The notes under the pieces are model-generated. The model was not told the origin of the DNA and did not search any database. It saw only the letters and a list, made by a program, of their open reading frames with translations. DNA of 64,000 nt. Origin: Elioraea thermophila (ex Habib et al. 2022). GTDB lineage: Bacteria; Pseudomonadota; Alphaproteobacteria; Acetobacterales; Acetobacteraceae. Shown piece after piece: positions 1 through 64,000 of this stretch (the stretch's first letter is position 1; each line of letters begins with the position of its first letter). A program made the translations under genes and the position numbers. The stretch lies in assembly GCF_003336755.1 (NCBI RefSeq), contig NZ_QMDI01000002.1:1116001-1180000 (forward strand). The letters are read 5' to 3'.

Positions 1-165
1 AGACGATGCCAAGCGCCTCGGCCTCTCGCAGCACGCGCAGCCAATCGGACGTGGTCAGCGCGTCCCGTCGCGTCGTCCAGTCGAGCGGATTGGAACAACG
101 GGGCGACGGAGCGGGCATCGGTAGGTGAGCTCCGCAACGACCGTATAGGGGCGTGGCACGGCCAT
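1..165 (-). pseudogene. pqqE: PqqE, 5' end, frameshifted (runs off window)
   Basis: PqqE is the radical-SAM enzyme that joins Glu and Tyr of PqqA in PQQ synthesis. The start codon shares one base with the pqqD stop (TGATG). The first residues (PYTVVAELTYRCPL) match the family and include the first cysteine of the CxxxCxxC cluster motif. The frame then shifts: read straight on, it stops at 55-57 after 36 codons. One base out of frame the expected sequence resumes (RCSNPLDW, then LREAEALGIV) up to the window edge. The middle cysteine is not encoded in either frame (Arg or Ser instead). That means at least two changes, so a genuine defect is more likely than one miscalled base. Only about 55 codons are visible. 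Confidence 0.75.
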
Positions 166-443
166 CACTTGGCCCCGATCAGACCACGGGCCAGCAGGCG
201 ATCGAGAAAGGACCCGATATCGGCGGCGGCGGCGACGGCGGCCGCGTCACATCCATATCGTCGCGCAAGCAGCTGCGTGATCTCGGCGAAGGTGCGGGTC
301 CCTTCGCAGAGAGCGAGGGTGGCCGCTGCCGTCGGGTTCAACTTGAGCCCCGCTTCGGAGTAGAGCAGCAGCGTCTCGCCCGTCAGCCGGTCAGGACGCA
401 ACCGCGCATGCGGCACGAGCTGCGGTTTCGCGTCGGGCGCCAT
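165..443 (-). CDS. pqqD: PqqD, PqqA-binding chaperone
   Basis: PqqD is a small winged-helix-like protein that binds the PqqA peptide and presents it to PqqE. The ATG at 443 gives 92 residues, the usual size. It lies 4 nt after the end of the pqqC frame and overlaps the pqqE start. Family features seen are P-x-ARLRPDRLTGE near the start, LLYSEAGLKLN in the first half and the C-terminal FLDRLLARGLI helix. An upstream ATG at 506 would add 21 residues overlapping pqqC and is unlikely. The reading frame is intact, unlike its neighbours pqqC and pqqE. Confidence 0.88.
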   Translation of the reverse strand: MAPDAKPQLVPHARLRPDRLTGETLLLYSEAGLKLNPTAAATLALCEGTRTFAEITQLLARRYGCDAAAVAAAADIGSFLDRLLARGLIGAK

Positions 444-447
444 GGTT

Positions 448-1181
448 TCAGGCGGCGCGTGGCGCCGCCGCAGGTGCCGTTGCGGCCTCGATGCAATCGA
501 GCACATGCCACAGGATCCCCGTCTTGCGGACCAAAGCCGCGACGCAAGCTGCCTGCTTGGCGCAGGTATCGGCGTGCCGGACGACGAAGGCGATGGCCTC
601 GGCGCTGTCCACCCTGGCTTGCACCACGCGATTGCGAAAATAGTGATCGTCGCCGGATCGACTCACGGGTAGTGCGTTTCCCAAGCGTTGATCCGCTTCG
701 TCATGATGTCGGGCGAGAAGAAGTCGGTCAGCGACGAGGCGACCGCCTCCAGCAGGAAGCGTTCACGCACCAGCGTGACGTGGTGGTCGCAGGCGAAGCG
801 CACGCCAGGCAAGACGTCGACGCAGGAGCGCACCCGCTCGACATCGAGACCCACGCCGGCGGCAAGTCTGAGCCAGAGCGCAAGCCCACCCTCGCCGTCT
901 CTTTCGCCGTCATGTTCGCGAATGCGGCGGACCCACATGCGCCGGAAGGCAGGATCGTCGGACTTGGAGAGGATGATCGCATCCTTGATCGGGATGCGGG
1001 TCTGACAATAGTACCGGTTGCAAACCAATCCTTGGATCTCCTCGCGGGAGATCCGGCCGGCGTGCATGCGCCGATGGAACGGATGATGGTCATGATCGCG
1101 AGCGGCCCCCTCGCGGCGCGGCCAATCGATGAACTCCTGTTCAGGCAACGGGGGGCGCAGCGGATCGATCGGCTCGTTCAC
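448..1181 (-). pseudogene. pqqC: PqqC, pyrroloquinoline-quinone synthase, frameshifted
   Basis: PqqC performs the final ring closure and oxidation of PQQ. The GTG at 1181 overlaps the pqqB stop by 4 bases (GTGA). The first part (to 663, 172 residues) has the family motifs NRYYCQTRIPIKDA, the HDG motif and LPGVRFACDHH, and ends ...WETHYP-stop. The remainder (GDDHYFRNRV ... VRKTGILWHVLDCIEA) lies in the next frame, down to 448. Adding one G at the junction (TGG instead of TG) restores an uninterrupted protein. The cut falls just after HYP, so the first product lacks the Tyr and Arg of the YFRNR segment, corresponding to active-site residues in the family, and the last helices. The downstream piece could start at a GTG overlapping the stop (GTGA), but two separate halves are not known to work. 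Confidence 0.8.
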
Positions 1182-2095
1182 AGTGTCATCTCCATGCCGT
1201 CCTCGGCGATCTGCCATCCCGCCGTTTCGGCCGCGTGACGTTCGGCACTGTCCTCGTCGAGGAGAGGGTTCGTGTTGTTGAGATGGCTCAGCAGACGACG
1301 ACCGACGGAGAGGCCTCTGAGAGCAGCGAGGCTCCCGTCAGGCTCTCCGACCGCCAGGTGGCCCATGCTGCGCGCCGTCGCCGTGCCTAGCCCTTCGGCG
1401 ATCAGCTCGTCGTCCGACCAGAACGTTCCGTCGAAGAAGATGGCGTCCGCGTCGTCCAGGAAGGCGCGCAGGTCAGGCGTGATCGCCGCCGCGCCGGGAA
1501 CGTAACACAGCCGCCGTCGGCCGTTGCAGCTCAAGGCGACGGCGATCGTCTCGAGCGGATCCTCGAGGGCCAAGCCCTTGAGGTGCGGTGGCGGACGCCG
1601 CGGTACGGGGCAGGCACGCAGGCTGAGACCGAGCGGGGGACCGTCGCGGTCGGCAAGCGGAATCTCTTCGCCGTCTGCAATGGTGCGCCAGACGACTTGA
1701 TTTTCGAATCTTGCGAGCGTGCGCGCGAACGTGGTCCCGTCGACAAAGCCGGGTCGCACCGGCTCCGTGGCGTGGACCGCAAGCGGCTGCCCTTCGCGCA
1801 GCGACAACAGACCGAGGACATGGTCGAGGTCCCCGTTCGTCAGCACCACGGCGGCGATCGGGGAATGCCGTTTTGCGCGGGGATGCAGGGAAGGTGTCGC
1901 TTCAATTTGCGCTCGGATCTCAGGGCTCGCGTTGAGCAAGACCCAACGCTCGCCATCAGCGCTGACGGCCGTGCTTTCCTGCGTCCGCGGCTTCGCGCGG
2001 AGAGTGCCACGGCGAAGCCTCTCGCAAAGCCGGCAGGCGCAGTTCCACTGCGGAAAGCCACCCCCGACCGCCGAGCCGAGAACTCGGACCTGCAT
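1178..2095 (-). CDS. pqqB: PqqB, PQQ biosynthesis metallo-hydrolase
   Basis: A 305-residue member of the metallo-beta-lactamase fold; family members hydroxylate the cross-linked Glu-Tyr intermediate in PQQ synthesis. The N-terminus (MQVRVLGSAVGGGFPQWNC) with its CACRLC metal-binding cysteines is characteristic. The body contains LTNGDLDHVLGLLSLRE, FFDGTFWSDDELI and a C-terminal HLNNTNPLLDE. The length is that of the family and there is no frame break. It follows pqqA after a strong hairpin and overlaps the pqqC start by 4 bases, so translation is probably coupled. Confidence 0.95.
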   Translation of the reverse strand: MQVRVLGSAVGGGFPQWNCACRLCERLRRGTLRAKPRTQESTAVSADGERWVLLNASPEIRAQIEATPSLHPRAKRHSPIAAVVLTNGDLDHVLGLLSLREGQPLAVHATEPVRPGFVDGTTFARTLARFENQVVWRTIADGEEIPLADRDGPPLGLSLRACPVPRRPPPHLKGLALEDPLETIAVALSCNGRRRLCYVPGAAAITPDLRAFLDDADAIFFDGTFWSDDELIAEGLGTATARSMGHLAVGEPDGSLAALRGLSVGRRLLSHLNNTNPLLDEDSAERHAAETAGWQIAEDGMEMTL

Positions 2096-2111
2096 GTGGA
2101 CGTGGTTGGAG

Positions 2112-2139
2112 CCGGCGACCGGCCGAGGCCGGTCGCCGG
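2112..2139 (-). promoter_or_regulatory. Strong hairpin between pqqA and pqqB
   Basis: A perfect inverted repeat of 12 bp arms (CCGGCGACCGGC / GCCGGTCGCCGG) with a 4-nt loop fills the short pqqA-pqqB gap. There is no T-run, so it may act as an attenuator or 3' stabiliser. In known pqq operons pqqA message is far more abundant than the downstream genes, and a hairpin here would serve that. Confidence 0.6.
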
Positions 2140-2146
2140 AGGCGGA

Positions 2147-2242
2147 TCAGATTTCTTCCTCGGCGAGTTCATCGCTGTAGGAGCGGACTTCGGCATCCAT
2201 GCGGATTCCCTCGAAGGTCGGCGCTTCCCAGGTTTCGGTCAT
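2147..2242 (-). CDS. pqqA: PqqA, PQQ precursor peptide
   Basis: A 31-residue peptide with ATG at 2242 whose glutamate and tyrosine become the PQQ skeleton. The hallmark E-x-x-x-Y is present as E-V-R-S-Y within RMDAEVRSYSDEL. The N-terminal METW-like start (MTETWEAPTFEGIR) also fits PqqA peptides of alphaproteobacteria. It is the first gene of the minus-strand pqq operon. Its start codon sits back to back with the start of the aldose dehydrogenase remnant on the other strand, so no normal-sized promoter region is left between the two. Confidence 0.9.
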   Translation of the reverse strand: MTETWEAPTFEGIRMDAEVRSYSDELAEEEI

Positions 2243-2375
2243 GGCGCACGAATCGATGCGCATCGGCCAGCGGGTGCGTGACGTCCGGCGGGGGCCCGAC
2301 GGCTTCATCCACGTGCTGACCGACGAGATCCACGGCCGCGTGTTCCGTCTCGCGCCCGCCGTGGCGACGAACTGA
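2241..2375 (+). pseudogene. C-terminal remnant of a PQQ-dependent aldose sugar dehydrogenase
   Basis: A 44-codon frame from ATG 2241 reads GQRVRDVRRGPDGFIHVLTDE followed by GRVFRLAPA. This is the C-terminal blade of soluble PQQ-dependent aldose/glucose dehydrogenases (PF07995 type), proteins normally of about 350-450 residues. Nothing of the rest of the enzyme lies upstream; that space is pqqA and pqqB on the other strand. A terminator-like hairpin follows at 2404. I read it as the tail left after a deletion or rearrangement that joined this gene to pqqA. A functional micro-protein is possible but unsupported. Confidence 0.6.
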
Positions 2376-2403
2376 TCCGAGAACACCTCACGGTCGGGCA
2401 CTC

Positions 2404-2432
2404 GGGGCCGGGGAACAACCTCGGCCCCTTTT
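2404..2432 (+). terminator. Rho-independent terminator after the dehydrogenase remnant
   Basis: The 7-bp stem GGGGCCG / CGGCCCC (2404-2410 with 2422-2428) with an 11-nt loop is followed directly by TTTT. It suits the plus-strand remnant just upstream. Confidence 0.55.
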
Positions 2433-2514
2433 CCGTGCGCTTGGCAGGCGCCTGTCCCGCTCCCTTTCCGCCGACGGCGCGTCCAACGATCGGCGAAGCG
2501 TCCACGCTCCCTCC

Positions 2515-4050
2515 TCACATCGTCGCCCCCAGCACCCACGGCGCGAATTCCTGGTCGCCGAAGCCGAACACCTCGCTCTTCGTCTTCTTGCCGGAGGCAA
2601 CAGCGAGAATTTCATGGAAGATTCGCTCGCCGCAGGCGCTGACGGTCTCTTCGCCGTCGATGATGGTGCCGCAGTTGATGTCCATGTCGTCCTGCATGCG
2701 CAGGAACATCGGCGTGTTGGTGGCGAGCTTGATCGATGGCGCCGGCTTGCAGCCGAACACGGAGCCCCGACCCGTGGTGAAGCAGACGACATTCGCCCCA
2801 CCGGCCACCTGCCCGGTGACGGACACCGGGTCGTAGCCTGGCGTGTCCATGAACACGAAGCCTTTTGCGGTCACCGGCTCCGCGTAGCCATAGACTTCGA
2901 CCAGATTGGTCGTGCCCGCCTTCGCCATCGCACCGAGCGACTTCTCGAGGATGGTGGTGAGCCCGCCGGCCTTGTTGCCCGGAGACGGATTGTCGTCGAG
3001 CTCTCCTCCCTGGCGCCGCGTGTAGTCCTCCCACCACCGCATCAGCTCGACGAGCTTGCGCCCGACCTCTGCGCTCACCGCCCGCCGGGTCAGCAGGTGC
3101 TCGGCGCCATAGGTCTCCGGCGTTTCGGACAGGATCACCGTGCCGCCGTGGCGAACGACGAGATCGGAGGCGGCGCCAAGGGCGGGATTGGCGGAAATCC
3201 CCGACATGCCGTCCGACCCGCCGCACTGCAGGGCAACGCAGAGATGGCTGGCGGGAACGGGCGTGCGCCGCACGGCATTCGCCTCCGGCAGCATCTCGCG
3301 CACGAACTCGACGGCGCGCGCGACCGTCTTCGCCGTCCCGCCGCTCGCCTGGATGGTGAGCGCGCGCAGGCGCGGCTTGCCCTCCAGCCCTTCCGCCTCC
3401 ATCAAGCCGGCGATCTGGTTCACTTCGCAACCGAGGCCGAGCACGACGACGGCGGCGAAGTTCGGGTGCCGGGCATAGCCGGCGAGGGTGCGGCGCAACA
3501 ACCGCAGCGGCTCGTCGTCGCTCATCCCGCAACCGGTGCGATGCGTCAGTGCAACGATACCATCGACGTTCGGGAACTCCGCCAACGGATCATGCCCGGT
3601 GAAGGGGTTGCGACGAAACGCATCGGCCACGTAATGCGCCACCGTGGCGGAGCAGTTCACCGTCGTCAGCACGCCAATGTAGTTGCGGGTGGCGACACGG
3701 CCGTCCGCGCGGACGATGCCATCGAAAGTCGCCGGCGGGTCGATGAAGGCGGTCGGCCGCGCTTCGGAACAGAAGCCGTAGTCGCGCTCGTGTTCGCCCA
3801 TGCCCAGGTTGTGCGTATGCACATGCTCGCCGGGCGCGATCGGCCGCGTGGCGACGCCGATGATCTGTCCGTACCGCCGCACCGCCTCGCCGGGGGCGTG
3901 CGGGCGGGTTGCCACCTTGTGGCCTGGTGGAATGCGCTCCGCCGTGATCACTCCCTCTCCCGGCAGAGGCGTGCCCGGCAGGATGTCGGTGCGTGCGATC
4001 ACCACGCCGTCGGCGGGATGAAGACGAATGGTCAGTGAGGCTGCAGCCAT
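2515..4050 (-). CDS. UxaA/GarD-family sugar-acid dehydratase
   Basis: Iron-dependent dehydratase family acting on altronate, galactarate or similar acids. ATG at 4050 gives 511 residues, the full family length. The N-terminal SAF domain (about 1-95) ends in the typical GEHVHTHNLGMG. The C-terminal GarD-like domain has NYIGVLTTVNCSATVA, HRTGCGMS, GLGCEVNQI, CGGSDGMSGISANPALG and GSVFGCKPAPSIKLATN, with the conserved cysteines in place. An upstream in-frame ATG (4122) would overlap the dctP leader and adds nothing family-like. It is divergent from dctP and near an enolase-superfamily dehydratase and a TRAP transporter, so a role in aldarate/aldonate breakdown is inferred. The exact substrate cannot be told. 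Confidence 0.85.
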   Translation of the reverse strand: MAAASLTIRLHPADGVVIARTDILPGTPLPGEGVITAERIPPGHKVATRPHAPGEAVRRYGQIIGVATRPIAPGEHVHTHNLGMGEHERDYGFCSEARPTAFIDPPATFDGIVRADGRVATRNYIGVLTTVNCSATVAHYVADAFRRNPFTGHDPLAEFPNVDGIVALTHRTGCGMSDDEPLRLLRRTLAGYARHPNFAAVVVLGLGCEVNQIAGLMEAEGLEGKPRLRALTIQASGGTAKTVARAVEFVREMLPEANAVRRTPVPASHLCVALQCGGSDGMSGISANPALGAASDLVVRHGGTVILSETPETYGAEHLLTRRAVSAEVGRKLVELMRWWEDYTRRQGGELDDNPSPGNKAGGLTTILEKSLGAMAKAGTTNLVEVYGYAEPVTAKGFVFMDTPGYDPVSVTGQVAGGANVVCFTTGRGSVFGCKPAPSIKLATNTPMFLRMQDDMDINCGTIIDGEETVSACGERIFHEILAVASGKKTKSEVFGFGDQEFAPWVLGATM

Positions 4051-4168
4051 CTCATGCGTCCCATGCCTTGACCGCCGCGGTTGCCGGTATTGCACCCCGC
4101 CTTGGCCTTCGTCATCCTCCAATCATCCGAAGCGCCGGGCAAACCGGCAAGACAGGGAGGGTCACGTC

Positions 4169-5158
4169 ATGTTCCGTTCGCTGCTCGCGTCCGTCGTCGC
4201 CGCTGCGACCTTGGCCGGCGCGTTGCCGGCCGATGCCCAAACCCGGCTCCGCTTCGCGCATGTGTACGAGGTGAGCGAACCCTATCACACGGAGGCGCTC
4301 TGGGCAGCGGAGGAGATCGCGAAGCGGACGAACAATCGTTGGCGAATCGAGGTGTTTCCCGCCTCGGCACTCGGCAACGAGCCGGCGATCAATGAGGGAC
4401 TCACCCTCGGCACGATCGACATGATCTACACCGGCACCGCCTTCGCCGGCAGCCGCTTTCGCCCCATCGCCATCAGCAACGCGCCTTACGTCTTCCGCGA
4501 CTTCGACCACTGGCTCGCCTACCGCGACAGCGACCTGCTGAAGGAATTGATGGCCGGCTACGATCGCGCAACCGGCCACAAGGTGCTCGCGATGACGTAC
4601 TACGGCGCGCGCCACGTCACCGCGAACCGGCCGATCCACCGCCCCGAGGACATGCGCGGGATGAAGCTGCGCGTCCCGCAGGCCCCGCTGTACCTCATGT
4701 TCGCTCGCTCCGTCGGTGCCAACGCCACGCCCATTGCGTTCGCGGAAGTGTATCTCGCCCTGCAGAACGGCACGGTGGACGGACAGGAGAATCCCCTGCC
4801 CACCATCCAGGCCAAGAAGTTCTACGAGGTGCAGAGCCACATCATCCTGACCGGGCATATCACCGAGTCGCTGCTGACGATCGCCTCGGGCAACTTGTGG
4901 CGACGCCTCTCGGCGGCGGATCGCGCCGTGTTCGAGGAGGTGTGGCGGGAAGCGGCCAATCGCGCGACCTACGCCATTCGCATCGCGGAAGAAACGTTGC
5001 CGGCCTGGTTCGAACAGCAGGGGAAGACCGTCATTCGCCCCGATCGTGCCGCCTTCCGCGCCGCCGCCCTGCCGCTGCACAACGACCCGCAGGCGGGTGC
5101 TGGCTGGACGCGCGAACAATACGACCGCCTGCAGGCGCTCGGCGCGCGGACGAACTGA
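4169..5158 (+). CDS. TRAP transporter periplasmic solute-binding protein (DctP family)
   Basis: The extracytoplasmic receptor of a tripartite ATP-independent periplasmic transporter. ATG at 4169 follows a GGGAGG ribosome site and gives 329 residues. A signal peptide covers about residues 1-23 (LLASVVAAATLAGALPADAQ). DctP signatures are RLRFAHVYEVSEPYHTEALWAAEEI, LTLGTIDMIYTG, GMKLRVPQAPLY with the Arg that usually binds the ligand carboxylate, and the TVDGQENPL motif. The ligand is most likely a sugar acid, from the neighbouring dehydratases. Its membrane partners dctQM are 1.2 kb downstream, beyond an inverted gene. Confidence 0.92.
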   Translation: MFRSLLASVVAAATLAGALPADAQTRLRFAHVYEVSEPYHTEALWAAEEIAKRTNNRWRIEVFPASALGNEPAINEGLTLGTIDMIYTGTAFAGSRFRPIAISNAPYVFRDFDHWLAYRDSDLLKELMAGYDRATGHKVLAMTYYGARHVTANRPIHRPEDMRGMKLRVPQAPLYLMFARSVGANATPIAFAEVYLALQNGTVDGQENPLPTIQAKKFYEVQSHIILTGHITESLLTIASGNLWRRLSAADRAVFEEVWREAANRATYAIRIAEETLPAWFEQQGKTVIRPDRAAFRAAALPLHNDPQAGAGWTREQYDRLQALGARTN

Positions 5159-5174
5159 GGTAGCCTCCGGCCCT

Positions 5175-5200
5175 GGGGCGGCGGCCTTGCTCGCCGCCCC
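5175..5200. terminator. Hairpin between convergent dctP and enolase-family genes
   Basis: Perfect 8-bp arms GGGGCGGC / GCCGCCCC with a 10-nt loop occupy the gap between the two convergent stop codons. No T-run is present; a bidirectional terminator role is inferred from position. Confidence 0.45.
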
Positions 5201-6313
5201 TCACGTCACGACGATCGGCGAGAAGCGCTGATGGCGTTCGATGGCGCGCTGATCCCAGATGATGCCGTGCCCCGGCCGGTCGGGCGCGGATGCCGTGCCG
5301 TGCGAAATCTCGATCCGGCTTTCCGTCACGTCGTCGAGCTGCGGAATGTGCTCGAGCCAGGCGCTGTTCGGCACCGCGCAGCAGAGCGGCAGGTGCAGCT
5401 CCATCAGGTAGTGCGGGCAGACCGCGACGTTGAACGCCTCCGCCATGTGCGCGACCTTGAGCCACGGCGTGATGCCGCCGATGCGCGCGACATCGACCTG
5501 CACGATGCGGCAGGCGCCGCGGGCGAGGTAGTCGCGGAACTGCGCTGGGTGGTAGAGGCTTTCGCCGACCGCGATCGGGATCGTGGTCGCCGCGGCAAGG
5601 CGCGCGTGGCCCTCGACGTCCTCGGCCGGCAGCGGCTCCTCGTACCAGGCAAGATCAAGCCCCGCCGCCTCGAAGGCGCCGGCGCGACGGATCGCCTCCG
5701 CCACGTTGAAGCCCTGGTTGGCGTCGGTCATCAGCTCGACGTCGGGACCAAGTGCACGCCGCACGGCTTCGAGGCGGGCGAGATCCTCGCGCAAGCCGGG
5801 TTTGCCGACCTTCACCTTCACACCGCGAAAGCCGCGCGCCGCGGCGGCGCTGCACGCGTCCACCAGAGCGCCGGTTTCGAGATGCAGCCACCCGCTCTCG
5901 GTATCGTAGACGCGGATCGAGTCCTTCGCCCCCCCGGCGAGGCGCGCCAGCGAAAGACCAAGCCGGCGCCCGCGCAGGTCCCACAGCGCGACGTCGATGG
6001 CAGCGAGGGCGAGCGCGGTCAGCGGACCGACGGACAGGGCGTGGGTGTGCCAGAACAGGTCTTGCCAAATCGCCTCGATCGCCTCCGCCTCGCGACCGAT
6101 CAGCCGCGGCGCGAGATGGTCGCGCAGCAGCGCGATGACCGAACTGCCACCCGTGCCGATGGTGTAGCTGTAGCCCGTGCCCTCCGCACCCTCCGCATCG
6201 CACAGGCGCACGAAGGGCGTTTCCTGCACCGTGAAGGCCTGGATCGCATCGCTGCGCGCCACGCGCGGGCGAAGGTCGATCAGACCGATCTCGACGCGCA
6301 CGATCCTCGGCAC
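5201..6313 (-). CDS. Enolase-superfamily sugar-acid dehydratase (mandelate racemase subgroup)
   Basis: Acid-sugar dehydratase/racemase of the enolase superfamily, about 370 residues from the GTG at 6313. The MLE/MR N-terminal capping domain is followed by a barrel carrying GVKVKVGK (catalytic KxK), LMTDANQ, WYEEPL and VGESLY (three metal ligands), then PHYLMELHL with the general-acid His. Full length and all catalytic residues present. An alternative ATG at 6388 would overlap the dctQ start codon on the other strand and add 25 unmatched residues. It is flanked by TRAP transporter genes, so it probably processes the imported acid; galactarate/talarate-like substrates are only a guess. Confidence 0.88.
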   Translation of the reverse strand: MPRIVRVEIGLIDLRPRVARSDAIQAFTVQETPFVRLCDAEGAEGTGYSYTIGTGGSSVIALLRDHLAPRLIGREAEAIEAIWQDLFWHTHALSVGPLTALALAAIDVALWDLRGRRLGLSLARLAGGAKDSIRVYDTESGWLHLETGALVDACSAAAARGFRGVKVKVGKPGLREDLARLEAVRRALGPDVELMTDANQGFNVAEAIRRAGAFEAAGLDLAWYEEPLPAEDVEGHARLAAATTIPIAVGESLYHPAQFRDYLARGACRIVQVDVARIGGITPWLKVAHMAEAFNVAVCPHYLMELHLPLCCAVPNSAWLEHIPQLDDVTESRIEISHGTASAPDRPGHGIIWDQRAIERHQRFSPIVVT

Positions 6314-6386
6314 GAGAGAGGCTCCATCCTGGGCATGACGCTTCCGGAGAGTGCAGTCTAGGCCGGGTGGCGACGAGGAAAAGGGC

Positions 6387-6965
6387 ATGACGACAGACGC
6401 GGGGGATACGCTTGCGGCGGAGGCCGGCTACGAGACCTTGCTGCACGAGCAGGAGGAGCGCGAACGGCACGAACCGCCGGGCGACTGGCGAATCGAAGAC
6501 TGGCTGGCCTTCGCGATCTTCTGGGTGCTCGCCGCGGTCGTCTTCCTGCAGTTCTTCACCCGCTACGTGCTGAACGACTCGATCGCCTGGACCGAGGAGA
6601 TCGCACGCTACCTGTTGATCGGTACCACCTTCGTCGGCGCGGCGATGGCGGCGCGCAAGGGCAGCCACATCGCGCTCGAGATCCTTGCCTTCGCCTTGCC
6701 GCCAGCCGCCCGGCGCTGGTTTCGCTTCTGTCTTGATCTCGTCGCGACCGCCTTCTTCGCCATCGCCGCTTGGTTGTGCTTCGAGATCGCACAGGCGATG
6801 TGGTACCAACCGATGGTGGTGATCAATGTGCCGCTCGGCATCGTTTATTACGTCGCCACGTTCGGTCTCGCACTCACCACGGTGCGGTTCGCTTGGCATG
6901 CGGTCGCGGCATTCCGTGCGCCGCAGCCGGAGGCCATCGATCCTTCGCTGTCCGCCCGCACATGA
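6387..6965 (+). CDS. TRAP transporter small membrane subunit (DctQ family)
   Basis: 192 residues with four membrane segments and the DctQ signature RYVLNDSIAWTEEIARYLLIGTTF. It starts at ATG 6387 after a GAGGAAAAGG ribosome site and overlaps dctM by ATGA. A charged, glutamate-rich N-terminal tail of about 35 residues precedes the first membrane segment. It joins DctM as the permease for the DctP receptor encoded upstream. The promoter must lie inside or just before the 5' end of the inverted enolase-family gene. Confidence 0.9.
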   Translation: MTTDAGDTLAAEAGYETLLHEQEERERHEPPGDWRIEDWLAFAIFWVLAAVVFLQFFTRYVLNDSIAWTEEIARYLLIGTTFVGAAMAARKGSHIALEILAFALPPAARRWFRFCLDLVATAFFAIAAWLCFEIAQAMWYQPMVVINVPLGIVYYVATFGLALTTVRFAWHAVAAFRAPQPEAIDPSLSART

Positions 6966-8239
6966 CGGCCCTTCTCTTTGGCACCTTCCTAGGTGGCCTG
7001 CTGATCGGGCTTCCCGTGGCGGTGGCGCTCGGCGGTGCGTCTCTCCTCTACGTCGCGCTGACCGGGGATCTGCCGCTGCTCGTCGTCGTGCATCGCATGG
7101 TGAACGGCATCGACAGTTTCCCTCTTCTTGCCGTGCCGTTTTTCATCATGGCCGGCAACCTGATGAACAGCGCCGGCATCACCGACCGCATCTTCAACTT
7201 CGCGCTCGCCGCGGTCGGCTGGGCGCGTGGGGGCCTCGGTCACGTCAACGTCTTCGCCTCGATCATCTTCGCCGGCATGTCCGGCACCGCAGTGGCCGAT
7301 GCCGGCGGCCTCGGCACGATCGAAATCAAGGCGATGCGCGACAACGGCTATCCCGACAAGTTCTCGATCGGCATCACCGCGGCCTCCACCGTCATCGGCC
7401 CGATCATTCCGCCCTCGTTGCCTCTGGTCATCTACGGCGTGATGGCAAACGCGTCCGTGGGCCAGCTCTTCGCCGCCGGTATCCTGCCCGGGCTCCTGAT
7501 TGCGCTCGTGCTGTTCGCTTGGGTTGCGGTGGTCGCACGGCTGAATCATTTCCCGCGCGACGCGGCCTTCCGCTTGGGCAGGCTCGCGCGCGCGGCCTGG
7601 CGCGGCACGCTCCCCCTGCTCACGCCGGTGATCCTGATCGGCGGCATGAAGTCCGGCCTGTTCACGCCGACCGAGGCCGCCATCGCCGCCACCGTCTACG
7701 CGTTGTTCCTTGGTCTCGTCGCCTATCGCACGCTCGGATGGAACCGCCTCGTGCGTGTCTCGATGGAGACGATCGAAACCACCGCGGTCGTGCTCCTGAT
7801 CGTTGCGGGTGCCTCCATCTTCGGCTGGCTGATCACCACCACGCGGGTGAGCGAGGAGATCGCCGAGGCGGTGCTTGCAGTCACCAGCGACCGCGTGCTC
7901 GTCCTCCTGGTCGTCAACGCGCTCCTGCTGGTCGTCGGCTGCTTCCTCGAGACCATCGCCGCCATCACCATCCTGGTGCCCGTGCTGCTGCCGCTGGTGA
8001 CGAAGGTCGGCGTCGATCCCGTCCATTTCGGTATCATCATGACGCTGAACCTGGTCATCGGGCTGCTGACCCCGCCGGTGGGCATGGTGATCTACATCCT
8101 GGCGCGCATTTCGGGGCGCAGCTTCGAGTTCGTCACGCGCGCGATCGCGCCGTTCCTGGTGCCGCTGTTCGCTGCGCTCCTGATCGTCACCTACTGGCCG
8201 GGGTTCGTGCTCTATCTGCCGACCGTGTTCTATCGGTGA
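6962..8239 (+). CDS. TRAP transporter large membrane subunit (DctM family)
   Basis: The 425-residue sodium-coupled transport subunit with about a dozen membrane helices. The ATG at 6962 overlaps the dctQ stop (ATGA). Family motifs include LLAVPFFIMAGNLMNSAGITDRIF, GMSGTAVADAGGLGTIEIKAM and IGPIIPPSLPLVIYGV. Frames starting further upstream run through dctQ and are not real. It ends convergent to the hybrid sensor kinase 150 bp away. Confidence 0.93.
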   Translation: MTALLFGTFLGGLLIGLPVAVALGGASLLYVALTGDLPLLVVVHRMVNGIDSFPLLAVPFFIMAGNLMNSAGITDRIFNFALAAVGWARGGLGHVNVFASIIFAGMSGTAVADAGGLGTIEIKAMRDNGYPDKFSIGITAASTVIGPIIPPSLPLVIYGVMANASVGQLFAAGILPGLLIALVLFAWVAVVARLNHFPRDAAFRLGRLARAAWRGTLPLLTPVILIGGMKSGLFTPTEAAIAATVYALFLGLVAYRTLGWNRLVRVSMETIETTAVVLLIVAGASIFGWLITTTRVSEEIAEAVLAVTSDRVLVLLVVNALLLVVGCFLETIAAITILVPVLLPLVTKVGVDPVHFGIIMTLNLVIGLLTPPVGMVIYILARISGRSFEFVTRAIAPFLVPLFAALLIVTYWPGFVLYLPTVFYR

Positions 8240-8388
8240 GCGGTCAAGGGCCCCGCGACACCCCCGAACGCCGCTGCGACGCCGCCGACCCGAAAGCGAC
8301 GATCCCGCGACGGCTGTGGGATACGATCCGCAAGGAGCGGAACGGTGCAGCCGAGCCGACCGCGACCTCGCGCATCGACGGTCCGGCG

Positions 8389-10989
8389 CTATCGTCGCGC
8401 CTCGCAGAGGGGTTCCGTCTCAACGTCGCGTGCCACGACCGTTCCCTGTCGCATCACCGCGGCCATCGCGGCAAGCAGCGTGTCGCGTCGGAACGGCTTC
8501 TGCACCACCGTCACCATGTCTAGGGCGGCGATCCTGGCCTCGAAATCGAGACCGGGGTCGCCGGTGACGAACACGATTGGAACCTTCGGCAGGGATCGCC
8601 GGATCCTGCGGGCAAGATCGAGGCCGTTCGCTCCGTGCCCCAACTTGATGTCGAGCACCAGGAGGTCCGGCGAGGAGACCGCCACCCGGGCCAAAGCCTG
8701 GTCCTCGTCCAGGGCGCCGAAGACCTGCGCCCCCTGAGCCTCGAGAAGTCGTTGCAGGCCGAGCAGGGCCTGAGGGTCGTCCTCCACCACCAGCACCGTG
8801 CGGTCGCGGAGCGACAGCGAAGCGTCCGTGCCGACCGCGGTGCCGTTCGGCGCGGCGGGCTCCGTGCCGTCGACCAGCGGAAGGTAGATCGTCACCCGTG
8901 TGCCCGCGCCCGGCGTGCTCTCGATCTCCAGCGTGCCGCCCGATTGGCGGGCAAAGCCATAAGCCGACGGCAGGCCGAGCCCGCTGCCGCGATCGCCCTT
9001 GGTGGTGAAGAACGGCTCAAGCACGTGCTCGAGCACTTCGGGCGGCATCCCGGGACCGTCGTCCTCCACCACCAGCGCCGCATAGGGCCCGGGGACGAGG
9101 CCCAGCCGCCGCGCCGCCGGCCCGTCGAGGGAGACGCGGCGGCAGGAGAGCACGATCCGGCCGTCCCTCTGGTCGCCGATCGCATCACGGGCATTGAGGA
9201 CGAGGTTGGTCACCGCACTCTCCAGCCCGCCCTCATCGGCACGGCCGCGGCCGAGACTGCCGAGTTCCGTCACCAGCGCGATCCGGTTCGGCATTGCTTT
9301 CACGAGCAGGGGCACGAGCTTCTCTAGCGTCGCCGTGAGGTCGATCGTGCGAGGCGCGTCGATGCTGCGCTGCGCGAAGGCGAGCAGTGGGCGGGTGAGG
9401 TCGGCCCCCCTCTGGGCGGCACCCAGGGCGGCATCGACGAGCTCCCGCTGCTCGCGCGACAGCGGCGTCTCGGCGAGCACCTCGAGGTGCAGTGCCACGA
9501 TCGCCAACAGGTTGTTGGTGTCGTGGGCGACCGACCCGGCGAGCCGGCCGAGGGCGGAGAGCCGCTCCGCCCGCACCGCCGCCTCGCGGGCGCGCATTTC
9601 CTCCGTCACATCGGCAAGCACGAGGACGTAGCGCTCGTGCGTCTCGAGGCGCGCCGACAAGGGCGCCCCAACACAGCGCGCCCAGAACGGAGCGCCGTCC
9701 ATCTTGCGCAACTGGAGCACCTCATCGCAGGGCTGGGCGTCCCGGATCGCAGCGCGGAGTCGGGTATGAGGCTGTGGCTCAGGCTGAGCCTCGTGATCGA
9801 CGAGCAGCGTGAAGATGGCCCGGCCCCCGAAGTCGTCGTCGCGCAGCCCAGTCAGGCCGAAGAAGGCCCGGTTGGCCCAAGATAGCCGGCCTTCGCCGTC
9901 GGTCACCGCGATCGCCGCCCCCATCTCGCGCAGCGTGGCGGCGACGCGTTCCGCCTCCTCCCGCGCGCGACGGATCTCGACGAGGCGCTGGGAGTCGCGC
10001 CGGAACTGCCGGGAGGTCGCCGCCGCGCCGAACAGGAGTCCGCCCGCAAGGACCCCGGCGAAGGCGAAGACGAGCAGCTCCCTGGTTCGGCCGAGACCCA
10101 ACAGCTCCTCGCGCCCGGTAGCGACCAGGGCGAAGACCGGGCGGCTGCCGACTCGATGGAAGGCGATAATCCGGTCGGCGCCGTCCGTCTGCACCGGGCC
10201 GGCGACCACACCGAGGTCGGCGCGCTGGAACCCTTGCACGGCAGGTCCGGAAAAGCGCCGGCCGAGGATGCGGGGGTCGAAGGGCAGGCGCGCGATGAAG
10301 CTGCCGTCCTCGTACATCAGCGCGACGGCACCGTTGAGCGGCAGCTGCGCGGAGGCGAGAACGCCGAGCAGCAGGGGCAGCGGCACGGCGGAGACAGCGA
10401 CTGCGGCGTCGTGCGGGTTGGGGGCAAGTCGCTGGCTCAGCGGCAGCATGTAGGTGCCCAGTCGTTCGCTGTAACGAACCGGCCCCCACGTGACCTCGCC
10501 AGGCTCCGCCTTCAGCGCCATGGCGACTTCGCTACGATCGGAGAACGACTGGCCGAGGACAGGGATCGGCGCCATGCCCTGGCCATCGCTGGCGACGAAC
10601 ACCACGACGGCCGGTTCTTCGCTCTCCGCCACACCCTCGCCCGGGGCACGGCGCACGCCGACGATCGCCGCGTGCTCCGGCACCATCCAGGCGAGGGCGG
10701 CTGAGGCCTGGACCAGCCGGCGCTCCGCCTCGGCGAGCACGCTTTCCGCATTGGCGGCGAGGGTGGCGGTGAGGCGGAGCAGGGTTTCGCCCACCGCGGC
10801 TTCGGTCCGGGCGCGCTCGAGCGAGACGAAGTACCAGGCGCTGAGGAGGATGCTCGTCGCGACCGTGACGGCCCCCGCCCAGAGGAGAGCGATCAGACGA
10901 CGAGGCCTGGTCTCCAAACTCCGTGCGGTCGCGCCTTCGGTCGACGGCGGGTCAAAGGTCGGCTTGGAAGCTATGCGTCCGACATCCAA
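8389..10989 (-). CDS. Hybrid sensor histidine kinase (periplasmic sensor, PAS, kinase, receiver)
   Basis: An 866-residue membrane sensor kinase. Order: short cytoplasmic tail; membrane segment about 32-56; a large periplasmic sensor to about 300 (double-Cache-like in layout); second membrane segment about 305-326; PAS about 350-470; phospho-acceptor domain with His489 in GSVAHDTNNLLAI; ATPase domain with the N box NLVLNARDAIG, DDGPGMP and GSGLGLPSA; receiver about 731-850 with phospho-Asp781 (LLVLDIKLG) and Lys832. The histidine motif (SVAHDxNNLL) is of the HWE/NtrB-like type seen in hybrid kinases. No response regulator or output gene is adjacent, so partner and stimulus are unknown. It converges with the TRAP operon. 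Confidence 0.9.
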   Translation of the reverse strand: MDVGRIASKPTFDPPSTEGATARSLETRPRRLIALLWAGAVTVATSILLSAWYFVSLERARTEAAVGETLLRLTATLAANAESVLAEAERRLVQASAALAWMVPEHAAIVGVRRAPGEGVAESEEPAVVVFVASDGQGMAPIPVLGQSFSDRSEVAMALKAEPGEVTWGPVRYSERLGTYMLPLSQRLAPNPHDAAVAVSAVPLPLLLGVLASAQLPLNGAVALMYEDGSFIARLPFDPRILGRRFSGPAVQGFQRADLGVVAGPVQTDGADRIIAFHRVGSRPVFALVATGREELLGLGRTRELLVFAFAGVLAGGLLFGAAATSRQFRRDSQRLVEIRRAREEAERVAATLREMGAAIAVTDGEGRLSWANRAFFGLTGLRDDDFGGRAIFTLLVDHEAQPEPQPHTRLRAAIRDAQPCDEVLQLRKMDGAPFWARCVGAPLSARLETHERYVLVLADVTEEMRAREAAVRAERLSALGRLAGSVAHDTNNLLAIVALHLEVLAETPLSREQRELVDAALGAAQRGADLTRPLLAFAQRSIDAPRTIDLTATLEKLVPLLVKAMPNRIALVTELGSLGRGRADEGGLESAVTNLVLNARDAIGDQRDGRIVLSCRRVSLDGPAARRLGLVPGPYAALVVEDDGPGMPPEVLEHVLEPFFTTKGDRGSGLGLPSAYGFARQSGGTLEIESTPGAGTRVTIYLPLVDGTEPAAPNGTAVGTDASLSLRDRTVLVVEDDPQALLGLQRLLEAQGAQVFGALDEDQALARVAVSSPDLLVLDIKLGHGANGLDLARRIRRSLPKVPIVFVTGDPGLDFEARIAALDMVTVVQKPFRRDTLLAAMAAVMRQGTVVARDVETEPLCEARR

Positions 10990-11232
10990 GGAGGTGGGGC
11001 TCCAACACGCGGAGCGCGAACCGCACCCGCGTTGTACACGCGTCGGCTGCCGGCTGTCGAGGTCGTCCTCACCGCGTGTGGCGCAGGGGAAGAAGGGGTG
11101 CGCAAGCGGTTGGATCGCCCGTCGCGGTCGCCGGGTAAGCGACGGCTACCGTCATCCGTTCCCTGCCGTCGCGAACCGCGGTGGCTGACGTCGCGGTCCT
11201 ACATGGAAGACCTGTGAGCAAGGTCCTGCAAC

Positions 11233-11307
11233 TGGAGCGGGCGAAGGGATTCGAACCCTCGACCCCAACCTTGGCAAGGTTGTGCTCTACCCCTGAGCTA
11301 CGCCCGC
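11233..11307 (-). tRNA. tRNA-Gly (anticodon GCC)
   Basis: A complete cloverleaf on the minus strand. The acceptor arms GCGGGCG / CGCCCGC pair perfectly, the D arm holds TAGCTCAGGGGTAGAGC, the anticodon loop is TTGCCAA and the T arm contains GGTTCGAATCC. The 3' CCA is encoded (11233-11235). Confidence 0.97.
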
Positions 11308-11346
11308 TTCAGGTCGCTGCGGCGACACAATGCGCGTCTATACCGA

Positions 11347-11727
11347 TCAGCGCGTGCCGCGCAAGCCGCCTTCCGCAGGGGCCTGCCCGTCGTCGGGGCG
11401 CGGCGAATCCAGGCTGAAGCGAGCGGCGACCAGCGGGTCGTCAAACGCCGCCAGCGTCTCCGTATCCGGCGCGAGCCGGAGTTCGACGCGGTCGAACCAG
11501 GGCACCGCGCCGCGCGCCCGATCGAGAAAAAGCCGGTGCAGCGCCTCGGCGAGGGCTGCGCGCGGGCGGCAGCAGGCGCACGCCGCACCGTGCCGCGAGG
11601 ACGCGAGCCGGCGCACCAGCGGGTTGCCGCGAGGCGCGATCGCGTCCGCCGCGACGACGACCGCCGTTCCGGCGCTCACCGGCCGGGGCGCGGAGGCGGC
11701 AAAGGTCACCGGGATTTTTCCCACCAT
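11347..11727 (-). CDS. Small protein resembling the CxCC segment of COG0523 GTPases
   Basis: About 126 residues from ATG 11727 (or 132 from 11745, inside the SahR operator). Not firmly recognised. The middle, HGAACACC followed by ALAEALHRLFLDRARG and FDRVEL, resembles the stretch after the metal-binding CxCC motif of CobW/COG0523 metallochaperone GTPases (typically CxCC...dLv.aL..L....fDrvvIE). The P-loop, the NKxD motif and the C-terminal domain are all absent. It fills a region that would otherwise be empty between tRNA-Gly and the sahR operator and is divergent from sahR, so it may share that operator. It could be a small metal-binding protein or a degraded GTPase. Confidence 0.5.
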   Translation of the reverse strand: MVGKIPVTFAASAPRPVSAGTAVVVAADAIAPRGNPLVRRLASSRHGAACACCRPRAALAEALHRLFLDRARGAVPWFDRVELRLAPDTETLAAFDDPLVAARFSLDSPRPDDGQAPAEGGLRGTR

Positions 11728-11734
11728 GGCGCTC

Positions 11735-11756
11735 GACATAAACATATGTTTATGTC
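11735..11756. promoter_or_regulatory. SahR-type operator, perfect 22-bp palindrome
   Basis: The half-site GACATAAACAT is followed immediately by its exact reverse complement. The AT-rich ATAAA..TTTAT core stands out sharply in GC-rich DNA and has the form of ArsR-family operators, including those described for SahR. It lies 11 bp before the sahR start and overlaps the 5' end of the divergent small gene. Confidence 0.8.
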
Positions 11757-11767
11757 ATCAACAACCC

Positions 11768-12733
11768 ATGGACGACGTTCTCGCCGCCCTGCGCGCCCTC
11801 GCCGAGCCCACGCGGCTCCGCCTCGCCGCCCTCGCCGCCGACGGCGAATGGACCTTGTCCGACCTTGTCGACATCCTCGGCACCTCCCAGCCGGGCCTCT
11901 CCCGTCACCTCAAGCTCCTCGGCGAAGCGGGCGTGGTCGAGCGCAGCCGCGAAGGTCCGCACCTCATCGTCCGCCTCGCGACCGCGGGCCCCGCCGCCGC
12001 CCTCGCCCGCACCGCGCTCGCCCACCTGCCGCAGGACGCCCCCCTGCTGAGTGCCGACCGTCGCCGCGCCGCCAGCCTGCGCGCGGCCCGCGCGCGCGCC
12101 GCCTCGGAAACCTTTCGCGCCAACCCCGCCGCCTGGGACGAACTCCGCGCGCTCGGCCTGCCGGCCGACGTCATCGAGGCCAAACTGGTCGCCGCCCTGC
12201 CCGCCCGCGGGCTCGGCCGCCTGCTCGATCTCGGCACCGGCTCGGGCCGCCTCCTCGAACTGCTGGCGCCGCGTGCCGAAGCTGCCACCGGCATCGATCT
12301 CTCCCGTGACATGCTGGCCGCCGCCCGGGCGAGGCTCGGCGCGGCTGGCCTTGGCCGCGTCGCGCTGCGCCAGGCCGACGCCACCCGCCTGCCCTTCGCG
12401 GATGGCAGTTTCGACACCGTCACGCTCTCCATGCTGCTGCACCACGTCGACGATCCGGCGGCGGTGATCGCCGAAGCGGGTCGCGTGCTGGCTCCCGGCG
12501 GCACCCTTGCGCTGATCGACCTCGCCCCGCACGGCGACGACGCGCTGTTGCGTCGCCTCGCCCATCGCTGGCCGGGCTTCGCGCCCGCCCGCCTCGACGC
12601 CTGGCTGCGCGAAGCTGGTCTTGACCCGGAGCCGGCCATCACCGTGCCGAGCGCACTGCCCGCCCTGATCGTGGTCGCGCGCAAGCCCACCCTCGCCGCC
12701 CAACACGTGCAGCACGCCGACGCACACGCCTGA
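11768..12733 (+). CDS. sahR: SahR-like regulator: ArsR winged helix fused to SAM methyltransferase fold
   Basis: A 321-residue repressor. Residues 1-95 are an ArsR-type winged helix (ALAEPTRLRLAALAADGEWTLSDLV; recognition helix near QPGLSRHLKLL). Residues about 120-320 form a class I methyltransferase fold with motif I LLDLGTGSG at 152-160 and SMLLHHVDDP. This architecture next to metH defines SahR of Proteobacteria, which binds S-adenosylhomocysteine and derepresses methyl-cycle genes. ATG 11768 is chosen because upstream in-frame codons run through the operator. It sits 10 nt before metH, so the two are almost certainly co-transcribed and autoregulated through the palindrome upstream. Confidence 0.9.
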   Translation: MDDVLAALRALAEPTRLRLAALAADGEWTLSDLVDILGTSQPGLSRHLKLLGEAGVVERSREGPHLIVRLATAGPAAALARTALAHLPQDAPLLSADRRRAASLRAARARAASETFRANPAAWDELRALGLPADVIEAKLVAALPARGLGRLLDLGTGSGRLLELLAPRAEAATGIDLSRDMLAAARARLGAAGLGRVALRQADATRLPFADGSFDTVTLSMLLHHVDDPAAVIAEAGRVLAPGGTLALIDLAPHGDDALLRRLAHRWPGFAPARLDAWLREAGLDPEPAITVPSALPALIVVARKPTLAAQHVQHADAHA

Positions 12734-12743
12734 GGCCCACGCC

Positions 12744-15700
12744 ATGTCCCGCCCTCACCTTCTCGATGTGCTGAAGGACCGCGTCCTGCTGTGCGACGGC
12801 GGCTTCGGTGCCCGCGTGCAGGCCATGAACCTCGACGTCGAGCGTGACTTCCTCGGCAAGGAAAACTGCACCGAGGTGCTGCTCCTCTCGCGCCCCGACA
12901 TCGTGCGCGACATCCACCGTTCCTACTTCGCCGCCGGTGCCGACATGGTGGAAACGAACACCTTCGGCGCCTCGCCGATCACGCTCGCCGAGTTCGGGCT
13001 CGAGGCGGAAGCCTTTGCGCTCAACAAGCGGGCGGGCGAGATCGCGCGCGAAGCGGCCGAGGAGTTCACCGATGGGCGCGACCGCTGGGTGCTCGGCTCG
13101 ATCGGTCCCGGAACGAAACTGCCCACCTTGGGCAATGTCGACTACGACACGCTGGAGGCGGCGCTCACCGTGCAGGCGGAAGGGCTGATCGCCGGCGGTG
13201 TGGATGGCATCCTGATCGAGACCTGCCAGGACACGCTGCAGATCAAGGCTGCGGTGAATGGGGCGAAGATCGCGCGCAGCCGCGCGAGCCGGCCCGACCT
13301 GCCCATCCTCGTCCAGGTCACGGTCGAAACGACAGGTACCCTGCTCGTCGGCCCCGACATCGCCGCCGCCGCCACGGTCGTGCACGCGCTGGATGTGCCG
13401 CTGATCGGCCTCAACTGCGCGACGGGCCCGCAGGAGATGGCCGAGCACATCCGCTGGCTCTCCCGCCACTGGCCGGGCCTTCTTTCCGTCCAGCCGAACG
13501 CCGGCCTGCCCGAACTGGTCGATGGCAAGACCCACTATCCGCTGACCCCGGAGGAGCTCACCGTCTGGCTCGAACGCTTCATCGAGGAGGACGGGGTCAA
13601 CCTGATCGGCGGCTGCTGCGGCACCAACGATCGCCATATCGCCGCCCTCGACGCCATGCTGCGCCGCCGCGCCGGGGCCGCCCGCCGCCCCGCTCCCGTG
13701 CCCCGCCAGGCGGTGTGGATCCCTTCCGTCGCCTCGCTCTACACGGCGGTGCCGTTGCGGCAGGAGAACGCCATCTTCGCCATCGGCGAACGCTGCAACG
13801 CCAACGGGTCGAAGAAGTGGCGCGAACTGCAGGCGGCGAACGACTGGGACGGCTGTGTGGCCATGGGGCGCGAGCAGGTGGCGGAAGGCTCGCACGCGCT
13901 CGACGTCTGCACCGCCTTCGTCGGCCGCGACGAACTCGCCGAGATGTGCGAGGTGGTGCGCCGCTTCACCTCCTCGGTCAACGCCCCGCTCGTCATCGAC
14001 TCCACCGAGACGAACGTGATCGAGGCCGCTCTCAAGCTGCACGGCGGCAAGCCGATCATCAACTCGATCAACTTCGAGGAGGGCGAGCGCGCGGCGAACG
14101 ACCGCATGATCCTCGCCCGACGCTTCGGGGCGGCGGTGATCGCGCTCACCATCGACGAGGGCGGGATGGCGAAGACCGCGGCAGACAAGCTGCGCATCGC
14201 ACGCCGCCTGGTCGATTTCGCCTGCGGCAGGCACGGCCTTCCGCCCTCCGACCTCATGATCGACCCGCTCACCTTCACCATCGCCACCGGCAACGAGGAC
14301 GACCGCAAGTTGGGGCTGGAGACGCTGGAGGGCATTCGCCTGATCCGCGAGGAGTTCCCCGATATCCAGATCATCCTCGGCCTCTCCAACATCTCCTTCG
14401 GCCTCAACCCGGCCGCCCGCCACGTGCTCAATTCCGTGTTCCTCGATCACGCCGTGCGTGCCGGCATGACGGGGGCGATCGTCCACGTCTCCAAGATCAA
14501 GCCGCTGCACCAGATCCCCGAGGAGGAGGTGAGGGTCGCCGAGGACCTGATCTACGACCGTCGTCGCGAGGGCTACGACCCGCTCGCGCGCATGCTCGAA
14601 CTGTTCGCCGACCGCAAGGCCGCCGACGCTGGCGGGCGCAAGCGCGCCGAGACGGTGGAGGAACGGCTGAAGGAGCGCATCGTCGACGGCGACCGCAAGG
14701 GGCTGGAGGCCGATCTCGCGGAGGCGATGGCGAAGGGCCACGCGCCCCTCGCCATCATCAACGACATTCTGCTCGACGGGATGAAGACGGTGGGCGAGCT
14801 GTTCGGCGCAGGCAAGATGCAGCTCCCCTTCGTGCTGCAATCGGCCGAGACGATGAAGGCCGCCGTCGCCTACCTCGAACCTTTCATGGAACGCGTCGAA
14901 GGCCAGGCCAAGGGCACGGTGGTGCTCGCCACCGTCAAGGGCGACGTGCACGACATCGGCAAGAACCTGGTCGACATCATCCTCACCAACAACGGCTATC
15001 GGGTGATCAATCTCGGCATCAAGGTGCCGCTCTCCGACATGCTGAAGGCGGCGAACGAGAACAACGCCCACGCCATCGGCATGAGCGGGCTGCTCGTCAA
15101 ATCCACCGTGGTGATGCGCGAGAACCTCGAGGAGATGTCGCGGCTTGGCGTCGACATCCCGGTCCTGCTCGGCGGGGCGGCGTTGACGCGGAACTTCGTC
15201 GAGCAGGACTGTGTTGCGGCCTATGCCTGCGGACGCGTGGCCTATGCGCGGGATGCCTTCGACGGCCTGCATCTGATGGACAAGGTGGTGGGCGGCACCT
15301 TCGACGACTATCTCGCCGCCGTGCAAGCGAAGCGCCGCGGCAAGCCGACCAACCGGCGCCGCAAGCTCGGCGAGGCGGTGGAGGCGGCCTGGGCCCCGCC
15401 CGACCGCGCCACGGTGCGGGCGCGGCGGCGTCGTCTCGCCCGCGAGCACACCCCGCCCACGCCACCCTTCTGGGGCCCGCGCCTCGTCGAGGCGCCGACC
15501 AAGGCGATCGTTCCGTTCCTGAACGAACGCTCCCTCTACCAGTTCCAGTGGGGGTTCCGCAAACAGGGCCGCCGGCTCGAGGACTTCCTCGGCTGGGCGA
15601 AACAGGAACTGCGCCCCGTGCTCAAGCGGATGCTGAAACTCTGCGAGGATGAGGCGATCCTCAAGCCGCAGGCGATCTACGGCTACTGGAAGGCGGCCGG

Positions 15701-16247
15701 CGAAGGCAACGACCTCGTCCTGTTCGACGAGGACGGCATCACCGAACTCGTCCGCTTCACCCTGCCGCGGCAGGCGAAGGAGGACGGCGAGTGCATCGCC
15801 GATTTCGTGCGCGACATCGAGGACGGGCCCGAGGCGCGCGACGTCATTGCCCTGCAGGTGGTCACCGTCGGCCAGAAGGCCTCCGATGTCGCTCGCGCCT
15901 GGTTCGAGGCCAACCGCTACCAGGACTACCTCTACCTGCACGGGCTCTCGGTCGAACTCGCCGAAGCGATGGCCGAGTACGTGCACAAGCGGATCCGCGC
16001 CGAATGCGGCTACGCCGCCGAGGACGACCGCGACATCGAGAGGATGCTGCAGCAGGGCTATCGCGGCAGCCGCTACTCCTTCGGCTACCCGGCCTGCCCG
16101 CGGCTCGAGGACCAGGAGCCGCTGCTTCGTCTGTTGGGCGCGGAACGGATCGGGGTCAGCCTCTCCGACGAGTGGCAGCTCCATCCGGAGCAGAGCACCT
16201 CGGCCCTCGTCATCCTGCACCCGCGCGCGAAGTACTTCTCGGTCTGA
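12744..16247 (+). CDS. metH: Cobalamin-dependent methionine synthase
   Basis: A 1167-residue full-length MetH that transfers methyl from methyl-tetrahydrofolate to homocysteine through B12. The homocysteine domain has LNCATGP (about residue 225) and GGCCGTND (about 290) giving the three zinc cysteines. The pterin-binding domain starts near FAIGERCNANGSKKW. The B12 domain holds DVHDIGKNLVDIIL with the cobalt-ligand His near residue 736. The C-terminal reactivation domain, with QQGYRGSRYSFGYPACP, binds SAM. All four modules are uninterrupted. It is the target of the upstream SahR and creates the B12 demand served by the transporter genes that follow. Confidence 0.97.
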   Translation: MSRPHLLDVLKDRVLLCDGGFGARVQAMNLDVERDFLGKENCTEVLLLSRPDIVRDIHRSYFAAGADMVETNTFGASPITLAEFGLEAEAFALNKRAGEIAREAAEEFTDGRDRWVLGSIGPGTKLPTLGNVDYDTLEAALTVQAEGLIAGGVDGILIETCQDTLQIKAAVNGAKIARSRASRPDLPILVQVTVETTGTLLVGPDIAAAATVVHALDVPLIGLNCATGPQEMAEHIRWLSRHWPGLLSVQPNAGLPELVDGKTHYPLTPEELTVWLERFIEEDGVNLIGGCCGTNDRHIAALDAMLRRRAGAARRPAPVPRQAVWIPSVASLYTAVPLRQENAIFAIGERCNANGSKKWRELQAANDWDGCVAMGREQVAEGSHALDVCTAFVGRDELAEMCEVVRRFTSSVNAPLVIDSTETNVIEAALKLHGGKPIINSINFEEGERAANDRMILARRFGAAVIALTIDEGGMAKTAADKLRIARRLVDFACGRHGLPPSDLMIDPLTFTIATGNEDDRKLGLETLEGIRLIREEFPDIQIILGLSNISFGLNPAARHVLNSVFLDHAVRAGMTGAIVHVSKIKPLHQIPEEEVRVAEDLIYDRRREGYDPLARMLELFADRKAADAGGRKRAETVEERLKERIVDGDRKGLEADLAEAMAKGHAPLAIINDILLDGMKTVGELFGAGKMQLPFVLQSAETMKAAVAYLEPFMERVEGQAKGTVVLATVKGDVHDIGKNLVDIILTNNGYRVINLGIKVPLSDMLKAANENNAHAIGMSGLLVKSTVVMRENLEEMSRLGVDIPVLLGGAALTRNFVEQDCVAAYACGRVAYARDAFDGLHLMDKVVGGTFDDYLAAVQAKRRGKPTNRRRKLGEAVEAAWAPPDRATVRARRRRLAREHTPPTPPFWGPRLVEAPTKAIVPFLNERSLYQFQWGFRKQGRRLEDFLGWAKQELRPVLKRMLKLCEDEAILKPQAIYGYWKAAGEGNDLVLFDEDGITELVRFTLPRQAKEDGECIADFVRDIEDGPEARDVIALQVVTVGQKASDVARAWFEANRYQDYLYLHGLSVELAEAMAEYVHKRIRAECGYAAEDDRDIERMLQQGYRGSRYSFGYPACPRLEDQEPLLRLLGAERIGVSLSDEWQLHPEQSTSALVILHPRAKYFSV

Positions 16248-16276
16248 CCGGAGGCGAGCCGCAGCGGCCGGCGGCA

Positions 16277-16306
16277 CGGTCGGTGGTGGCATGGTTCCGC
16301 CGACCG
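16277..16306 (+). terminator. Hairpin downstream of metH
   Basis: Ten-base-pair arms (16277-16286 with 16297-16306; one G-T pair) with a 10-nt loop start about 30 bp after the metH stop. There is no T-run. A terminator is inferred from stem strength and position. Confidence 0.4.
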
Positions 16307-16352
16307 CGGGCGCGGCTGCGCCGGCCTCCGCCCCCTGCTATAAGCCGCCGCG

Positions 16353-17240
16353 ATGAAGCGCGCCCAGTCCCTCGCCGTGGCTTCGCTCGCCGTCGCCGTC
16401 GTGGTGCTCGGCCTCAAGGCCGCGGCATGGTGGATCACGGGCTCGGTCGCGCTCTACGCGGATGCGCTGGAGAGCGTGGTCAACGTCGCCGCCTCGGCGG
16501 TGGCGCTCGCGGCCGTCCTCTACGCCTCGCGTCCGGCCGACCAGAACCATCCCTACGGACACGCCAAGGCCGAATACTTCTCGGCGGTGTTCACCGGCGT
16601 GCTGATCGTCATCGCCGCCGCCTCCATCCTGAAGGAAGCCTGGGAGGCCCTCACCGTCCCGCGCATGATCGAACAGGCCCCGCTCGGTCTTTCGGTCACG
16701 GCCGCCGCCACGGCGATCAACGGCACCTGGGCCTGGCATCTCATCCGGCGCGGCCGACGGCTCGGCTCTCCCGCCCTGGTCGCCGACGGCAAGCACCTGG
16801 TCGCCGACGTCGTCACCTCGCTCGGCGTGATCGTCGGCGTCGCGCTCGTCGCGCTCACCGGCATCCTCTGGCTCGACCCCGCGCTGGCCGCGGCGACGGC
16901 GGCGAACGTGCTGTGGTCGGGCTGGCGCCTCATGCGCGAAAGCGTGGGCGGGCTGATGGACGAGGCTCTCGCGCCCGACTCGCTCGATCGCATCAAGGCC
17001 TTGATCTCCACCAATGCCGACGGCGCGATCGAGGCGCATGATCTGCGGACGAGGCGCGCAGGGCGCTTCACCTTCATCGAATTCCACCTGGTGGTGCCGG
17101 AGACGATGGCCGTCGGCGAAGCGCACGAGATCTGCGACCGGATCGAGGATGCCCTGAAGGCGGAACTCGATCCGGCCGTCATCACCATCCATGTCGAGCC
17201 GCCGCACAAGGCGAAGCATCGCGGTGTGGTCGTCCTGTAG
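16353..17240 (+). CDS. Cation diffusion facilitator family efflux protein
   Basis: 295 residues with six membrane segments and a cytoplasmic C-terminal domain. CDF features are ALYADALESVVNVAAS in helix 2, HPYGHAKAEYFSA, and DGKHLVADVVTSLGVI in helix 5 with the HxxxD metal site. Helix 2 has D-x-x-E rather than the textbook D-x-x-x-D, a form common in alphaproteobacterial members. The metal is unknown. Its position between metH and a cobalamin transporter makes cobalt a tempting but unproven idea. A TATAAG hexamer at 16339-16344 lies only 8 bp before the start, so a leaderless transcript is possible. Confidence 0.88.
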   Translation: MKRAQSLAVASLAVAVVVLGLKAAAWWITGSVALYADALESVVNVAASAVALAAVLYASRPADQNHPYGHAKAEYFSAVFTGVLIVIAAASILKEAWEALTVPRMIEQAPLGLSVTAAATAINGTWAWHLIRRGRRLGSPALVADGKHLVADVVTSLGVIVGVALVALTGILWLDPALAAATAANVLWSGWRLMRESVGGLMDEALAPDSLDRIKALISTNADGAIEAHDLRTRRAGRFTFIEFHLVVPETMAVGEAHEICDRIEDALKAELDPAVITIHVEPPHKAKHRGVVVL

Positions 17241-18003
17241 GCTCCTGCTCGCCTTCCTGGTCGGCATGACGGGCGCGGAGGCGAAACCGTCGCGCGTGGT
17301 CTCGCTCAACCTCTGCGCCGATCAGTTCGTGCTCGCGCTGGCCGATCGCGCGCGCATCGCGGCCCTTTCGCCGCTCGCCGCCGATCCCTCGCTCTCGGCC
17401 GCCGCCGAGGCTGCGCGCGGGCTGCCGACGGCCCGGCCCGTGCTCGAGGAGATCCTGCCGCTTCGTCCCGATCTGGCCATTGCCGGCGCGTGGGGTGGCG
17501 CGCGGGTCGTCGCGGCGCTCGAAGCGCGCGGCGTGCGCGTCGTTCGTCTCGGCTTGGCGGGGGATTTCGACGACATCATCGCCCAGACCCGCGCTGTGGC
17601 CGAGGCGGTCGGGGAAGTCGCGCGCGGCGAGGCGCTGGTCGCGGCGATGGAGGCGCGGCTCGCGACGGTTCGCCGTGGGGAACGACATCGGCGCGTGTTG
17701 ATCTGGGAGGCGCGCGGCTTCACCGCCGGCGAAGCCACCCTCGCCGACTGGGTGCTGCGTGCGGCCGGTCTGCGCAACGCCGCCCCTTTCGCCGGTTACG
17801 GCACCGTGCCGCTGGAGCGATTACTTGCCGTCCCGCCCGACCTCCTGGTCACGCTGTCGGCCTCGGCCGCGCCCTCCCTGTCGGAGGCGCTGCTCGACCA
17901 CCCGGCCCTGGCGCGCATTCCCCGCCTCGCCCTTCCCGCCGCCTGGCTCGCCTGCGGCGGGCCCGAGACCCTGCGCGCGGTCGAGGTTTTGGCCGCGCAA
18001 TGA
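17224..18003 (+). CDS. btuF: BtuF-like periplasmic cobalamin-binding protein
   Basis: The solute-binding component of a class II ABC importer (Fe/B12 family). The GTG at 17224 gives about 259 residues beginning with a signal peptide (LLLAFLVGMTGAEA), then SRVVSLNLCADQFVLALAD, typical for BtuF-like proteins. The body has DLAIAGAWGG and the DLLVTLS segment. An ATG at 17191 would add 11 residues inside the preceding CDF gene. The CDF stop overlaps by 17 bp and btuC overlaps by ATGA, so the whole set reads as one operon. The cobalamin substrate is inferred from the riboswitch-controlled BtuB and TonB genes alongside; a siderophore is the alternative. Confidence 0.82.
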   Translation: MWSSCRLLLAFLVGMTGAEAKPSRVVSLNLCADQFVLALADRARIAALSPLAADPSLSAAAEAARGLPTARPVLEEILPLRPDLAIAGAWGGARVVAALEARGVRVVRLGLAGDFDDIIAQTRAVAEAVGEVARGEALVAAMEARLATVRRGERHRRVLIWEARGFTAGEATLADWVLRAAGLRNAAPFAGYGTVPLERLLAVPPDLLVTLSASAAPSLSEALLDHPALARIPRLALPAAWLACGGPETLRAVEVLAAQ

Positions 18004-18941
18004 TCCTTTCGCTCGCCGCGGGTACGCTCGCGCTCGCGCTCGCGCTCCTCTCGCTCGCCGTCGGCGCGGCGGGATTCGGCTTCGTCATCGATCCCCTCAT
18101 CCTGTGGCAGGTGCGCGCGCCGCGCACCGTGCTCGCCGCCCTGGTCGGCGCCGCGCTGGCGCTGTCGGGTGCGGTACTGCAGGGGTTGTTGCGCAACCGC
18201 CTCGCCGATCCGGGCCTCCTTGGTGTGACCGGCGGCGCCTCGCTCGGCGCCGTGCTCGCCTTCTACTGGGGGCTTGCGACCGCGTTCCCGCTCGCCCTGC
18301 CATTTGGCGGGCTTGTCGGCGCGCTCGTTGCCGCCGCCGCCGTGCTTGCCGTCGCGGCGCATGCCGGCACCGGGGCTGCGCTGATCCTCGCCGGCATCGG
18401 CGTGGCGGCGATCACCTCCGCCCTCGTCACCATGGCGCTCTCCTTCGCTCCCAACCCCTTTGCGCTCGCTGAGATCACCATCTGGCTGCTCGGTTCGCTC
18501 GCGGATCGTTCCTGGCACGAGGTGTGGCTCGCCTCGCCCGCCGTCGTCGCCGGGCTGTTGCTGCTGCTGTCGCTCGGCGAGAGGCTCGATGCGCTCGCGC
18601 TCGGCGAGGAGACCGCCGCCTCGCTCGGCGTCGCGATCGGCCCCACCATGGCGCGCGCCGCCCTCGGCTCGGCGCTCGCCGTCGGCGGGGCGGCGGCGGT
18701 CGCAGGTGGGGTGGGTTTCGTCGGTCTGATCGTGCCGAACCTCCTGCGCGGCAGGGTCGGCGAGAGGCCGAGCGCGCTTCTCCTCCCTTCCGCCCTCGCC
18801 GGGTCGTCCCTCGTGCTCGCGGCCGATCTCGCGGTTCGGCTCGTTCCGCTGCAGCAGGAGCTGCGCCTCGGCGTGCTGACGGCGCTGCTCGGCGCGCCTG
18901 TGCTGCTCGCGGTCGCCCTGCGCGAGGCGCGCGTCGGATGA
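18000..18941 (+). CDS. btuC: BtuC-like ABC permease (FecCD family)
   Basis: 313 residues, about ten membrane helices. FecCD signatures are RAPRTVLAALVGAALALSGAVLQGLLRNRLADPGLLGVTGGASLGAV, ITIWLLGSLAD, GEETAASLGV (coupling helix region) and GGVGFVGLIVPNLLR. Start ATG overlaps the btuF stop, and the stop overlaps the btuD ATG. It is the membrane channel of the uptake system. Confidence 0.92.
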   Translation: MILSLAAGTLALALALLSLAVGAAGFGFVIDPLILWQVRAPRTVLAALVGAALALSGAVLQGLLRNRLADPGLLGVTGGASLGAVLAFYWGLATAFPLALPFGGLVGALVAAAAVLAVAAHAGTGAALILAGIGVAAITSALVTMALSFAPNPFALAEITIWLLGSLADRSWHEVWLASPAVVAGLLLLLSLGERLDALALGEETAASLGVAIGPTMARAALGSALAVGGAAAVAGGVGFVGLIVPNLLRGRVGERPSALLLPSALAGSSLVLAADLAVRLVPLQQELRLGVLTALLGAPVLLAVALREARVG

Positions 18942-19663
18942 TCGCGGCGGAGCAACTCACGCTCGTCAGGTCGGGCCGGCCGGTCGTCGATCGCGTGTCC
19001 TTCCGGGCGCGGATCGGCGAGGTCGTGGCGCTGATCGGCCCGAACGGCGCCGGCAAGTCCACCCTGCTGCGCGGGCTCGCGGGCCTCGTTCGGCCCGATC
19101 GCGGGCGCGTGCTGCTGGACGGCGAACCGCTGGAGGGGTTGCCCCCTCAGGCGCGGGCGAAACGGATCGGCTGGCTCGCACAAGGCGCGCGTGCCGCCTG
19201 GGGCATGACGGTGCGCGAGGTCGTCTCCTTGGGCCGCCTCCCGCACGGCGATCGGGCTCAGGCTCCGATCGACCGGGCGCTCGCGCGTCTCGGGCTCGCC
19301 TCGCTGGCGGGGGCGCGCATTGATCGGATCTCCGGCGGCGAGGCGAAGAGGGTGATGATCGCGCGCGTGCTCGCCGGAGAACCGCGCGTGCTGCTGCTTG
19401 ACGAGCCCACCGCCGATCTCGACCCGGCAGCGGGCTTTGCGGTGATGCGCCTCTTCAGAACGGTGGCGGAAGAGGAAGCACGCGCGGTCGTCGTCGTGCT
19501 GCATGATCTGACGCTCGCCGCCCGCTTCGCCGACCGGTTCGTTCTTCTCACGCAAGGACGCCTCGTCGCCGAGGGCCCCGCCGCCGCCGTGCTGAACGAC
19601 GCGACCGCGGGTCGCGTGTTCGGCGTGCGCTTCGGGGCGGATCACGCGGTACTGCCGGCATGA
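18938..19663 (+). CDS. btuD: BtuD-like ABC ATPase
   Basis: A 241-residue ATPase with Walker A GPNGAGKST, signature ISGGEAKRVMIARVLAG, Walker B VLLLDEPTADLD and the switch His in VVVLHDLTLAARFAD. The signature motif reads SGGEAKR rather than the commoner SGGQ/E-RQR, as in other uptake ATPases of this family. It is translationally coupled to btuC upstream and to tonB downstream (ATGA). Confidence 0.93.
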   Translation: MIAAEQLTLVRSGRPVVDRVSFRARIGEVVALIGPNGAGKSTLLRGLAGLVRPDRGRVLLDGEPLEGLPPQARAKRIGWLAQGARAAWGMTVREVVSLGRLPHGDRAQAPIDRALARLGLASLAGARIDRISGGEAKRVMIARVLAGEPRVLLLDEPTADLDPAAGFAVMRLFRTVAEEEARAVVVVLHDLTLAARFADRFVLLTQGRLVAEGPAAAVLNDATAGRVFGVRFGADHAVLPA

Positions 19664-20373
19664 GCCGAGCCTTCGCCGCTGGCTTCGCCGCCTCCGCCGC
19701 CATCCATGCCGCGGTTCTGGCGGCGTTGTGGCAGGGGCCGTCCGGCGGACGACCGATGGATCACGACGCGGCGCCTGGTTTCGCCCTCGTCTGGACCGAC
19801 GCCGCCGGCGTGGTCGGAGGACCATCGTCGCCGAACGGAGCGAATGACGACGCGCCCCCACTTGCGACCGAAGCGGATGCCCCGGCGGTGACGGAGGACA
19901 CGCCGCCGGTGGACGCCGACACCGAACCGGCACCACCTTCGCCCGCCGCGCTGCCGCTGCCGCCACCGCTGCCGTCGGCGCCGCGCGCCCTGGCGCGACC
20001 TGGGGCGAGCCCGACACCGCTGCCCGCCCCTGCCGCCGGTCCGGCCGGCACCGGCGACGCCGTGGAGCGAAGCATGCCGGCGCTTGGCGATGGCGGCACG
20101 CTGCTGCCCGCGAGCATCGGCACGAGGCAAGATCCGACCTATCCCTGGGAAGCCCGGCGCAACCGCTGGCAGGGCACGGTGCTGCTCGCCGTCACCGTCT
20201 CGCCAGATGGCCGCCCGATCGCGATCGACATCGCACGCTCCTCCGGCTACGGCGTGCTCGACGAGGCGGCGATGGAAGCCGTGCGGCAGTGGCGCTTCGT
20301 TCCCGCCCGCCGGAACGGCGTGGCGGTGGAGGATCGGGTCGCCGTGCCGATCACGTTCCGGCTGCGCGACTGA
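19660..20373 (+). CDS. tonB: TonB energy-transducing protein
   Basis: 237 residues: one N-terminal membrane anchor (FAASAAIHAAVLAALW), a long Pro/Ala-rich periplasmic spacer (about 45-135) and a TonB C-terminal domain with YPWEARRNRWQGTVLLAVTVSPDG and AMEAVRQWRFVPA. It couples the proton-motive force to outer-membrane receptors. Being coupled to btuFCD and facing btuB, it is probably the dedicated partner of that receptor. No exbB/exbD are in the window. Confidence 0.92.
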   Translation: MSRAFAAGFAASAAIHAAVLAALWQGPSGGRPMDHDAAPGFALVWTDAAGVVGGPSSPNGANDDAPPLATEADAPAVTEDTPPVDADTEPAPPSPAALPLPPPLPSAPRALARPGASPTPLPAPAAGPAGTGDAVERSMPALGDGGTLLPASIGTRQDPTYPWEARRNRWQGTVLLAVTVSPDGRPIAIDIARSSGYGVLDEAAMEAVRQWRFVPARRNGVAVEDRVAVPITFRLRD

Positions 20374-20403
20374 TCGGAGAGGGAGACGAGGGAGAGCGCG
20401 ACC

Positions 20404-21189
20404 ATGGCGGACCGGATGCGCATCGCGAGCTGGAATCTCAACGGCGTGCGGGCGCGTGCTGCGCACCTCCTGGACCTGTTGCGGGATGCGAACGCACCCG
20501 ACGTCCTCCTCCTGCAGGAGCTCAAGGCGACCGAAGACGCGTTTCCGGCCCTGGAGGTGCGTGAAGCGGGCTACCACGCGCTCATCGTCGGGCAGAAGGG
20601 GTTCAACGGCGTGGCGATCCTCTCGCGCGAGAAGGCGGTGGAGCGGGCGCGCATCCTGCCGGGCGACGGGACGGACGACCAGGCGCGCTACCTCGAAGCC
20701 GAGATCGACGACCTCATCGTCGTCTCGCTCTACGCGCCGAACGGCAACCCGGTGGGCACCGACAAGTTCGCCTACAAGCTCGCTTGGATGCGCCGCTTCG
20801 CCGCCCATGCCGAAGCGCTGTTCGACACCGAGCGCCCGATCGTGCTGGGCGGCGACTGGAACGTCTGCCCGACCGCGCGCGACGTGGCGGATGCAGAAGC
20901 GATGGCGGGCGATGCGCTCTGTCAGCCGGAGAGCCGCGCCGCCTGGCACGCCGTGCTGTGGCAGGGCTGGACGGACGCCTTCCGCGCCCTGCACGCCGAG
21001 GAGCCGGGCTACACCTACTGGGACTACCAGGGTGGCGCGTGGGCGCAGGACCGCGGCTTGCGCATCGACCACCTGCTTCTTTCGCCACGGGCGGCGGAGA
21101 GGCTGGTCGCTTCGGGGGTGGATCGTTCCTTGCGCGGCAAGGACAGCCCCTCCGACCACACCCCCGTCTGGTGCGAGCTCGCGGCGTGA
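20404..21189 (+). CDS. xth: Exodeoxyribonuclease III
   Basis: A 261-residue AP endonuclease/3' exonuclease for base-excision repair. Endonuclease-exonuclease-phosphatase fold motifs: ASWNLNGVRAR, LLQELKATEDAFP (metal Glu), SLYAPNGNPVG, GGDWNVCPTARDV, YTYWDYQ, LRIDHLLLS and the catalytic SDHTPVW. It is only loosely tied to the transporter genes before it (30-bp gap) and converges with btuB, the stops being 4 bp apart. Confidence 0.95.
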   Translation: MADRMRIASWNLNGVRARAAHLLDLLRDANAPDVLLLQELKATEDAFPALEVREAGYHALIVGQKGFNGVAILSREKAVERARILPGDGTDDQARYLEAEIDDLIVVSLYAPNGNPVGTDKFAYKLAWMRRFAAHAEALFDTERPIVLGGDWNVCPTARDVADAEAMAGDALCQPESRAAWHAVLWQGWTDAFRALHAEEPGYTYWDYQGGAWAQDRGLRIDHLLLSPRAAERLVASGVDRSLRGKDSPSDHTPVWCELAA

Positions 21190-21193
21190 CGCC

Positions 21194-23158
21194 TCACCAG
21201 CGGGCGCGCAGGCCCGTCAGCGCCCAGGCTCCCGGAACGACGTAGGCGTTCGCCGGTTCGTAGCGGCTGCCGGTGATGTTGCGCCCGACCGCGAACCATT
21301 CGAGCACCTCCGTCACCTGCCAGCGCGCGGAGACGTTCACCAGAGTGCCGCCCTGGTTGAAGCCCCGTCCGGCGAAGGCGCCGCTGTCGCGGTAGAGGAT
21401 GTCGGCCGCCGGGCCGAACAGGAGCACGTCGGTCGAGAGACTGAACCGCGGATTGGCGCGCAGGGTCGCGCCCACGCTGCCCTGATGGCGGGGGCGCCTT
21501 TGCAGCTGCAGCCCGGTGTTCCCGTCCTGCGCCACCGTCCACGTGTAGGTGGCGCGCAGGTCGAGCCAGTCGGCCGGAGAGAGGTCGAAGGCCGTCTCGA
21601 CGCCGTCGATCTCGGCCCGACCGACATTGATGCGGGTGGTGAAGAACGCATCATCCGCGATCAGGTCGCGGATGTTCTGCCGGAAATAGGTGACGGAGAA
21701 GCGGCCCGGATGCGGCATGACGGCGGCGAGATCGACCGCCGCGCCCACCTCGCCGCCGCGTCCCTTCTCCGGCCTCAGGTTCGGGTTGCCGCGGAAGCCG
21801 AAGCTGCCCACGCCGAACAGGTCGAACAGCGTGGGAGCACGGAACGACGTCCCGTAGGCGGCGTGCAGCGACAGGGCTGCCTCGGGAACGGCGAGGACGC
21901 CGCCCACACGCCAAGTCGTGGTGTCGGCGAAGTCACGCGGCATCTCGTGACGGATGTTGCCGGTGAGGTCGAGGCGTCGGAACAGGCGGAACTGCGCGCC
22001 GAGATAGGCCGCATGGTTGCGCGTGCCGCGATCGACGTCCCGCGCGAAGGGGCCGAAGGGACCGTCGAAGCGCACCTTCACGTCGGTTCGGTCCTCGATC
22101 CGCTGCAGGCCGAAGGTGATCGCCGCATCGTCCACCGCGCCACCGTTCGGCAGACGCAACGTATTGTCCCATTGCCAGACGGTGCGGGTGCCGAGGTAGC
22201 GCGAGTCGTCGCTGCCGGAGAAGGGGAAGAGGTCGGGACGGTCACGAAACTGACGGTTGTCGCGCGACTGGCCGACGGCGAGGGCGGTGTCGAGCCAGCC
22301 GGGGATCACCGTGCCGGCGATGCCCGCCCGCCACATGCCGCTGCGGTTGCGCACCGTGTAGTTCGGGTCGTCCTGACCCGCCTGGTCGAGATCGGCCTTG
22401 CTCTCGCGCAGCCGGCCGAAGGCGAAGAGGCGGAAACGCTCGCCGAGCGCGGCGCCGAGATTGGCCGTGAGCGTGCCGATGCGCGCCCCGTCGCGCTCGC
22501 CGATGTTGGTGGCGAGGCGCGGGGGCTGGATGTTGAAGCCCTGGGTGGTGAGGCCGCTCGCGACGATTGCGTAGTCGAGCCCGCGCCACTCCCCGGCGAG
22601 GACGCCCGATGCGGCCGCGGTCGATTGCGTGCCGCCGGCGATCTCGCCGAGCGCGCTCACGGCGCGACCCGCCCCACGGCCGGAGCGGGTGATCACGTTC
22701 ACCACGCCGCCGATCGCGCCCGAGCCGTAGAGGCCGGACATCGGTCCGCGCACCACCTCGATGCGCTCGACATCGTCGAGCAGATCGTTGCCGAAGTCAA
22801 ACAAGCCCCCCGGGGCGGAGGGATCGTTGATCGGCATGCCGTCGCGCAGCACGAGGACGTGGCTGGAGTTCGTGCCCCGCATGAAAACGCTCGTCTGCTG
22901 GCCGATCGGGCCCAGCTGCACCGGGCGAAGCCCGGGCACGGCCGAAAGCGCATCGACGAGACTGCGATAGCCGCGCTCCTCGATCGCCTGCCGCGTGATC
23001 ACCGTGACACCGGCGGGCAGGCGCTCGATCGGCGTCGGCACCCTGGTCGCCGTCACCACCGTCTCGGGCAGGAGCCTGAGGCCGGGGGCTTCCGTCTGGG
23101 CAAGCGCGGGGAAGGCGATCGCGGCGGCGGCCGCGGCGGCAAGCAAGCGTGTGCGCAC
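21194..23158 (-). CDS. btuB: BtuB-like TonB-dependent outer-membrane cobalamin receptor
   Basis: A 654-residue gated beta-barrel. The GTG at 23158 has a good ribosome site (GAAGGAGAG) and opens a signal peptide (LLAAAAAAAIAFPALAQ). The TonB box ETVVTATR follows, then the plug domain (YRSLVDALSAVPGLRPV, SSHVLVLRDGMPINDP, IEVVRGPMSGLYGSGAIGGVVNVIT) and a barrel ending in ...ALTGLRARW with the terminal aromatic residue. A cobalamin riboswitch precedes it, which makes B12 compounds the likely ligand. A start at 23209 would read back into the leader and is rejected. Confidence 0.92.
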   Translation of the reverse strand: MRTRLLAAAAAAAIAFPALAQTEAPGLRLLPETVVTATRVPTPIERLPAGVTVITRQAIEERGYRSLVDALSAVPGLRPVQLGPIGQQTSVFMRGTNSSHVLVLRDGMPINDPSAPGGLFDFGNDLLDDVERIEVVRGPMSGLYGSGAIGGVVNVITRSGRGAGRAVSALGEIAGGTQSTAAASGVLAGEWRGLDYAIVASGLTTQGFNIQPPRLATNIGERDGARIGTLTANLGAALGERFRLFAFGRLRESKADLDQAGQDDPNYTVRNRSGMWRAGIAGTVIPGWLDTALAVGQSRDNRQFRDRPDLFPFSGSDDSRYLGTRTVWQWDNTLRLPNGGAVDDAAITFGLQRIEDRTDVKVRFDGPFGPFARDVDRGTRNHAAYLGAQFRLFRRLDLTGNIRHEMPRDFADTTTWRVGGVLAVPEAALSLHAAYGTSFRAPTLFDLFGVGSFGFRGNPNLRPEKGRGGEVGAAVDLAAVMPHPGRFSVTYFRQNIRDLIADDAFFTTRINVGRAEIDGVETAFDLSPADWLDLRATYTWTVAQDGNTGLQLQRRPRHQGSVGATLRANPRFSLSTDVLLFGPAADILYRDSGAFAGRGFNQGGTLVNVSARWQVTEVLEWFAVGRNITGSRYEPANAYVVPGAWALTGLRARW

Positions 23159-23166
23159 GGTCTCTC

Positions 23167-23205
23167 CTTCGGTCTCGATCGACGGCCGAAGCCGCCAGAC
23201 CGAAG
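23167..23205 (-). promoter_or_regulatory. Hairpin masking the btuB ribosome-binding site
   Basis: Perfect 8-bp arms CTTCGGTC (23205-23198 on the minus strand) and GACCGAAG (23174-23167). The second arm overlaps the start of the ribosome site GAAGGAGAG. It is the likely output switch of the cobalamin riboswitch, acting on translation. The loop contains a smaller GGCGGCTTCGGCCG stem. Confidence 0.5.
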
Positions 23206-23330
23206 GCACGGCGCACGCAGATCACGCTTCACGCTCGCCCCCTCCGCGAACGGCCACGACCAACACGCCGCGTGCGGAGGGCTTATGCCCGACCGTCGCT
23301 CCGGTTCACCCCGCCCGGCAGCGAAGCGGC

Positions 23331-23548
23331 CGGTGCCGGCCGGTCTCCCGGCTCGCGGAGCGCGGAGGGCGAACCCTCCGCCGCCGCGCCCCGCCTTCCC
23401 GGGCATCCCGCCCAGTGGCATTCCGGCGCGCGGCCTCTCCGCCTACGGTTGCGGGGGCAGCCGCGGCTTCGGCGCGCCCCGGCCCGTCACCCCGGCCGCG
23501 CGCACCCCACCGCGTTCCCGTTTCAGCCCTTGCGGGCCACCGGCACCG
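23331..23548 (-). promoter_or_regulatory. Cobalamin riboswitch upstream of btuB
   Basis: Read on the minus strand, the leader has the conserved elements in order: closing arm CGGTGCC, then AAACGGGAACGCGGTG, CCCCGCAACCGT, the B12 box GGAATGCCACTGGG, then GAGCCGGGAGACCGGCC and the closing arm GGCACCG. Order and spacing match the class I cobalamin aptamer. Ligand binding is expected to lower btuB expression. The remaining leader (23159-23330) holds two hairpins and no T-run, so control of translation is more likely than termination. Confidence 0.9.
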
Positions 23549-23601
23549 GAATGACCGTAAATCGTCCCTGACGGATTCGGAAGAGGGCGGTCTCGCCGGC
23601 C

Positions 23602-24372
23602 TTACAGGACGAAGCCGATCGCCTGCACCACCATCCAGAACAAGCCGCCGATGATCGCGAAGGTCAGGGCCGAGGCGAGCAGACCGACCAGGGCACCGAC
23701 GACGATGGCTCGGCTGTCCTCCTCCAGAAGCCCCATCGCCATGATGGCCACGGCCAGGCTCGGCGGGCCGTTGGTGAAGGGCAGCGGCACGATCACGAGG
23801 CAGGCGAGGAACACGCCATAGGCACCGACGATGCGATCGGCCTTCCATCCCGTCAGCACCGAGGGGCGAGGGCGAATGTAGCGTTCGATGCGCCGGATCC
23901 AGGGCGAGGACTTCTCGACGATCATCGCGAGATCCTCCCGCCGCATCGAGCGGTCGGTGAGGAACCGCGGCAGTTTCGGCTCAGGAAGGCCGAGGGCGAG
24001 TTGCAGGCAGACGATGGCGAGCGGGATGCCGAAGATCGGCGACCAGCCGGGAATGTAGATCGGCAACAGGTTCGGCAGGGCGAACAGGATCATCAGGATG
24101 CCGTAGCCGCGCGCGCCGAAGGCGTGGATCATCTCGCCCAGGGTGATGCGCGGCTTCGGCCAGGCGGCGGCCAGTTCCGTCATCAGCACCGAGACGGGGA
24201 CATGGCGCCCATTGCCGCCGACGGGTGGTTTGCCGGGGGGATGGGGCGAGAGCGAGCCGAGGACGCTCGCCCGCGATTCCGCAACCGGGAGCGGTTTCGG
24301 CTCGGACAACTCCACGATCGTCTGCCCCCCTTCGCGACGCACGATGCCCGGCCCGAACAGACCGAACCACAC
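23602..24372 (-). CDS. ExoD-family membrane protein
   Basis: Membrane protein of the exopolysaccharide-synthesis ExoD family (about 200 residues). The recognisable domain runs from ITLGEMIHAFGARGYGILMILFALPNLLPIYIPGWSPIFGIPLAIVC-like sequence through WIRRIERYIRPRP to the C-terminal helices (LVIVPLPFTNGPPSLAVAIMAMGLLEEDSRAIVVG), with about five membrane segments. The start is uncertain: GTG 24372 gives 256 residues, while an ATG at 24486 would overlap the divergent DUF1194 gene. ExoD affects exopolysaccharide in rhizobia by an unknown mechanism; no polysaccharide genes are adjacent. Confidence 0.8.
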   Translation of the reverse strand: MWFGLFGPGIVRREGGQTIVELSEPKPLPVAESRASVLGSLSPHPPGKPPVGGNGRHVPVSVLMTELAAAWPKPRITLGEMIHAFGARGYGILMILFALPNLLPIYIPGWSPIFGIPLAIVCLQLALGLPEPKLPRFLTDRSMRREDLAMIVEKSSPWIRRIERYIRPRPSVLTGWKADRIVGAYGVFLACLVIVPLPFTNGPPSLAVAIMAMGLLEEDSRAIVVGALVGLLASALTFAIIGGLFWMVVQAIGFVL

Positions 24373-24468
24373 CCTGCCGATACGACGCTCCCGCCTCTCA
24401 CCATAGCCTGATGCGCGCGTCGGGGGAATGAAATCCCCTTCAGGCCCGCCATCACCTAGCCTTGCCGC

Positions 24469-25113
24469 ATGCCAACGTCCGTTCATGCCGCTGGCACGCC
24501 GGTCGATCTCGCGCTCGTGCTGGCCGTCGACGTCTCGGCCTCCGTCGATTTCGGCGAATTCGGGCTGATGATGGGGGGCTACGCGGCGGCGTTCCGCGAC
24601 CAGGCGCTGGCGCAGCGTCTCGCCTCGGGCGCGGCGGGGGCGACGGCGGTGGCCATGCTGTTCTGGTCGGGGCCGGGGGTGCGCGAGATCGCCGTGCCGT
24701 GGCGGCGGGTCGCTTCGGTCGCCGACGCTGCCGCCTTCGCGGAGGCGATCGACGCCACCCCGCGCATGATCCCCGCCGGTGCCACTGCCCTCGGCGAGGG
24801 GCTTGCGGCCTCGCTTGCCCTGCTCGAACGCTGCCCCTGGCCCGCGGCGCGGCGCGTGGTCGATGTCTCGGGCGATGGCCGCGCCAACGCCGGCCTGCCG
24901 CTGGCCACGGCGCGGGCGGCGGCAGAACTCGCGTGGGTGACGGTGAACGGGCTCGCGGTGGTGAACGAGGAGCCCGACCTCGCGGACTACTACCGCGAGG
25001 CGCTGATCGTCGGGCCCGGCGCCTTCGTCCTTCGCGCCGAGGATTACGCCGCCTTCGCCGAGGCGATCCTCGCCAAGCTGTGGCGCGAGGTCGGCGGCGC
25101 CGCCGTCGCGTGA
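24469..25113 (+). CDS. DUF1194 protein, von Willebrand factor A-like
   Basis: 214 residues built around a vWA-type fold with an N-terminal DxSxS metal-site motif (LVLAVDVSASVDFGEF), ATALGEGLAASLALLE and RRVVDVSGDGRANAG, as in the DUF1194 family. There is no membrane anchor, and I see only a poor signal sequence (MPTSVHAAGTP), which may be the tail of one. Function unknown; possibly metal-dependent protein binding. It converges on hemC, with a strong terminator between. Confidence 0.8.
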   Translation: MPTSVHAAGTPVDLALVLAVDVSASVDFGEFGLMMGGYAAAFRDQALAQRLASGAAGATAVAMLFWSGPGVREIAVPWRRVASVADAAAFAEAIDATPRMIPAGATALGEGLAASLALLERCPWPAARRVVDVSGDGRANAGLPLATARAAAELAWVTVNGLAVVNEEPDLADYYREALIVGPGAFVLRAEDYAAFAEAILAKLWREVGGAAVA

Positions 25114-25131
25114 AGCGGGATGGGGGCGGGC

Positions 25132-25159
25132 GGGGGAAGGGCCGATCGGCCCTTCCCCC
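25132..25159. terminator. Bidirectional terminator hairpin between DUF1194 and hemC
   Basis: A 28-bp perfect palindrome: GGGGGAAGGGCC then GATC then GGCCCTTCCCCC (12-bp stem, 4-nt loop). It lies between two convergent stop codons. No T-run, but position and strength support a shared terminator. Confidence 0.6.
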
Positions 25160-25173
25160 GCATCCCCGTCCCA

Positions 25174-26190
25174 CTATCCCACGAAGATCTCCGCCGGGCT
25201 GTCGCGGCGCAGGCTCTGCCCCAACTCCCGCCCGAGCCGCACGGCATCCGCGGGCGCGCCGACGATGGCGCGCTTGAGCAGGAAGGTGCCGTCCTCGCTC
25301 GCAACCAAGCCCACGAGGCGGAGCGTGCCGTCCGGGCGAATCTCCGCGTGTCCCCCGATCGGGGTGCGGCAGGAGCCGTCCAGCGCCGCGAGCAGGGCCC
25401 GTTCGGCCCGGCTGACGGCGGCCGCCTCGGGGTCTTCGATGGCGGCGAGAAGCTCGCGCAGCTCGGTGTCGTCCTCGCGCACGGTGATGCCGACGATGCC
25501 CTGGCCGGCCGCCGGCACCATCACCTCGGGGTCGAGCACCGCCGCCGCCGCGCCCTCGAGCCCGAGCCGGCGCAGCCCAGCGTAGGCGAGCAGGGTGGCG
25601 TCCATCTCCCCCGCACTGACGCGGGCGAGGCGGGTGCCGACATTGCCCCGCAGCAGGGTGACCACGAGGTCGGGCCGACGGTGCAAAAGCTGGGCGGCGC
25701 GGCGGACGGAGGAGGTGCCCACGGTGCCGCCCGGCGGGATGGCGGAGAGCGGATCGCCGAGATCCACCGGCCCGCAGTGGGGAGCAAGCACCAGCGCGTC
25801 GCGCGCGTCCTCCCGCGCAAGGCAGCAGGCGAGCACGATGCCGGGCGGGAGTTCGGTCTCCAGGTCCTTCAGCGAATGGACCGCGAAGTCGATCCGGCCA
25901 TCGAGCAGCGCCTCGTGGATCTCCTTCGCGAACAACCCCTTGCCGCCGACATCGGCAAGCCGGCGATCGGTCACCCGGTCGCCGGTGGTGGTGATCGGGT
26001 GCTCCTCGAAGGCTTCGGCGTCGCGCAGCACGGGGCAGAAGCCGGTGAGGCGGGCGAGGAACAGCCGGGTCTGGGTCAGCGCCAGCGCCGAGCCGCGCGT
26101 GCCGACGCGGAGCGGCAGGGGGCGACGCTCGTGCCCCCGGGGAGGTGGAGCGTGGGGCGAGACGGGGCGTTCCCCCGGGTGGCGTGACAT
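25174..26190 (-). CDS. hemC: Porphobilinogen deaminase (hydroxymethylbilane synthase)
   Basis: Builds hydroxymethylbilane from four porphobilinogens in heme/siroheme/B12 synthesis. 338 residues from ATG 26190, preceded by AGGAAA. Motifs: RVGTRGSALALTQT, GDRVTD, VGGKGLFAKEIHEALLDGRIDFAVHSLKDLE, GTSSVRRAAQL, LRGNVGTRL and the cofactor-binding cysteine in LDGSCRTPIGGHA. The first about 25 residues (Pro/His-rich) are not conserved, so a start nearer PLRVGTRG is possible. It is divergent from tsaD with 57 bp between; hemD is 19 kb away. Confidence 0.95.
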   Translation of the reverse strand: MSRHPGERPVSPHAPPPRGHERRPLPLRVGTRGSALALTQTRLFLARLTGFCPVLRDAEAFEEHPITTTGDRVTDRRLADVGGKGLFAKEIHEALLDGRIDFAVHSLKDLETELPPGIVLACCLAREDARDALVLAPHCGPVDLGDPLSAIPPGGTVGTSSVRRAAQLLHRRPDLVVTLLRGNVGTRLARVSAGEMDATLLAYAGLRRLGLEGAAAAVLDPEVMVPAAGQGIVGITVREDDTELRELLAAIEDPEAAAVSRAERALLAALDGSCRTPIGGHAEIRPDGTLRLVGLVASEDGTFLLKRAIVGAPADAVRLGRELGQSLRRDSPAEIFVG

Positions 26191-26247
26191 GGCGGACGTT
26201 TCCTACGATGTTGCGAAGATAAGCGAAAGAGCGGGAATGACAGCCCC

Positions 26248-27300
26248 GTGACGGAACCCGACCGCGCCGGTGCGGTGCTCGCCATCGAGACCTCCTGTGA
26301 CGAGACGGCAGCCGCCGTGCTCGACGGGGCGGGCCGGGTGCTCGCCCAGGCGCTGTGGAGCCAGGTGGCGGAGCATGCGCGCTTCGGCGGCGTCGTCCCC
26401 GAACTCGCCGCGCGCGCCCATCTCGCCCGCCTGCCCGGCATGGTCGAAGCAGTGTTGGCCGAGGCCGGGGCGGCCCCGACCGCCGTCGCCGCCACCACCG
26501 GGCCCGGGCTGATCGGCGGGCTGATCGTCGGCGCCAATCTCGCCAAGGGCCTCGCGCTGGCCCGCAGCCTGCCGTTCTACGCGGTGAACCACCTCGAGGC
26601 GCATGCGCTCTCCGCGCGCCTGCCCGGGGTGGCCGAGCCTCCGCCCGACTTTCCCTACCTCACCCTGCTCGTCTCGGGCGGGCATTGCCTGCTGGTCGAG
26701 ACGCAGGGCCCAGGCGCGCATCGCGTGCTCGGCCGCACGCTCGACGACGCGCCGGGCGAGGCCTTCGACAAGGTGGCGAAGATGCTGGGGCTCGGTTGGC
26801 CGGGGGGACCGGCGCTGGAGCGGCTCGCCGCCGAGGGCGACCCTCGCGCGGTTCCCCTTCCCCGGGCGATGCGCGGCCGCGCGGGCTGCGACTTCTCCTT
26901 CTCCGGGCTGAAGACGGCGGTGGCGACCCGGCTGGCGGCGCGCGGGGCCGAGGTCTCGCAGCGCGAGGCGGCCGATCTCGCCGCCTCCTTCCAGGCGGCG
27001 GTGGCGGAGCAGCTGGCGGATCGGGCGCGGGCGGCGCTGCGGACGGTGCCCGCCTGCGCCACCCTCGTCATCTCCGGCGGGGTGGCGGCGAACGCGACCG
27101 TCAGGGCCGCCTTGGCCGAAGTGGCCGCCGAGGAGGGGCGTCGCCTCGTCGCCCCCCCGCCCGCCCTCTGCACGGACAATGCGGTGATGGTCGCCTGGGC
27201 GGCGATCGAACGCGCCCGCGTGGGCGACCCGGGTGAGGATCTGTTCGTCTCCCCCCGCCCGCGCTGGGAGTTGGGCGGGCTCCCGGCGAGAGCGGCGTGA
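26248..27300 (+). CDS. tsaD: tRNA N6-adenosine threonylcarbamoyltransferase
   Basis: Transfers threonylcarbamoyl to A37 of ANN-reading tRNAs. 350 residues from GTG 26248. Motifs: LAIETSCDETAAAV, ELAARAHLARLP (the two histidines of the usual metal site are represented by a single His here plus AVNHLEAHAL), LLVSGGHCLLVE, LDDAPGEAFDKVAKMLGLGWPGGPALE, CDFSFSGLKTAV, ISGGVAANATVR and LCTDNAVMVAWA. Family length and order are complete. The hemC-tsaD divergent pair is common in alphaproteobacteria. Confidence 0.95.
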   Translation: MTEPDRAGAVLAIETSCDETAAAVLDGAGRVLAQALWSQVAEHARFGGVVPELAARAHLARLPGMVEAVLAEAGAAPTAVAATTGPGLIGGLIVGANLAKGLALARSLPFYAVNHLEAHALSARLPGVAEPPPDFPYLTLLVSGGHCLLVETQGPGAHRVLGRTLDDAPGEAFDKVAKMLGLGWPGGPALERLAAEGDPRAVPLPRAMRGRAGCDFSFSGLKTAVATRLAARGAEVSQREAADLAASFQAAVAEQLADRARAALRTVPACATLVISGGVAANATVRAALAEVAAEEGRRLVAPPPALCTDNAVMVAWAAIERARVGDPGEDLFVSPRPRWELGGLPARAA

Positions 27301-27304
27301 CGCG

Positions 27305-27889
27305 TCAGCGGCGGCGCGGCTCGATCGTCGCGGTCGGGCGGCCGAACGGGTCGCGCACGATGTAGCCGCCGTCCGGGCGCGGGTCGACCCGGCCGGTCGG
27401 GCGACCGAAGACATCACGCGTCACCCAGCCGCCGCCCCGCTGCGGGTCAGCCGTGCCGACGCGCCGGCCGAACGCGTCGCGCTCGACCCAACCGCCGTCG
27501 GGGCGCGGCTCGTAGGTGGCGACCGGACGGCCGAAGGCGTCTCGTTCGATCACCCGCCCGGTCGGGGTGCGCTCGAAGGTGCCGATGGGGCGGCCGAAGG
27601 CATCGCGCGCGATCGCCTCTGGCCGCCGCGGCACGAAGGGTGGTCCCGGAGGATACGCCGGCACGGCGGAGGGCGGCGCGCCGGCCAAGGGCGGAACGGG
27701 TGAGCCTGAGAGCGGCGGCACCGGGCCGGCTTGGGGAGGAACGCCGGCGGATGGCGGCGCGACGATCGCCGGAGCCGGGACCCAGCCGCGATGCGGATCC
27801 CAGACCCAGACCGTCTGGCCGGAAGCGGAGGGCGCGCAGGCCGCCGTCAGGGCGACAAGGCAGGAGAGTACGGTTGGCAGACGCGACAC
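27305..27889 (-). CDS. Lipoprotein with a Pro-rich spacer and 21-residue RD-FGRP repeats
   Basis: No known family recognised. GTG 27889 gives 194 residues. A lipoprotein signal ends in LTAAC (Cys18), so the protein is probably anchored to a membrane and exposed to the periplasm or surface. Residues 25-40 hold WVWDPHRGW; 41-90 are very rich in Pro, Ala and Gly. Residues 95-194 are four complete and one partial copy of a 21-residue repeat beginning RDxFGRP and usually ending in a DGGWVE-like stretch. The repeat recalls YD/RHS repeats (YDxxGRL), with Arg in place of Tyr. It converges on tsaD (5 bp between stops) and follows priA after about 75 bp. Long frames continuing upstream through priA are shadows. 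Confidence 0.65.
   Translation of the reverse strand: MSRLPTVLSCLVALTAACAPSASGQTVWVWDPHRGWVPAPAIVAPPSAGVPPQAGPVPPLSGSPVPPLAGAPPSAVPAYPPGPPFVPRRPEAIARDAFGRPIGTFERTPTGRVIERDAFGRPVATYEPRPDGGWVERDAFGRRVGTADPQRGGGWVTRDVFGRPTGRVDPRPDGGYIVRDPFGRPTATIEPRRR
27308..27607 (-). repeat. 63-bp tandem repeats coding for the RD-FGRP units
   Basis: 4.75 in-frame copies of a 63-bp unit (residues 95-115, 116-136, 137-157, 158-178, 179-194). Each begins CG-GAC/GT-TTCGG-CG. Copies 2-4 share most of their protein sequence, so recent duplication is likely. Confidence 0.85.
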
Positions 27890-27966
27890 GGCGGCCTCCG
27901 GGAGAGGCCTGATCGTAGCACGGGCCGGAAGGTGGCATCGTCGAAAAACGGTGGTTCGCGCCACAC

Positions 27967-30207
27967 TCAGAGGAAGCTGATCGGGTCGACATCGACCTCG
28001 ATGCGCGCGGCGCGGGGGATCGCGGCGGAGGCGAGCCACCCGCGCAAGAGCCCCGGCACGTCGACGTCGCGTGCGGCCTTGAGCAGCAGCCGCCGCCGAT
28101 GCCGCCCGCGCAGGATGGCGAGCGGTGCGGGGGCGGGCCCGAGCACGACGAAGCGGCTCCCCTCGGGTGCCGCGTCCCGCAGAGCGCGGGCGGCGCGATC
28201 CGCCGTCTCGGCATCGCCGGCGGAGACGATCAGCGCGGCGAGACGTCCGTACGGGGGCCAGCCCCCGGCGCGACGCTCGGCGAGCTCGGCGGCGACGAAC
28301 CGCTCGACATCGCCCGAAACCAGAGCCCGCATCACCGGGTGGTCGGGAACCCAGGTCTGCAGCAGCACCCGCCCCGGCCGCTCCGCCCGCCCGGCCCTCC
28401 CGCCGACCTGGTGCAGGATCTGGAAGGTGCGCTCGGCCGCCCGCAGGTCCCCGCCCGCGAGGCCGAGATCGGCATCGACCACGCCGACCAGGGTGAGGTG
28501 CGGGAAGTGCCAGCCCTTGGCGACGAGCTGGGTGCCGACGATCAGATCCACCTCCCGCGCCTCGATCATCGCCGCCAGAGCCGCCGCCTTGCGCGCCCCG
28601 TCCACCGTGTCGGAGGACATTTCCAGCACACGGGCGGACGGGAAGAGCGTGCGCACCTCCTCCGCGATCCGCTCCACCCCGGGACCCACGGCGGTGAGGG
28701 CCCCTTCCGCCCCGCAGGCCGGACAGGCGGGGGGAACGGGCTCGCTGTGCCCGCAATGGTGGCACTGCAGGGTGCGCGTGTAGCGGTGCTCGACCAGCCA
28801 GGCGGTGCAGTTCGGGCAGGCGAAGCGGTGGCCGCAGGCGCGGCAGAGCGTGAGCGGGGCGAAGCCGCGGCGATTGAGGAAAAGAAGCCCCTGCTCGCCG
28901 CGCGCCAGGGTTTCGGCCAGCGCCTCGCGCAACGGGGGCGAGAGGAAGAACCCCCGCGGCGGCGGCTCACGCCGGAGATCGATCGCCTCGACGGTCGGCT
29001 CTCCCGCCGCCCCGTGCCGGTCGGGCAAGTGAAGCCTGAGATAGCGGCCGCGTTCGACATTGGCGCGGGTCTCGAGCGAGGGCGTGGCGGAGACGAGTAC
29101 GCAGGGGATGTCCTCGAGCCGCGCGCGCACCACCGCCATGTCGCGGGCATGGTAGATGACGCCCTCCTCCTGCTTGAACGCCGTCTCGTGTTCCTCGTCG
29201 ACGACGATCAGCCCCAACGAGCGGAAATTGAGCCAAAGCGCGGAGCGGGCGCCGACCACGATGGGTGCGGTGCCGTCCGCCACCGCCCGCCAAGTGGCAC
29301 GGCGGCGTGCCCCCGGCACGTCGGAGTGCCAGACGGCCGGGGCGGCACCGAAACGAGCGGCGAAACGGTCGATCACCTGGGCGGAGAGCGCGATCTCGGG
29401 CAGCAGCACCAGCACCTGCTTGCCGCGCGCCACCGCCTCGGCGGCGGCCTCGAGATAGACCTCGGTCTTGCCCGACCCGGTCACCCCGTCGAGGAGAGTG
29501 ACGGAGAAGCCGCCGTCGGCAACGCGGGCGCGGAGGGCGGCGGCCGCCTCGGCTTGCGCCGCGCGCAGCGGCCGCGGCGAAGACGGCGAGAGGGAAGAGA
29601 AGGTAGGGTCGGGCAGCGGGGTGGGGACGAGTAGGCCGGCCTCCGCCATCGCCCGGATCACCCCGGGCGAGACCCCGGCCGCGCGGGCGAGCTCCGCCCC
29701 CGCCCAGGCGAGGCCGCCCGCGTCCGCGAGCACGGCGAGAACGCGAGCCCGTTCCGGCGTGATCCGCGCCCCCTCGGGCAGCGGGGCGGCGGCACGCCAG
29801 CCGGATCGCGGCGCTGGCGGCGGGGCGAGTGCCGCTTCGGGCAGGGCCATGCGCAGCACCTCGCCGGGCGGCGACAGCGTGTAGGCGGCGACCCAGTCGA
29901 TCAGGCGGAGCAAGGGCGGCTGCAGGGGTGGGACGTCGGCAAGGGCCGCGACCTGGCGGAGCTTCGTCGCGGGTACCTCCCCGGACGCCGCGCCGTGCCA
30001 GACCACGCCCGACAGCCGGCGCGACCCGAGCGGGACGACGACCACCGTCCCCGGCGCGACCTCCAGTCCCTCCGGCAGGGCATAGTCGTAGGGCCCGGCC
30101 AGCGGTAGCGGCAGCAGCACCGGAATTCGCCGCGGAGCACCCTCCGCCGCCGCGCGCTTCTCCGGGGCCTCCCCCGCCGCTAAGGTGCGGCCGCGCAGTC
30201 GCGCCAA
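27967..30207 (-). CDS. priA: Primosomal replication restart helicase PriA
   Basis: Reloads the replisome at stalled forks. The 3'-binding domain begins [21 protein letters not shown]. The helicase carries Walker [13 protein letters not shown], the DEEH box [21 protein letters not shown], and the zinc sites [13 protein letters not shown] ... CHHCG ... CPACG. The C-terminus includes [23 protein letters not shown]. The start is uncertain: TTG 30207 (746 residues) or GTG 30120 (717 residues) are both close to family length. In-frame codons further upstream run antisense through fsa. It is divergent from fsa with very little space between start codons. Confidence 0.93.
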
Positions 30208-30225
30208 GGGGACCCCGCTCTCGTC

Positions 30226-30879
30226 ATGAAGTTCTTCCTCGACACCGCCGACATCGCCGAGATCCGCGCACTCGCCGCCCTCGGCCTGGTCGACGGGGTG
30301 ACCACCAACCCGTCCCTGATCGCCAAGACGGGGCGGAAGATGGCGGAGGTCATCAGCGAGATCTGCGAGGCGGTGGAGGGCCCGGTCTCGGCCGAGGTCA
30401 CGGCGACCGAGCATGCGGCCATGCTGGCGGAAGCGCGGGCGCTGCGCAAACTCGCCCACAACGTGGTGGTGAAACTTCCCCTCACCGCCGACGGGCTTCG
30501 CGCCTGCCGCGACCTCTCGGAGGAGGGGATCCTGGTCAACGTCACCCTCTGCTTCTCGCCCGCCCAGGCGCTGCTCGCCGCCAAGGCCGGTGCCGCCTAC
30601 GTCTCGCCCTTCGTCGGCCGGCTCGATGACGTCGGCCACGACGGCATGGGGCTGATCGCCGACATCCTCGCGATTTATGACAACTACGACTTCGCGACCG
30701 AAGTGCTGGTCGCCTCCGTGCGTCACCCGATGCACGTCGTGCAGGCGGCGAAGCTGGGGGCGGATGTCGCCACCATGCCGCCCGCCGTGTTGCGCGCGCT
30801 GATCAACCATCCGCTCACCGACAAGGGGCTGGCCGGCTTCCTGGCGGACTGGGCGAAGACCGGGCAGTCCATCCTGTGA
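30226..30879 (+). CDS. fsa: Fructose-6-phosphate aldolase / small transaldolase
   Basis: 217 residues, the size of the short transaldolase subfamily. Motifs: [25 protein letters not shown], the Schiff-base lysine in [45 protein letters not shown], and the C-terminal [28 protein letters not shown]. Transaldolase or fructose-6-phosphate aldolase activity cannot be separated from sequence alone. It overlaps the DUF484 gene by 4 bases (GTGA) in a fsa-DUF484-xerC operon. Confidence 0.92.
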
Positions 30880-31538
30880 GGCGGACGACGCGACACCCCG
30901 CCGCCGAGCCGGAGGGGGATCCGGACGAGGCCGCCGCGGTCGAAGCCTTCCTGCGCGCGCAGCCCGATTTCCTCGCTCGCCGGCCGCACCTCTATGCCCT
31001 GCTTGCGCCACCGCGGCGGGTGCACGGCGAGCGGCTTGCCGACCACATGGCGGCGATGATCGAGCAGGCGCGTGCTCGCGAGGCGGCGCTGATCACCGCC
31101 CGTCGCGCCGAAGCCAAGCTCGCCGAACGCGCCCGCCGCGCGGTCCTCGCCATCCTTTCCGCGCGCAGTGCGGCCGAGGCGGTCGAGGTCGTCGAAGGCG
31201 AGTGGCCGGCGATCCTCGGGCTGGATGTCGTCTCCCTCGCCGTCGAAGGGCGGAGCACCCTCGGGCTCAGGCGCCTGCCGCGCGGCTTCGTCCGCCGTAT
31301 CCTCGGCACGGCCGGGGCGGTGGTGCGCGACCGCCCGACGGAGCGCGAGGCGATCCATGGCGAGGCGGCGGCCCTCGTCGCCGCTGATGTGCTGGCGCGG
31401 TTCACCCTCGGCGGCACGGCGGGGCTCGTCGCCTTCGGCTGGCGCGAGGCAGAGCGCGGGGGGCTGGCGTCCGGGGCGGAGACCTTCGCCTTCCTCGCCA
31501 GCGTGCTGGAGGCGTGCTTCGCCCGCGCGGCCGGATGA
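30876..31538 (+). CDS. DUF484 family protein
   Basis: 220 residues from a GTG overlapping the fsa stop. DUF484 features are [25 protein letters not shown] near the N-terminus, a coiled-coil-prone segment ([24 protein letters not shown]) and a GAF-like C-terminal half. The family is habitually found just before xerC, as here (7-bp gap), but its function is not established; a link to chromosome segregation or recombination is only contextual. Confidence 0.85.
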
Positions 31539-31545
31539 GGCCGGC

Positions 31546-32469
31546 ATGACGGCGGAGGAGGCGCGCGCGGCCTTCCTCGTTTGGCTCGCGGCCGAACGCC
31601 GGGCCTCACCCGCCACGCTGCGCGCCTATGAGGGCGACCTGGCGCGCTTCTTCGCCTTCCTCGCCGACCACCTGGGGGGTCTCCCCGATCGTGCCGGGCT
31701 CGGCGGTCTGGCGCTGGCCGACCTGCGCGCCTTCCTGGCGCAGCGGGCGGCGGCGGGGGCGTCGAACGCCACCCGCGCGCGGGAACTCGCCGCCATCCGC
31801 ACCTTCTTCCGCTACCTCGCCCGCACCGGCGGGCCCGACTGCCCGGCGCTGAAACTCCTTGCCACACCCAAGGTGCGGCGGCCCGCCCCGCGTGCGCTGA
31901 CCGTTGCGGAGACGGACCGTCTGGTCGACGAGGCCGAGACGCTCACCGACGAGCCCTGGATCGCCGCCCGCGATGCCGCCCTCGTCCTCCTCCTCTACGG
32001 CTGCGGGCTTCGCTCGGCCGAGGCGCTGGCGTTGCGTCGCCGCGACGCCCCCCTGCCGGGAGATGACGCGCCGCTGCGCGTGCGCGGCAAGGGGGCGAAG
32101 GAGCGCGAGGTGCCGGTGCTGCCCGTCGTGCGCGAGGGCGTGGCGCGCTACCTCGCCCTCTGCCCGCACCCGCTCGTTCCCGACTCGCCGCTGTTCCGTG
32201 GTGCGCGCGGGGGCCCCCTGAACGATCGTCTGCTGCGCCGCGCCATGGAACGCGCCCGCCGGCGCTTAGGCCTGCCCGAACGCGCGACCCCGCACAGCCT
32301 GCGCCACTCCTTCGCCACCCACCTCCTCGCCTCGGGGGCCGATCTGCGCGTCATCCAGGCCCTGCTGGGGCACGCGAGCCTCTCGACCACGCAGCGCTAC
32401 ACGGCGGTGGACGAGACACGCCTGTTCGAGGTCTGGCGGGCCGCGCACCCGCGCGCGAAAGGCGCCTGA
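31546..32469 (+). CDS. xerC: Tyrosine recombinase XerC
   Basis: 307 residues; with XerD it resolves chromosome dimers at dif. The N-terminal SAM-like core-binding domain (AFLVWLAAERRASPATLRAYEGDLARF) is followed by the catalytic domain with Arg in CGLRSAEAL, Lys in GKGAKERE, HSLRHSFATHLL, GHASLSTTQ and the nucleophile Tyr in QRYTAV. ATG 31546 is chosen because the longer frame lies within DUF484. It ends with a terminator-like hairpin 70 bp downstream. Confidence 0.95.
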   Translation: MTAEEARAAFLVWLAAERRASPATLRAYEGDLARFFAFLADHLGGLPDRAGLGGLALADLRAFLAQRAAAGASNATRARELAAIRTFFRYLARTGGPDCPALKLLATPKVRRPAPRALTVAETDRLVDEAETLTDEPWIAARDAALVLLLYGCGLRSAEALALRRRDAPLPGDDAPLRVRGKGAKEREVPVLPVVREGVARYLALCPHPLVPDSPLFRGARGGPLNDRLLRRAMERARRRLGLPERATPHSLRHSFATHLLASGADLRVIQALLGHASLSTTQRYTAVDETRLFEVWRAAHPRAKGA

Positions 32470-32480
32470 TGCGCGGGGGC

Positions 32481-32509
32481 TTGTCTTCGCCGGCGCGCGA
32501 TCGTATCTG
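32481..32509 (+). promoter_or_regulatory. Possible promoter of the rimP-nusA-infB operon
   Basis: TTGTCT (32481-32486) and TATCTG (32504-32509) are separated by exactly 17 bp, in the only AT-enriched stretch between xerC and rimP. They match the vegetative consensus in 4 and 3 of 6 positions. Confidence 0.35.
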
Positions 32510-32538
32510 AAGCGAAGACACCAGCCGATCGAACGGAG

Positions 32539-32567
32539 GGTGGCCTCGGCAACGGGGCCGCCTTTTT
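32539..32567 (+). terminator. Terminator/attenuator in the rimP leader
   Basis: A 7-bp stem GGTGGCC / GGCCGCC (one G-T pair) is followed at once by TTTTT (32563-32567). It lies after the putative promoter and right before the rimP start. It may end xerC transcripts or act as an attenuator of the operon that encodes NusA. Confidence 0.6.
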
Positions 32568-33096
32568 GGTTTTGAGCGAAGACCGACCACACCACGAAGG
32601 GCTCGAGGCCCGCATCTACGACCTGATCGCGCCCTCCCTCGCCGCGATGGGGTACGAGACCGTGCGCGTGCGCCTCTCCGGCAAGGAACGCCCCACCCTG
32701 CAGGTGATGGTGGAACGCGCCGACCAGGTTCCCATCACGGTCGACGACTGCGAGACGGTGAGCCACCAAGTCTCCGCCCTGCTCGACGTCGAGGACCCGA
32801 TCCCCTCCACCTACACGCTGGAGGTCTCCTCGCCCGGGATCGATCGCCCGCTCACCCGGGCGAAGGACTGGAACCGTTTCGCGGGTCACCTCGCCAAGGT
32901 GGAGCTCGCCACGCCGCTGGCCGGCCGGCGCCGATTCTCCGGCATCGTGCTCGGCGCGGAAGCCGGGCGCGAGGCGCGGCTCAAGCTGGAGGACGGCACC
33001 GAGGTGGCGCTGCCCCTCGCCGCCATCCGCACCGCCCGGCTCGTGCTCACCGAGGCGCTGATCGATGCTTCGCGGCCGAAACGGGCCGCCAACTGA
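32566..33096 (+). CDS. rimP: Ribosome maturation factor RimP
   Basis: 176 residues; assists 30S assembly. Motifs: [76 protein letters not shown]. The start is either TTG 32566 or TTG 32572 ([10 protein letters not shown]...); both lie just after the leader hairpin, and neither has a good ribosome site, so expression may be low or coupled to the hairpin. It is the first gene of the canonical rimP-nusA-ylxR-infB-rbfA operon. Confidence 0.93.
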
Positions 33097-33114
33097 CACC
33101 ACCGGAGGACATCC

Positions 33115-34644
<1,530 letters not shown>

Positions 34645-34668
34645 GCGCGACGGGAGCGGGCGCGAGGC

Positions 34669-35322
34669 ATGGCGGTGTTGGCGGAGCACGATGAGCACGC
34701 GCCGGAGGAGGCCGGGGAGACCGGCCCGCTCCGGCGCTGTGTGGCGACCGGAGAGCGGGGCGCGCGCGAGCGGATGATCCGCTTCGTGCTCGGCCCCGAT
34801 CGCGCGCTGGTGCCGGATCTCGCCGAACGCCTGCCCGGGCGTGGCTTCTGGTTGCGCGCGTGCGGTGATCTCCTCGACGACCCCAAGCTTGCGCGCGCCT
34901 TCGCCCGCGCCGCCAAGGGGCCGGTGACGATCCCCACCCGGCTGCGTGAAAGCGTGGCGCAGCTGCTCGCCCGTCGCATCGCGGAGCATCTCGGCCTTGC
35001 GCGGCGTGCGGGCCAGGCGGTGGCCGGGTTCGTCGCCGCGCGCGAGTGGGTGACGGCGGGCCGGGCGGGTCTCATCGTCGAAGCCTGCGACGGCGCGCCG
35101 GAGGGGCGGCGCAAGCTCCTTTCCGGCGCGCGCCACCTGCCCGTGGTGTCGCCGCTGACGGCGGCCGAGCTCGGGGCGGCGCTCGGGCGCGACCACGTGG
35201 TGCATGTCGCCCTCGCGCCGGGGCGGCTCGCGCAGGCCATCGCGCGTGATGCGGAGAGGCTTGCGGGCGTGCGCGGCGCGGCGCAAGAGGGGGCAGCGAG
35301 AAAGGACCGGCTGAGCGGATGA
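34669..35322 (+). CDS. YlxR (DUF448) and L7Ae-like RNA-binding fusion
   Basis: 217 residues. The first half is YlxR/DUF448 ([25 protein letters not shown], then [15 protein letters not shown]). The second half is an L7Ae/L30e-like domain ([25 protein letters not shown] ... [24 protein letters not shown]). The fusion is usual in alphaproteobacteria between nusA and infB. It probably binds RNA; a precise job is not known. The stop overlaps the infB ATG. Confidence 0.9.
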
Positions 35323-38030
35323 GCGAGACGAAGGAACCGGATCAGGCCAAGGGCCGGCTTTCCTTAGGCCGTGGCCGGCTCGAGCTCGGCAAGACGGTGG
35401 ACGCCGGCAGCGTGCGCCAGAGCTTCCCGCACGGCCGCAGCAAGGTCGTGCAGGTCGAGGTGGTGAAGAAGCGCGTCGTCGCCCCCGGCACCGCAGCGGC
35501 TCCCGCCGGGACCGCCGCCCCAGCCGCGCCCGCGACCCCGCAACGCGCCACCGCGGCCGCCGCAGCCGCCGGTGCCGCCGCGCAGGCTCGCGCTCCCCAG
35601 CCGGCGCAGCGCCCGGCAGCCCCCGCCCGTCAGCTCACCAGCGAGGAGCGCGCGGCCCGCCAGAGGGCGCTCGAAGAGCAGCTGCGCGAACAGCGCCGGC
35701 GCGAGGCCGAGGCGCAGAAGATCTCCGTCCTGTCCGCCGCCGAGGAGGCGCGCCGCAAGGCCGAAGAGGAAGCTCGCCGCGCCGCCGAGGAGGAGGCCCG
35801 CCGCAAGGCCGAGGAGGAAGCCAAGCGTCGGGCCGAGGAGGAGGCCCGCCGCAAGGCCGAGGAGGAAGCCAAGCGCCGCGCCGAGGAGGAGGAGGCCAAG
35901 CGCCGCGCTGCCGCCGCGGGCGAACGCGCCGAAGCGCGCGGCCGCGCCGCCGAGGCGGCGACCGCTCCCGCGAAGCCCGCCGCACCGACGATCGCCGGCA
36001 CCACGCTCCGCCTGCGCGGGGTCGAGGACGAGGAGGAGGACGAGGAGGGTGCGCGCCCCGCGCGCCGCGCAGGTGCCGCGCCGAAGAAGCCCGCCCTCGC
36101 CCCGGCGAAGAAGGGCCTGCCCGATCGCGATCGCCGCGCCGGCCGGCTCGACCTCTCCGCCGTGCTGAACGACGAGGAGGAGCGCGTGCGCAGCCTCGCC
36201 TCGGTGCGCCGGCAGCGCGAGCGCGAACGTCTGCAGGCGCAGCGCGAACGACTGCGCACGGAGGGAAGCCGGATCGTGCGCGAGGTCGTCATCCCCGAGG
36301 CGATCACCGTCCAGGAGCTCGCCAACCGCATGGCGGTGCGCGGGGCGGACGTGATCAAGGCGCTGATGCGCATGGGCGTGATGGCGACCATCACCCAGAC
36401 GCTGGATGCCGACACCGCCGAACTCGTCGTCACCGAACTCGGCCACAAGCCGAAGCGCGTCTCGGAGTCCGACGTCGAACTCGGCCTCGAAGGCGGCGTC
36501 GACCAGGAGAGCGATCTCGTTCCGCGCCCGCCCGTGGTCACCGTCATGGGCCATGTCGACCACGGCAAGACCTCCTTGCTCGATGCGTTGCGCCAGACCG
36601 ACGTCGCCGCGCACGAAGCGGGCGGCATCACGCAGCACATCGGCGCCTACCAGGTGACGCTGCCGTCGGGGCAGAAGATCACCTTCATCGACACGCCGGG
36701 CCACGAGGCCTTCACGGCGATGCGCGCGCGCGGTGCCTCGGTGACCGACATCGTCGTCCTCGTCGTCGCCGCCGACGACGGGGTGATGCCGCAGACGATC
36801 GAGGCGATCCGGCACGCCAAGGCCGCGAAGGCGCCGATCATCGTCGCCATCAACAAGATCGACCTGCCGGGGGTGAAGCCCGATCGCGTGCGCAACGAGC
36901 TGCTCAAGCACGAGGTGGTGGTGGAGAAGCTCGGCGGCGACACGCAGGACGTCGAGGTCTCGGCGATCAAGAAGATCAACCTCGACAAGCTCGAGGAGGC
37001 GATCCTGCTGCAGGCCGAGATCCTCGACCTGCGCGCCAACCCGAAGCGGGCGGCCGAAGGAACCGTGATCGAATCGAAGCTCGATCGCGGGCGCGGGCCG
37101 GTGGCGACCGTGCTCGTGCAGCGCGGCACGCTCCGCCAGGGCGACATCGTCGTCGCCGGCACGGAGTGGGGCCGGGTGCGCGCGATGCTGGACGACAAGG
37201 GCCGCCAGGTGAAGGAGGCGCCGCCCTCGATGCCGGTCGAGATCCTCGGCCTCTCCGGCGTGCCGTCGGCCGGCGAGCGCTTCGTCGTCGTCGCCGACGA
37301 GGCGCGGGCGCGCGAGGTCTCCGAGTTCCGCCAGCGCAAGCTGCGCGAGAAGGCGGCCGCCGGGGCGGTGGCCGCGCGCGGCACGCTCGATCAGATGCTC
37401 GCCCGCATCCAGGCCGGCGAGCAGAAGGAAGTGGCGGTGGTGGTGAAGGCCGACGTGCAGGGCTCGGCGGAGGCGATCGCCGCCACGCTGGCCAAGCTCG
37501 GCAACGACGAGGTGCGCGTGCGCGTGCTGCATTCGGCGGTCGGCCAGATCACCGAAAGCGACGTGCAGCTCGCCAAGGCGTCGAACGCGGTGATCGTCGG
37601 CTTCAACGTGCGCGCGACCGCCCAGGCGCGCGACCTCGCGCAGCGGGACGGCGTGGACATCCGCTACTACTCGATCATCTACGACGTCGCCGACGACATC
37701 GAGAAGCTGGTCAAGGGCAAGGTGGCGCCGAAGGAGCGCGAGAAGTTCCTGGGCTACGCCGAGATCCGCAAGGTGTTCGACATCACCAAGGTCGGCAAGG
37801 TCGCGGGCTGCATGGTCACCGAAGGCGTGGTCAAGCGCGGCGCGGGCGTGCGGCTTCTGCGCGATGGCGTGGTGATCCACCAGGGCGAGCTGTCGCAGCT
37901 CAAGCGCTTCAAGGACGACGTGAAGGAGGTCGCGCGCGGCTACGAGTGCGGCATGGCCTTCGCCAACTGGCAGGACATCCGCGAGGGCGACGTCGTCGAG
38001 TGTTTCGAGATCGAGACGGTTCCGGCGTGA
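35319..38030 (+). CDS. infB: Translation initiation factor IF-2
   Basis: 903 residues. Promotes initiator tRNA binding and subunit joining. The long N-terminal region holds an Ala/Pro-rich part and a highly charged KAEEEARR repeat (about 141-197), then the IF2 N-domain ([25 protein letters not shown]). The GTPase core begins near residue 408 with [20 protein letters not shown] and NKIDLPG, followed by domains II-IV ending [21 protein letters not shown]. Start ATG overlaps the preceding gene by 4 bases. Confidence 0.97.
35740..35909 (+). repeat. Charged coding repeats in the infB 5' region
   Basis: Near-identical 30-33-bp blocks coding for [16 protein letters not shown]-type units repeat about five times. 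They predict a long single alpha-helix or coiled coil. Such repeats vary in number between strains, and are also prone to assembly error. Confidence 0.75.
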
Positions 38031-38062
38031 GCGGAGCGGCACCCTCGGGCGGGAGTTGAGGG

Positions 38063-38449
38063 ATGAGCACAAAGGCGCCCTCACAGCGCCAGCTCAGGGT
38101 CGGCGAGGAGGTGCGGCACGCGCTCGCCGCCCTGTTCGAGCGCGGGGATTTCCGCGACCCCGATCTCGCCTCGGCCCGCATCACCGTCACCGAAGTGCGC
38201 GCCTCGCCCGACCTCAGGCACATGACGGTGTTCGTCACCCGGCTCGGCGGCGGCGACGCTTCCGTCCTGCTCTCGGCCCTCAAGCGCGCCACCCCGTTCC
38301 TGCGGTCGCGCGTTGCCTCCGCGGTGCGGCTGAAGTTCGCGCCCGACCTCGTCTTTCGCGCCGATACCGCGATCGACCAAGCGGCGCGGATCGAGGCGCT
38401 GCTGCAATCCCCGGGCGTGGCGCGCGACCTCGGCCCGCGCGAGGAGTGA
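38063..38449 (+). CDS. rbfA: Ribosome-binding factor A
   Basis: 128 residues; needed for 30S maturation and cold growth. Motifs: RQLRVGEEVRHALAALFERGDFRDPDL, ITVTEVRASPDLRHMTVFVTRLGG, and the KH-like LKRATPFLRSRVASAVRLKFAPDLVFRADTAID. It follows infB after 32 bp with GGGCGGGAG upstream, and is the last gene of this operon before an inverted insertion. Confidence 0.95.
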   Translation: MSTKAPSQRQLRVGEEVRHALAALFERGDFRDPDLASARITVTEVRASPDLRHMTVFVTRLGGGDASVLLSALKRATPFLRSRVASAVRLKFAPDLVFRADTAIDQAARIEALLQSPGVARDLGPREE

Positions 38450-38491
38450 ACGCCGGGCGACGCGGCGTCGCGCGCGCCCGCGCCCCGCGCG

Positions 38492-39742
38492 TCAGCCGAC
38501 GAGTTCGGCCCAGATCGATTCCGACCACTCCCGCGCCGCCTGGGCGGCGTTGCGGTTCTTGCGGGGATCGATCTCGGCCCGCCGCTCGATTTCGCGCGTG
38601 AGATCGTTCCAGCGCGATTCGATCTTCACCCCCATCGCCTCCTCAGAGGTGAAGAAGGCGAAGCAGATGGCGGACGGCAAGCCGTCGCCGTCCTGGCCGG
38701 TGCGGCCCGCCACCCGGTCGGCGATATGGTCGGCCACGTGCACCCCCGTCTCGTAGGCGAGGTGGCCGCTCTTCGGCAGGGTGGAACCGACCGCGTCGCC
38801 GATGACGTAGATCCGGTCGTCCGCCGCGGAGAGGAAGTTGGGGAAGGTGACGTTGGCCCAGCGCTCGCCCAGCCCCGCCTGGCGAATGATCGAGCCCGCG
38901 CGCATCGGCGGGATCAGCGAAGCTGTGCCGTAGGCGAGTACGCCCTTGTCGGTCTCGATCCGTTTCGCGTGGGCATCGACGCGGGTGATCTTCACCCCCA
39001 GATGGTGTTCGAGCCGCGTGGGGTAGAGTTCGCGGAAGGCGGCCTGGATGGTCGGCCCGCCGATCGGGATCGCCGGGTTGAGGTCGAGCAGGATCACCTT
39101 GCCCGGCATGCCACGGCGGTCCATCCACTGCGCGATCAGCGCCGCGCGCTCGTAAGGCGCGATCGGGCAGCGATAGGGCACGGGCGGAACGGAAAGCACG
39201 ATGTCCCCGCCCGGGTGCGCCTCCAGCGCGCGCCGCACGGCCTCCTGTTCGAAGGCGCGGAAGCCCACGGGGATCGCGCCCTTGGCTTCGGCGAAGCCCG
39301 GGATCGCCTCCTCCATGTACTCGATGCCGGGCGAGAGGACGAGGAAGTCGTAGGGGATGCGTTGCGTCTCGGTCACGACGACGCGCGCCGCGCGGTCGAT
39401 CGCCTGCGCGCGCTCCGCCACGTGCCGCACGCCCTCGCGAATGAGCCCGTCGAAGGGGAAGGTCAGGCTTTCCGCCCGCCGGTCGCCGACGATGTAGTGG
39501 ATGGAGAGCGGGCAGGAGAAGAAGGCGCGGTTGGGCTCGATCAGCGTCACCTCCGCCCCGTCGATCGCCTTGAGGATGTGGCGGGCGGCGGAAAGCCCGC
39601 CCCAACCGCCGCCGACCACGGCCACACGCACGCGCCCTTGCGCGCGGGCGGGGCCAAGCAGGGGGGTGGCGAGAGCGGAGGCGAGCACGGCGCGGCGAGA
39701 GAGCCGCGGCAGGTGGGACGGGCGGACCGCTGGGCGGGTCAT
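38492..39742 (-). CDS. Flavocytochrome c sulfide dehydrogenase-type flavoprotein (SoxF/FccB family)
   Basis: 416 residues from ATG 39742 (ribosome site GAGGGGA). A Tat-type signal (LSRRAVLASALATPLLGPARAQ) sends the folded FAD protein to the periplasm. The FAD domain opens VRVAVVGGGWGGLSAARHIL. The two redox-active cysteines of the family are in FFSCPLSIHYIVG and PYRCPIAPYERA. C-terminal FCSD-like region has ICFAFFTSEEAMGVKIE. No cytochrome subunit (FccA/SoxE) or sox genes are adjacent, so the electron acceptor is unknown; an acceptor encoded elsewhere is likely. It is inserted, inverted, between rbfA and truB. Confidence 0.88.
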   Translation of the reverse strand: MTRPAVRPSHLPRLSRRAVLASALATPLLGPARAQGRVRVAVVGGGWGGLSAARHILKAIDGAEVTLIEPNRAFFSCPLSIHYIVGDRRAESLTFPFDGLIREGVRHVAERAQAIDRAARVVVTETQRIPYDFLVLSPGIEYMEEAIPGFAEAKGAIPVGFRAFEQEAVRRALEAHPGGDIVLSVPPVPYRCPIAPYERAALIAQWMDRRGMPGKVILLDLNPAIPIGGPTIQAAFRELYPTRLEHHLGVKITRVDAHAKRIETDKGVLAYGTASLIPPMRAGSIIRQAGLGERWANVTFPNFLSAADDRIYVIGDAVGSTLPKSGHLAYETGVHVADHIADRVAGRTGQDGDGLPSAICFAFFTSEEAMGVKIESRWNDLTREIERRAEIDPRKNRNAAQAAREWSESIWAELVG

Positions 39743-39908
39743 GGCGTTTCCCCTCACGATTTTGTTTTTTCGAAGGTAGAACGGCACGGCGGATGGGTGC
39801 AAGCGTCTCGGTCCCGCCGCGGAGGGGCTTTCCGTCCGCGACCGGCCGTGCCATCACGCCGCCGCATCGCGCCGCGGCCCCGCGCGCCCGACCACACGCC
39901 CCGACCCC

Positions 39909-40844
39909 ATGCCCCGCACCCGCAAGGGCCGGCCGATCGACGGCTGGCTCGTCATCGACAAGCCCTCCGGCCTCACCTCGACCGACGTGGTGAACCGCCT
40001 GAAGCGCGCCTTCCGCGCCCAGAAGGTGGGCCATGGCGGCACGCTGGACCCGCTCGCCACCGGGGTTCTGCCGATCGCCTTCGGCGCGGCGACCAAGACC
40101 GTCCCTTACGTGATGGACGGGGCGAAGGAGTACGTCTTCACGCTGCGCTTCGGCGAGGCGCGCGACACCGACGATGCCGACGGGCAGGTGATCGAGACCT
40201 CCCCCGTGCGACCGACGGACGAGGCGATCCGCGCCGCCCTGCCGCGCTTCACGGGCGACATCGAGCAGATCCCGCCCCGCTACTCGGCGGTGAAGGTGGA
40301 GGGCGAGCGCGCCTACGACCTTGCGCGGGAGGGCATCGCGGTCGAGCTCGCCCCCCGCCCCGCCCGCATCGATTCCCTCCTCCTCGAGGCTCGGCCCGAC
40401 CCCGACACGGCGGTCTTTCGCGTCGTCTGCGGCAAGGGGGTGTACATGCGCTCGCTCGCGCGCGACCTCGCCCGCGCCCTGGGCACGGTGGGCCACGTCG
40501 CCGCCCTGCGCCGGCTGCGGGTCGGCCCCTTCACGGAGCGCGACGCCGTCGCCCTGGACAGGGCCGAGGCGATGGGGCAAGAGGACGGCGCTCCGGGTTT
40601 CCTGAAGCCGATCGAGACCGCGCTGGCCGACATCCCGGCGCTGGCCCTGACGGCAGCGGAAGCCCAGCGACTGGCGAACGGCGAGCGGTTGTCGCTCGTG
40701 TCGTTCCTGGGTCGCATTCCGCCCGAAGCCGATCCCGATGGCGGGGTCGTGCGGGTGATGGCGGGGGGCAAGGCGCTCGCCATCGGCAGGCTCGAGGCCG
40801 GCATGCTGCACCCGGTGCGGCTGCTGAGCCCGCAGCCGGGTTGA
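39909..40844 (+). CDS. truB: tRNA pseudouridine-55 synthase
   Basis: 311 residues. Makes pseudouridine 55 in the T loop of tRNAs. Motifs: [24 protein letters not shown], the catalytic Asp in [40 protein letters not shown], and [31 protein letters not shown]. Because the inverted flavoprotein separates it from rbfA, it needs its own promoter, probably within the AT-richer 39743-39908 gap (a TTTTGTTTTTT tract lies at about 39761-39771). Confidence 0.95.
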
Positions 40845-40926
40845 GGCGGGCAAAGGGGCCCGCGGCGCGGGGGTAGCGGTCAGCGCTCCGCGCTGCGGGC
40901 GAAGCGATGGCGAAGGAGCCCACGCG

Positions 40927-41196
40927 ATGTCGATCACGCCGGAGCGCCGCGCGGCGCTCATCAAGGAATTCGCTCAGCACGAGGGCGACACCGGCTCGCC
41001 CGAGGTGCAGATCGCGCTGCTGTCGGAGCGCATCCGCAACCTCACCGAGCACCTGAAGACCCATGCCAAGGACTTCCACTCCCGGCGCGGGCTTCTGATG
41101 ATGGTCGGGCAGCGGCGACGCCTGCTCGACTACGTGCGCCGCAAGGACGCCGCGCGCTACAAGGCGCTCGTCGACCGCCTCGGGCTGCGGCGCTAG
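40927..41196 (+). CDS. rpsO: 30S ribosomal protein S15
   Basis: 89 residues, complete. Hallmarks: [50 protein letters not shown] and a C-terminal [19 protein letters not shown]. Ribosome site AAGGAG 8 bp before the ATG. It precedes pnp as in most proteobacteria. Confidence 0.97.
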
Positions 41197-41502
41197 GCAG
41201 GCGCCCGAGGCGAAAGCGGGGCAGAACGTGGCGAAAACCGCGCTCAGGCCCCACATCACGCTCGCGCGCCATTGGGGCGCGCGACAACTCGCGGGTTCGC
41301 GGCGGCAAGCCCCCGTCGCGACGAAGGGAGTGCGCCGTCGGATGAGATCGCCGGCGTTTCCGGCCACATGGACCGCGGGGAGGTGCCGCTCGCCGTCGCT
41401 GCCCCCGACCCATGCCGCCCGAGACGCCGTCGGCCGACCGCCCCCTCTCCTCCGTCGTGACCAGGCCCTGGCTCGCGCCCGCGCGACGGAGAGACCACAC
41501 GC
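41197..41502 (+). other. rpsO-pnp intergenic leader, no gene seen
   Basis: 306 bp with no convincing coding frame on either strand. The only clear structure is the hairpin at 41450-41491 just before pnp. Its length fits a structured leader, as in enterobacterial pnp, where the protein controls its own mRNA. Confidence 0.6.
41450..41491 (+). promoter_or_regulatory. pnp leader hairpin covering the ribosome-binding site
   Basis: Perfect 8-bp arms CTCCGTCG (41450-41457) and CGACGGAG (41484-41491), with an inner CCAGG / CCTGG pairing. The 3' arm contains the GGAG of the pnp ribosome site, 11 bp before the ATG. Opening or cleaving this stem would raise pnp translation. A role in autoregulation is inferred. 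Confidence 0.5.
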
Positions 41503-43665
41503 ATGTTCCAATTCTTCCGCAAGGAACTCACCTGGGGCGGCCGGCCCCTGATCCTCGAGACGGGCAAGCTCGCCCGCCAGGCCGACGGGGCGGTGCTCGC
41601 CCGCTACGGCGACACGGTGGTGCTCGCCACCGCCGTCGGCGTCAAGCAACCGAAGCCGGGGCAGGACTTCTTCCCCCTCACCGTGCACTACCAGGAGAAG
41701 ACCTTCGCCGCGGGCAAGATCCCGGGCGGGTTCTTCAAGCGCGAAGGCCGCCCGACGGAGCGCGAGGTGCTGGTCTCGCGGCTGATCGACCGCCCGATCC
41801 GCCCGCTGTTTCCCCCGGCCTTCCGCAACGAGGTCCAGGTCATCGCCACCGTGCTGTCGCACGACCTGACCAACGACCCCGACATCGTGGCGATGATCGC
41901 CTCCTCGGCCGCGCTGACGCTCTCGGGCATCCCGTTCTTCGGCCCGATCGGGGCGGCGCGCGTCGGCCACATCGACGGGCAGTTCGTGCTGAACCCGACC
42001 CAGGAGCAGATGAAGACCTCCAAGCTCGACCTCGTCGTCGCCGGCACGGCCGAGGGCGTGCTGATGGTGGAGTCCGAGGCGCACGAGCTGTCCGAGGAGG
42101 AGATGCTGCAGGCGGTGGTCTTCGGCCACGAGCAGATGCAGCCGGTGATCGAGGCGATCGTGCAGCTCGCCGAAGTGGCGGCCAAGGACCCCTGGCCGCT
42201 CGCGGAGGAGGATGCCGCGGCGGCCGCGCTGAAGGCCCGCCTCGACGAGCTCGCGCGCGGCCCCCTGGCCGAGGCCTATCGCGAGACGGTGAAGCAAACG
42301 CGCCGCGAGCGGATCGAGCAGGCGAAGCAAGCCGCGCTCGCCACCATCGCCGCCGAAGGCCTGGATGCCGCCAAGGCGAAGGAGCTCTTGAAGGACATCG
42401 AGGCCGACATCGTGCGCAACGCGATCCTGGACACGGGGCTGCGCATCGATGGGCGCGGCACGAAGGACATTCGCCCGATCTACGTCGAGGTCGGCCTGCT
42501 GCCGCGCACGCACGGCTCGGCGCTCTTCACCCGCGGCGAGACGCAGGCGCTCTGCGTCGCCACCCTCGGCACGGGCGATGACGAGCAGATCATCGACGCG
42601 CTCGAGGGCGAGTATCGCGAACGCTTCCTGCTCCACTACAACTTCCCGCCCTTCTCGGTCGGCGAGACCGGGCGGCTCGGTTCGCCGGGGCGGCGCGAGA
42701 TCGGCCACGGCAAGCTCGCCTGGCGGGCGATCCATCCGCTCATCCCGTCGAAGGAACAGTTCCCCTACACGCTGCGCGTCGTTTCCGAGATCACGGAGTC
42801 GAACGGGTCCTCCTCGATGGCGACCGTGTGCGGCTCCTCGCTCGCGCTGATGGATGCGGGCGTGCCGCTGCCGCGCCCCGTCGCCGGCATCGCCATGGGC
42901 CTGATCAAGGAAGAGAAGGGGGTGGCGATCCTCTCCGACATCCTCGGCGACGAGGACCATCTGGGCGACATGGACTTCAAGGTGGCGGGCACCGAGAAGG
43001 GCGTCACCTCCCTGCAGATGGACCTGAAGATCACCTCGATCACGCCCGACATCATGCGCCAGGCCCTCGAACAGGCGCGCGAGGGGCGGATGCACATCCT
43101 CGGCGAGATGGGCAAGGCGCTCGCCCGCCCGCGCGATGCGGTGAGCCAGAACGCGCCGCGCATCACGGTGATCCACATCCCGCGCGACAAGATCCGTGAC
43201 GTGATCGGGACGGGGGGCAAGGTGATCCGCGAGATCACCGAGGTGACGGGCACCAAGATCGACATCGAGGACGACGGCACGGTGAAGGTCGCCGCCACCG
43301 ACGAACGGGCGGCGAAGGCGGCGATCGACTGGATCCGCGGCATCGTCGCCGAACCCGAGATCGGCGTGATCTACGAGGGCAAGGTGGTGAAGACGGCCGA
43401 GTTCGGCGCCTTCGTCAACTTCCTCGGCTCGCGCGACGGGCTGGTGCACATCTCCGAACTGGCCCCCGGCCGGGTGGCGAAGACCACCGACGTGGTCAAC
43501 GTGGGCGACTCGGTGAAGGTGAAGGTCATCGGCTTCGACGAGCGCGGCAAGGTGAAGCTCTCCATGCGCGTGGTCGACCAGAAGACCGGCGAGGACATCA
43601 CCGACAAGGTGGGGCCAAAGGGCGGGCGCCGTCGCGAGGAGGCGGAGGCGCCGGCGGCGCAGTGA
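41503..43665 (+). CDS. pnp: Polyribonucleotide nucleotidyltransferase (PNPase)
   Basis: A 720-residue phosphorolytic 3'-5' exoribonuclease of the degradosome. Two RNase PH domains ([39 protein letters not shown]), the linking helical domain, active-site stretch [28 protein letters not shown] and [19 protein letters not shown], a KH domain ([16 protein letters not shown]) and an S1 domain ([31 protein letters not shown]) are complete. Confidence 0.97.
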
Positions 43666-43816
43666 GAGCCGCGGTCGCCGTGACGGACAGCGGCGGGGGA
43701 AGGAGGCAAGACCGCCGAACGATGGCACCGGGCAACCGTGGCCGCGTCGCGGCGGGGCTTGCGCCCGCCCTCCCCTCTCGCCTCTATCATCGCGGCAGGA
43801 AAGGAACGGTGGCGCG

Positions 43817-45217
43817 ATGAAGCCGCTCAACGCGCTCCGCATGAGCGGGGCGGAAGTCCTGCCGCTCGTCGAGGGCGGCAAGGGCGTGTCGGTCTCCAAC
43901 GGCGTGTCCGCCGGCGCCTGGGCGGCGGCCGGCGGCATCGGCACCTTCTCCGCCGTCAACGCCGACAGCTACACGCCCGACGGACGCCTGGTGCGGCAGG
44001 TGTACGAGGGCCGCACGCGGCGTGAGCGGCATGAGGAGCTGATCGCCTTCGGCATCCAGGGCGGCATCCAGCAGGCGCGCACCGCCTATGAGATGTCCGG
44101 CGGGCGGGGCCGCATCCACGCCAACATCCTGTGGGAGATGGGCGGCGCCGAGCGCGTCATCACCGGCATCCTGGAAGGAGCGAGGGGCCTGATCCACGGC
44201 ATCACCTGCGGGGCGGGCATGCCTTACCGGCTCTCCGAGATCGCCGCCCGCTTCAAGGTCTACTACTACCCCATCGTCTCCTCCGCCCGCGCCTTCAACG
44301 CGCTCTGGCGCCGTGCCTACCACAAGACACGCGAGTGGCTGGGCGGGGTGGTGTACGAGGACCCGTGGCTTGCCGGCGGCCACAACGGCCTGTCCAACTC
44401 GGAGGATCCGGAGAAGCCGGAACCGCCCTACCCGCGCGTGCTGGCGCTGCGGCGCACGATGAACGAGTTCGGGCTGCACGACACGCCGATCGTGATGGCG
44501 GGCGGCGTGTGGTACCTGCGCGAGTGGGAGGACTGGATCGACAACCCGGAGCTCGGCCCCGTGGCCTTCCAGTTCGGCACCCGTCCGCTGCTGACCAAGG
44601 AAAGCCCGATCTCCGAGGCCTGGAAGCGTCGCCTGCTCACCCTGAAGCCCGGTGACGTGTTCCTCAACCGCTTCTCGCCCACCGGGTTCTGGTCGTCGGC
44701 GGTGAACAACGGCTTCCTGCGCGAGTTGCGCGAGCGCAACGAACGCCAGGTCGCCTATACGGCCGAGGCGCTCGGCGAGCACACGGAGCCCTTCCCCACC
44801 GGCCCGCGCGGTCGGACGGTGTACCTGACGCCGAAGGACGCCGCGCGCGCGCGGGCGTGGGTGGCGGACGGCTACACCGAAGCGATGCGCACGCCGGACG
44901 GCACGCTGATCTTCGTCACCCCCGAGAAGGCGGCCGAGATCCGGCGCGACCAGATCGAGTGCATGGGCTGCCTCTCCGCCTGCCGCTTCTCCAACTGGTC
45001 GCAGCATGAACCGGACTTCACCACCGGCAAGAAGGCCGACCCGCGCTCGTTCTGCATCCAGAAGACGCTGCAGGACATCGCGCACGGCGAGGACGTCGAA
45101 CGCAACCTGATGTTCGCCGGCCACAATGCCTATCGGTTCGCGACCGATCCGTTCTACTCGAACGGCTTCATCCCCACCGTGAAGGAACTCGTCGCCCGGA
45201 TCGAGACCGGCGACTGA
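43817..45217 (+). CDS. Nitronate monooxygenase / 2-nitropropane dioxygenase-like flavoprotein
   Basis: 466 residues, longer than the classical about 330-residue enzymes. The FMN-barrel features are SVSNGVSAGAWAAAGGIGTFSAVN, RIHANILWEMGG, ITCGAGMPYRLSEIA, IVSSARAF, GGVVYEDPWLAGGHNG, TPIVMAGGVW and FQFGTRPLLTKES. The extra C-terminal part has a CxxCxxxC cysteine cluster (CMGCLSAC) and another Cys in SFCIQKTLQDI, suggesting bound metal. A nitronate substrate is not assured; other family members are reductases or unknown. A TATCAT hexamer at 43785-43790 may be its -10 box. Confidence 0.8.
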   Translation: MKPLNALRMSGAEVLPLVEGGKGVSVSNGVSAGAWAAAGGIGTFSAVNADSYTPDGRLVRQVYEGRTRRERHEELIAFGIQGGIQQARTAYEMSGGRGRIHANILWEMGGAERVITGILEGARGLIHGITCGAGMPYRLSEIAARFKVYYYPIVSSARAFNALWRRAYHKTREWLGGVVYEDPWLAGGHNGLSNSEDPEKPEPPYPRVLALRRTMNEFGLHDTPIVMAGGVWYLREWEDWIDNPELGPVAFQFGTRPLLTKESPISEAWKRRLLTLKPGDVFLNRFSPTGFWSSAVNNGFLRELRERNERQVAYTAEALGEHTEPFPTGPRGRTVYLTPKDAARARAWVADGYTEAMRTPDGTLIFVTPEKAAEIRRDQIECMGCLSACRFSNWSQHEPDFTTGKKADPRSFCIQKTLQDIAHGEDVERNLMFAGHNAYRFATDPFYSNGFIPTVKELVARIETGD

Positions 45218-45244
45218 GGCCCGTCCGCGCGCGGGGCGAACGGC

Positions 45245-46060
45245 GTGGCGACGGACCGGGGGAGCGTGAGCGAAGGGGGCCAAGCGGCAGCCGACGGCGG
45301 GTGTTGCGGGGCGGCAGGCGTCGGCCCAGTCGTCCTGGTGACGCGGCCCGAGCCCGACGCGCACGCCACCGCCGCGCTCCTGCGCGCGCGCGGCTTTCGG
45401 CCTCTGCTCGCGCCGATGTTGCGCATCGCACCGTTGCCGGCCCGCCTGCCGCCGGCGCATCGTCTGCAGGCGGTGCTGGCCGGGTCGCTGAACGCCGTCC
45501 GCACCCTCCCCGCCACGCACCGGGGTGTGCCCCTGCTCGCGGTCGGCGACGCCACCGCCGAGGAGGCCCGTCGGCACGGTTTCCGTGACGTCCGCTCCGC
45601 CTCTGGCGATGCCACCGCCCTCGCCGCCCTCGCCGCGCGGACCCTCGACGCCACCGCCGGCCCTTTGCTCCTGCCCACCCGCCCGGGCGAGGGACTGCGG
45701 CTCGCCGCCGACCTCCGAACCCGGGGCTTTCGGGTCCTGCGTCGCGTGACCTACGACGCGGTTCCCGTCGATGAGCTCGCACCCGAGGCCGAGGCGGCGC
45801 TGCGGACGCACGACGTCGCGGTCGTGCTCTTTTTCTCCGCCTCGGCGGCGCGAGTCTTCGCTAGACTGGTGCGGGACCACGGCCTCGAGGGGCAGCTCGC
45901 CGGGGCGGAGGCGCTCGCCATCAGCGAGGCCGCCGCGTCGGGGCTGACGGGGCTCGCGTTCCGGCGTATCCGTTCGGCGGCGCGCCCGGACCAGGACAGT
46001 CTCTTGGCCCTGCTCGCCGCCTCCTGCGGCTCTGAGGGGATGGGGAAGGATCGAGGATGA
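45245..46060 (+). CDS. hemD: Uroporphyrinogen-III synthase
   Basis: Cyclises hydroxymethylbilane with inversion of ring D. 271 residues from GTG 45245; the conserved part starts at VVLVTRPEPDAHATAALLRARGF, so about 28 leading residues may be dispensable and a later start is possible. Other family-like segments are LLAVGDATAEEARRHGF, LLLPTRPGEGLRLAADLRTRGFRVLRRVTYDAVP and VVLFFSASAARVFARLV. The family is weakly conserved; the downstream mitofilin-like and hemY genes, coupled by ATGA, support the call. Confidence 0.9.
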   Translation: MATDRGSVSEGGQAAADGGCCGAAGVGPVVLVTRPEPDAHATAALLRARGFRPLLAPMLRIAPLPARLPPAHRLQAVLAGSLNAVRTLPATHRGVPLLAVGDATAEEARRHGFRDVRSASGDATALAALAARTLDATAGPLLLPTRPGEGLRLAADLRTRGFRVLRRVTYDAVPVDELAPEAEAALRTHDVAVVLFFSASAARVFARLVRDHGLEGQLAGAEALAISEAAASGLTGLAFRRIRSAARPDQDSLLALLAASCGSEGMGKDRG

Positions 46061-47634
46061 GCGTTCCACCGGACGGGCGGAAAGACGTCGCTCCTGGCAA
46101 GACCGACGGCCAGCCGCAGCCGCAGAAGCCCAGCCCTTCGCCGTCCGCCGGGGCGCCGCCGGCACCGGCCCAGGCCGCCAAGCCGCCGGCCGCCGCACCG
46201 GAGCCAGCGAAGCCACCCGCGGCGGCGCCGGAAGCGCCGAAGCCCCCCGCACCGCAGGCCGCCGCACCCCCGCCGGCACCGAAGCCATCCGGAGCGCCGC
46301 CGACGCCAGCCTCGGCCCAAACTCCAGCCAGCCCCTCCAGCCAAGCGGCCCAGGCGCAGAAGCCGGCGGCGCCCCAGCCCCCGCCCGAGGCCAAGCCCGA
46401 CCCCAAGGCGGAAGCGAAGCCCGCCACCGCGCCGACGGGACAGCCGGGACAACCCGCCGGTTCAGCCGGCCAGGCGAAGGCCCCCGCCACCCCGCCGCCA
46501 GCAGCTCCGCCGCCGTCCGCCGCAGCGAAACCCGCCTCGCCCGCATCCCCCTCCGCCGCCCCGCCGCCGGCCCAGGCCAGCGCAGGTGCTCGCACGGGCC
46601 TGCTGTGGGCGGCCGTCGGCGTGCTCGCCATCCTGGTCGGTTGGCAGACGATCGATCGGCTCAACGCGCCGGCGGCCGATCCTGCTCTGGCCGCGCTCGC
46701 CAGCCGGGTCGCCGCCCTCGAGGGCCGCCCGGCCCCGGCCGCCCAGCCGGACCCCCGCGTGGAGGAGCTCGCCCGCCGCCTCGCCGCCCTCGAGCAGCGC
46801 CCGGCGCCCACCGCACCACCGGATCCCCGGGTGGAGGAGCTCGCCGGCCGCCTCGCCGCCCTCGAGGCGCGCCCTGCCGCGCCGGCCGCTCCCGCCGCCG
46901 ATCCGCGCCTCGACGACCTCGCCGCCCGTCTTGCCGCGCTCGAAGGGCGCCCCGTCGAGGACGCCCGCGTCGCCGATCTTGCCGGCCGCCTCGCCGCGCT
47001 GGAGCAGCGCCCGGTAGAGGATGCGCGCGTGCCCGACCTCGCCGCCCGCCTCGCCGCGCTGGAAGCGAAGCCGGTCGAGGACCCCCGACTGCCCGACCTC
47101 GCCGCCCGCCTCGCCGCCCTCGAGCAGCGGCCGATGCAGGACCCGCGGCTCGATGCGCTCGCCGCCCGCCTCGCCGCGGCGATGGCCGCGCAGGCCGCGC
47201 TGGAGACCGGGCGCCCGCTCGGCCCCGCCCTCGCCGCCCTGCCGCCGGGAACGCAAGTGCCGCGCGCGCTCGCCGCCTTCGCCGAGCGCTCGCCGCCGAC
47301 CATCGCCTCCCTGCGCCGGTCCTTCCCCGAAGCCGCCAAGGCGGCGCGGGAGCTGCGCGAGACCGTGGGCGAGGATTTCTGGGAGCGCACCGGCAACCGC
47401 ATCACCGGCCTCGTCACCGTCCGCCGCGGCGGCTCGGTGGTGGTCGGCGACCCGGTCGCCACCCTGCTCGCCGAGGCCGAGAAGGCGCTCGAGGCGGGCG
47501 ACCTGCGCGGGGCTCTGGCCGCGCTCTCCGGCCTGCCGCCGGGCGCGGCGAGGGCCATGGGAGGCTGGATCGCCCAGGCGGAATCGGTCATCGCCGCCCG
47601 CGATGACCTCGTCGCCCTCGCCGCCGGCCGCTGA
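46057..47634 (+). CDS. Mitofilin-like (COG4223) inner-membrane protein with tandem repeats
   Basis: 525 residues. Residues 1-180 are an extreme Pro/Ala/Lys-rich cytoplasmic tail; 183-200 a single membrane helix (GLLWAAVGVLAILVGWQTI); 208-385 about eight repeats of 20-26 residues around DPRVEELAxRLAALExRP, predicted to form a periplasmic coiled coil; 385-525 a conserved C-terminal domain (FAERSPPTIASLRRSFPEAAKAARELRE, then the VTVRRGG segment). That layout is of the alphaproteobacterial mitofilin-like proteins encoded between hemD and hemY. A membrane-organising role is inferred from homology to mitochondrial Mic60. Confidence 0.82.
   Translation: MSVPPDGRKDVAPGKTDGQPQPQKPSPSPSAGAPPAPAQAAKPPAAAPEPAKPPAAAPEAPKPPAPQAAAPPPAPKPSGAPPTPASAQTPASPSSQAAQAQKPAAPQPPPEAKPDPKAEAKPATAPTGQPGQPAGSAGQAKAPATPPPAAPPPSAAAKPASPASPSAAPPPAQASAGARTGLLWAAVGVLAILVGWQTIDRLNAPAADPALAALASRVAALEGRPAPAAQPDPRVEELARRLAALEQRPAPTAPPDPRVEELAGRLAALEARPAAPAAPAADPRLDDLAARLAALEGRPVEDARVADLAGRLAALEQRPVEDARVPDLAARLAALEAKPVEDPRLPDLAARLAALEQRPMQDPRLDALAARLAAAMAAQAALETGRPLGPALAALPPGTQVPRALAAFAERSPPTIASLRRSFPEAAKAARELRETVGEDFWERTGNRITGLVTVRRGGSVVVGDPVATLLAEAEKALEAGDLRGALAALSGLPPGAARAMGGWIAQAESVIAARDDLVALAAGR
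46678..47200 (+). repeat. Coding repeats for the LAALE units
   Basis: About eight in-frame copies of 60-78 bp with shared GACCTCGCCGCCCGCCTCGC-type sequence. The last four are spaced exactly 60 bp. Copy number may vary among strains. Confidence 0.8.
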
Positions 47635-47646
47635 GGAGCCGCCCCG

Positions 47647-48969
47647 ATGCGCCGTGCGCTGTTCATCCTGATCGTCCTCGGCCTGGTCGCCGCCGGCACG
47701 CTGTGGGTCGCGGCTCGCCCCGCCTCCGTCACGGTCGCCGCCGGCGACCTCGCGATCGACATCCCGCTGTGGCTGGCGGCCCTCGCCTTCGCCATCTCGC
47801 TGTTCGTCGTCGGGCTGATCGTCCGGCTCTATGCCGGCATCCGCTCCTGGCTCGCCCGGCGGCGCCTCAAGCGCGCGCTGCGCCACCGCGACGAGGGTGA
47901 CGAGGCGATGGTCTCGGCCTTCGCCGCGCTGGCAGCCGGCGACGGTTCGGCCGCCCTGAAATACGGCGAGAAGGCCCGACGTCTGCTCGGCGACACGCCG
48001 CTCACGCTGATGCTCGCGGGCTACGCGGCGCGCGCGGCGGGGCGCGTCGAGGCGGCCGAAACCACCTTCCGCCTGCTGGCCGAACAGGACGGGCCGGCGG
48101 CCGCTCTCGGCCAGCGCGGCATCGCCCAGATCGCGGTCGAACGCGGCAACCGCGCCGTGGCGGCCGAGGCGGCTCGGGCGGCGCTCGCCTACCAGCCGAA
48201 TGCAGCCTGGGCGAAGTCCCTGGCGTTCGAGGATTCGGTGCGCCGGCGCGACTGGCAGGCGGCGCTGAGGCTGTTGCCGCCGGCGGAAAGCGGGTCGGAG
48301 GAGGGGCTTCGCCGTGCCGCCCTCCTGCTCGCCGCCGCGGCGGAGGAGAGCGAGCCCCGCGCCGCCTTGCGCCTGGAACAGCAGGCAGCGGCGCTCGCGC
48401 CCGCCCTCGCCCCCGCCCATGCCGCCGTGGTGCGGCGGCTGCGCGCCATGGGGAAAGCGCGGGCGGCCGATTCCGCTCTCAAGGAGGGGCTCGCCAAGGC
48501 GTCGCATCCGATGCTCGCCGCCCTCGCGCTGGAGGGACCGGCCGACGAGAGCAAGGCCGGGCGCGCCAAGCGCGTGGCGGCACTGGCGACTGAGGTGGGC
48601 GGGGCGGAGCTGGCGCTGGCCGCCGCCCAGGCCGCGCTGGAAGCGGAGGATTGGGCCGAGGCCCGACGCTGGGCGGAGCGGGCGCGATCGGGCGGTGTGG
48701 AGGATCGCCGCCTGCACGCGCTCCTCGCCAAGATCGCGGAAGGCGAGTTCGCCGGCTCGGAGCGGGCGCATGCGGAGGCCGAGGCGCATTGGCGCGATGC
48801 GGCCTCCGCCCCCGAACCGCCGGACTGGACCTGCGCGAATTGCGGCTCGAGCCACGCCGAGTGGAGCCACTTGTGCAGCTCCTGCGGCGCGGTGGGCAGC
48901 CTGCGTTGGGGCGAGGCACGGGCCGCGTCGCCGCAACTGCTGCTGCCCGCCCCTCTGCCCGGACTGTGA
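47647..48969 (+). CDS. hemY: HemY-like membrane protein with TPR domain and C-terminal zinc ribbon
   Basis: 440 residues. Two N-terminal membrane helices (LFILIVLGLVAAGTLWVAA and PLWLAALAFAISLFVVGLIVRLY) match the HemY N-domain; the rest is TPR-like (SALKYGEKARRLLGDTPLTLMLAGYAARAAGR ... AAALAPALAPAHAAVVRRLRAMG). The C-terminus carries a four-cysteine knuckle pair, CANCGSSHAEW then LCSSCG, recalling the rubredoxin-like end of LapB/YciM. HemY proteins are linked to late heme synthesis but their biochemistry is unsettled. Spacing to the mitofilin-like gene is 12 bp. Confidence 0.88.
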   Translation: MRRALFILIVLGLVAAGTLWVAARPASVTVAAGDLAIDIPLWLAALAFAISLFVVGLIVRLYAGIRSWLARRRLKRALRHRDEGDEAMVSAFAALAAGDGSAALKYGEKARRLLGDTPLTLMLAGYAARAAGRVEAAETTFRLLAEQDGPAAALGQRGIAQIAVERGNRAVAAEAARAALAYQPNAAWAKSLAFEDSVRRRDWQAALRLLPPAESGSEEGLRRAALLLAAAAEESEPRAALRLEQQAAALAPALAPAHAAVVRRLRAMGKARAADSALKEGLAKASHPMLAALALEGPADESKAGRAKRVAALATEVGGAELALAAAQAALEAEDWAEARRWAERARSGGVEDRRLHALLAKIAEGEFAGSERAHAEAEAHWRDAASAPEPPDWTCANCGSSHAEWSHLCSSCGAVGSLRWGEARAASPQLLLPAPLPGL

Positions 48970-48975
48970 TCAGCG

Positions 48976-49887
48976 GTGCACGGGACGCTGCCGACACCGA
49001 GAGTCACGCTCGACACCCGCCCGCACATCCTCGTGCTCGGCAATGAGAAGGGCGGGTCGGGCAAGTCGACCGCGGCGATGCATGTCATCGTCGGGCTGTT
49101 GCGCGACGGCTACCGTGTCGGCGCGATCGACCTCGACGCGCGCCAGGCGACGTTGACGCGCTACCTCGAGGCGCGCGCGGCGACGGCGGCGAAACGCGGC
49201 GTGTCCCTGCCGCTGCCGGCCTCGCGGGCGATCCACGCCTCGCGGGCGGAGACGCGGCGCGAGGCGGAGGCCGAGGACGAGGCGGCCCTCAGCGAGGCGA
49301 TCGCCGCACTCGCGCGCGAGGCGGAATTCGTCGTCATCGACTGTCCGGGAGCCGACACCTACCTCGCCCGCCGCGCGCATGCCCTGGCCGACACCCTGAT
49401 CACGCCGATCAACGACAGCTTCGTCGACTTTTCCATGCTGGCGATCGTCGATCCGGACGATCGGCGCGTGGTACGCCCGTCGGTCTACGCCGAACTCGTT
49501 TGGGAGGCGCGCAAGGCACGCTTCGCGCGTGATCGCGGGCGGCTCGATTGGATCGTGATGCGGAATAGGCTCGGCGCGCGCGAGGCGCGCAACCAGCGCG
49601 ACGTCGGTGCCACGCTCGAGGAACTGGCGAAGCGGATCGGGTTCCGCACCGTGCGCGGCTTCGGCGAGCGGGTGATTTTCCGCGAGCTCTATCTGCAGGG
49701 TCTGACGCTGATGGACCTGAAGGAGGCCGGCATCGGCGGGTCGCTGACCATGAGCCATGTGGCGGCCCGGCAGGAGGTGCGCACCCTTCTGGCGGCGATC
49801 CGCAAGGGGCCGCCCGGGGATGTGTGGGGTCTGAAGCGGGCCGGGGCTGCGGTGGCGCCGCTTGCACCGGCGGACGGTGCGGCTTAG
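48976..49887 (+). CDS. mipZ: MipZ-like ParA-family division-site ATPase
   Basis: 303 residues from GTG 48976. MipZ gradients from the cell poles restrict FtsZ rings to mid-cell in alphaproteobacteria. Sequence: HILVLGNEKGGSGKSTAAMHV (deviant Walker A), VGAIDLDARQATLTRYLEAR, FVVIDCPGADTYLARRAHALADTLITPINDSFVDFSML and WIVMRNRLGAREARN. These distinguish MipZ from ordinary ParA. It starts 6 bp after hemY, so they may be co-transcribed. Confidence 0.93.
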   Translation: MHGTLPTPRVTLDTRPHILVLGNEKGGSGKSTAAMHVIVGLLRDGYRVGAIDLDARQATLTRYLEARAATAAKRGVSLPLPASRAIHASRAETRREAEAEDEAALSEAIAALAREAEFVVIDCPGADTYLARRAHALADTLITPINDSFVDFSMLAIVDPDDRRVVRPSVYAELVWEARKARFARDRGRLDWIVMRNRLGAREARNQRDVGATLEELAKRIGFRTVRGFGERVIFRELYLQGLTLMDLKEAGIGGSLTMSHVAARQEVRTLLAAIRKGPPGDVWGLKRAGAAVAPLAPADGAA

Positions 49888-49904
49888 AACGCGCGCCGCG
49901 GGTT

Positions 49905-49979
<75 letters not shown>

Positions 49980-50011
49980 TCCGGTCCTGCCAAACAGGAC
50001 CGACGCGCTGG

Positions 50012-50344
50012 CTAGTGGGACGTCGCGAGCAGGGCGACCCCCAGCACGATGAGACCGAGCCCGGCGGCCTGTTGCAGGGTCCAGGGCTCGTGCAGCACGA
50101 GCCAGGCGAACAGGCCGACGATCACGTACTGCGAGGCGGCGGCCGGAAAGGCGATCGACACCGGAATGCCGCGCAGGGCGACGATGTACAGCATCGCGGC
50201 CAACCCGTAGCAGACGAGCCCGCCGAGCGTCGCAGGGCGAAAAAGCTGCTCAAGGAACCCCCCGGGTCCGACCGCGCCCATCTTCAGCAGGAGCTGACCC
50301 GCCGTGCCGACGATCAGCGCGCCGGCGAGGAATGTCCAATGCAT
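50012..50344 (-). CDS. Small DMT/EamA-like transporter, four membrane helices
   Basis: 110 residues with four membrane segments, the size of SMR and ArnE/ArnF-type subunits (FLAGALIVGTAGQLLLKMG, GLVCYGLAAMLYIVALRGIPVSIAFPAAASQYVIVGLFAWLVLHEP). It starts 8 bp after the glycosyltransferase gene. Because the upstream enzyme resembles polyprenyl-phosphate sugar transferases, flipping of a lipid-linked sugar is the best guess; drug efflux is the alternative. Confidence 0.75.
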   Translation of the reverse strand: MHWTFLAGALIVGTAGQLLLKMGAVGPGGFLEQLFRPATLGGLVCYGLAAMLYIVALRGIPVSIAFPAAASQYVIVGLFAWLVLHEPWTLQQAAGLGLIVLGVALLATSH

Positions 50345-50352
50345 CGAACTGC

Positions 50353-51357
50353 TCAGCCCAAGACCGCCGGCACCGACGAACGTTCGACTCTCCGCACGAT
50401 GCCCTGCGGCTTGCGGTTGCCGGTGAGGAACGTCCGCCCGATGTATTCGCCGATCATGCCGAGGACGAAGAGTTGGACGCCCGAGAGCAGCAGCACCACC
50501 GTGATGGTGCTGGCCCAGCCGGCGGGCGGTTCGCCGAACACCGCCTCCAGCACGACGTAGAGCGCCGCCACTGCCCCGACCGCCGCCATGCCGAGCCCCG
50601 CCAGCACGGCAAGGCGAAGCGGGAGGAGGGAGAAGTTGAACGCGAGGTTGAGCCAGAGCCGCACCAACCGTTGCAGCGTGTAGTTCGATCGCCCCATGGC
50701 GCGCGGCAGGTGGCGCACCTCGAGCGTGCCGATGCGTTGCGTCACCTCCATGATCAGCCCGTCCACGTACGGAAACGGGCCCTCGTAGCGGGTCACCCCA
50801 TCCACGACGAGACGGTTGAGGCAGCGAAACGACGACAGGTACACACCGCGCGGCTTGTCGAGCAGCAGATCGGCCACCCAGTTGGCGAAGCGGCTGCCGA
50901 GGTTGCGCCACCAGGCGTGCTTCTTCTCCGCATAGAACGTGTAGACGACGTCGTAACCACCATCGCGGCAGGCGTGCAGCAGGCGAAGCACCTCCTCGGG
51001 CGGGTTCTGCAGATCGTCGTCCATCGTGATCACGAACGCGCCGCGGGCGTGTCTCAGCCCAGTCATCACCGCATTGTGCTCGCCATAGTTGCGGGCGTGT
51101 TCGACGTAGGTGATCGGGACTTGGCACGTCTCAAGCAGGGCGCGACAGACGCGATCGCTGTCATCGGGGCTGCCATCATTGACCAACACGATCTCGAGCC
51201 CGCCCTCGACCTCGAGCCCCGAGAGGGCGGCGACCAGTTCCCCGATCGTGCCGGCGCCGTTGTAAACGGGGATGACGACAGACAGCGTCGGTGCCGGCCC
51301 GTCGCACCCTACGCCGTGTTCAGGCGGCATGGGCAATGCGGCAACCATGGATCTCAT
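50353..51357 (-). CDS. Family 2 glycosyltransferase with C-terminal membrane helices (ArnC/GtrB-like)
   Basis: About 334 residues from ATG 51357, 4 bp after the methyltransferase stop; an ATG at 51387 would overlap it. GT-A core: LSVVIPVYNGAGTIGELVAAL, VLVNDGSPDDSDRVC, ARNYGEHNAVMTGLRHARG, and the DDD/Q catalytic stretch ITMDDDLQNPPEEV. Two C-terminal membrane helices and GEYIGRTFLTGNRKPQG are typical of polyprenyl-phosphate sugar transferases (ArnC, GtrB, DPM1). Product sugar and target unknown. Confidence 0.85.
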   Translation of the reverse strand: MRSMVAALPMPPEHGVGCDGPAPTLSVVIPVYNGAGTIGELVAALSGLEVEGGLEIVLVNDGSPDDSDRVCRALLETCQVPITYVEHARNYGEHNAVMTGLRHARGAFVITMDDDLQNPPEEVLRLLHACRDGGYDVVYTFYAEKKHAWWRNLGSRFANWVADLLLDKPRGVYLSSFRCLNRLVVDGVTRYEGPFPYVDGLIMEVTQRIGTLEVRHLPRAMGRSNYTLQRLVRLWLNLAFNFSLLPLRLAVLAGLGMAAVGAVAALYVVLEAVFGEPPAGWASTITVVLLLSGVQLFVLGMIGEYIGRTFLTGNRKPQGIVRRVERSSVPAVLG

Positions 51358-51361
51358 CCGT

Positions 51362-52105
51362 TCAAGGGGACCGTTCAGCGACGACAAGCAGCGACCCGCC
51401 AGCCGGAAACCGAACCCCGGCGCCGGCGAGCGCCGCTTCCACCCGCGTAATGGCGTGAAGCATTTCTTCGATCGGTGGCGGCATTAGGGCAACGTCGCTG
51501 CACGCGCCTTTCCCCCGCGCCAAGACCTTCCGCTTGAGGACCATCAGCGGCAACAGGAGCGCGTTCCAATGCCGCATGTCCCGCACCATGAACCCTGCCT
51601 GCTCGAGCAGCGGGCGAAGGCTCCTCCGCGAGTAGCGGCGCGCGTTGTGCACCCGTTCGTCGTGCGCCGAGCGCAACCACTCATGCGCCGGCAGGTTCAG
51701 CACCAAGGTTCCGCCCGGCGCCAACACACGATGGAGTTCAGCGAGTGCCGCGTGCTCGTCGACCAGGCGATGGCACAGCACGTCGCAGGACACGATGGCG
51801 CCGAAGAAGCCCGGCGCCAGAGGCAGGGCAGACACCGAACCGACGATCAGCCGTGCCCTCGGCACCTTGCGCTGGGCACGGCGTACCGCCTCCGGCGCAA
51901 CATCCACCCCGACGAGCTCCCGAGTCGGAAAGGCGACGGCAAGCCGCGCAAGCAGCCCGCCCGTACCGCAGCCGGCGTCGAGCAAAGGCCGCTCCACAAG
52001 GCCAGGAAAGCGGTCGAGACAGGACACGACCCGAGCGTGGAGAGCGCGGTACCACCACATCTCCCCCTCGACACGGTCCATCAGGTCGTATTCTTGCGGT
52101 TCCAT
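51362..52105 (-). CDS. Class I SAM-dependent methyltransferase
   Basis: 247 residues from ATG 52105. The nucleotide-binding motifs LLDAGCGTGGLLARLA and VGVDVAPEAVRRA are followed by SVSALPLAPGFFGAIVSCDVLCH and LAPGGTLVLNLPAHEWLRSAHDERVHNARRYSRRSL. The last stretch is common in methyltransferases found next to family 2 glycosyltransferases. First gene of a three-gene minus-strand operon. Probably modifies a surface sugar or its lipid carrier; substrate unknown. Confidence 0.85.
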   Translation of the reverse strand: MEPQEYDLMDRVEGEMWWYRALHARVVSCLDRFPGLVERPLLDAGCGTGGLLARLAVAFPTRELVGVDVAPEAVRRAQRKVPRARLIVGSVSALPLAPGFFGAIVSCDVLCHRLVDEHAALAELHRVLAPGGTLVLNLPAHEWLRSAHDERVHNARRYSRRSLRPLLEQAGFMVRDMRHWNALLLPLMVLKRKVLARGKGACSDVALMPPPIEEMLHAITRVEAALAGAGVRFPAGGSLLVVAERSP

Positions 52106-52189
52106 CCTGCGGCCGGGGATCGCCGACGAATCGGGCTTTCGCACGGCGCCGCTCGCCGCACCAGATCGCACACGCCAGAGGAGGTCGCG

Positions 52190-53029
52190 ATGGGGGAGGC
52201 ATGGCAGGCCTGGCTTGGCCGCACGGTCACGCTCGAGGACGAGGTCGACCCGCGGCGGCCGGCCTGGTTGGCCGCCACGCTCGGCGTCAGTCTGGCCGAG
52301 GCCGCCCCCGGCGGGGCGCTGCCGCCGCTCTGGCACTGGATCCTGTTCCAGGACTGGCGGCCGCCCGCCTCGCTCGGGTCGGACGGACACCCGAAGCGCG
52401 GCGGCTTCCTCCCTCCCGTGCACCATCTGCCGCGGCGGATGTGGGCCGGCGGACGCCTCGCCTTTCCGGGCACCTTGCGGATCGGCGATCGGGTGCGCCG
52501 GACCAGCACCATCACCGCGATCACGGAGAAGCACGGCGCCTCCGGCCCGCTCGTCTTCGTCACCGTCCGCCACGTCATCGACGGGCCCAGCGGCTGCGTC
52601 ATCGAGGAGGAGCAGGACATCGTCTATCGAGACGGTTCCGGCCCGGCCCGCAAGGAGGCCCCGCCGGAGCCTGTGCCGGAGGGCGCCGCTATCGCGGAGA
52701 TCGTGCCCGATCCCGTCCTCCTGTTCCGCTACTCGGCGCTCACCGGCAACGGCCACCGCATCCACTACGACGCCGACTACGTGCGGGAGGTCGAGGGCTA
52801 TCCTGGCCTCGTCGTGCATGGGCCCCTGCAGGCGACGTGGCTTGCCGGCCTGGCCGCTCGCCTGCGACCGCAGCGGCGGCTTGCCCGCTTCTCCTTCCGC
52901 GGCCTGCGCCCGGCCTTCGTCGGTGAGCGGCTGCGGCTCGTCGGGGCGGAGAGCGGGGACCGCGTCGCGCTATCCGTGCGCGACCCGTCGGGAGCCGTCA
53001 CGCTGGCGGCGGAGGCGACGTTCGCCTGA
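52190..53029 (+). CDS. MaoC/FAS1-like acyl-CoA hydratase (mesaconyl-CoA hydratase-like)
   Basis: 279 residues from ATG 52190 with ribosome site AGAGGAGG. A double hot-dog protein: the N-terminal half (HWILFQDWRPPASLGSDGHPKRGGFLPP) is FAS1-type dehydratase-like, and the C-terminal half has the catalytic signature LTGNGHRIHYDADYVREVEGYPGLVVHGPLQA. The closest named role is mesaconyl-C4-CoA hydratase, but the family also acts in other acyl-CoA pathways and no partner genes are adjacent. Its 3' end overlaps that of the convergent kinase by 32 bp. Confidence 0.8.
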   Translation: MGEAWQAWLGRTVTLEDEVDPRRPAWLAATLGVSLAEAAPGGALPPLWHWILFQDWRPPASLGSDGHPKRGGFLPPVHHLPRRMWAGGRLAFPGTLRIGDRVRRTSTITAITEKHGASGPLVFVTVRHVIDGPSGCVIEEEQDIVYRDGSGPARKEAPPEPVPEGAAIAEIVPDPVLLFRYSALTGNGHRIHYDADYVREVEGYPGLVVHGPLQATWLAGLAARLRPQRRLARFSFRGLRPAFVGERLRLVGAESGDRVALSVRDPSGAVTLAAEATFA

Positions 53030-54260
53030 GCCCGGCGAGGGCGAGCCGAGCCGCACCGACCGCCGCCTCCTCGCAGGCCGCCGGCAGCACCGGCACGCCG
53101 AGGATGCGGGCGCGGATCGCCGTCCAGGCGGGATTTCGCGCGCCCCCACCGGTGGTGCGGACGCAGCGCAGCGCCGGCGCCCCGAGTTCCGCGAGCGCGC
53201 GGTAGCCCTCGGCCTCGATGCGCGCGATGCCTTCGAGGAGCCCCTGCAGGAACAGGGCGTCGTCGGCCGGGCGGGGCGTGAGCCGGGGCGCGAGGGTGGG
53301 GTCGTGGCGCGGAAAACGCTCTCCGGGGGCCAGCAGCGGGTAGTAGTCGAGCCCCGAGGGCCGCGCCGGGTCGAGGCGGGCCGAGATGTGCGCGATCGTC
53401 TCGGGGTCGAAGAAGCGGGCGAGCACCGCCCCACCGGTGTTGGACGCGCCACCCGCGAGCCAGGCCCCGGCAAGCCGGTGGCTGTACACGCCGCGCGCGC
53501 CGTCCGCCACCGGCACGAGAGAGAGGAGTTTCACCGCGAGCGTGGAGCCGAGCGAGGTCACACCCTCCCCGGGTTCCGTGGCACCGGCGGCGAGGAAGGC
53601 CGCACAGGAGTCCGTGGTGCCGGCGACGACGACGGCGCCAGCCCGCAGGCCCATCTCGCGCGCGGCACGATGCGCGACCGTTCCGATCGGCCCGCCCGCG
53701 GGCACGACGCGCGGCAGCAGCGCGGGATCGAGCACGCGGGCGACCCAGGCCGGCCAGCGGCGCGAGAGGGGATCGTAGCCGGTCTTCAGCGCGTTGTTCT
53801 CGTCCGCCACCGGCTCCCCCCCGTGCAGCAGGGCGGCGAGCCAATCCGCCTGGTGGGCGAGACGAACGACGCCGGCGCGCCGCGCCAGGGCGCGCGCGCG
53901 GGCGAGCGGCGAGGTCGCGCCCCGGGCGGGACTGTCCGCCGGCGCGACCGCGGCGACGGCGGCGACGTCGTCGGCTTCGGCGCGTTCGTCATACAGGGAC
54001 GCGGCGAGCGGCGCCCCGTCCTCGCCGAGGGCGACGAGCGTGCCCGAGGTGCCGTCGATCGCCACCGCCGCGGCGGAGGCGGGGTCGGCCTCGCGAGCAA
54101 GGAGCGCGAGTGCCTCGCGCAATGCCCTCGCCCAGGCTTGGGGATCGCGCTCCGACCCGGTCGCGTAACGGACGGCGGCCTGCGCGATCGACTCGCCCGC
54201 GGCATCGATCAGGGCGGCGCGCAGGCCCGAGGTGCCGCAGTCGATGCCCAAGGCGCGCAT
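52998..54260 (-). CDS. FGGY-family carbohydrate kinase, probably pentulose (D-ribulose) kinase
   Basis: 420 residues from ATG 54260, shorter than xylulokinase or glycerol kinase (about 490). Actin-like ATPase motifs: LGIDCGTSGLRAALIDAAG, AVAIDGTSGTLVALG, VVAGTTDSCAAFLAAGA, TSLGSTLAVKLLS and TTGGGARNPAWTAIRARILGVPV. The short form and GTSGLRA start resemble plant and cyanobacterial XK-1-type D-ribulose kinases. It follows rpe by 38 bp beside a Calvin operon, which supports ribulose 5-phosphate as the product, but sugar specificity is inferred. Confidence 0.82.
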   Translation of the reverse strand: MRALGIDCGTSGLRAALIDAAGESIAQAAVRYATGSERDPQAWARALREALALLAREADPASAAAVAIDGTSGTLVALGEDGAPLAASLYDERAEADDVAAVAAVAPADSPARGATSPLARARALARRAGVVRLAHQADWLAALLHGGEPVADENNALKTGYDPLSRRWPAWVARVLDPALLPRVVPAGGPIGTVAHRAAREMGLRAGAVVVAGTTDSCAAFLAAGATEPGEGVTSLGSTLAVKLLSLVPVADGARGVYSHRLAGAWLAGGASNTGGAVLARFFDPETIAHISARLDPARPSGLDYYPLLAPGERFPRHDPTLAPRLTPRPADDALFLQGLLEGIARIEAEGYRALAELGAPALRCVRTTGGGARNPAWTAIRARILGVPVLPAACEEAAVGAARLALAGLRRTSPPPPA

Positions 54261-54298
54261 CGCCTCGCCCCCCGGCGTGCGGCGCCCCTGCGGCGCGG

Positions 54299-54958
54299 TC
54301 AGGCGGCGACCGGCTCTCCGCGCAGGGCGGCGATGGCGCGATGGTAGGGAGGGCGGCCGAACACGGCGGAGCCTGCCACCAGCACGTCCGCACCGGCTTC
54401 GATGACCAGCGGGGCTGTCTCGGGCGTGATGCCGCCATCGACCTCGATATGGATGGGCCGATCGCCGATCATCCGCTTCAGCCGCCGGATCTTCTCCAGC
54501 TGCGATGGAATGAAGGACTGGCCGCCGAAGCCCGGGTTCACCGTCATCACCAGCACGAGGTCGATGCGGTCGAGCACGTAAGCGACCGCGTCCTCCGGTG
54601 TCGCAGGGTTGAGCGAGACGCCGGCCTTCTTGCCCAGGCCCGCGATGGCCTGCAGCGTCCGATCGAGATGCGTCGTCGCTTCCGCGTGCACGATGATGCG
54701 GTCGGCCCCCGCCTTGGCGAATGCCTCGAGGTAGGGATCGACCGGGGAAATCATCAGGTGGGTGTCGAAGCACTTCGCCGAATACTTGCGGATGGCGCGC
54801 ACCACGTCGGGACCGAAGGTGATGTTCGGCACGAAATGGCCATCCATCACGTCGAGATGGATCCAGTCCGCGCCGGCCTCATCCACCTCCCGCACCTGTT
54901 CGCCGAGGCGCGCGAAGTCGGCGGAAAGGATGGAGGGGGCGATCAGGACGGGGGCCAT
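54299..54958 (-). CDS. rpe: Ribulose-phosphate 3-epimerase
   Basis: 219 residues. Interconverts ribulose 5-phosphate and xylulose 5-phosphate. Motifs: [63 protein letters not shown] and the phosphate-binding [13 protein letters not shown] Calvin-cycle and pentose-phosphate enzyme, separated from fba by 235 bp with a terminator, so probably transcribed with the FGGY kinase as its own unit. Confidence 0.95.
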
Positions 54959-55093
54959 GGACGTTCGCGTCTCCCTGAGAGCAGAGGCTCGCCGCGCACA
55001 CCAAGTGCGATCGTTACGGGGGGTGATCCTGCGCCCGTTGCGCGCCGGCGATCAAGCCGATCGGCCACGGGATCGGCGGGGATCAGGCGGAAA

Positions 55094-55118
55094 GGGCGGA
55101 GGCCGAATGCCTCCGCCC
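55094..55118 (-). terminator. Terminator after fba
   Basis: Perfect 10-bp stem GGGCGGAGGC / GCCTCCGCCC with a 5-nt loop, followed on the minus strand by TTT. It lies about 75 bp after the fba stop and before rpe, marking the end of the fbp-prk-tkt-fba unit. Confidence 0.6.
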
Positions 55119-55193
55119 GCTCGACCGTTGCTGCAATGCCGGACTGTGTTGCGCAATGAAAACGGTTCCCCAGGGTGAGGCCTGGTCCCGGCC

Positions 55194-56279
55194 TCAGGCC
55201 GCGCGCGCCACCGCCGCGCGCACCGCCGGGTCGAGTTCGCCCGAGGCGTAGCGCTTCGCCATCGCCGCAAGCGGCAGCGGCTTGATCTTCTTCGCCTGGC
55301 CCGCCGTGCCGAACTCCTCGAAGCGCTGGGCGCAAAGCTTGGTGAGCGCGGCCATCGCCGGCTTGAGGAAGTTGCGCGGGTCGAATTCGCCCTTCTTCTC
55401 CATCGCCACGCGCCGGAACTCGGCCGTCATCGCGATGCGGCAGTCGGTGTCGATGTTGATCTTGCGCACGCCGTGCTTGATGCCTTCCTGGATCTCGCTC
55501 ACCGGCACGCCCCAGGTCTGCGGCATTTCGCCACCGAACTGGTTGAACAGGTCCTGCAGCTCCTGCGGCACGGAGGAGGAGCCGTGCATGACGAGGTGGG
55601 TGTTCGGCAGTCGCTCGTGGATGGCGCGCACCACGTCCATCGCCAGGATGTCACCCGTCGGCTTGCGCTTGAACTTGTAGGCGCCGTGCGAGGTGCCGAT
55701 CGCGACGGCGAGCGCATCCACGCCCGTGCGCGCCACGAAGTCCTTCGCCTGGTCGGGGTCGGTGAGCAGCTGTTCGCGCGAGAGCGTGCCTTCCGCGCCG
55801 TGCCCGTCCTCCTTCTCGCCGTGCCCGGTCTCGAGCGAACCGAGGCAGCCCAACTCGCCCTCGACGGAGACGCCGACCCAGTGCGCCATCTCCACCACCT
55901 TGCGGGTGACCTCGAGGTTGTACTCGTAGGAGGCGGGGGTCTTGCCGTCCTCCTCGAGCGAGCCGTCCATCATCACGGAGGTGAAACCGACCTGGATGGC
56001 GGAGAGGCAGGTCGCCGGCTTGTCGCCGTGATCGAGATGCAGGCAGACGGGAATGTCGGGATACATCTCCACCGCGGCGGTCACCATCGCGCGCAGGATG
56101 GCATCACCCGCATAGGCGCGGGCACCGCGCGAAGCCTGCAGGATGACGGGGCTTTCCGTCTTCGCCGCCGCCTCCATGATGCCGCGCAGCTGTTCCATGT
56201 TGTTGATGTTGAAGGCCGGCACGCCGTAGCCGTGCTCGGCGGCGTGATCGAGAAGCTGGCGAAGCGTGATGAAGGCCAT
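55194..56279 (-). CDS. fba: Class II fructose-bisphosphate aldolase, Calvin-cycle type
   Basis: 361 residues from ATG 56279. Cleaves or forms fructose 1,6-bisphosphate and sedoheptulose 1,7-bisphosphate. Zinc and active-site motifs: [71 protein letters not shown] and [15 protein letters not shown]. The length and these motifs are those of the CbbA/autotroph class. Frames that extend upstream through tkt are shadows. Confidence 0.96.
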
Positions 56280-56332
56280 GATCGCGTCCTTTCGTCCTGC
56301 GTGGTTCGATCCCCGTAGCCCCGACCCAACCC

Positions 56333-58345
56333 TCAGGCCGCCGCGCGGTGCGTGCGCGCGAGCCGCTCCTTGGCGAGCCGAACGAGCGAGTCGACGGTGA
56401 AGCCGAAGTGGCGGAAGAGATCGGGCCCGGGGGCGGAGGCGCCGAAGGTGGAAATGCCGAGCACATCGTCCTCGCTCGCCACGTAGCGCGTCCAGCCGAA
56501 GGGCGAGGCCGCTTCGACCGCGATGCGCGGCGCCGCACCGAGCACGGCCGCCCGGTACTCGGGGCTCTGGCGGTCGAAGAGCTCGAAGCACGGCAGCGAG
56601 ACGACCGCGACCGGGATGCCTTCCCCCTGCAGCGCCTTGCGCGCTTCGACGGCGAGCGCGACCTCGGAGCCGGTGGCGAGGATGGTCAGCGCGCGCGGGC
56701 CACCTTCGGCTTCGGCGAGCACGTAGCCGCCCTTGGCGCACAGGTTCTCCGCTGCAGGCTGGGTGCGCAGGGCGGGCAGGTTCTGGCGCGTCAGCGCGAG
56801 CACCGAAGGCATTTCGGGCCCCGTCAGCGCCGCTTCCCAGCACTCGGCGGTCTCCACCGCATCCGCCGGGCGGAAGACAAGCAAATCGGGCATCGCCCGC
56901 AAGGACGCGAGGTGCTCGATCGGCTGGTGCGTGGGGCCGTCCTCGCCGAGCCCGATCGAGTCGTGCGTCATCACGTAGACGACGCGCAGTTTCATCATCG
57001 CCGAAAGGCGGATCGCGTTGCGGGCGTAGTCGGAAAAGACCAGGAACGTTCCACCATAGGGAACGAAGCCGCGATGCAGCGCGATGCCGTTCATGCCTGC
57101 GCTCATCCCGAATTCGCGCACGCCCCAGTGGATGTAGCGCCCCGAAAAGTCGCCGGGCCTGATCGCCGGTGTGGCGGGCGTGACGGTGTTGTTCGAGTGC
57201 GTGAGGTCGGCCGACCCGCCGATCAGTTCCGGCACCGCGGCGGTGAGCGCCTTCAGCGCCGCCTCGGAGGCCTTGCGCGTGGCCACCGTCGGCTTCTCGG
57301 CGAGCAGCTTCTCGATGTGCGCGGCGGTCGCCTGGCGCACGGAAGCGGCGATCTCACCGGTCTCGCCGCGGCGGAAGGCCTCGCGCGTCTCGTCGGGCGC
57401 GGCGGCGAGGCGCGCCTCCCACGCCTCGCGCGCAGCCCGGCCGCGGGCACCGGCGGCACGCCAGGCCTCGAGGATGGGCGAGGGGATTTCGAACGGCGGC
57501 CAGGGCCAGCCGAGGCGTTCGCGCGCCGCCGCCACCTCGGCCGCGCCGAGCGGGGCACCGTGCGTCGATTCCGAGCCCTGCTTGTTGGGCGCGCCGAAGC
57601 CGATGATGGTGCGGCAGGCGATGAGCGAGGGGCGGGGGTCGGCGATCGCCGCCTCGATCGCGGCCGAAACGGCTTCCATGTCGTGCCCGTCCACCCGCTG
57701 CACGTGCCAGCCGGAGGCAGCGAAGCGCGCGCACTGGTCATCCGACACCGCAAGCGAGGTCGGCCCGTCGATCGAGATGCCGTTGTCGTCGAACAGGACG
57801 ATGAGACGCCCGAGCTTGAGATGGCCCGCGAGCGAGATCGCCTCGTGGCTGATGCCTTCCATCAGGCAGCCGTCGCCGGCGATGACGAAGGTGCGGTGAT
57901 CGACGAGCGCGTCCCCGAAGCGGGCGTTGCGCATCCGCTCCGCGATCGCCATGCCGACCGCGTTGGCGAGCCCCTGGCCGAGCGGGCCCGTCGTCGTCTC
58001 CACCCCGGGCGTGTGCCCGTACTCCGGATGGCCCGGCGTGAGCGAGCCGAGCTGGCGGAAGCGGCGGATCTCCTCCATCGTCATCCCCGGGAAGCCGGTG
58101 AGGTGGAGGAGGGCGTAGAGCAGCATCGAGCCGTGGCCGGCGGAGAGCACGAAACGGTCGCGGTCCGGCCAGTCGGGGGCGGCGGCGTCGTACTTCAGGA
58201 AGCGGGTCCAGAGCACGGTGGCCACATCCGCCATGCCCATCGGCATGCCCGGGTGGCCCGACTTCGCGTTCTCCACCGCATCCATGGCGAGGGCGCGGAT
58301 CGCGTTCGCCATCGTCCTCAGGTCGACTTCCGCCGCACCACTCAT
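56333..58345 (-). CDS. tkt: Transketolase
   Basis: 670 residues, full length. Thiamine-diphosphate enzyme of the Calvin and pentose-phosphate pathways. Motifs: [73 protein letters not shown], the cofactor motif [13 protein letters not shown] ... [11 protein letters not shown], and [35 protein letters not shown]. Third gene of the cbb unit. Confidence 0.97.
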
Positions 58346-58386
58346 CCTCGCGTCCTCCGCCCTCGCCTTCTTCTTGCCCGTCGTTC

Positions 58387-59265
58387 TCAGTGCCGTGCCC
58401 GACGCGCGCGGTCGACGAGCTGCAGCACGATCGGGGTCATGATCAGCTGCATCGCCAAGTCCTGCTTCGCGCCCGGAATGACGATGGAGTTGGCTCGGCT
58501 CATGAAACTACCGGGGATCATCGACAAGAGGTAGGGGAAGTCGATGCCGCGCGGGTTCTTGAACCGGATCACCACCATGGACTCGTCGGGGGTGGGGATC
58601 CACCGCGCGATGAAGGGGTTCGAGGTGTCGACCGTCGGCACGCGCTGGAAGTTGATGTCCGTCTCGGCGAACTGCGGGCAGATGTAGTGCACGTAGTCCG
58701 GCATCCGCCGCAGGATGGTGTCCATCACCGCCTCGGTGGAGTAGCCGCGCGCGGCCCGGTCGCGGTGGATCTTCTGGATCCACTCGAGGTTGATCACCGG
58801 CACCACACCGATCTTGAGGTCGGCGAGCGCGGCGAGGTTGACCTTGTCGGTCACCACGCAGCCGTGCAGGCCTTCGTAGAACAGGAGGTCGGTGTTCGGC
58901 GGGAACTCCTCCCAGGCCGTGAAGGTGCCGGGCGGAGAGCCGTAGAGTTCGGCCTCGCGCGCATCGTGCACATAGTGCCGCGTGCGGCCGGTGCCGTTGG
59001 TACCGTACTGGACGAAGACTTCCTGCAGCTCCTCGAGCAGGTTCGCCTCGATGCCGAAATGGCTGAAGTGCTTGTTTCCGGCCGCTTCGGCCTCAGCCAT
59101 CTTCTGCCGCATCTCGGCGCGGTCGTAGCGATGGAAGGCGTCGCCTTCGATCCAGGCCGCGGTGATGCCTTCGCGACGGAAGATCTGTTCGAAGGTGTGC
59201 TTGACCGTGGTTGTGCCGGCACCGGAGGAGCCGGTGACGACGATGATCGGGTGCTTGACGGACAT
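58387..59265 (-). CDS. prk: Phosphoribulokinase
   Basis: 292 residues, the proteobacterial class I size. Makes ribulose 1,5-bisphosphate, a compound with essentially no use outside the Calvin cycle. Motifs: P-loop [50 protein letters not shown], and [42 protein letters not shown]. Its presence strongly implies RuBisCO elsewhere in the genome. Confidence 0.97.
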
Positions 59266-59297
59266 GTCGCGCGTGCGGGGCAGGGGAAAGGCTCGGG

Positions 59298-60332
59298 TCA
59301 GGACTTGAACAGGCCGCGCTCGCCGAACAACGGGCGCTGACCGCCGGGCGGGATCACGCCCGTGTTGTGCATCGCCATCACGCGCTCGACCTTCTCACGC
59401 GAGCCGTAAATCAGCGGGATCTTCTGATGGATCGATTGCGGAACGAGCTCGAGGATGCGGTTGAACCCGTCGCTCGCCATCCCGCCTGCCTGTTCGATGA
59501 CGAAAGCGATCGGGAAGCCTTCGTAGAGGAGACGCAGCCGACCGCGCTCGTAGCCGCGCCGCGCATCCGAGGGATAGAGGTAGATGCCCCCGCGCAGCAG
59601 GATGCGCAGCGCCTCGCCCACCGAGCAGGCGAGCCAGCGCATGTTGTAGTCCACGCCGCGGGGCCCCGAGGCACCCGCGATCAGCTCCTCGATGTAGGTG
59701 CGGATCGGCAGCGTCCAGTGCCGCATGTTGGAGGCGTTGATCGCGTACTCGGGCTTCCAGGTCGGGATCCGCACCTTGGCATGCGTCAGGCGCCACTCCC
59801 CGGACGGTCGATGCAAGGTGAAGAGATCGGTCCCGTCGCCGAGCGAGAGGGCGAGCACGGTGGAGGGACCGTAGACCACGAAGCCGGCGGCGAGCTGGGC
59901 GGTGCCGGGCTGGAAGAAGGCCTTCGCCGGATCGGCCGGATCGGTCAGAGGCAGCAGCGAGAAGATGCTGCCGACCAACATGTTCTGCTCGATGTTGTTG
60001 GAGCCGTCGAGCGGGTCCATGGCCACCGCGAGCGGCCCGTCCCGCCCTGTGAGCTTCACCTCGTCCATCTCCTCGGAAACGATGGCGGCCACCGGGCAGG
60101 GCTCGAGATGGCGGAGGAAGATCTCGTTCGACCGTACGTCGAGCACCTTCTGCCCGTCGCCGTCGTTCGAGGCGCCGACGACCTCGGCCATGCGGCCCGC
60201 GAGCGCGCCGAGAGCAAGCAGGTCGGCGAGTTCGACGGAGGCGGCGGCGAGGGCGGCGACCGTCTCGGCGACGGCGACCCGGCGGGGATCGCTGCCGGCA
60301 AATGCCTCCAGATGCTCACGGAGCGTGGTCAC
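59298..60332 (-). CDS. fbp: Class I fructose-1,6-bisphosphatase
   Basis: 344 residues from GTG 60332, which has a strong ribosome site (GAGGAGGA); an ATG at 60383 lies upstream of it. Motifs: IVSEEMDEV, the metal site AMDPLDGSNNIEQNMLVGSIFSLLP, AGFVVYGPSTVLALSLGDGT, RWLACSVGEALRILLRGGIYLYPSD and FVIEQAGGMASDG. First gene of the cbb operon, divergent from cbbR. Confidence 0.96.
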   Translation of the reverse strand: MTTLREHLEAFAGSDPRRVAVAETVAALAAASVELADLLALGALAGRMAEVVGASNDGDGQKVLDVRSNEIFLRHLEPCPVAAIVSEEMDEVKLTGRDGPLAVAMDPLDGSNNIEQNMLVGSIFSLLPLTDPADPAKAFFQPGTAQLAAGFVVYGPSTVLALSLGDGTDLFTLHRPSGEWRLTHAKVRIPTWKPEYAINASNMRHWTLPIRTYIEELIAGASGPRGVDYNMRWLACSVGEALRILLRGGIYLYPSDARRGYERGRLRLLYEGFPIAFVIEQAGGMASDGFNRILELVPQSIHQKIPLIYGSREKVERVMAMHNTGVIPPGGQRPLFGERGLFKS

Positions 60333-60449
60333 GGGCCGTTCCTCCTCTCGCGCGCGCTCGATCGCGTCCCCGACCGGGCGCAACTGCCTTCATTAAGTCG
60401 AAACTAGCCGGCTTCCCTGGCTTGGGGAATTCTTTTACACTTTTCCGAG
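60333..60449. promoter_or_regulatory. cbbR-fbp divergent promoter region
   Basis: 117 bp, clearly AT-richer than its surroundings. It holds a LysR-type T-N11-A motif (TAAGTCGAAACTA, 60394-60406) and an AT-rich patch (GAATTCTTTTACAC). A GAAAGA-AAA-TCTTTC inverted repeat (60452-60466) lies just inside cbbR. Such elements fit CbbR control of both directions, but the site itself is a guess. Confidence 0.45.
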
Positions 60450-61442
60450 ATGAAAGAAAATCTTTCTTCCTTCGCCCGGCGGGTCAGCCTCAAGCAGTTG
60501 CGCGCCTTCGCTGCCCTGGTGGCGGAAGGCAGCATCAGCGGTGCGGCGCAGCGGCTCTCGCTCACCCCGCCCGCGATCAGCCAACAGCTGCAGAAGCTGG
60601 AGGAAGCGGCGGGGGGCCTTCCCCTGTACGATCGCCACAGCAAGGGGGTCCGCCTCACGGATGCCGGGCGCGAGGTGCTGGCCGCGCTCGAACGGGTGGA
60701 GGCCGCGCTCGCCGATGTCGCGATCGCGCTCGAGACGCTGCGCGGCGTCTCGGCCGGGCGGGTCGCCATCGGCATGATCAGCACGGCGAAGTATTTCGCC
60801 CCGCTCGCGCTTGCCGCCTTCAAGCGCGCCCATCCCGGCGTCGAGCTCGCGATCCGGATCGGCAACCGCGAGGCGATCCTCTCCGCCTTGCGCAGTTTCG
60901 AGCTCGATCTCGCCATCACCGGCTACCCGCCGGAGGACTTTCCTGTCGCCCGCGCCGTGCTCGGCCCCAACCCGCATGTGATCATCGCGCCTCCCGACCA
61001 TCCCCTGGTCGGGCAGCGCGCCGTTCCCCTCACCGTGGTGGGGCGGGAGACGATCCTGTTGCGCGAACCCGGCTCCGGCACGCGCGCCCTGCTCAAGCGC
61101 CTCTTTCCCGAGGAGCCACCCTTGGGGCCGCGGATCGAGATCGGCTCCAACGAGACGATCAAGCAGGCCGTGATGGCGGGCATGGGCATCGCGCTGATTT
61201 CCGCCCACACCTGCGCCGCCGAGCTCGCCGACGGCAGGCTCGCGCTGATCGACGCGGAGGGACTGCCGGTGGTGCGGCAGTGGTTCGTCATCCGTCGCGC
61301 CGACAAGCGGCTCCTGCCGGTGGCGGAGGCGCTGTGGCGGCACCTGGTCGCCTCGGCCGCCGACTATCTGCCGCGCTTGCCGGCCGAGCCACCTCCGGCA
61401 CGGGCCGCGGCGGCGACGGCGGAACAGGAAGAGATCGCCTAG
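60450..61442 (+). CDS. cbbR: CbbR, LysR-type regulator of the Calvin operon
   Basis: 330 residues. N-terminal winged helix (SLKQLRAFAALVAEGSISGAAQRLSLTPPAISQQLQKLEEAAGGLPLYDR), then the effector-binding domain starting GRVAIGMISTAKYFAPLALAAFKRAHPGVE, with NETIKQAVMAGMGIALISAHT as in CbbR. Divergent from fbp. In the family, metabolites such as ribulose 1,5-bisphosphate or NADPH modulate it. The Ala/Pro-rich last 25 residues are not conserved. Confidence 0.93.
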   Translation: MKENLSSFARRVSLKQLRAFAALVAEGSISGAAQRLSLTPPAISQQLQKLEEAAGGLPLYDRHSKGVRLTDAGREVLAALERVEAALADVAIALETLRGVSAGRVAIGMISTAKYFAPLALAAFKRAHPGVELAIRIGNREAILSALRSFELDLAITGYPPEDFPVARAVLGPNPHVIIAPPDHPLVGQRAVPLTVVGRETILLREPGSGTRALLKRLFPEEPPLGPRIEIGSNETIKQAVMAGMGIALISAHTCAAELADGRLALIDAEGLPVVRQWFVIRRADKRLLPVAEALWRHLVASAADYLPRLPAEPPPARAAAATAEQEEIA

Positions 61443-61460
61443 CCCGCTCGGCTGGGCGCC

Positions 61461-61490
61461 GCGCGGGCCCGCCCGGCAACGGGCCTGCGC
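61461..61490. terminator. Possible hairpin terminator between cbbR and the DUF2272 gene
   Basis: An 11-bp stem GCGCGGGCCCG / CGGGCCTGCGC (one G-T pair) with an 8-nt loop, between convergent genes. No T-run. Confidence 0.4.
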
Positions 61491-61515
61491 GCGCTCTCCG
61501 CCGCCCCGCCCGCCG

Positions 61516-62148
61516 TCAGGCCGCGAAGCGGATGAGCGCGAACCAGTGCCCGCGCGCCTGGGATGTGTCGCGCAGCCGTCCGGCCTCGTCGAGCACGAGA
61601 GACCGCCGCAGCACCGTATCGGCCAGGTTGCCGCCGATCATCTCGGCGCCGCCCGGGCCGGCCCGCACCACGATGTCGCCATGGCTGGTGAAGGGGTCGA
61701 TGGACAGGGCCCGCTCGAAGGTCACCGGCCGATTCCCTGCCCCGTCGCCGATGCCGAGGCGCCACTGCACGACGATGTCGCCGCGCCGCAGCGGCAGCGC
61801 ATCGATCGGGAAGCCGCGATAGGGCTGATCGCCGCTCGCCTGGGCGCGGGCGATCGCATCCCGCACGTAAGTGGAGTGCCATTCGCAGTAGGCGAACCAA
61901 GGGGCACCACGCGTCGCCGCCCACACCCCCGCACCGATGAAGGCGGCCGACCAGGCCCAGCGGTCGCCGTTCGCGTCCGTCGTCCGCCCGTCCACGTGCC
62001 GATAGGCGGGACGGCCTGCGGCGTCGCCAACGATGCGCCAATACTCGGCGATCCAGCGGTTGCAGGGCTCCTCGTCCTCGAGCCGGCCGAGAAAGCGCGC
62101 CTCCTCACCTTCCGCCCAGGCAGCCAGCCGTTCCGCGATCGTGTCCAT
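61516..62148 (-). CDS. DUF2272 domain protein
   Basis: 210 residues from ATG 62148 (a start at 62238 would run into the lrgA leader). The DUF2272-like core has EPCNRWIAEYWRIVG, WAWSAAFIGAGVWAATRGAPWFAYCEWHSTYVRDAIARA, the LRRGDIVVQWR segment and SIDPFTSHGDIVVRAG. The WSAAFI...H...GDIV order is like NlpC/P60- or CHAP-type papain folds, so a cell-wall hydrolase is possible. The catalytic Cys is not obvious (Ser in WSAAF), and I see no signal peptide. Confidence 0.7.
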   Translation of the reverse strand: MDTIAERLAAWAEGEEARFLGRLEDEEPCNRWIAEYWRIVGDAAGRPAYRHVDGRTTDANGDRWAWSAAFIGAGVWAATRGAPWFAYCEWHSTYVRDAIARAQASGDQPYRGFPIDALPLRRGDIVVQWRLGIGDGAGNRPVTFERALSIDPFTSHGDIVVRAGPGGAEMIGGNLADTVLRRSLVLDEAGRLRDTSQARGHWFALIRFAA

Positions 62149-62257
62149 CGCCCTTCCTCCCCGTGCCGCCCCGCCGTTGCGACCCGAGCCGCGGCGACGC
62201 ATCTGCGAAAAATCCTCCGTCGTCGCCGCCTCCGACAAGCCCCGAGGAGCTTACGCC

Positions 62258-62617
62258 GTGATCGCCGCCCTCACCCTCCTGCTCGCCTGTCAGCTCGCAG
62301 GCGAAATCGTCGCCCGCGCCCTTGGCCTGCCCTTGCCCGGCCCGGTGGTCGGCCTGATCCTGCTCGCCGCCGGCCTGCTCGTCCGCGGGGCAGAGCCTCC
62401 GGCCGAGCTCGTCGCCGTGGCGGACGGGCTCCTGCGCAACCTGGGCCTCCTGTTCGTGCCGGCGGCGGTCGGCGTGGTGCTGCACCTCGACCTGCTCGCC
62501 CGCGCCGCCGCACCGATCGCGCTCGCCATCCTCGCCGGCACGCTGGCGGCGATCGGCTTCACGGGCCTTCTCACGGCGCGCCTGCTGCGCTCGCGGAGCT
62601 CGCACGATGCGGCCTGA
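62258..62617 (+). CDS. lrgA: LrgA/CidA-family membrane protein
   Basis: 119 residues from GTG 62258 with AGGAG 8 bp upstream. Four membrane helices; motifs LACQLAGEIVARALGLPLPGPVVGLILLAAGLL and GLLRNLGLLFVPAAVGVVLHL. The holin-like LrgA acts with LrgB; in other bacteria the pair affects autolysis and overflow-metabolite (pyruvate) transport. Frames extending upstream overlap the divergent DUF2272 gene. Confidence 0.9.
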   Translation: MIAALTLLLACQLAGEIVARALGLPLPGPVVGLILLAAGLLVRGAEPPAELVAVADGLLRNLGLLFVPAAVGVVLHLDLLARAAAPIALAILAGTLAAIGFTGLLTARLLRSRSSHDAA

Positions 62618-63329
62618 GCTCGCCGAGATCTGGGTCTATCTCGCCGCCTCGCCGCTCGCCGCGCTGACGGTCACGCTGGCGGCCTGGCTCGCCGGGCTTC
62701 GCCTGCACGCCGCCGCTCGCGGCAGTGCCCTCGTCAACCCGGTGCTGGTGGCGGCCCTCCTCCTCGTCGGGCTCCTGCTCGTCGCGGGGATCGAGTACAG
62801 GGCTTATTTCGAGGGCGCGCAGTTCGTGCACTTCCTGCTCGGCCCCGCCACCGTCGCGCTCGCCGTGCCGCTGGTGCGCCAGTGGCGTCTGCTCAGGGCC
62901 TCGGGGCCCGCGCTGGCGGTCGCCCTCTTCAGTGGCAGCGCTTTCGCTTCGGCCTCCGCCGTCGCCATCGGCTGGGCCTTCGGCGCCGACCGCGCGGTGC
63001 TCGCCACCCTCGCCCCGAAGGCGACCACCACCCCCGTCGCCATGGGCATCGCCGAGCAGATCGGCGGCATTCCGAGCCTGACCGCGGTCGTCGTCATCCT
63101 CTCGGGCATCGCCGGCGCCGCCCTCGGCCCGGCCGTACTCAGCTTGCTCAGGGTGCGGGATTGGCGGGCGCGCGGCTTCGCGGTCGGGCTTGCCGCGCAC
63201 GGCATCGGCACTGCCCGCGCCATTTCCGTCAATGAGACGGCTGGTGCCTTCGCCGCCCTGGCGATGGGACTGAACGCGCTCGCCACCGCTCTGCTCCTCC
63301 CTCTGGTCTGGGCCCTCGCGGTGGGTTGA
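62607..63329 (+). CDS. lrgB: LrgB-family membrane protein
   Basis: 240 residues, several membrane helices. Motifs: YFEGAQFVHFLLGPATVALAVPLVRQW, LAPKATTTPVAMGIAEQIGGIPSLTAVVVILSGIAGAALGPAVLSLL and AHGIGTARAISVNETAGAFAALAMGLN. It overlaps lrgA by 11 bp, so the two are translationally coupled. Partner of LrgA in the membrane. Confidence 0.93.
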   Translation: MRPELAEIWVYLAASPLAALTVTLAAWLAGLRLHAAARGSALVNPVLVAALLLVGLLLVAGIEYRAYFEGAQFVHFLLGPATVALAVPLVRQWRLLRASGPALAVALFSGSAFASASAVAIGWAFGADRAVLATLAPKATTTPVAMGIAEQIGGIPSLTAVVVILSGIAGAALGPAVLSLLRVRDWRARGFAVGLAAHGIGTARAISVNETAGAFAALAMGLNALATALLLPLVWALAVG

Positions 63330-63337
63330 TACGGCCC

Positions 63338-63378
63338 GACCGTCCGGACGGTCTTGCCACCCGACCGTCCGGACGGCA
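63338..63378. promoter_or_regulatory. Two TetR-type operator copies
   Basis: GACCGTCCGGACGGTC (63338-63353) is a perfect 16-bp palindrome. A second copy with the same 14-base start (63363-63376) follows 25 bp later, right before the TetR gene. Paired sites suggest autorepression by two dimers. Confidence 0.75.
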
Positions 63379-63959
63379 TGTTGCAGCGCGCCATGTTGGA
63401 CCAGACGAGCGAAACGCGGGACACGCGCGAGCGCATCCTGGACGCCGCCGAAAGCGTGGTGGCCGAACGCGGGGTCGCCGCCCTCTCGCTCGAGGCCGCC
63501 GCCGCCGCCGCCGGGGTGAGCAAGGGCGGGCTTCTCCACCACTTCCGCTCCAAGGAGGCGCTGCTGACCGCCCTGGTCGAGCGCATGGTGGCGGAGATGC
63601 GCGCGGGCTACGACGCCGTGGTCGCTGCCGAACCGGAGGGCCCTGGCCGGCACACCCGCGCCTGCATCGCCTGGGCGCTGCGGCCGAGCCCGGAACAGCG
63701 CGCCCGCGACCTCCGCCTGGCCGCCGCCCTGCTGTCGGCCCACGCCCACGACCCGGCGCTGATCGAGCCGGTGCGGCGCGAACACGCCCGCATCCGCGCC
63801 GCCATCGCCGATGACGGCCTGCCGCCCGGCCATGCGCACGCCGTGCTCGCCGCCGCCGACGGCATCTTCCTCGCCAAAGTGTTCGGCCTGTGGTCGCCGG
63901 ACGAGGCGCTCGCCCAAGCGATCGAGGCCGCGCTCGGACGTCTCGCCGAACCATGCTGA
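63378..63959 (+). CDS. TetR-family transcriptional repressor
   Basis: 193 residues from ATG 63378; ATG 63393 (MLDQTSETRDTRERIL) is equally plausible and leaves a longer leader. The N-terminal helix-turn-helix is clear (RERILDAAESVVAERGVAALSLEAAAAAAGVSKGGLLHHFRSKEALLTALV). The C-terminal ligand domain resembles TetR_C of uncharacterised regulators. Two operators lie directly upstream. The stop overlaps the start of the next gene, so it probably controls that gene. Confidence 0.9.
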   Translation: MLQRAMLDQTSETRDTRERILDAAESVVAERGVAALSLEAAAAAAGVSKGGLLHHFRSKEALLTALVERMVAEMRAGYDAVVAAEPEGPGRHTRACIAWALRPSPEQRARDLRLAAALLSAHAHDPALIEPVRREHARIRAAIADDGLPPGHAHAVLAAADGIFLAKVFGLWSPDEALAQAIEAALGRLAEPC

Positions 63960-64000
63960 GGCCCCTGCTCATCGGTGCCCTCGCCCTCGTCCTCGTGCCG
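63953..64000 (+). CDS. Start of a gene with an N-terminal signal or membrane sequence (cut by window)
   Basis: Sixteen codons, MLRPLLIGALALVLVP, overlapping the TetR stop. The hydrophobic start fits a signal peptide. Genes placed directly after such TetR repressors are often RND-efflux membrane-fusion proteins, but nothing here proves it. Confidence 0.5.
   Translation, partial: MLRPLLIGALALVLVP

Follow-up and report, generated by a model that had tools for sequence, protein, structure and literature searches.

A pseudogenised pqqABCDE operon and probable loss of PQQ synthesis in Elioraea thermophila

The left edge of the window, by which we mean the whole 64,000-nucleotide stretch analysed here (positions 1,116,001 to 1,180,000 of NZ_QMDI01000002.1, Elioraea thermophila), very probably carries a pseudogenised pqqABCDE operon from an Elioraea lineage in which PQQ synthesis has been lost (probability roughly 0.93). 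Compared with intact orthologues, the operon bears several independent disabling lesions. The earlier note had already read the locus as a recent loss of PQQ synthesis and not as poor sequence. That the loss is recent and genuine is strongly supported: substitutions at invariant sites have produced both nonsense and missense changes, a deletion fused two genes and took the promoter, GC3 is low, control genes are clean, there is no second copy, and congeners either lack the operon or show an independent decay of it. The case is one of well-documented, ordinary pseudogenisation.

The five genes lie on the minus strand from position 2242 to beyond position 1, in the order A-B-C-D-E on one strand, as in a functional operon. 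pqqA (2147-2242) is an open frame for a precursor peptide of 31 aa with its ExxxY motif retained, and pqqB (1178-2095) is also open, scoring 370.6 bits against TIGR02108; its best named matches, 69-70% identical in protein sequence, are those of Elioraea sp. bin.267 (locus L043) and E. rosea PF-30 (L044), and by this similarity the genome falls in or near Elioraea (Elioraeaceae, Acetobacterales). The GTG start of the pqqC pseudogene (448-1181, start at 1181) overlaps the pqqB stop, as it does in relatives. pqqD (165-443) is open (TIGR03859, 47 bits), and the pqqE pseudogene, whose 5' part occupies positions 1-165, runs on outside the window to about C2:1115090. The operons of PF-30 and bin.267 share the gene order and the start/stop overlaps at about 72% DNA identity, but they are intact, whereas the promoter, pqqC and pqqE are destroyed here. 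The genome under study (G000; 3.03 Mb, 98.7% complete) holds a single pqqC/D/E locus; a second copy was considered and rejected, as a search of the rest of the genome returned no other pqqC, pqqD or pqqE.

In pqqC, the L043 protein aligns with the window (tblastn) at 81% identity as far as ETHYP, where a TGA codon (663-665) stands in place of the tryptophan codon, TGG, of both L043 and L044. Beyond the TGA, VDPATIT continues in the same frame, and after a shift at about position 643 the alignment resumes one frame over with YFRNR (from 642) at 76% identity. The DNA of relatives reads TGG GTC GAT ... ATC ACC TAT TTC and that of the window TGA GTC GAT ... ATC AC TAT TTT, which places a 1-nt deletion at 642-644 relative to intact orthologues. 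pqqC thus carries two separate lesions, a TGG-to-TGA substitution and the loss of 1 nt some 20 nt further on. The gene had been described as needing one added base just after its HYP motif; the break in frame stands, but such a base would mask the nonsense codon and is not seen in relatives. No full-length PqqC frame exists, and both pieces score below the TIGR02111 cut-off.

The damage to pqqE falls within its radical-SAM motif, CxxxCxxC, as had been noticed earlier. The first cysteine is retained (117-115), the middle one is replaced by arginine (CGC for TGC, 105-103), and the third (TGT, 97-95) lies one frame over, following a 1-nt deletion within 98-102. Relatives read TGC CCC TAC TGC across this site, so the middle cysteine was lost through a T-to-C substitution adjoining the 1-nt loss. 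This residue aligns with Cys32 of M. extorquens PqqE, a protein of solved structure (6C8V), and the C32S variant of that enzyme no longer cleaves SAM (PMC5715301). A third lesion, CAG to TAG, lies outside the window at C2:1115225-1115227, directly after HGGCRC and before the last SPASM cysteine. Thus, neither the CX3CX2C motif nor a full SPASM domain is preserved. Without PqqE radical-SAM activity and without PqqC, PQQ would not be made.

Upstream of pqqA, the intact L043 locus has an intergenic region with GGGAGAACACG before the ATG and, beyond it, a divergent gene for a GSDH-family sugar dehydrogenase (5985-7424, 479 aa), whose protein has the glucose/aldose sugar dehydrogenases 7CDY and 2G8S as its best PDB relatives; of the two named operons, it is L043 that is likened to the window in having this gene. 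In the window, a junction at positions 2243-2244 marks the absence of about 1.4 kb of this arrangement, namely the intergenic region with its promoter and Shine-Dalgarno sequence and, next to it, the GSDH gene's 5' part. What is left of the GSDH gene (PF07995) is a plus-strand stub of its last 44 codons (2245-2376), with 85% DNA identity to L043 and the same stop. The pqqA ATG (2242-2240) lies within 2 nt of this opposite-strand stub; the start codon abuts the junction with no Shine-Dalgarno sequence upstream, and where relatives have GGGAG and the region upstream of it, the window has the 3' end of the GSDH gene in antisense. The comparison with L043 shows one deletion that took both the pqqA upstream region and most of the divergent gene. 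It affects all five pqq genes, would leave the operon with neither transcript nor translation start, and is a plausible first step in its decay. The earlier note, which listed two broken genes and called pqqA, pqqB and pqqD intact, was right about the two genes and about the three open frames, but it understated the damage, missing both the pqqE TAG and this deletion, with which the promoter and ribosome-binding site went. Those three genes are open but promoterless and, on the DNA evidence, probably non-functional. With their promoter lost, the whole operon is probably dead. The case is a warning to annotators that open frames for three of the pqq genes are no sign of PQQ production.

Relaxed constraint was evident in the two broken genes. 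PqqC deviates at 7 of 54 positions, and PqqE at 9 of 79 (a count that includes two lesion sites), that are invariant among 33-39 other Acetobacterales sequences, none of which deviates at more than two. Against 25 references, PqqB (1/37) and PqqD (1/7) are indistinguishable from functional proteins. The third-position GC of pqqB and pqqD is 0.79-0.80, whereas the sampled genes average 0.89 (s.d. 0.04), and pqqB is among the lowest of them. Since both genes are open and show few deviations, the neutrality of the whole operon rests on GC3 and on the promoter deletion. Pairwise dN/dS values of the pqq genes against relatives, with the rows for pqqD and L124 left out because wrong frames had been partly paired in them, did not fall outside the controls; the measure is uninformative because most of the divergence predates the loss, as expected of a loss that is recent relative to the split from the relatives used. 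The open frames and the single PqqB deviation are what would be expected if the operon were still partly functional, with pqqA, pqqB and pqqD kept for another use or with readthrough or frameshifting rescuing pqqC and pqqE. We consider this extremely improbable, given the deleted pqqA promoter and ribosome-binding site, the eroded GC3 of pqqB and pqqD, the inability of recoding to restore the cysteine replaced by arginine in pqqE, and the lack of the operon in sister genomes. On the preferred reading of a pseudogenised operon, the open pqqA, pqqB and pqqD would be remains still to be eroded.

Comparison with close relatives places the loss within the genus. The operon is intact in four Elioraea relatives (G002, G006, L043 and L044). 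In an RpoB tree, G000 clusters with G003, G004 and G005 (97% identity), with G002 and G006 next and E. rosea and bin.267 outside. A search of G003, G004 and G005 for pqqC, pqqE and similar pqq DNA found none. These three genomes are 81-88% complete, and the chance that all three would miss the operon through incompleteness is about 0.3% if independent, so that incompleteness is an unlikely cause. In G001, the operon (L123, 7430-9480) is decayed: the 5' part of pqqB, the 3' part of pqqC and all of pqqD are lost, and pqqE has an internal deletion and two in-frame stops. It resembles that of G000, a member of the same genus, in retaining pqqA and in having pqqC and pqqE broken; unlike G000, it has lesions of its own, a broken pqqB and a sister with an intact operon, G002, its closest relative in an altronate-dehydratase tree. 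The decay in G001 is more advanced than in G000 and its lesions are independent. The lesions of G000 and the independent decay of G001 indicate that PQQ synthesis has been lost at least twice in Elioraea. A literature search, limited in its terms, found no paper on pqq loss. The locus offers a clear snapshot of the loss of a cofactor pathway in a genus whose class is held to produce PQQ: a single deletion took out both the promoter and a client dehydrogenase, the biosynthetic genes are breaking down, the sister genomes no longer have the operon, and another lineage has lost the pathway in parallel.

The loss of PQQ synthesis probably followed, or accompanied, the loss of PQQ-using enzymes. No candidate for a PQQ-dependent alcohol dehydrogenase or a membrane glucose dehydrogenase was found in G000; a PF13360/TIGR03075 match on contig C7 was rejected as BamB-like, judged by length and family. 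Genomes with an intact operon have 3-8 GSDH-family matches each and those without it 0-2, several of the latter incomplete. G000 retains one whole Asd/YliI-like GSDH gene at C6:518520 (C6:518454-519506; L157, 6454-7506), a potential PQQ user, and matches with similar scores occur in most Elioraea genomes, G003 included. The only TonB receptor found in G000 (window 21197-23209, minus strand) has BtuB as its closest match among solved structures (E = 1e-34), PqqU/YncD being much more distant (5e-11); no PqqU-type importer was found in this genome, in agreement with a published account in which Alphaproteobacteria largely lack PqqU (PMC12124388). G000 is like the non-producers of the E. coli type, which retain quinoprotein dehydrogenases and import PQQ via PqqU (PMC12124388), in lacking PQQ synthesis and keeping an Asd/YliI-like GSDH gene, but unlike them in having no PqqU candidate. 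PQQ operons have been reported to be common across the Acetobacteraceae even though PQQ enzymes are few (PMC10715153), a picture consistent with easy loss of the pathway. We tentatively suggest, as one possibility and not the likeliest, that Elioraea loses PQQ synthesis repeatedly and that the GSDH enzyme retained in G000, which has no PqqU-type importer, and in G003 either obtains PQQ otherwise or has stopped using it. The recurrence within one genus, together with a retained GSDH enzyme lacking an evident cofactor supply, is of modest interest and marks this enzyme as worth cofactor testing.

Assembly or base-calling errors could give the appearance of breaks in functional genes: several of the breaks are single-base indels, and neighbouring transporter genes carry indels too, as a poor local stretch of sequence might. 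However, indel read errors cannot yield two nonsense substitutions and a Cys-to-Arg change, nor do read errors account for the changes at invariant sites or the low GC3 of pqqB and pqqD. The many changes at otherwise invariant sites, the 1.4-kb deletion with its clean junction, the clean frames of homologous genes elsewhere and the sister genomes without the operon likewise speak against such errors, which we regard as very improbable. About 37 genes homologous to those of E. rosea, in sampled regions covering some 300 kb of G000, each occupy a single frame, which tells against poor sequence; one control homologue that seemed split proved to be two adjacent genes. A codon-model frame scan of 261 coding segments, weighed as support only, gave clear frame breaks only in two transporter genes at C2:1110024-1113862 (L002, 4024-7862), one of the AbgT family and one of the SLC13/CitMHS/TrkA-C type, which are broken by several frame changes; an intact relative of the latter lies in L187. 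The earlier claim that the remaining genes of the 64 kb are essentially free of such breaks holds within the window; the broken transporter genes sit 2-6 kb past its left end. The damaged pqq genes thus belong to a larger decaying stretch. A half-length gene for an AI-2E family transporter (L002, 8463-9062) adjoins the broken transporter genes.

Flags raised by the codon model in L134 were rejected as frame breaks, the frames being intact and low in GC3. On the minus strand of this locus (4400-8496; C6:154400-158496), a low-GC3 pair encodes a radical-SAM-like protein of 389 aa followed by a protein of 976 aa, possibly a laterally acquired peptide-modification locus.
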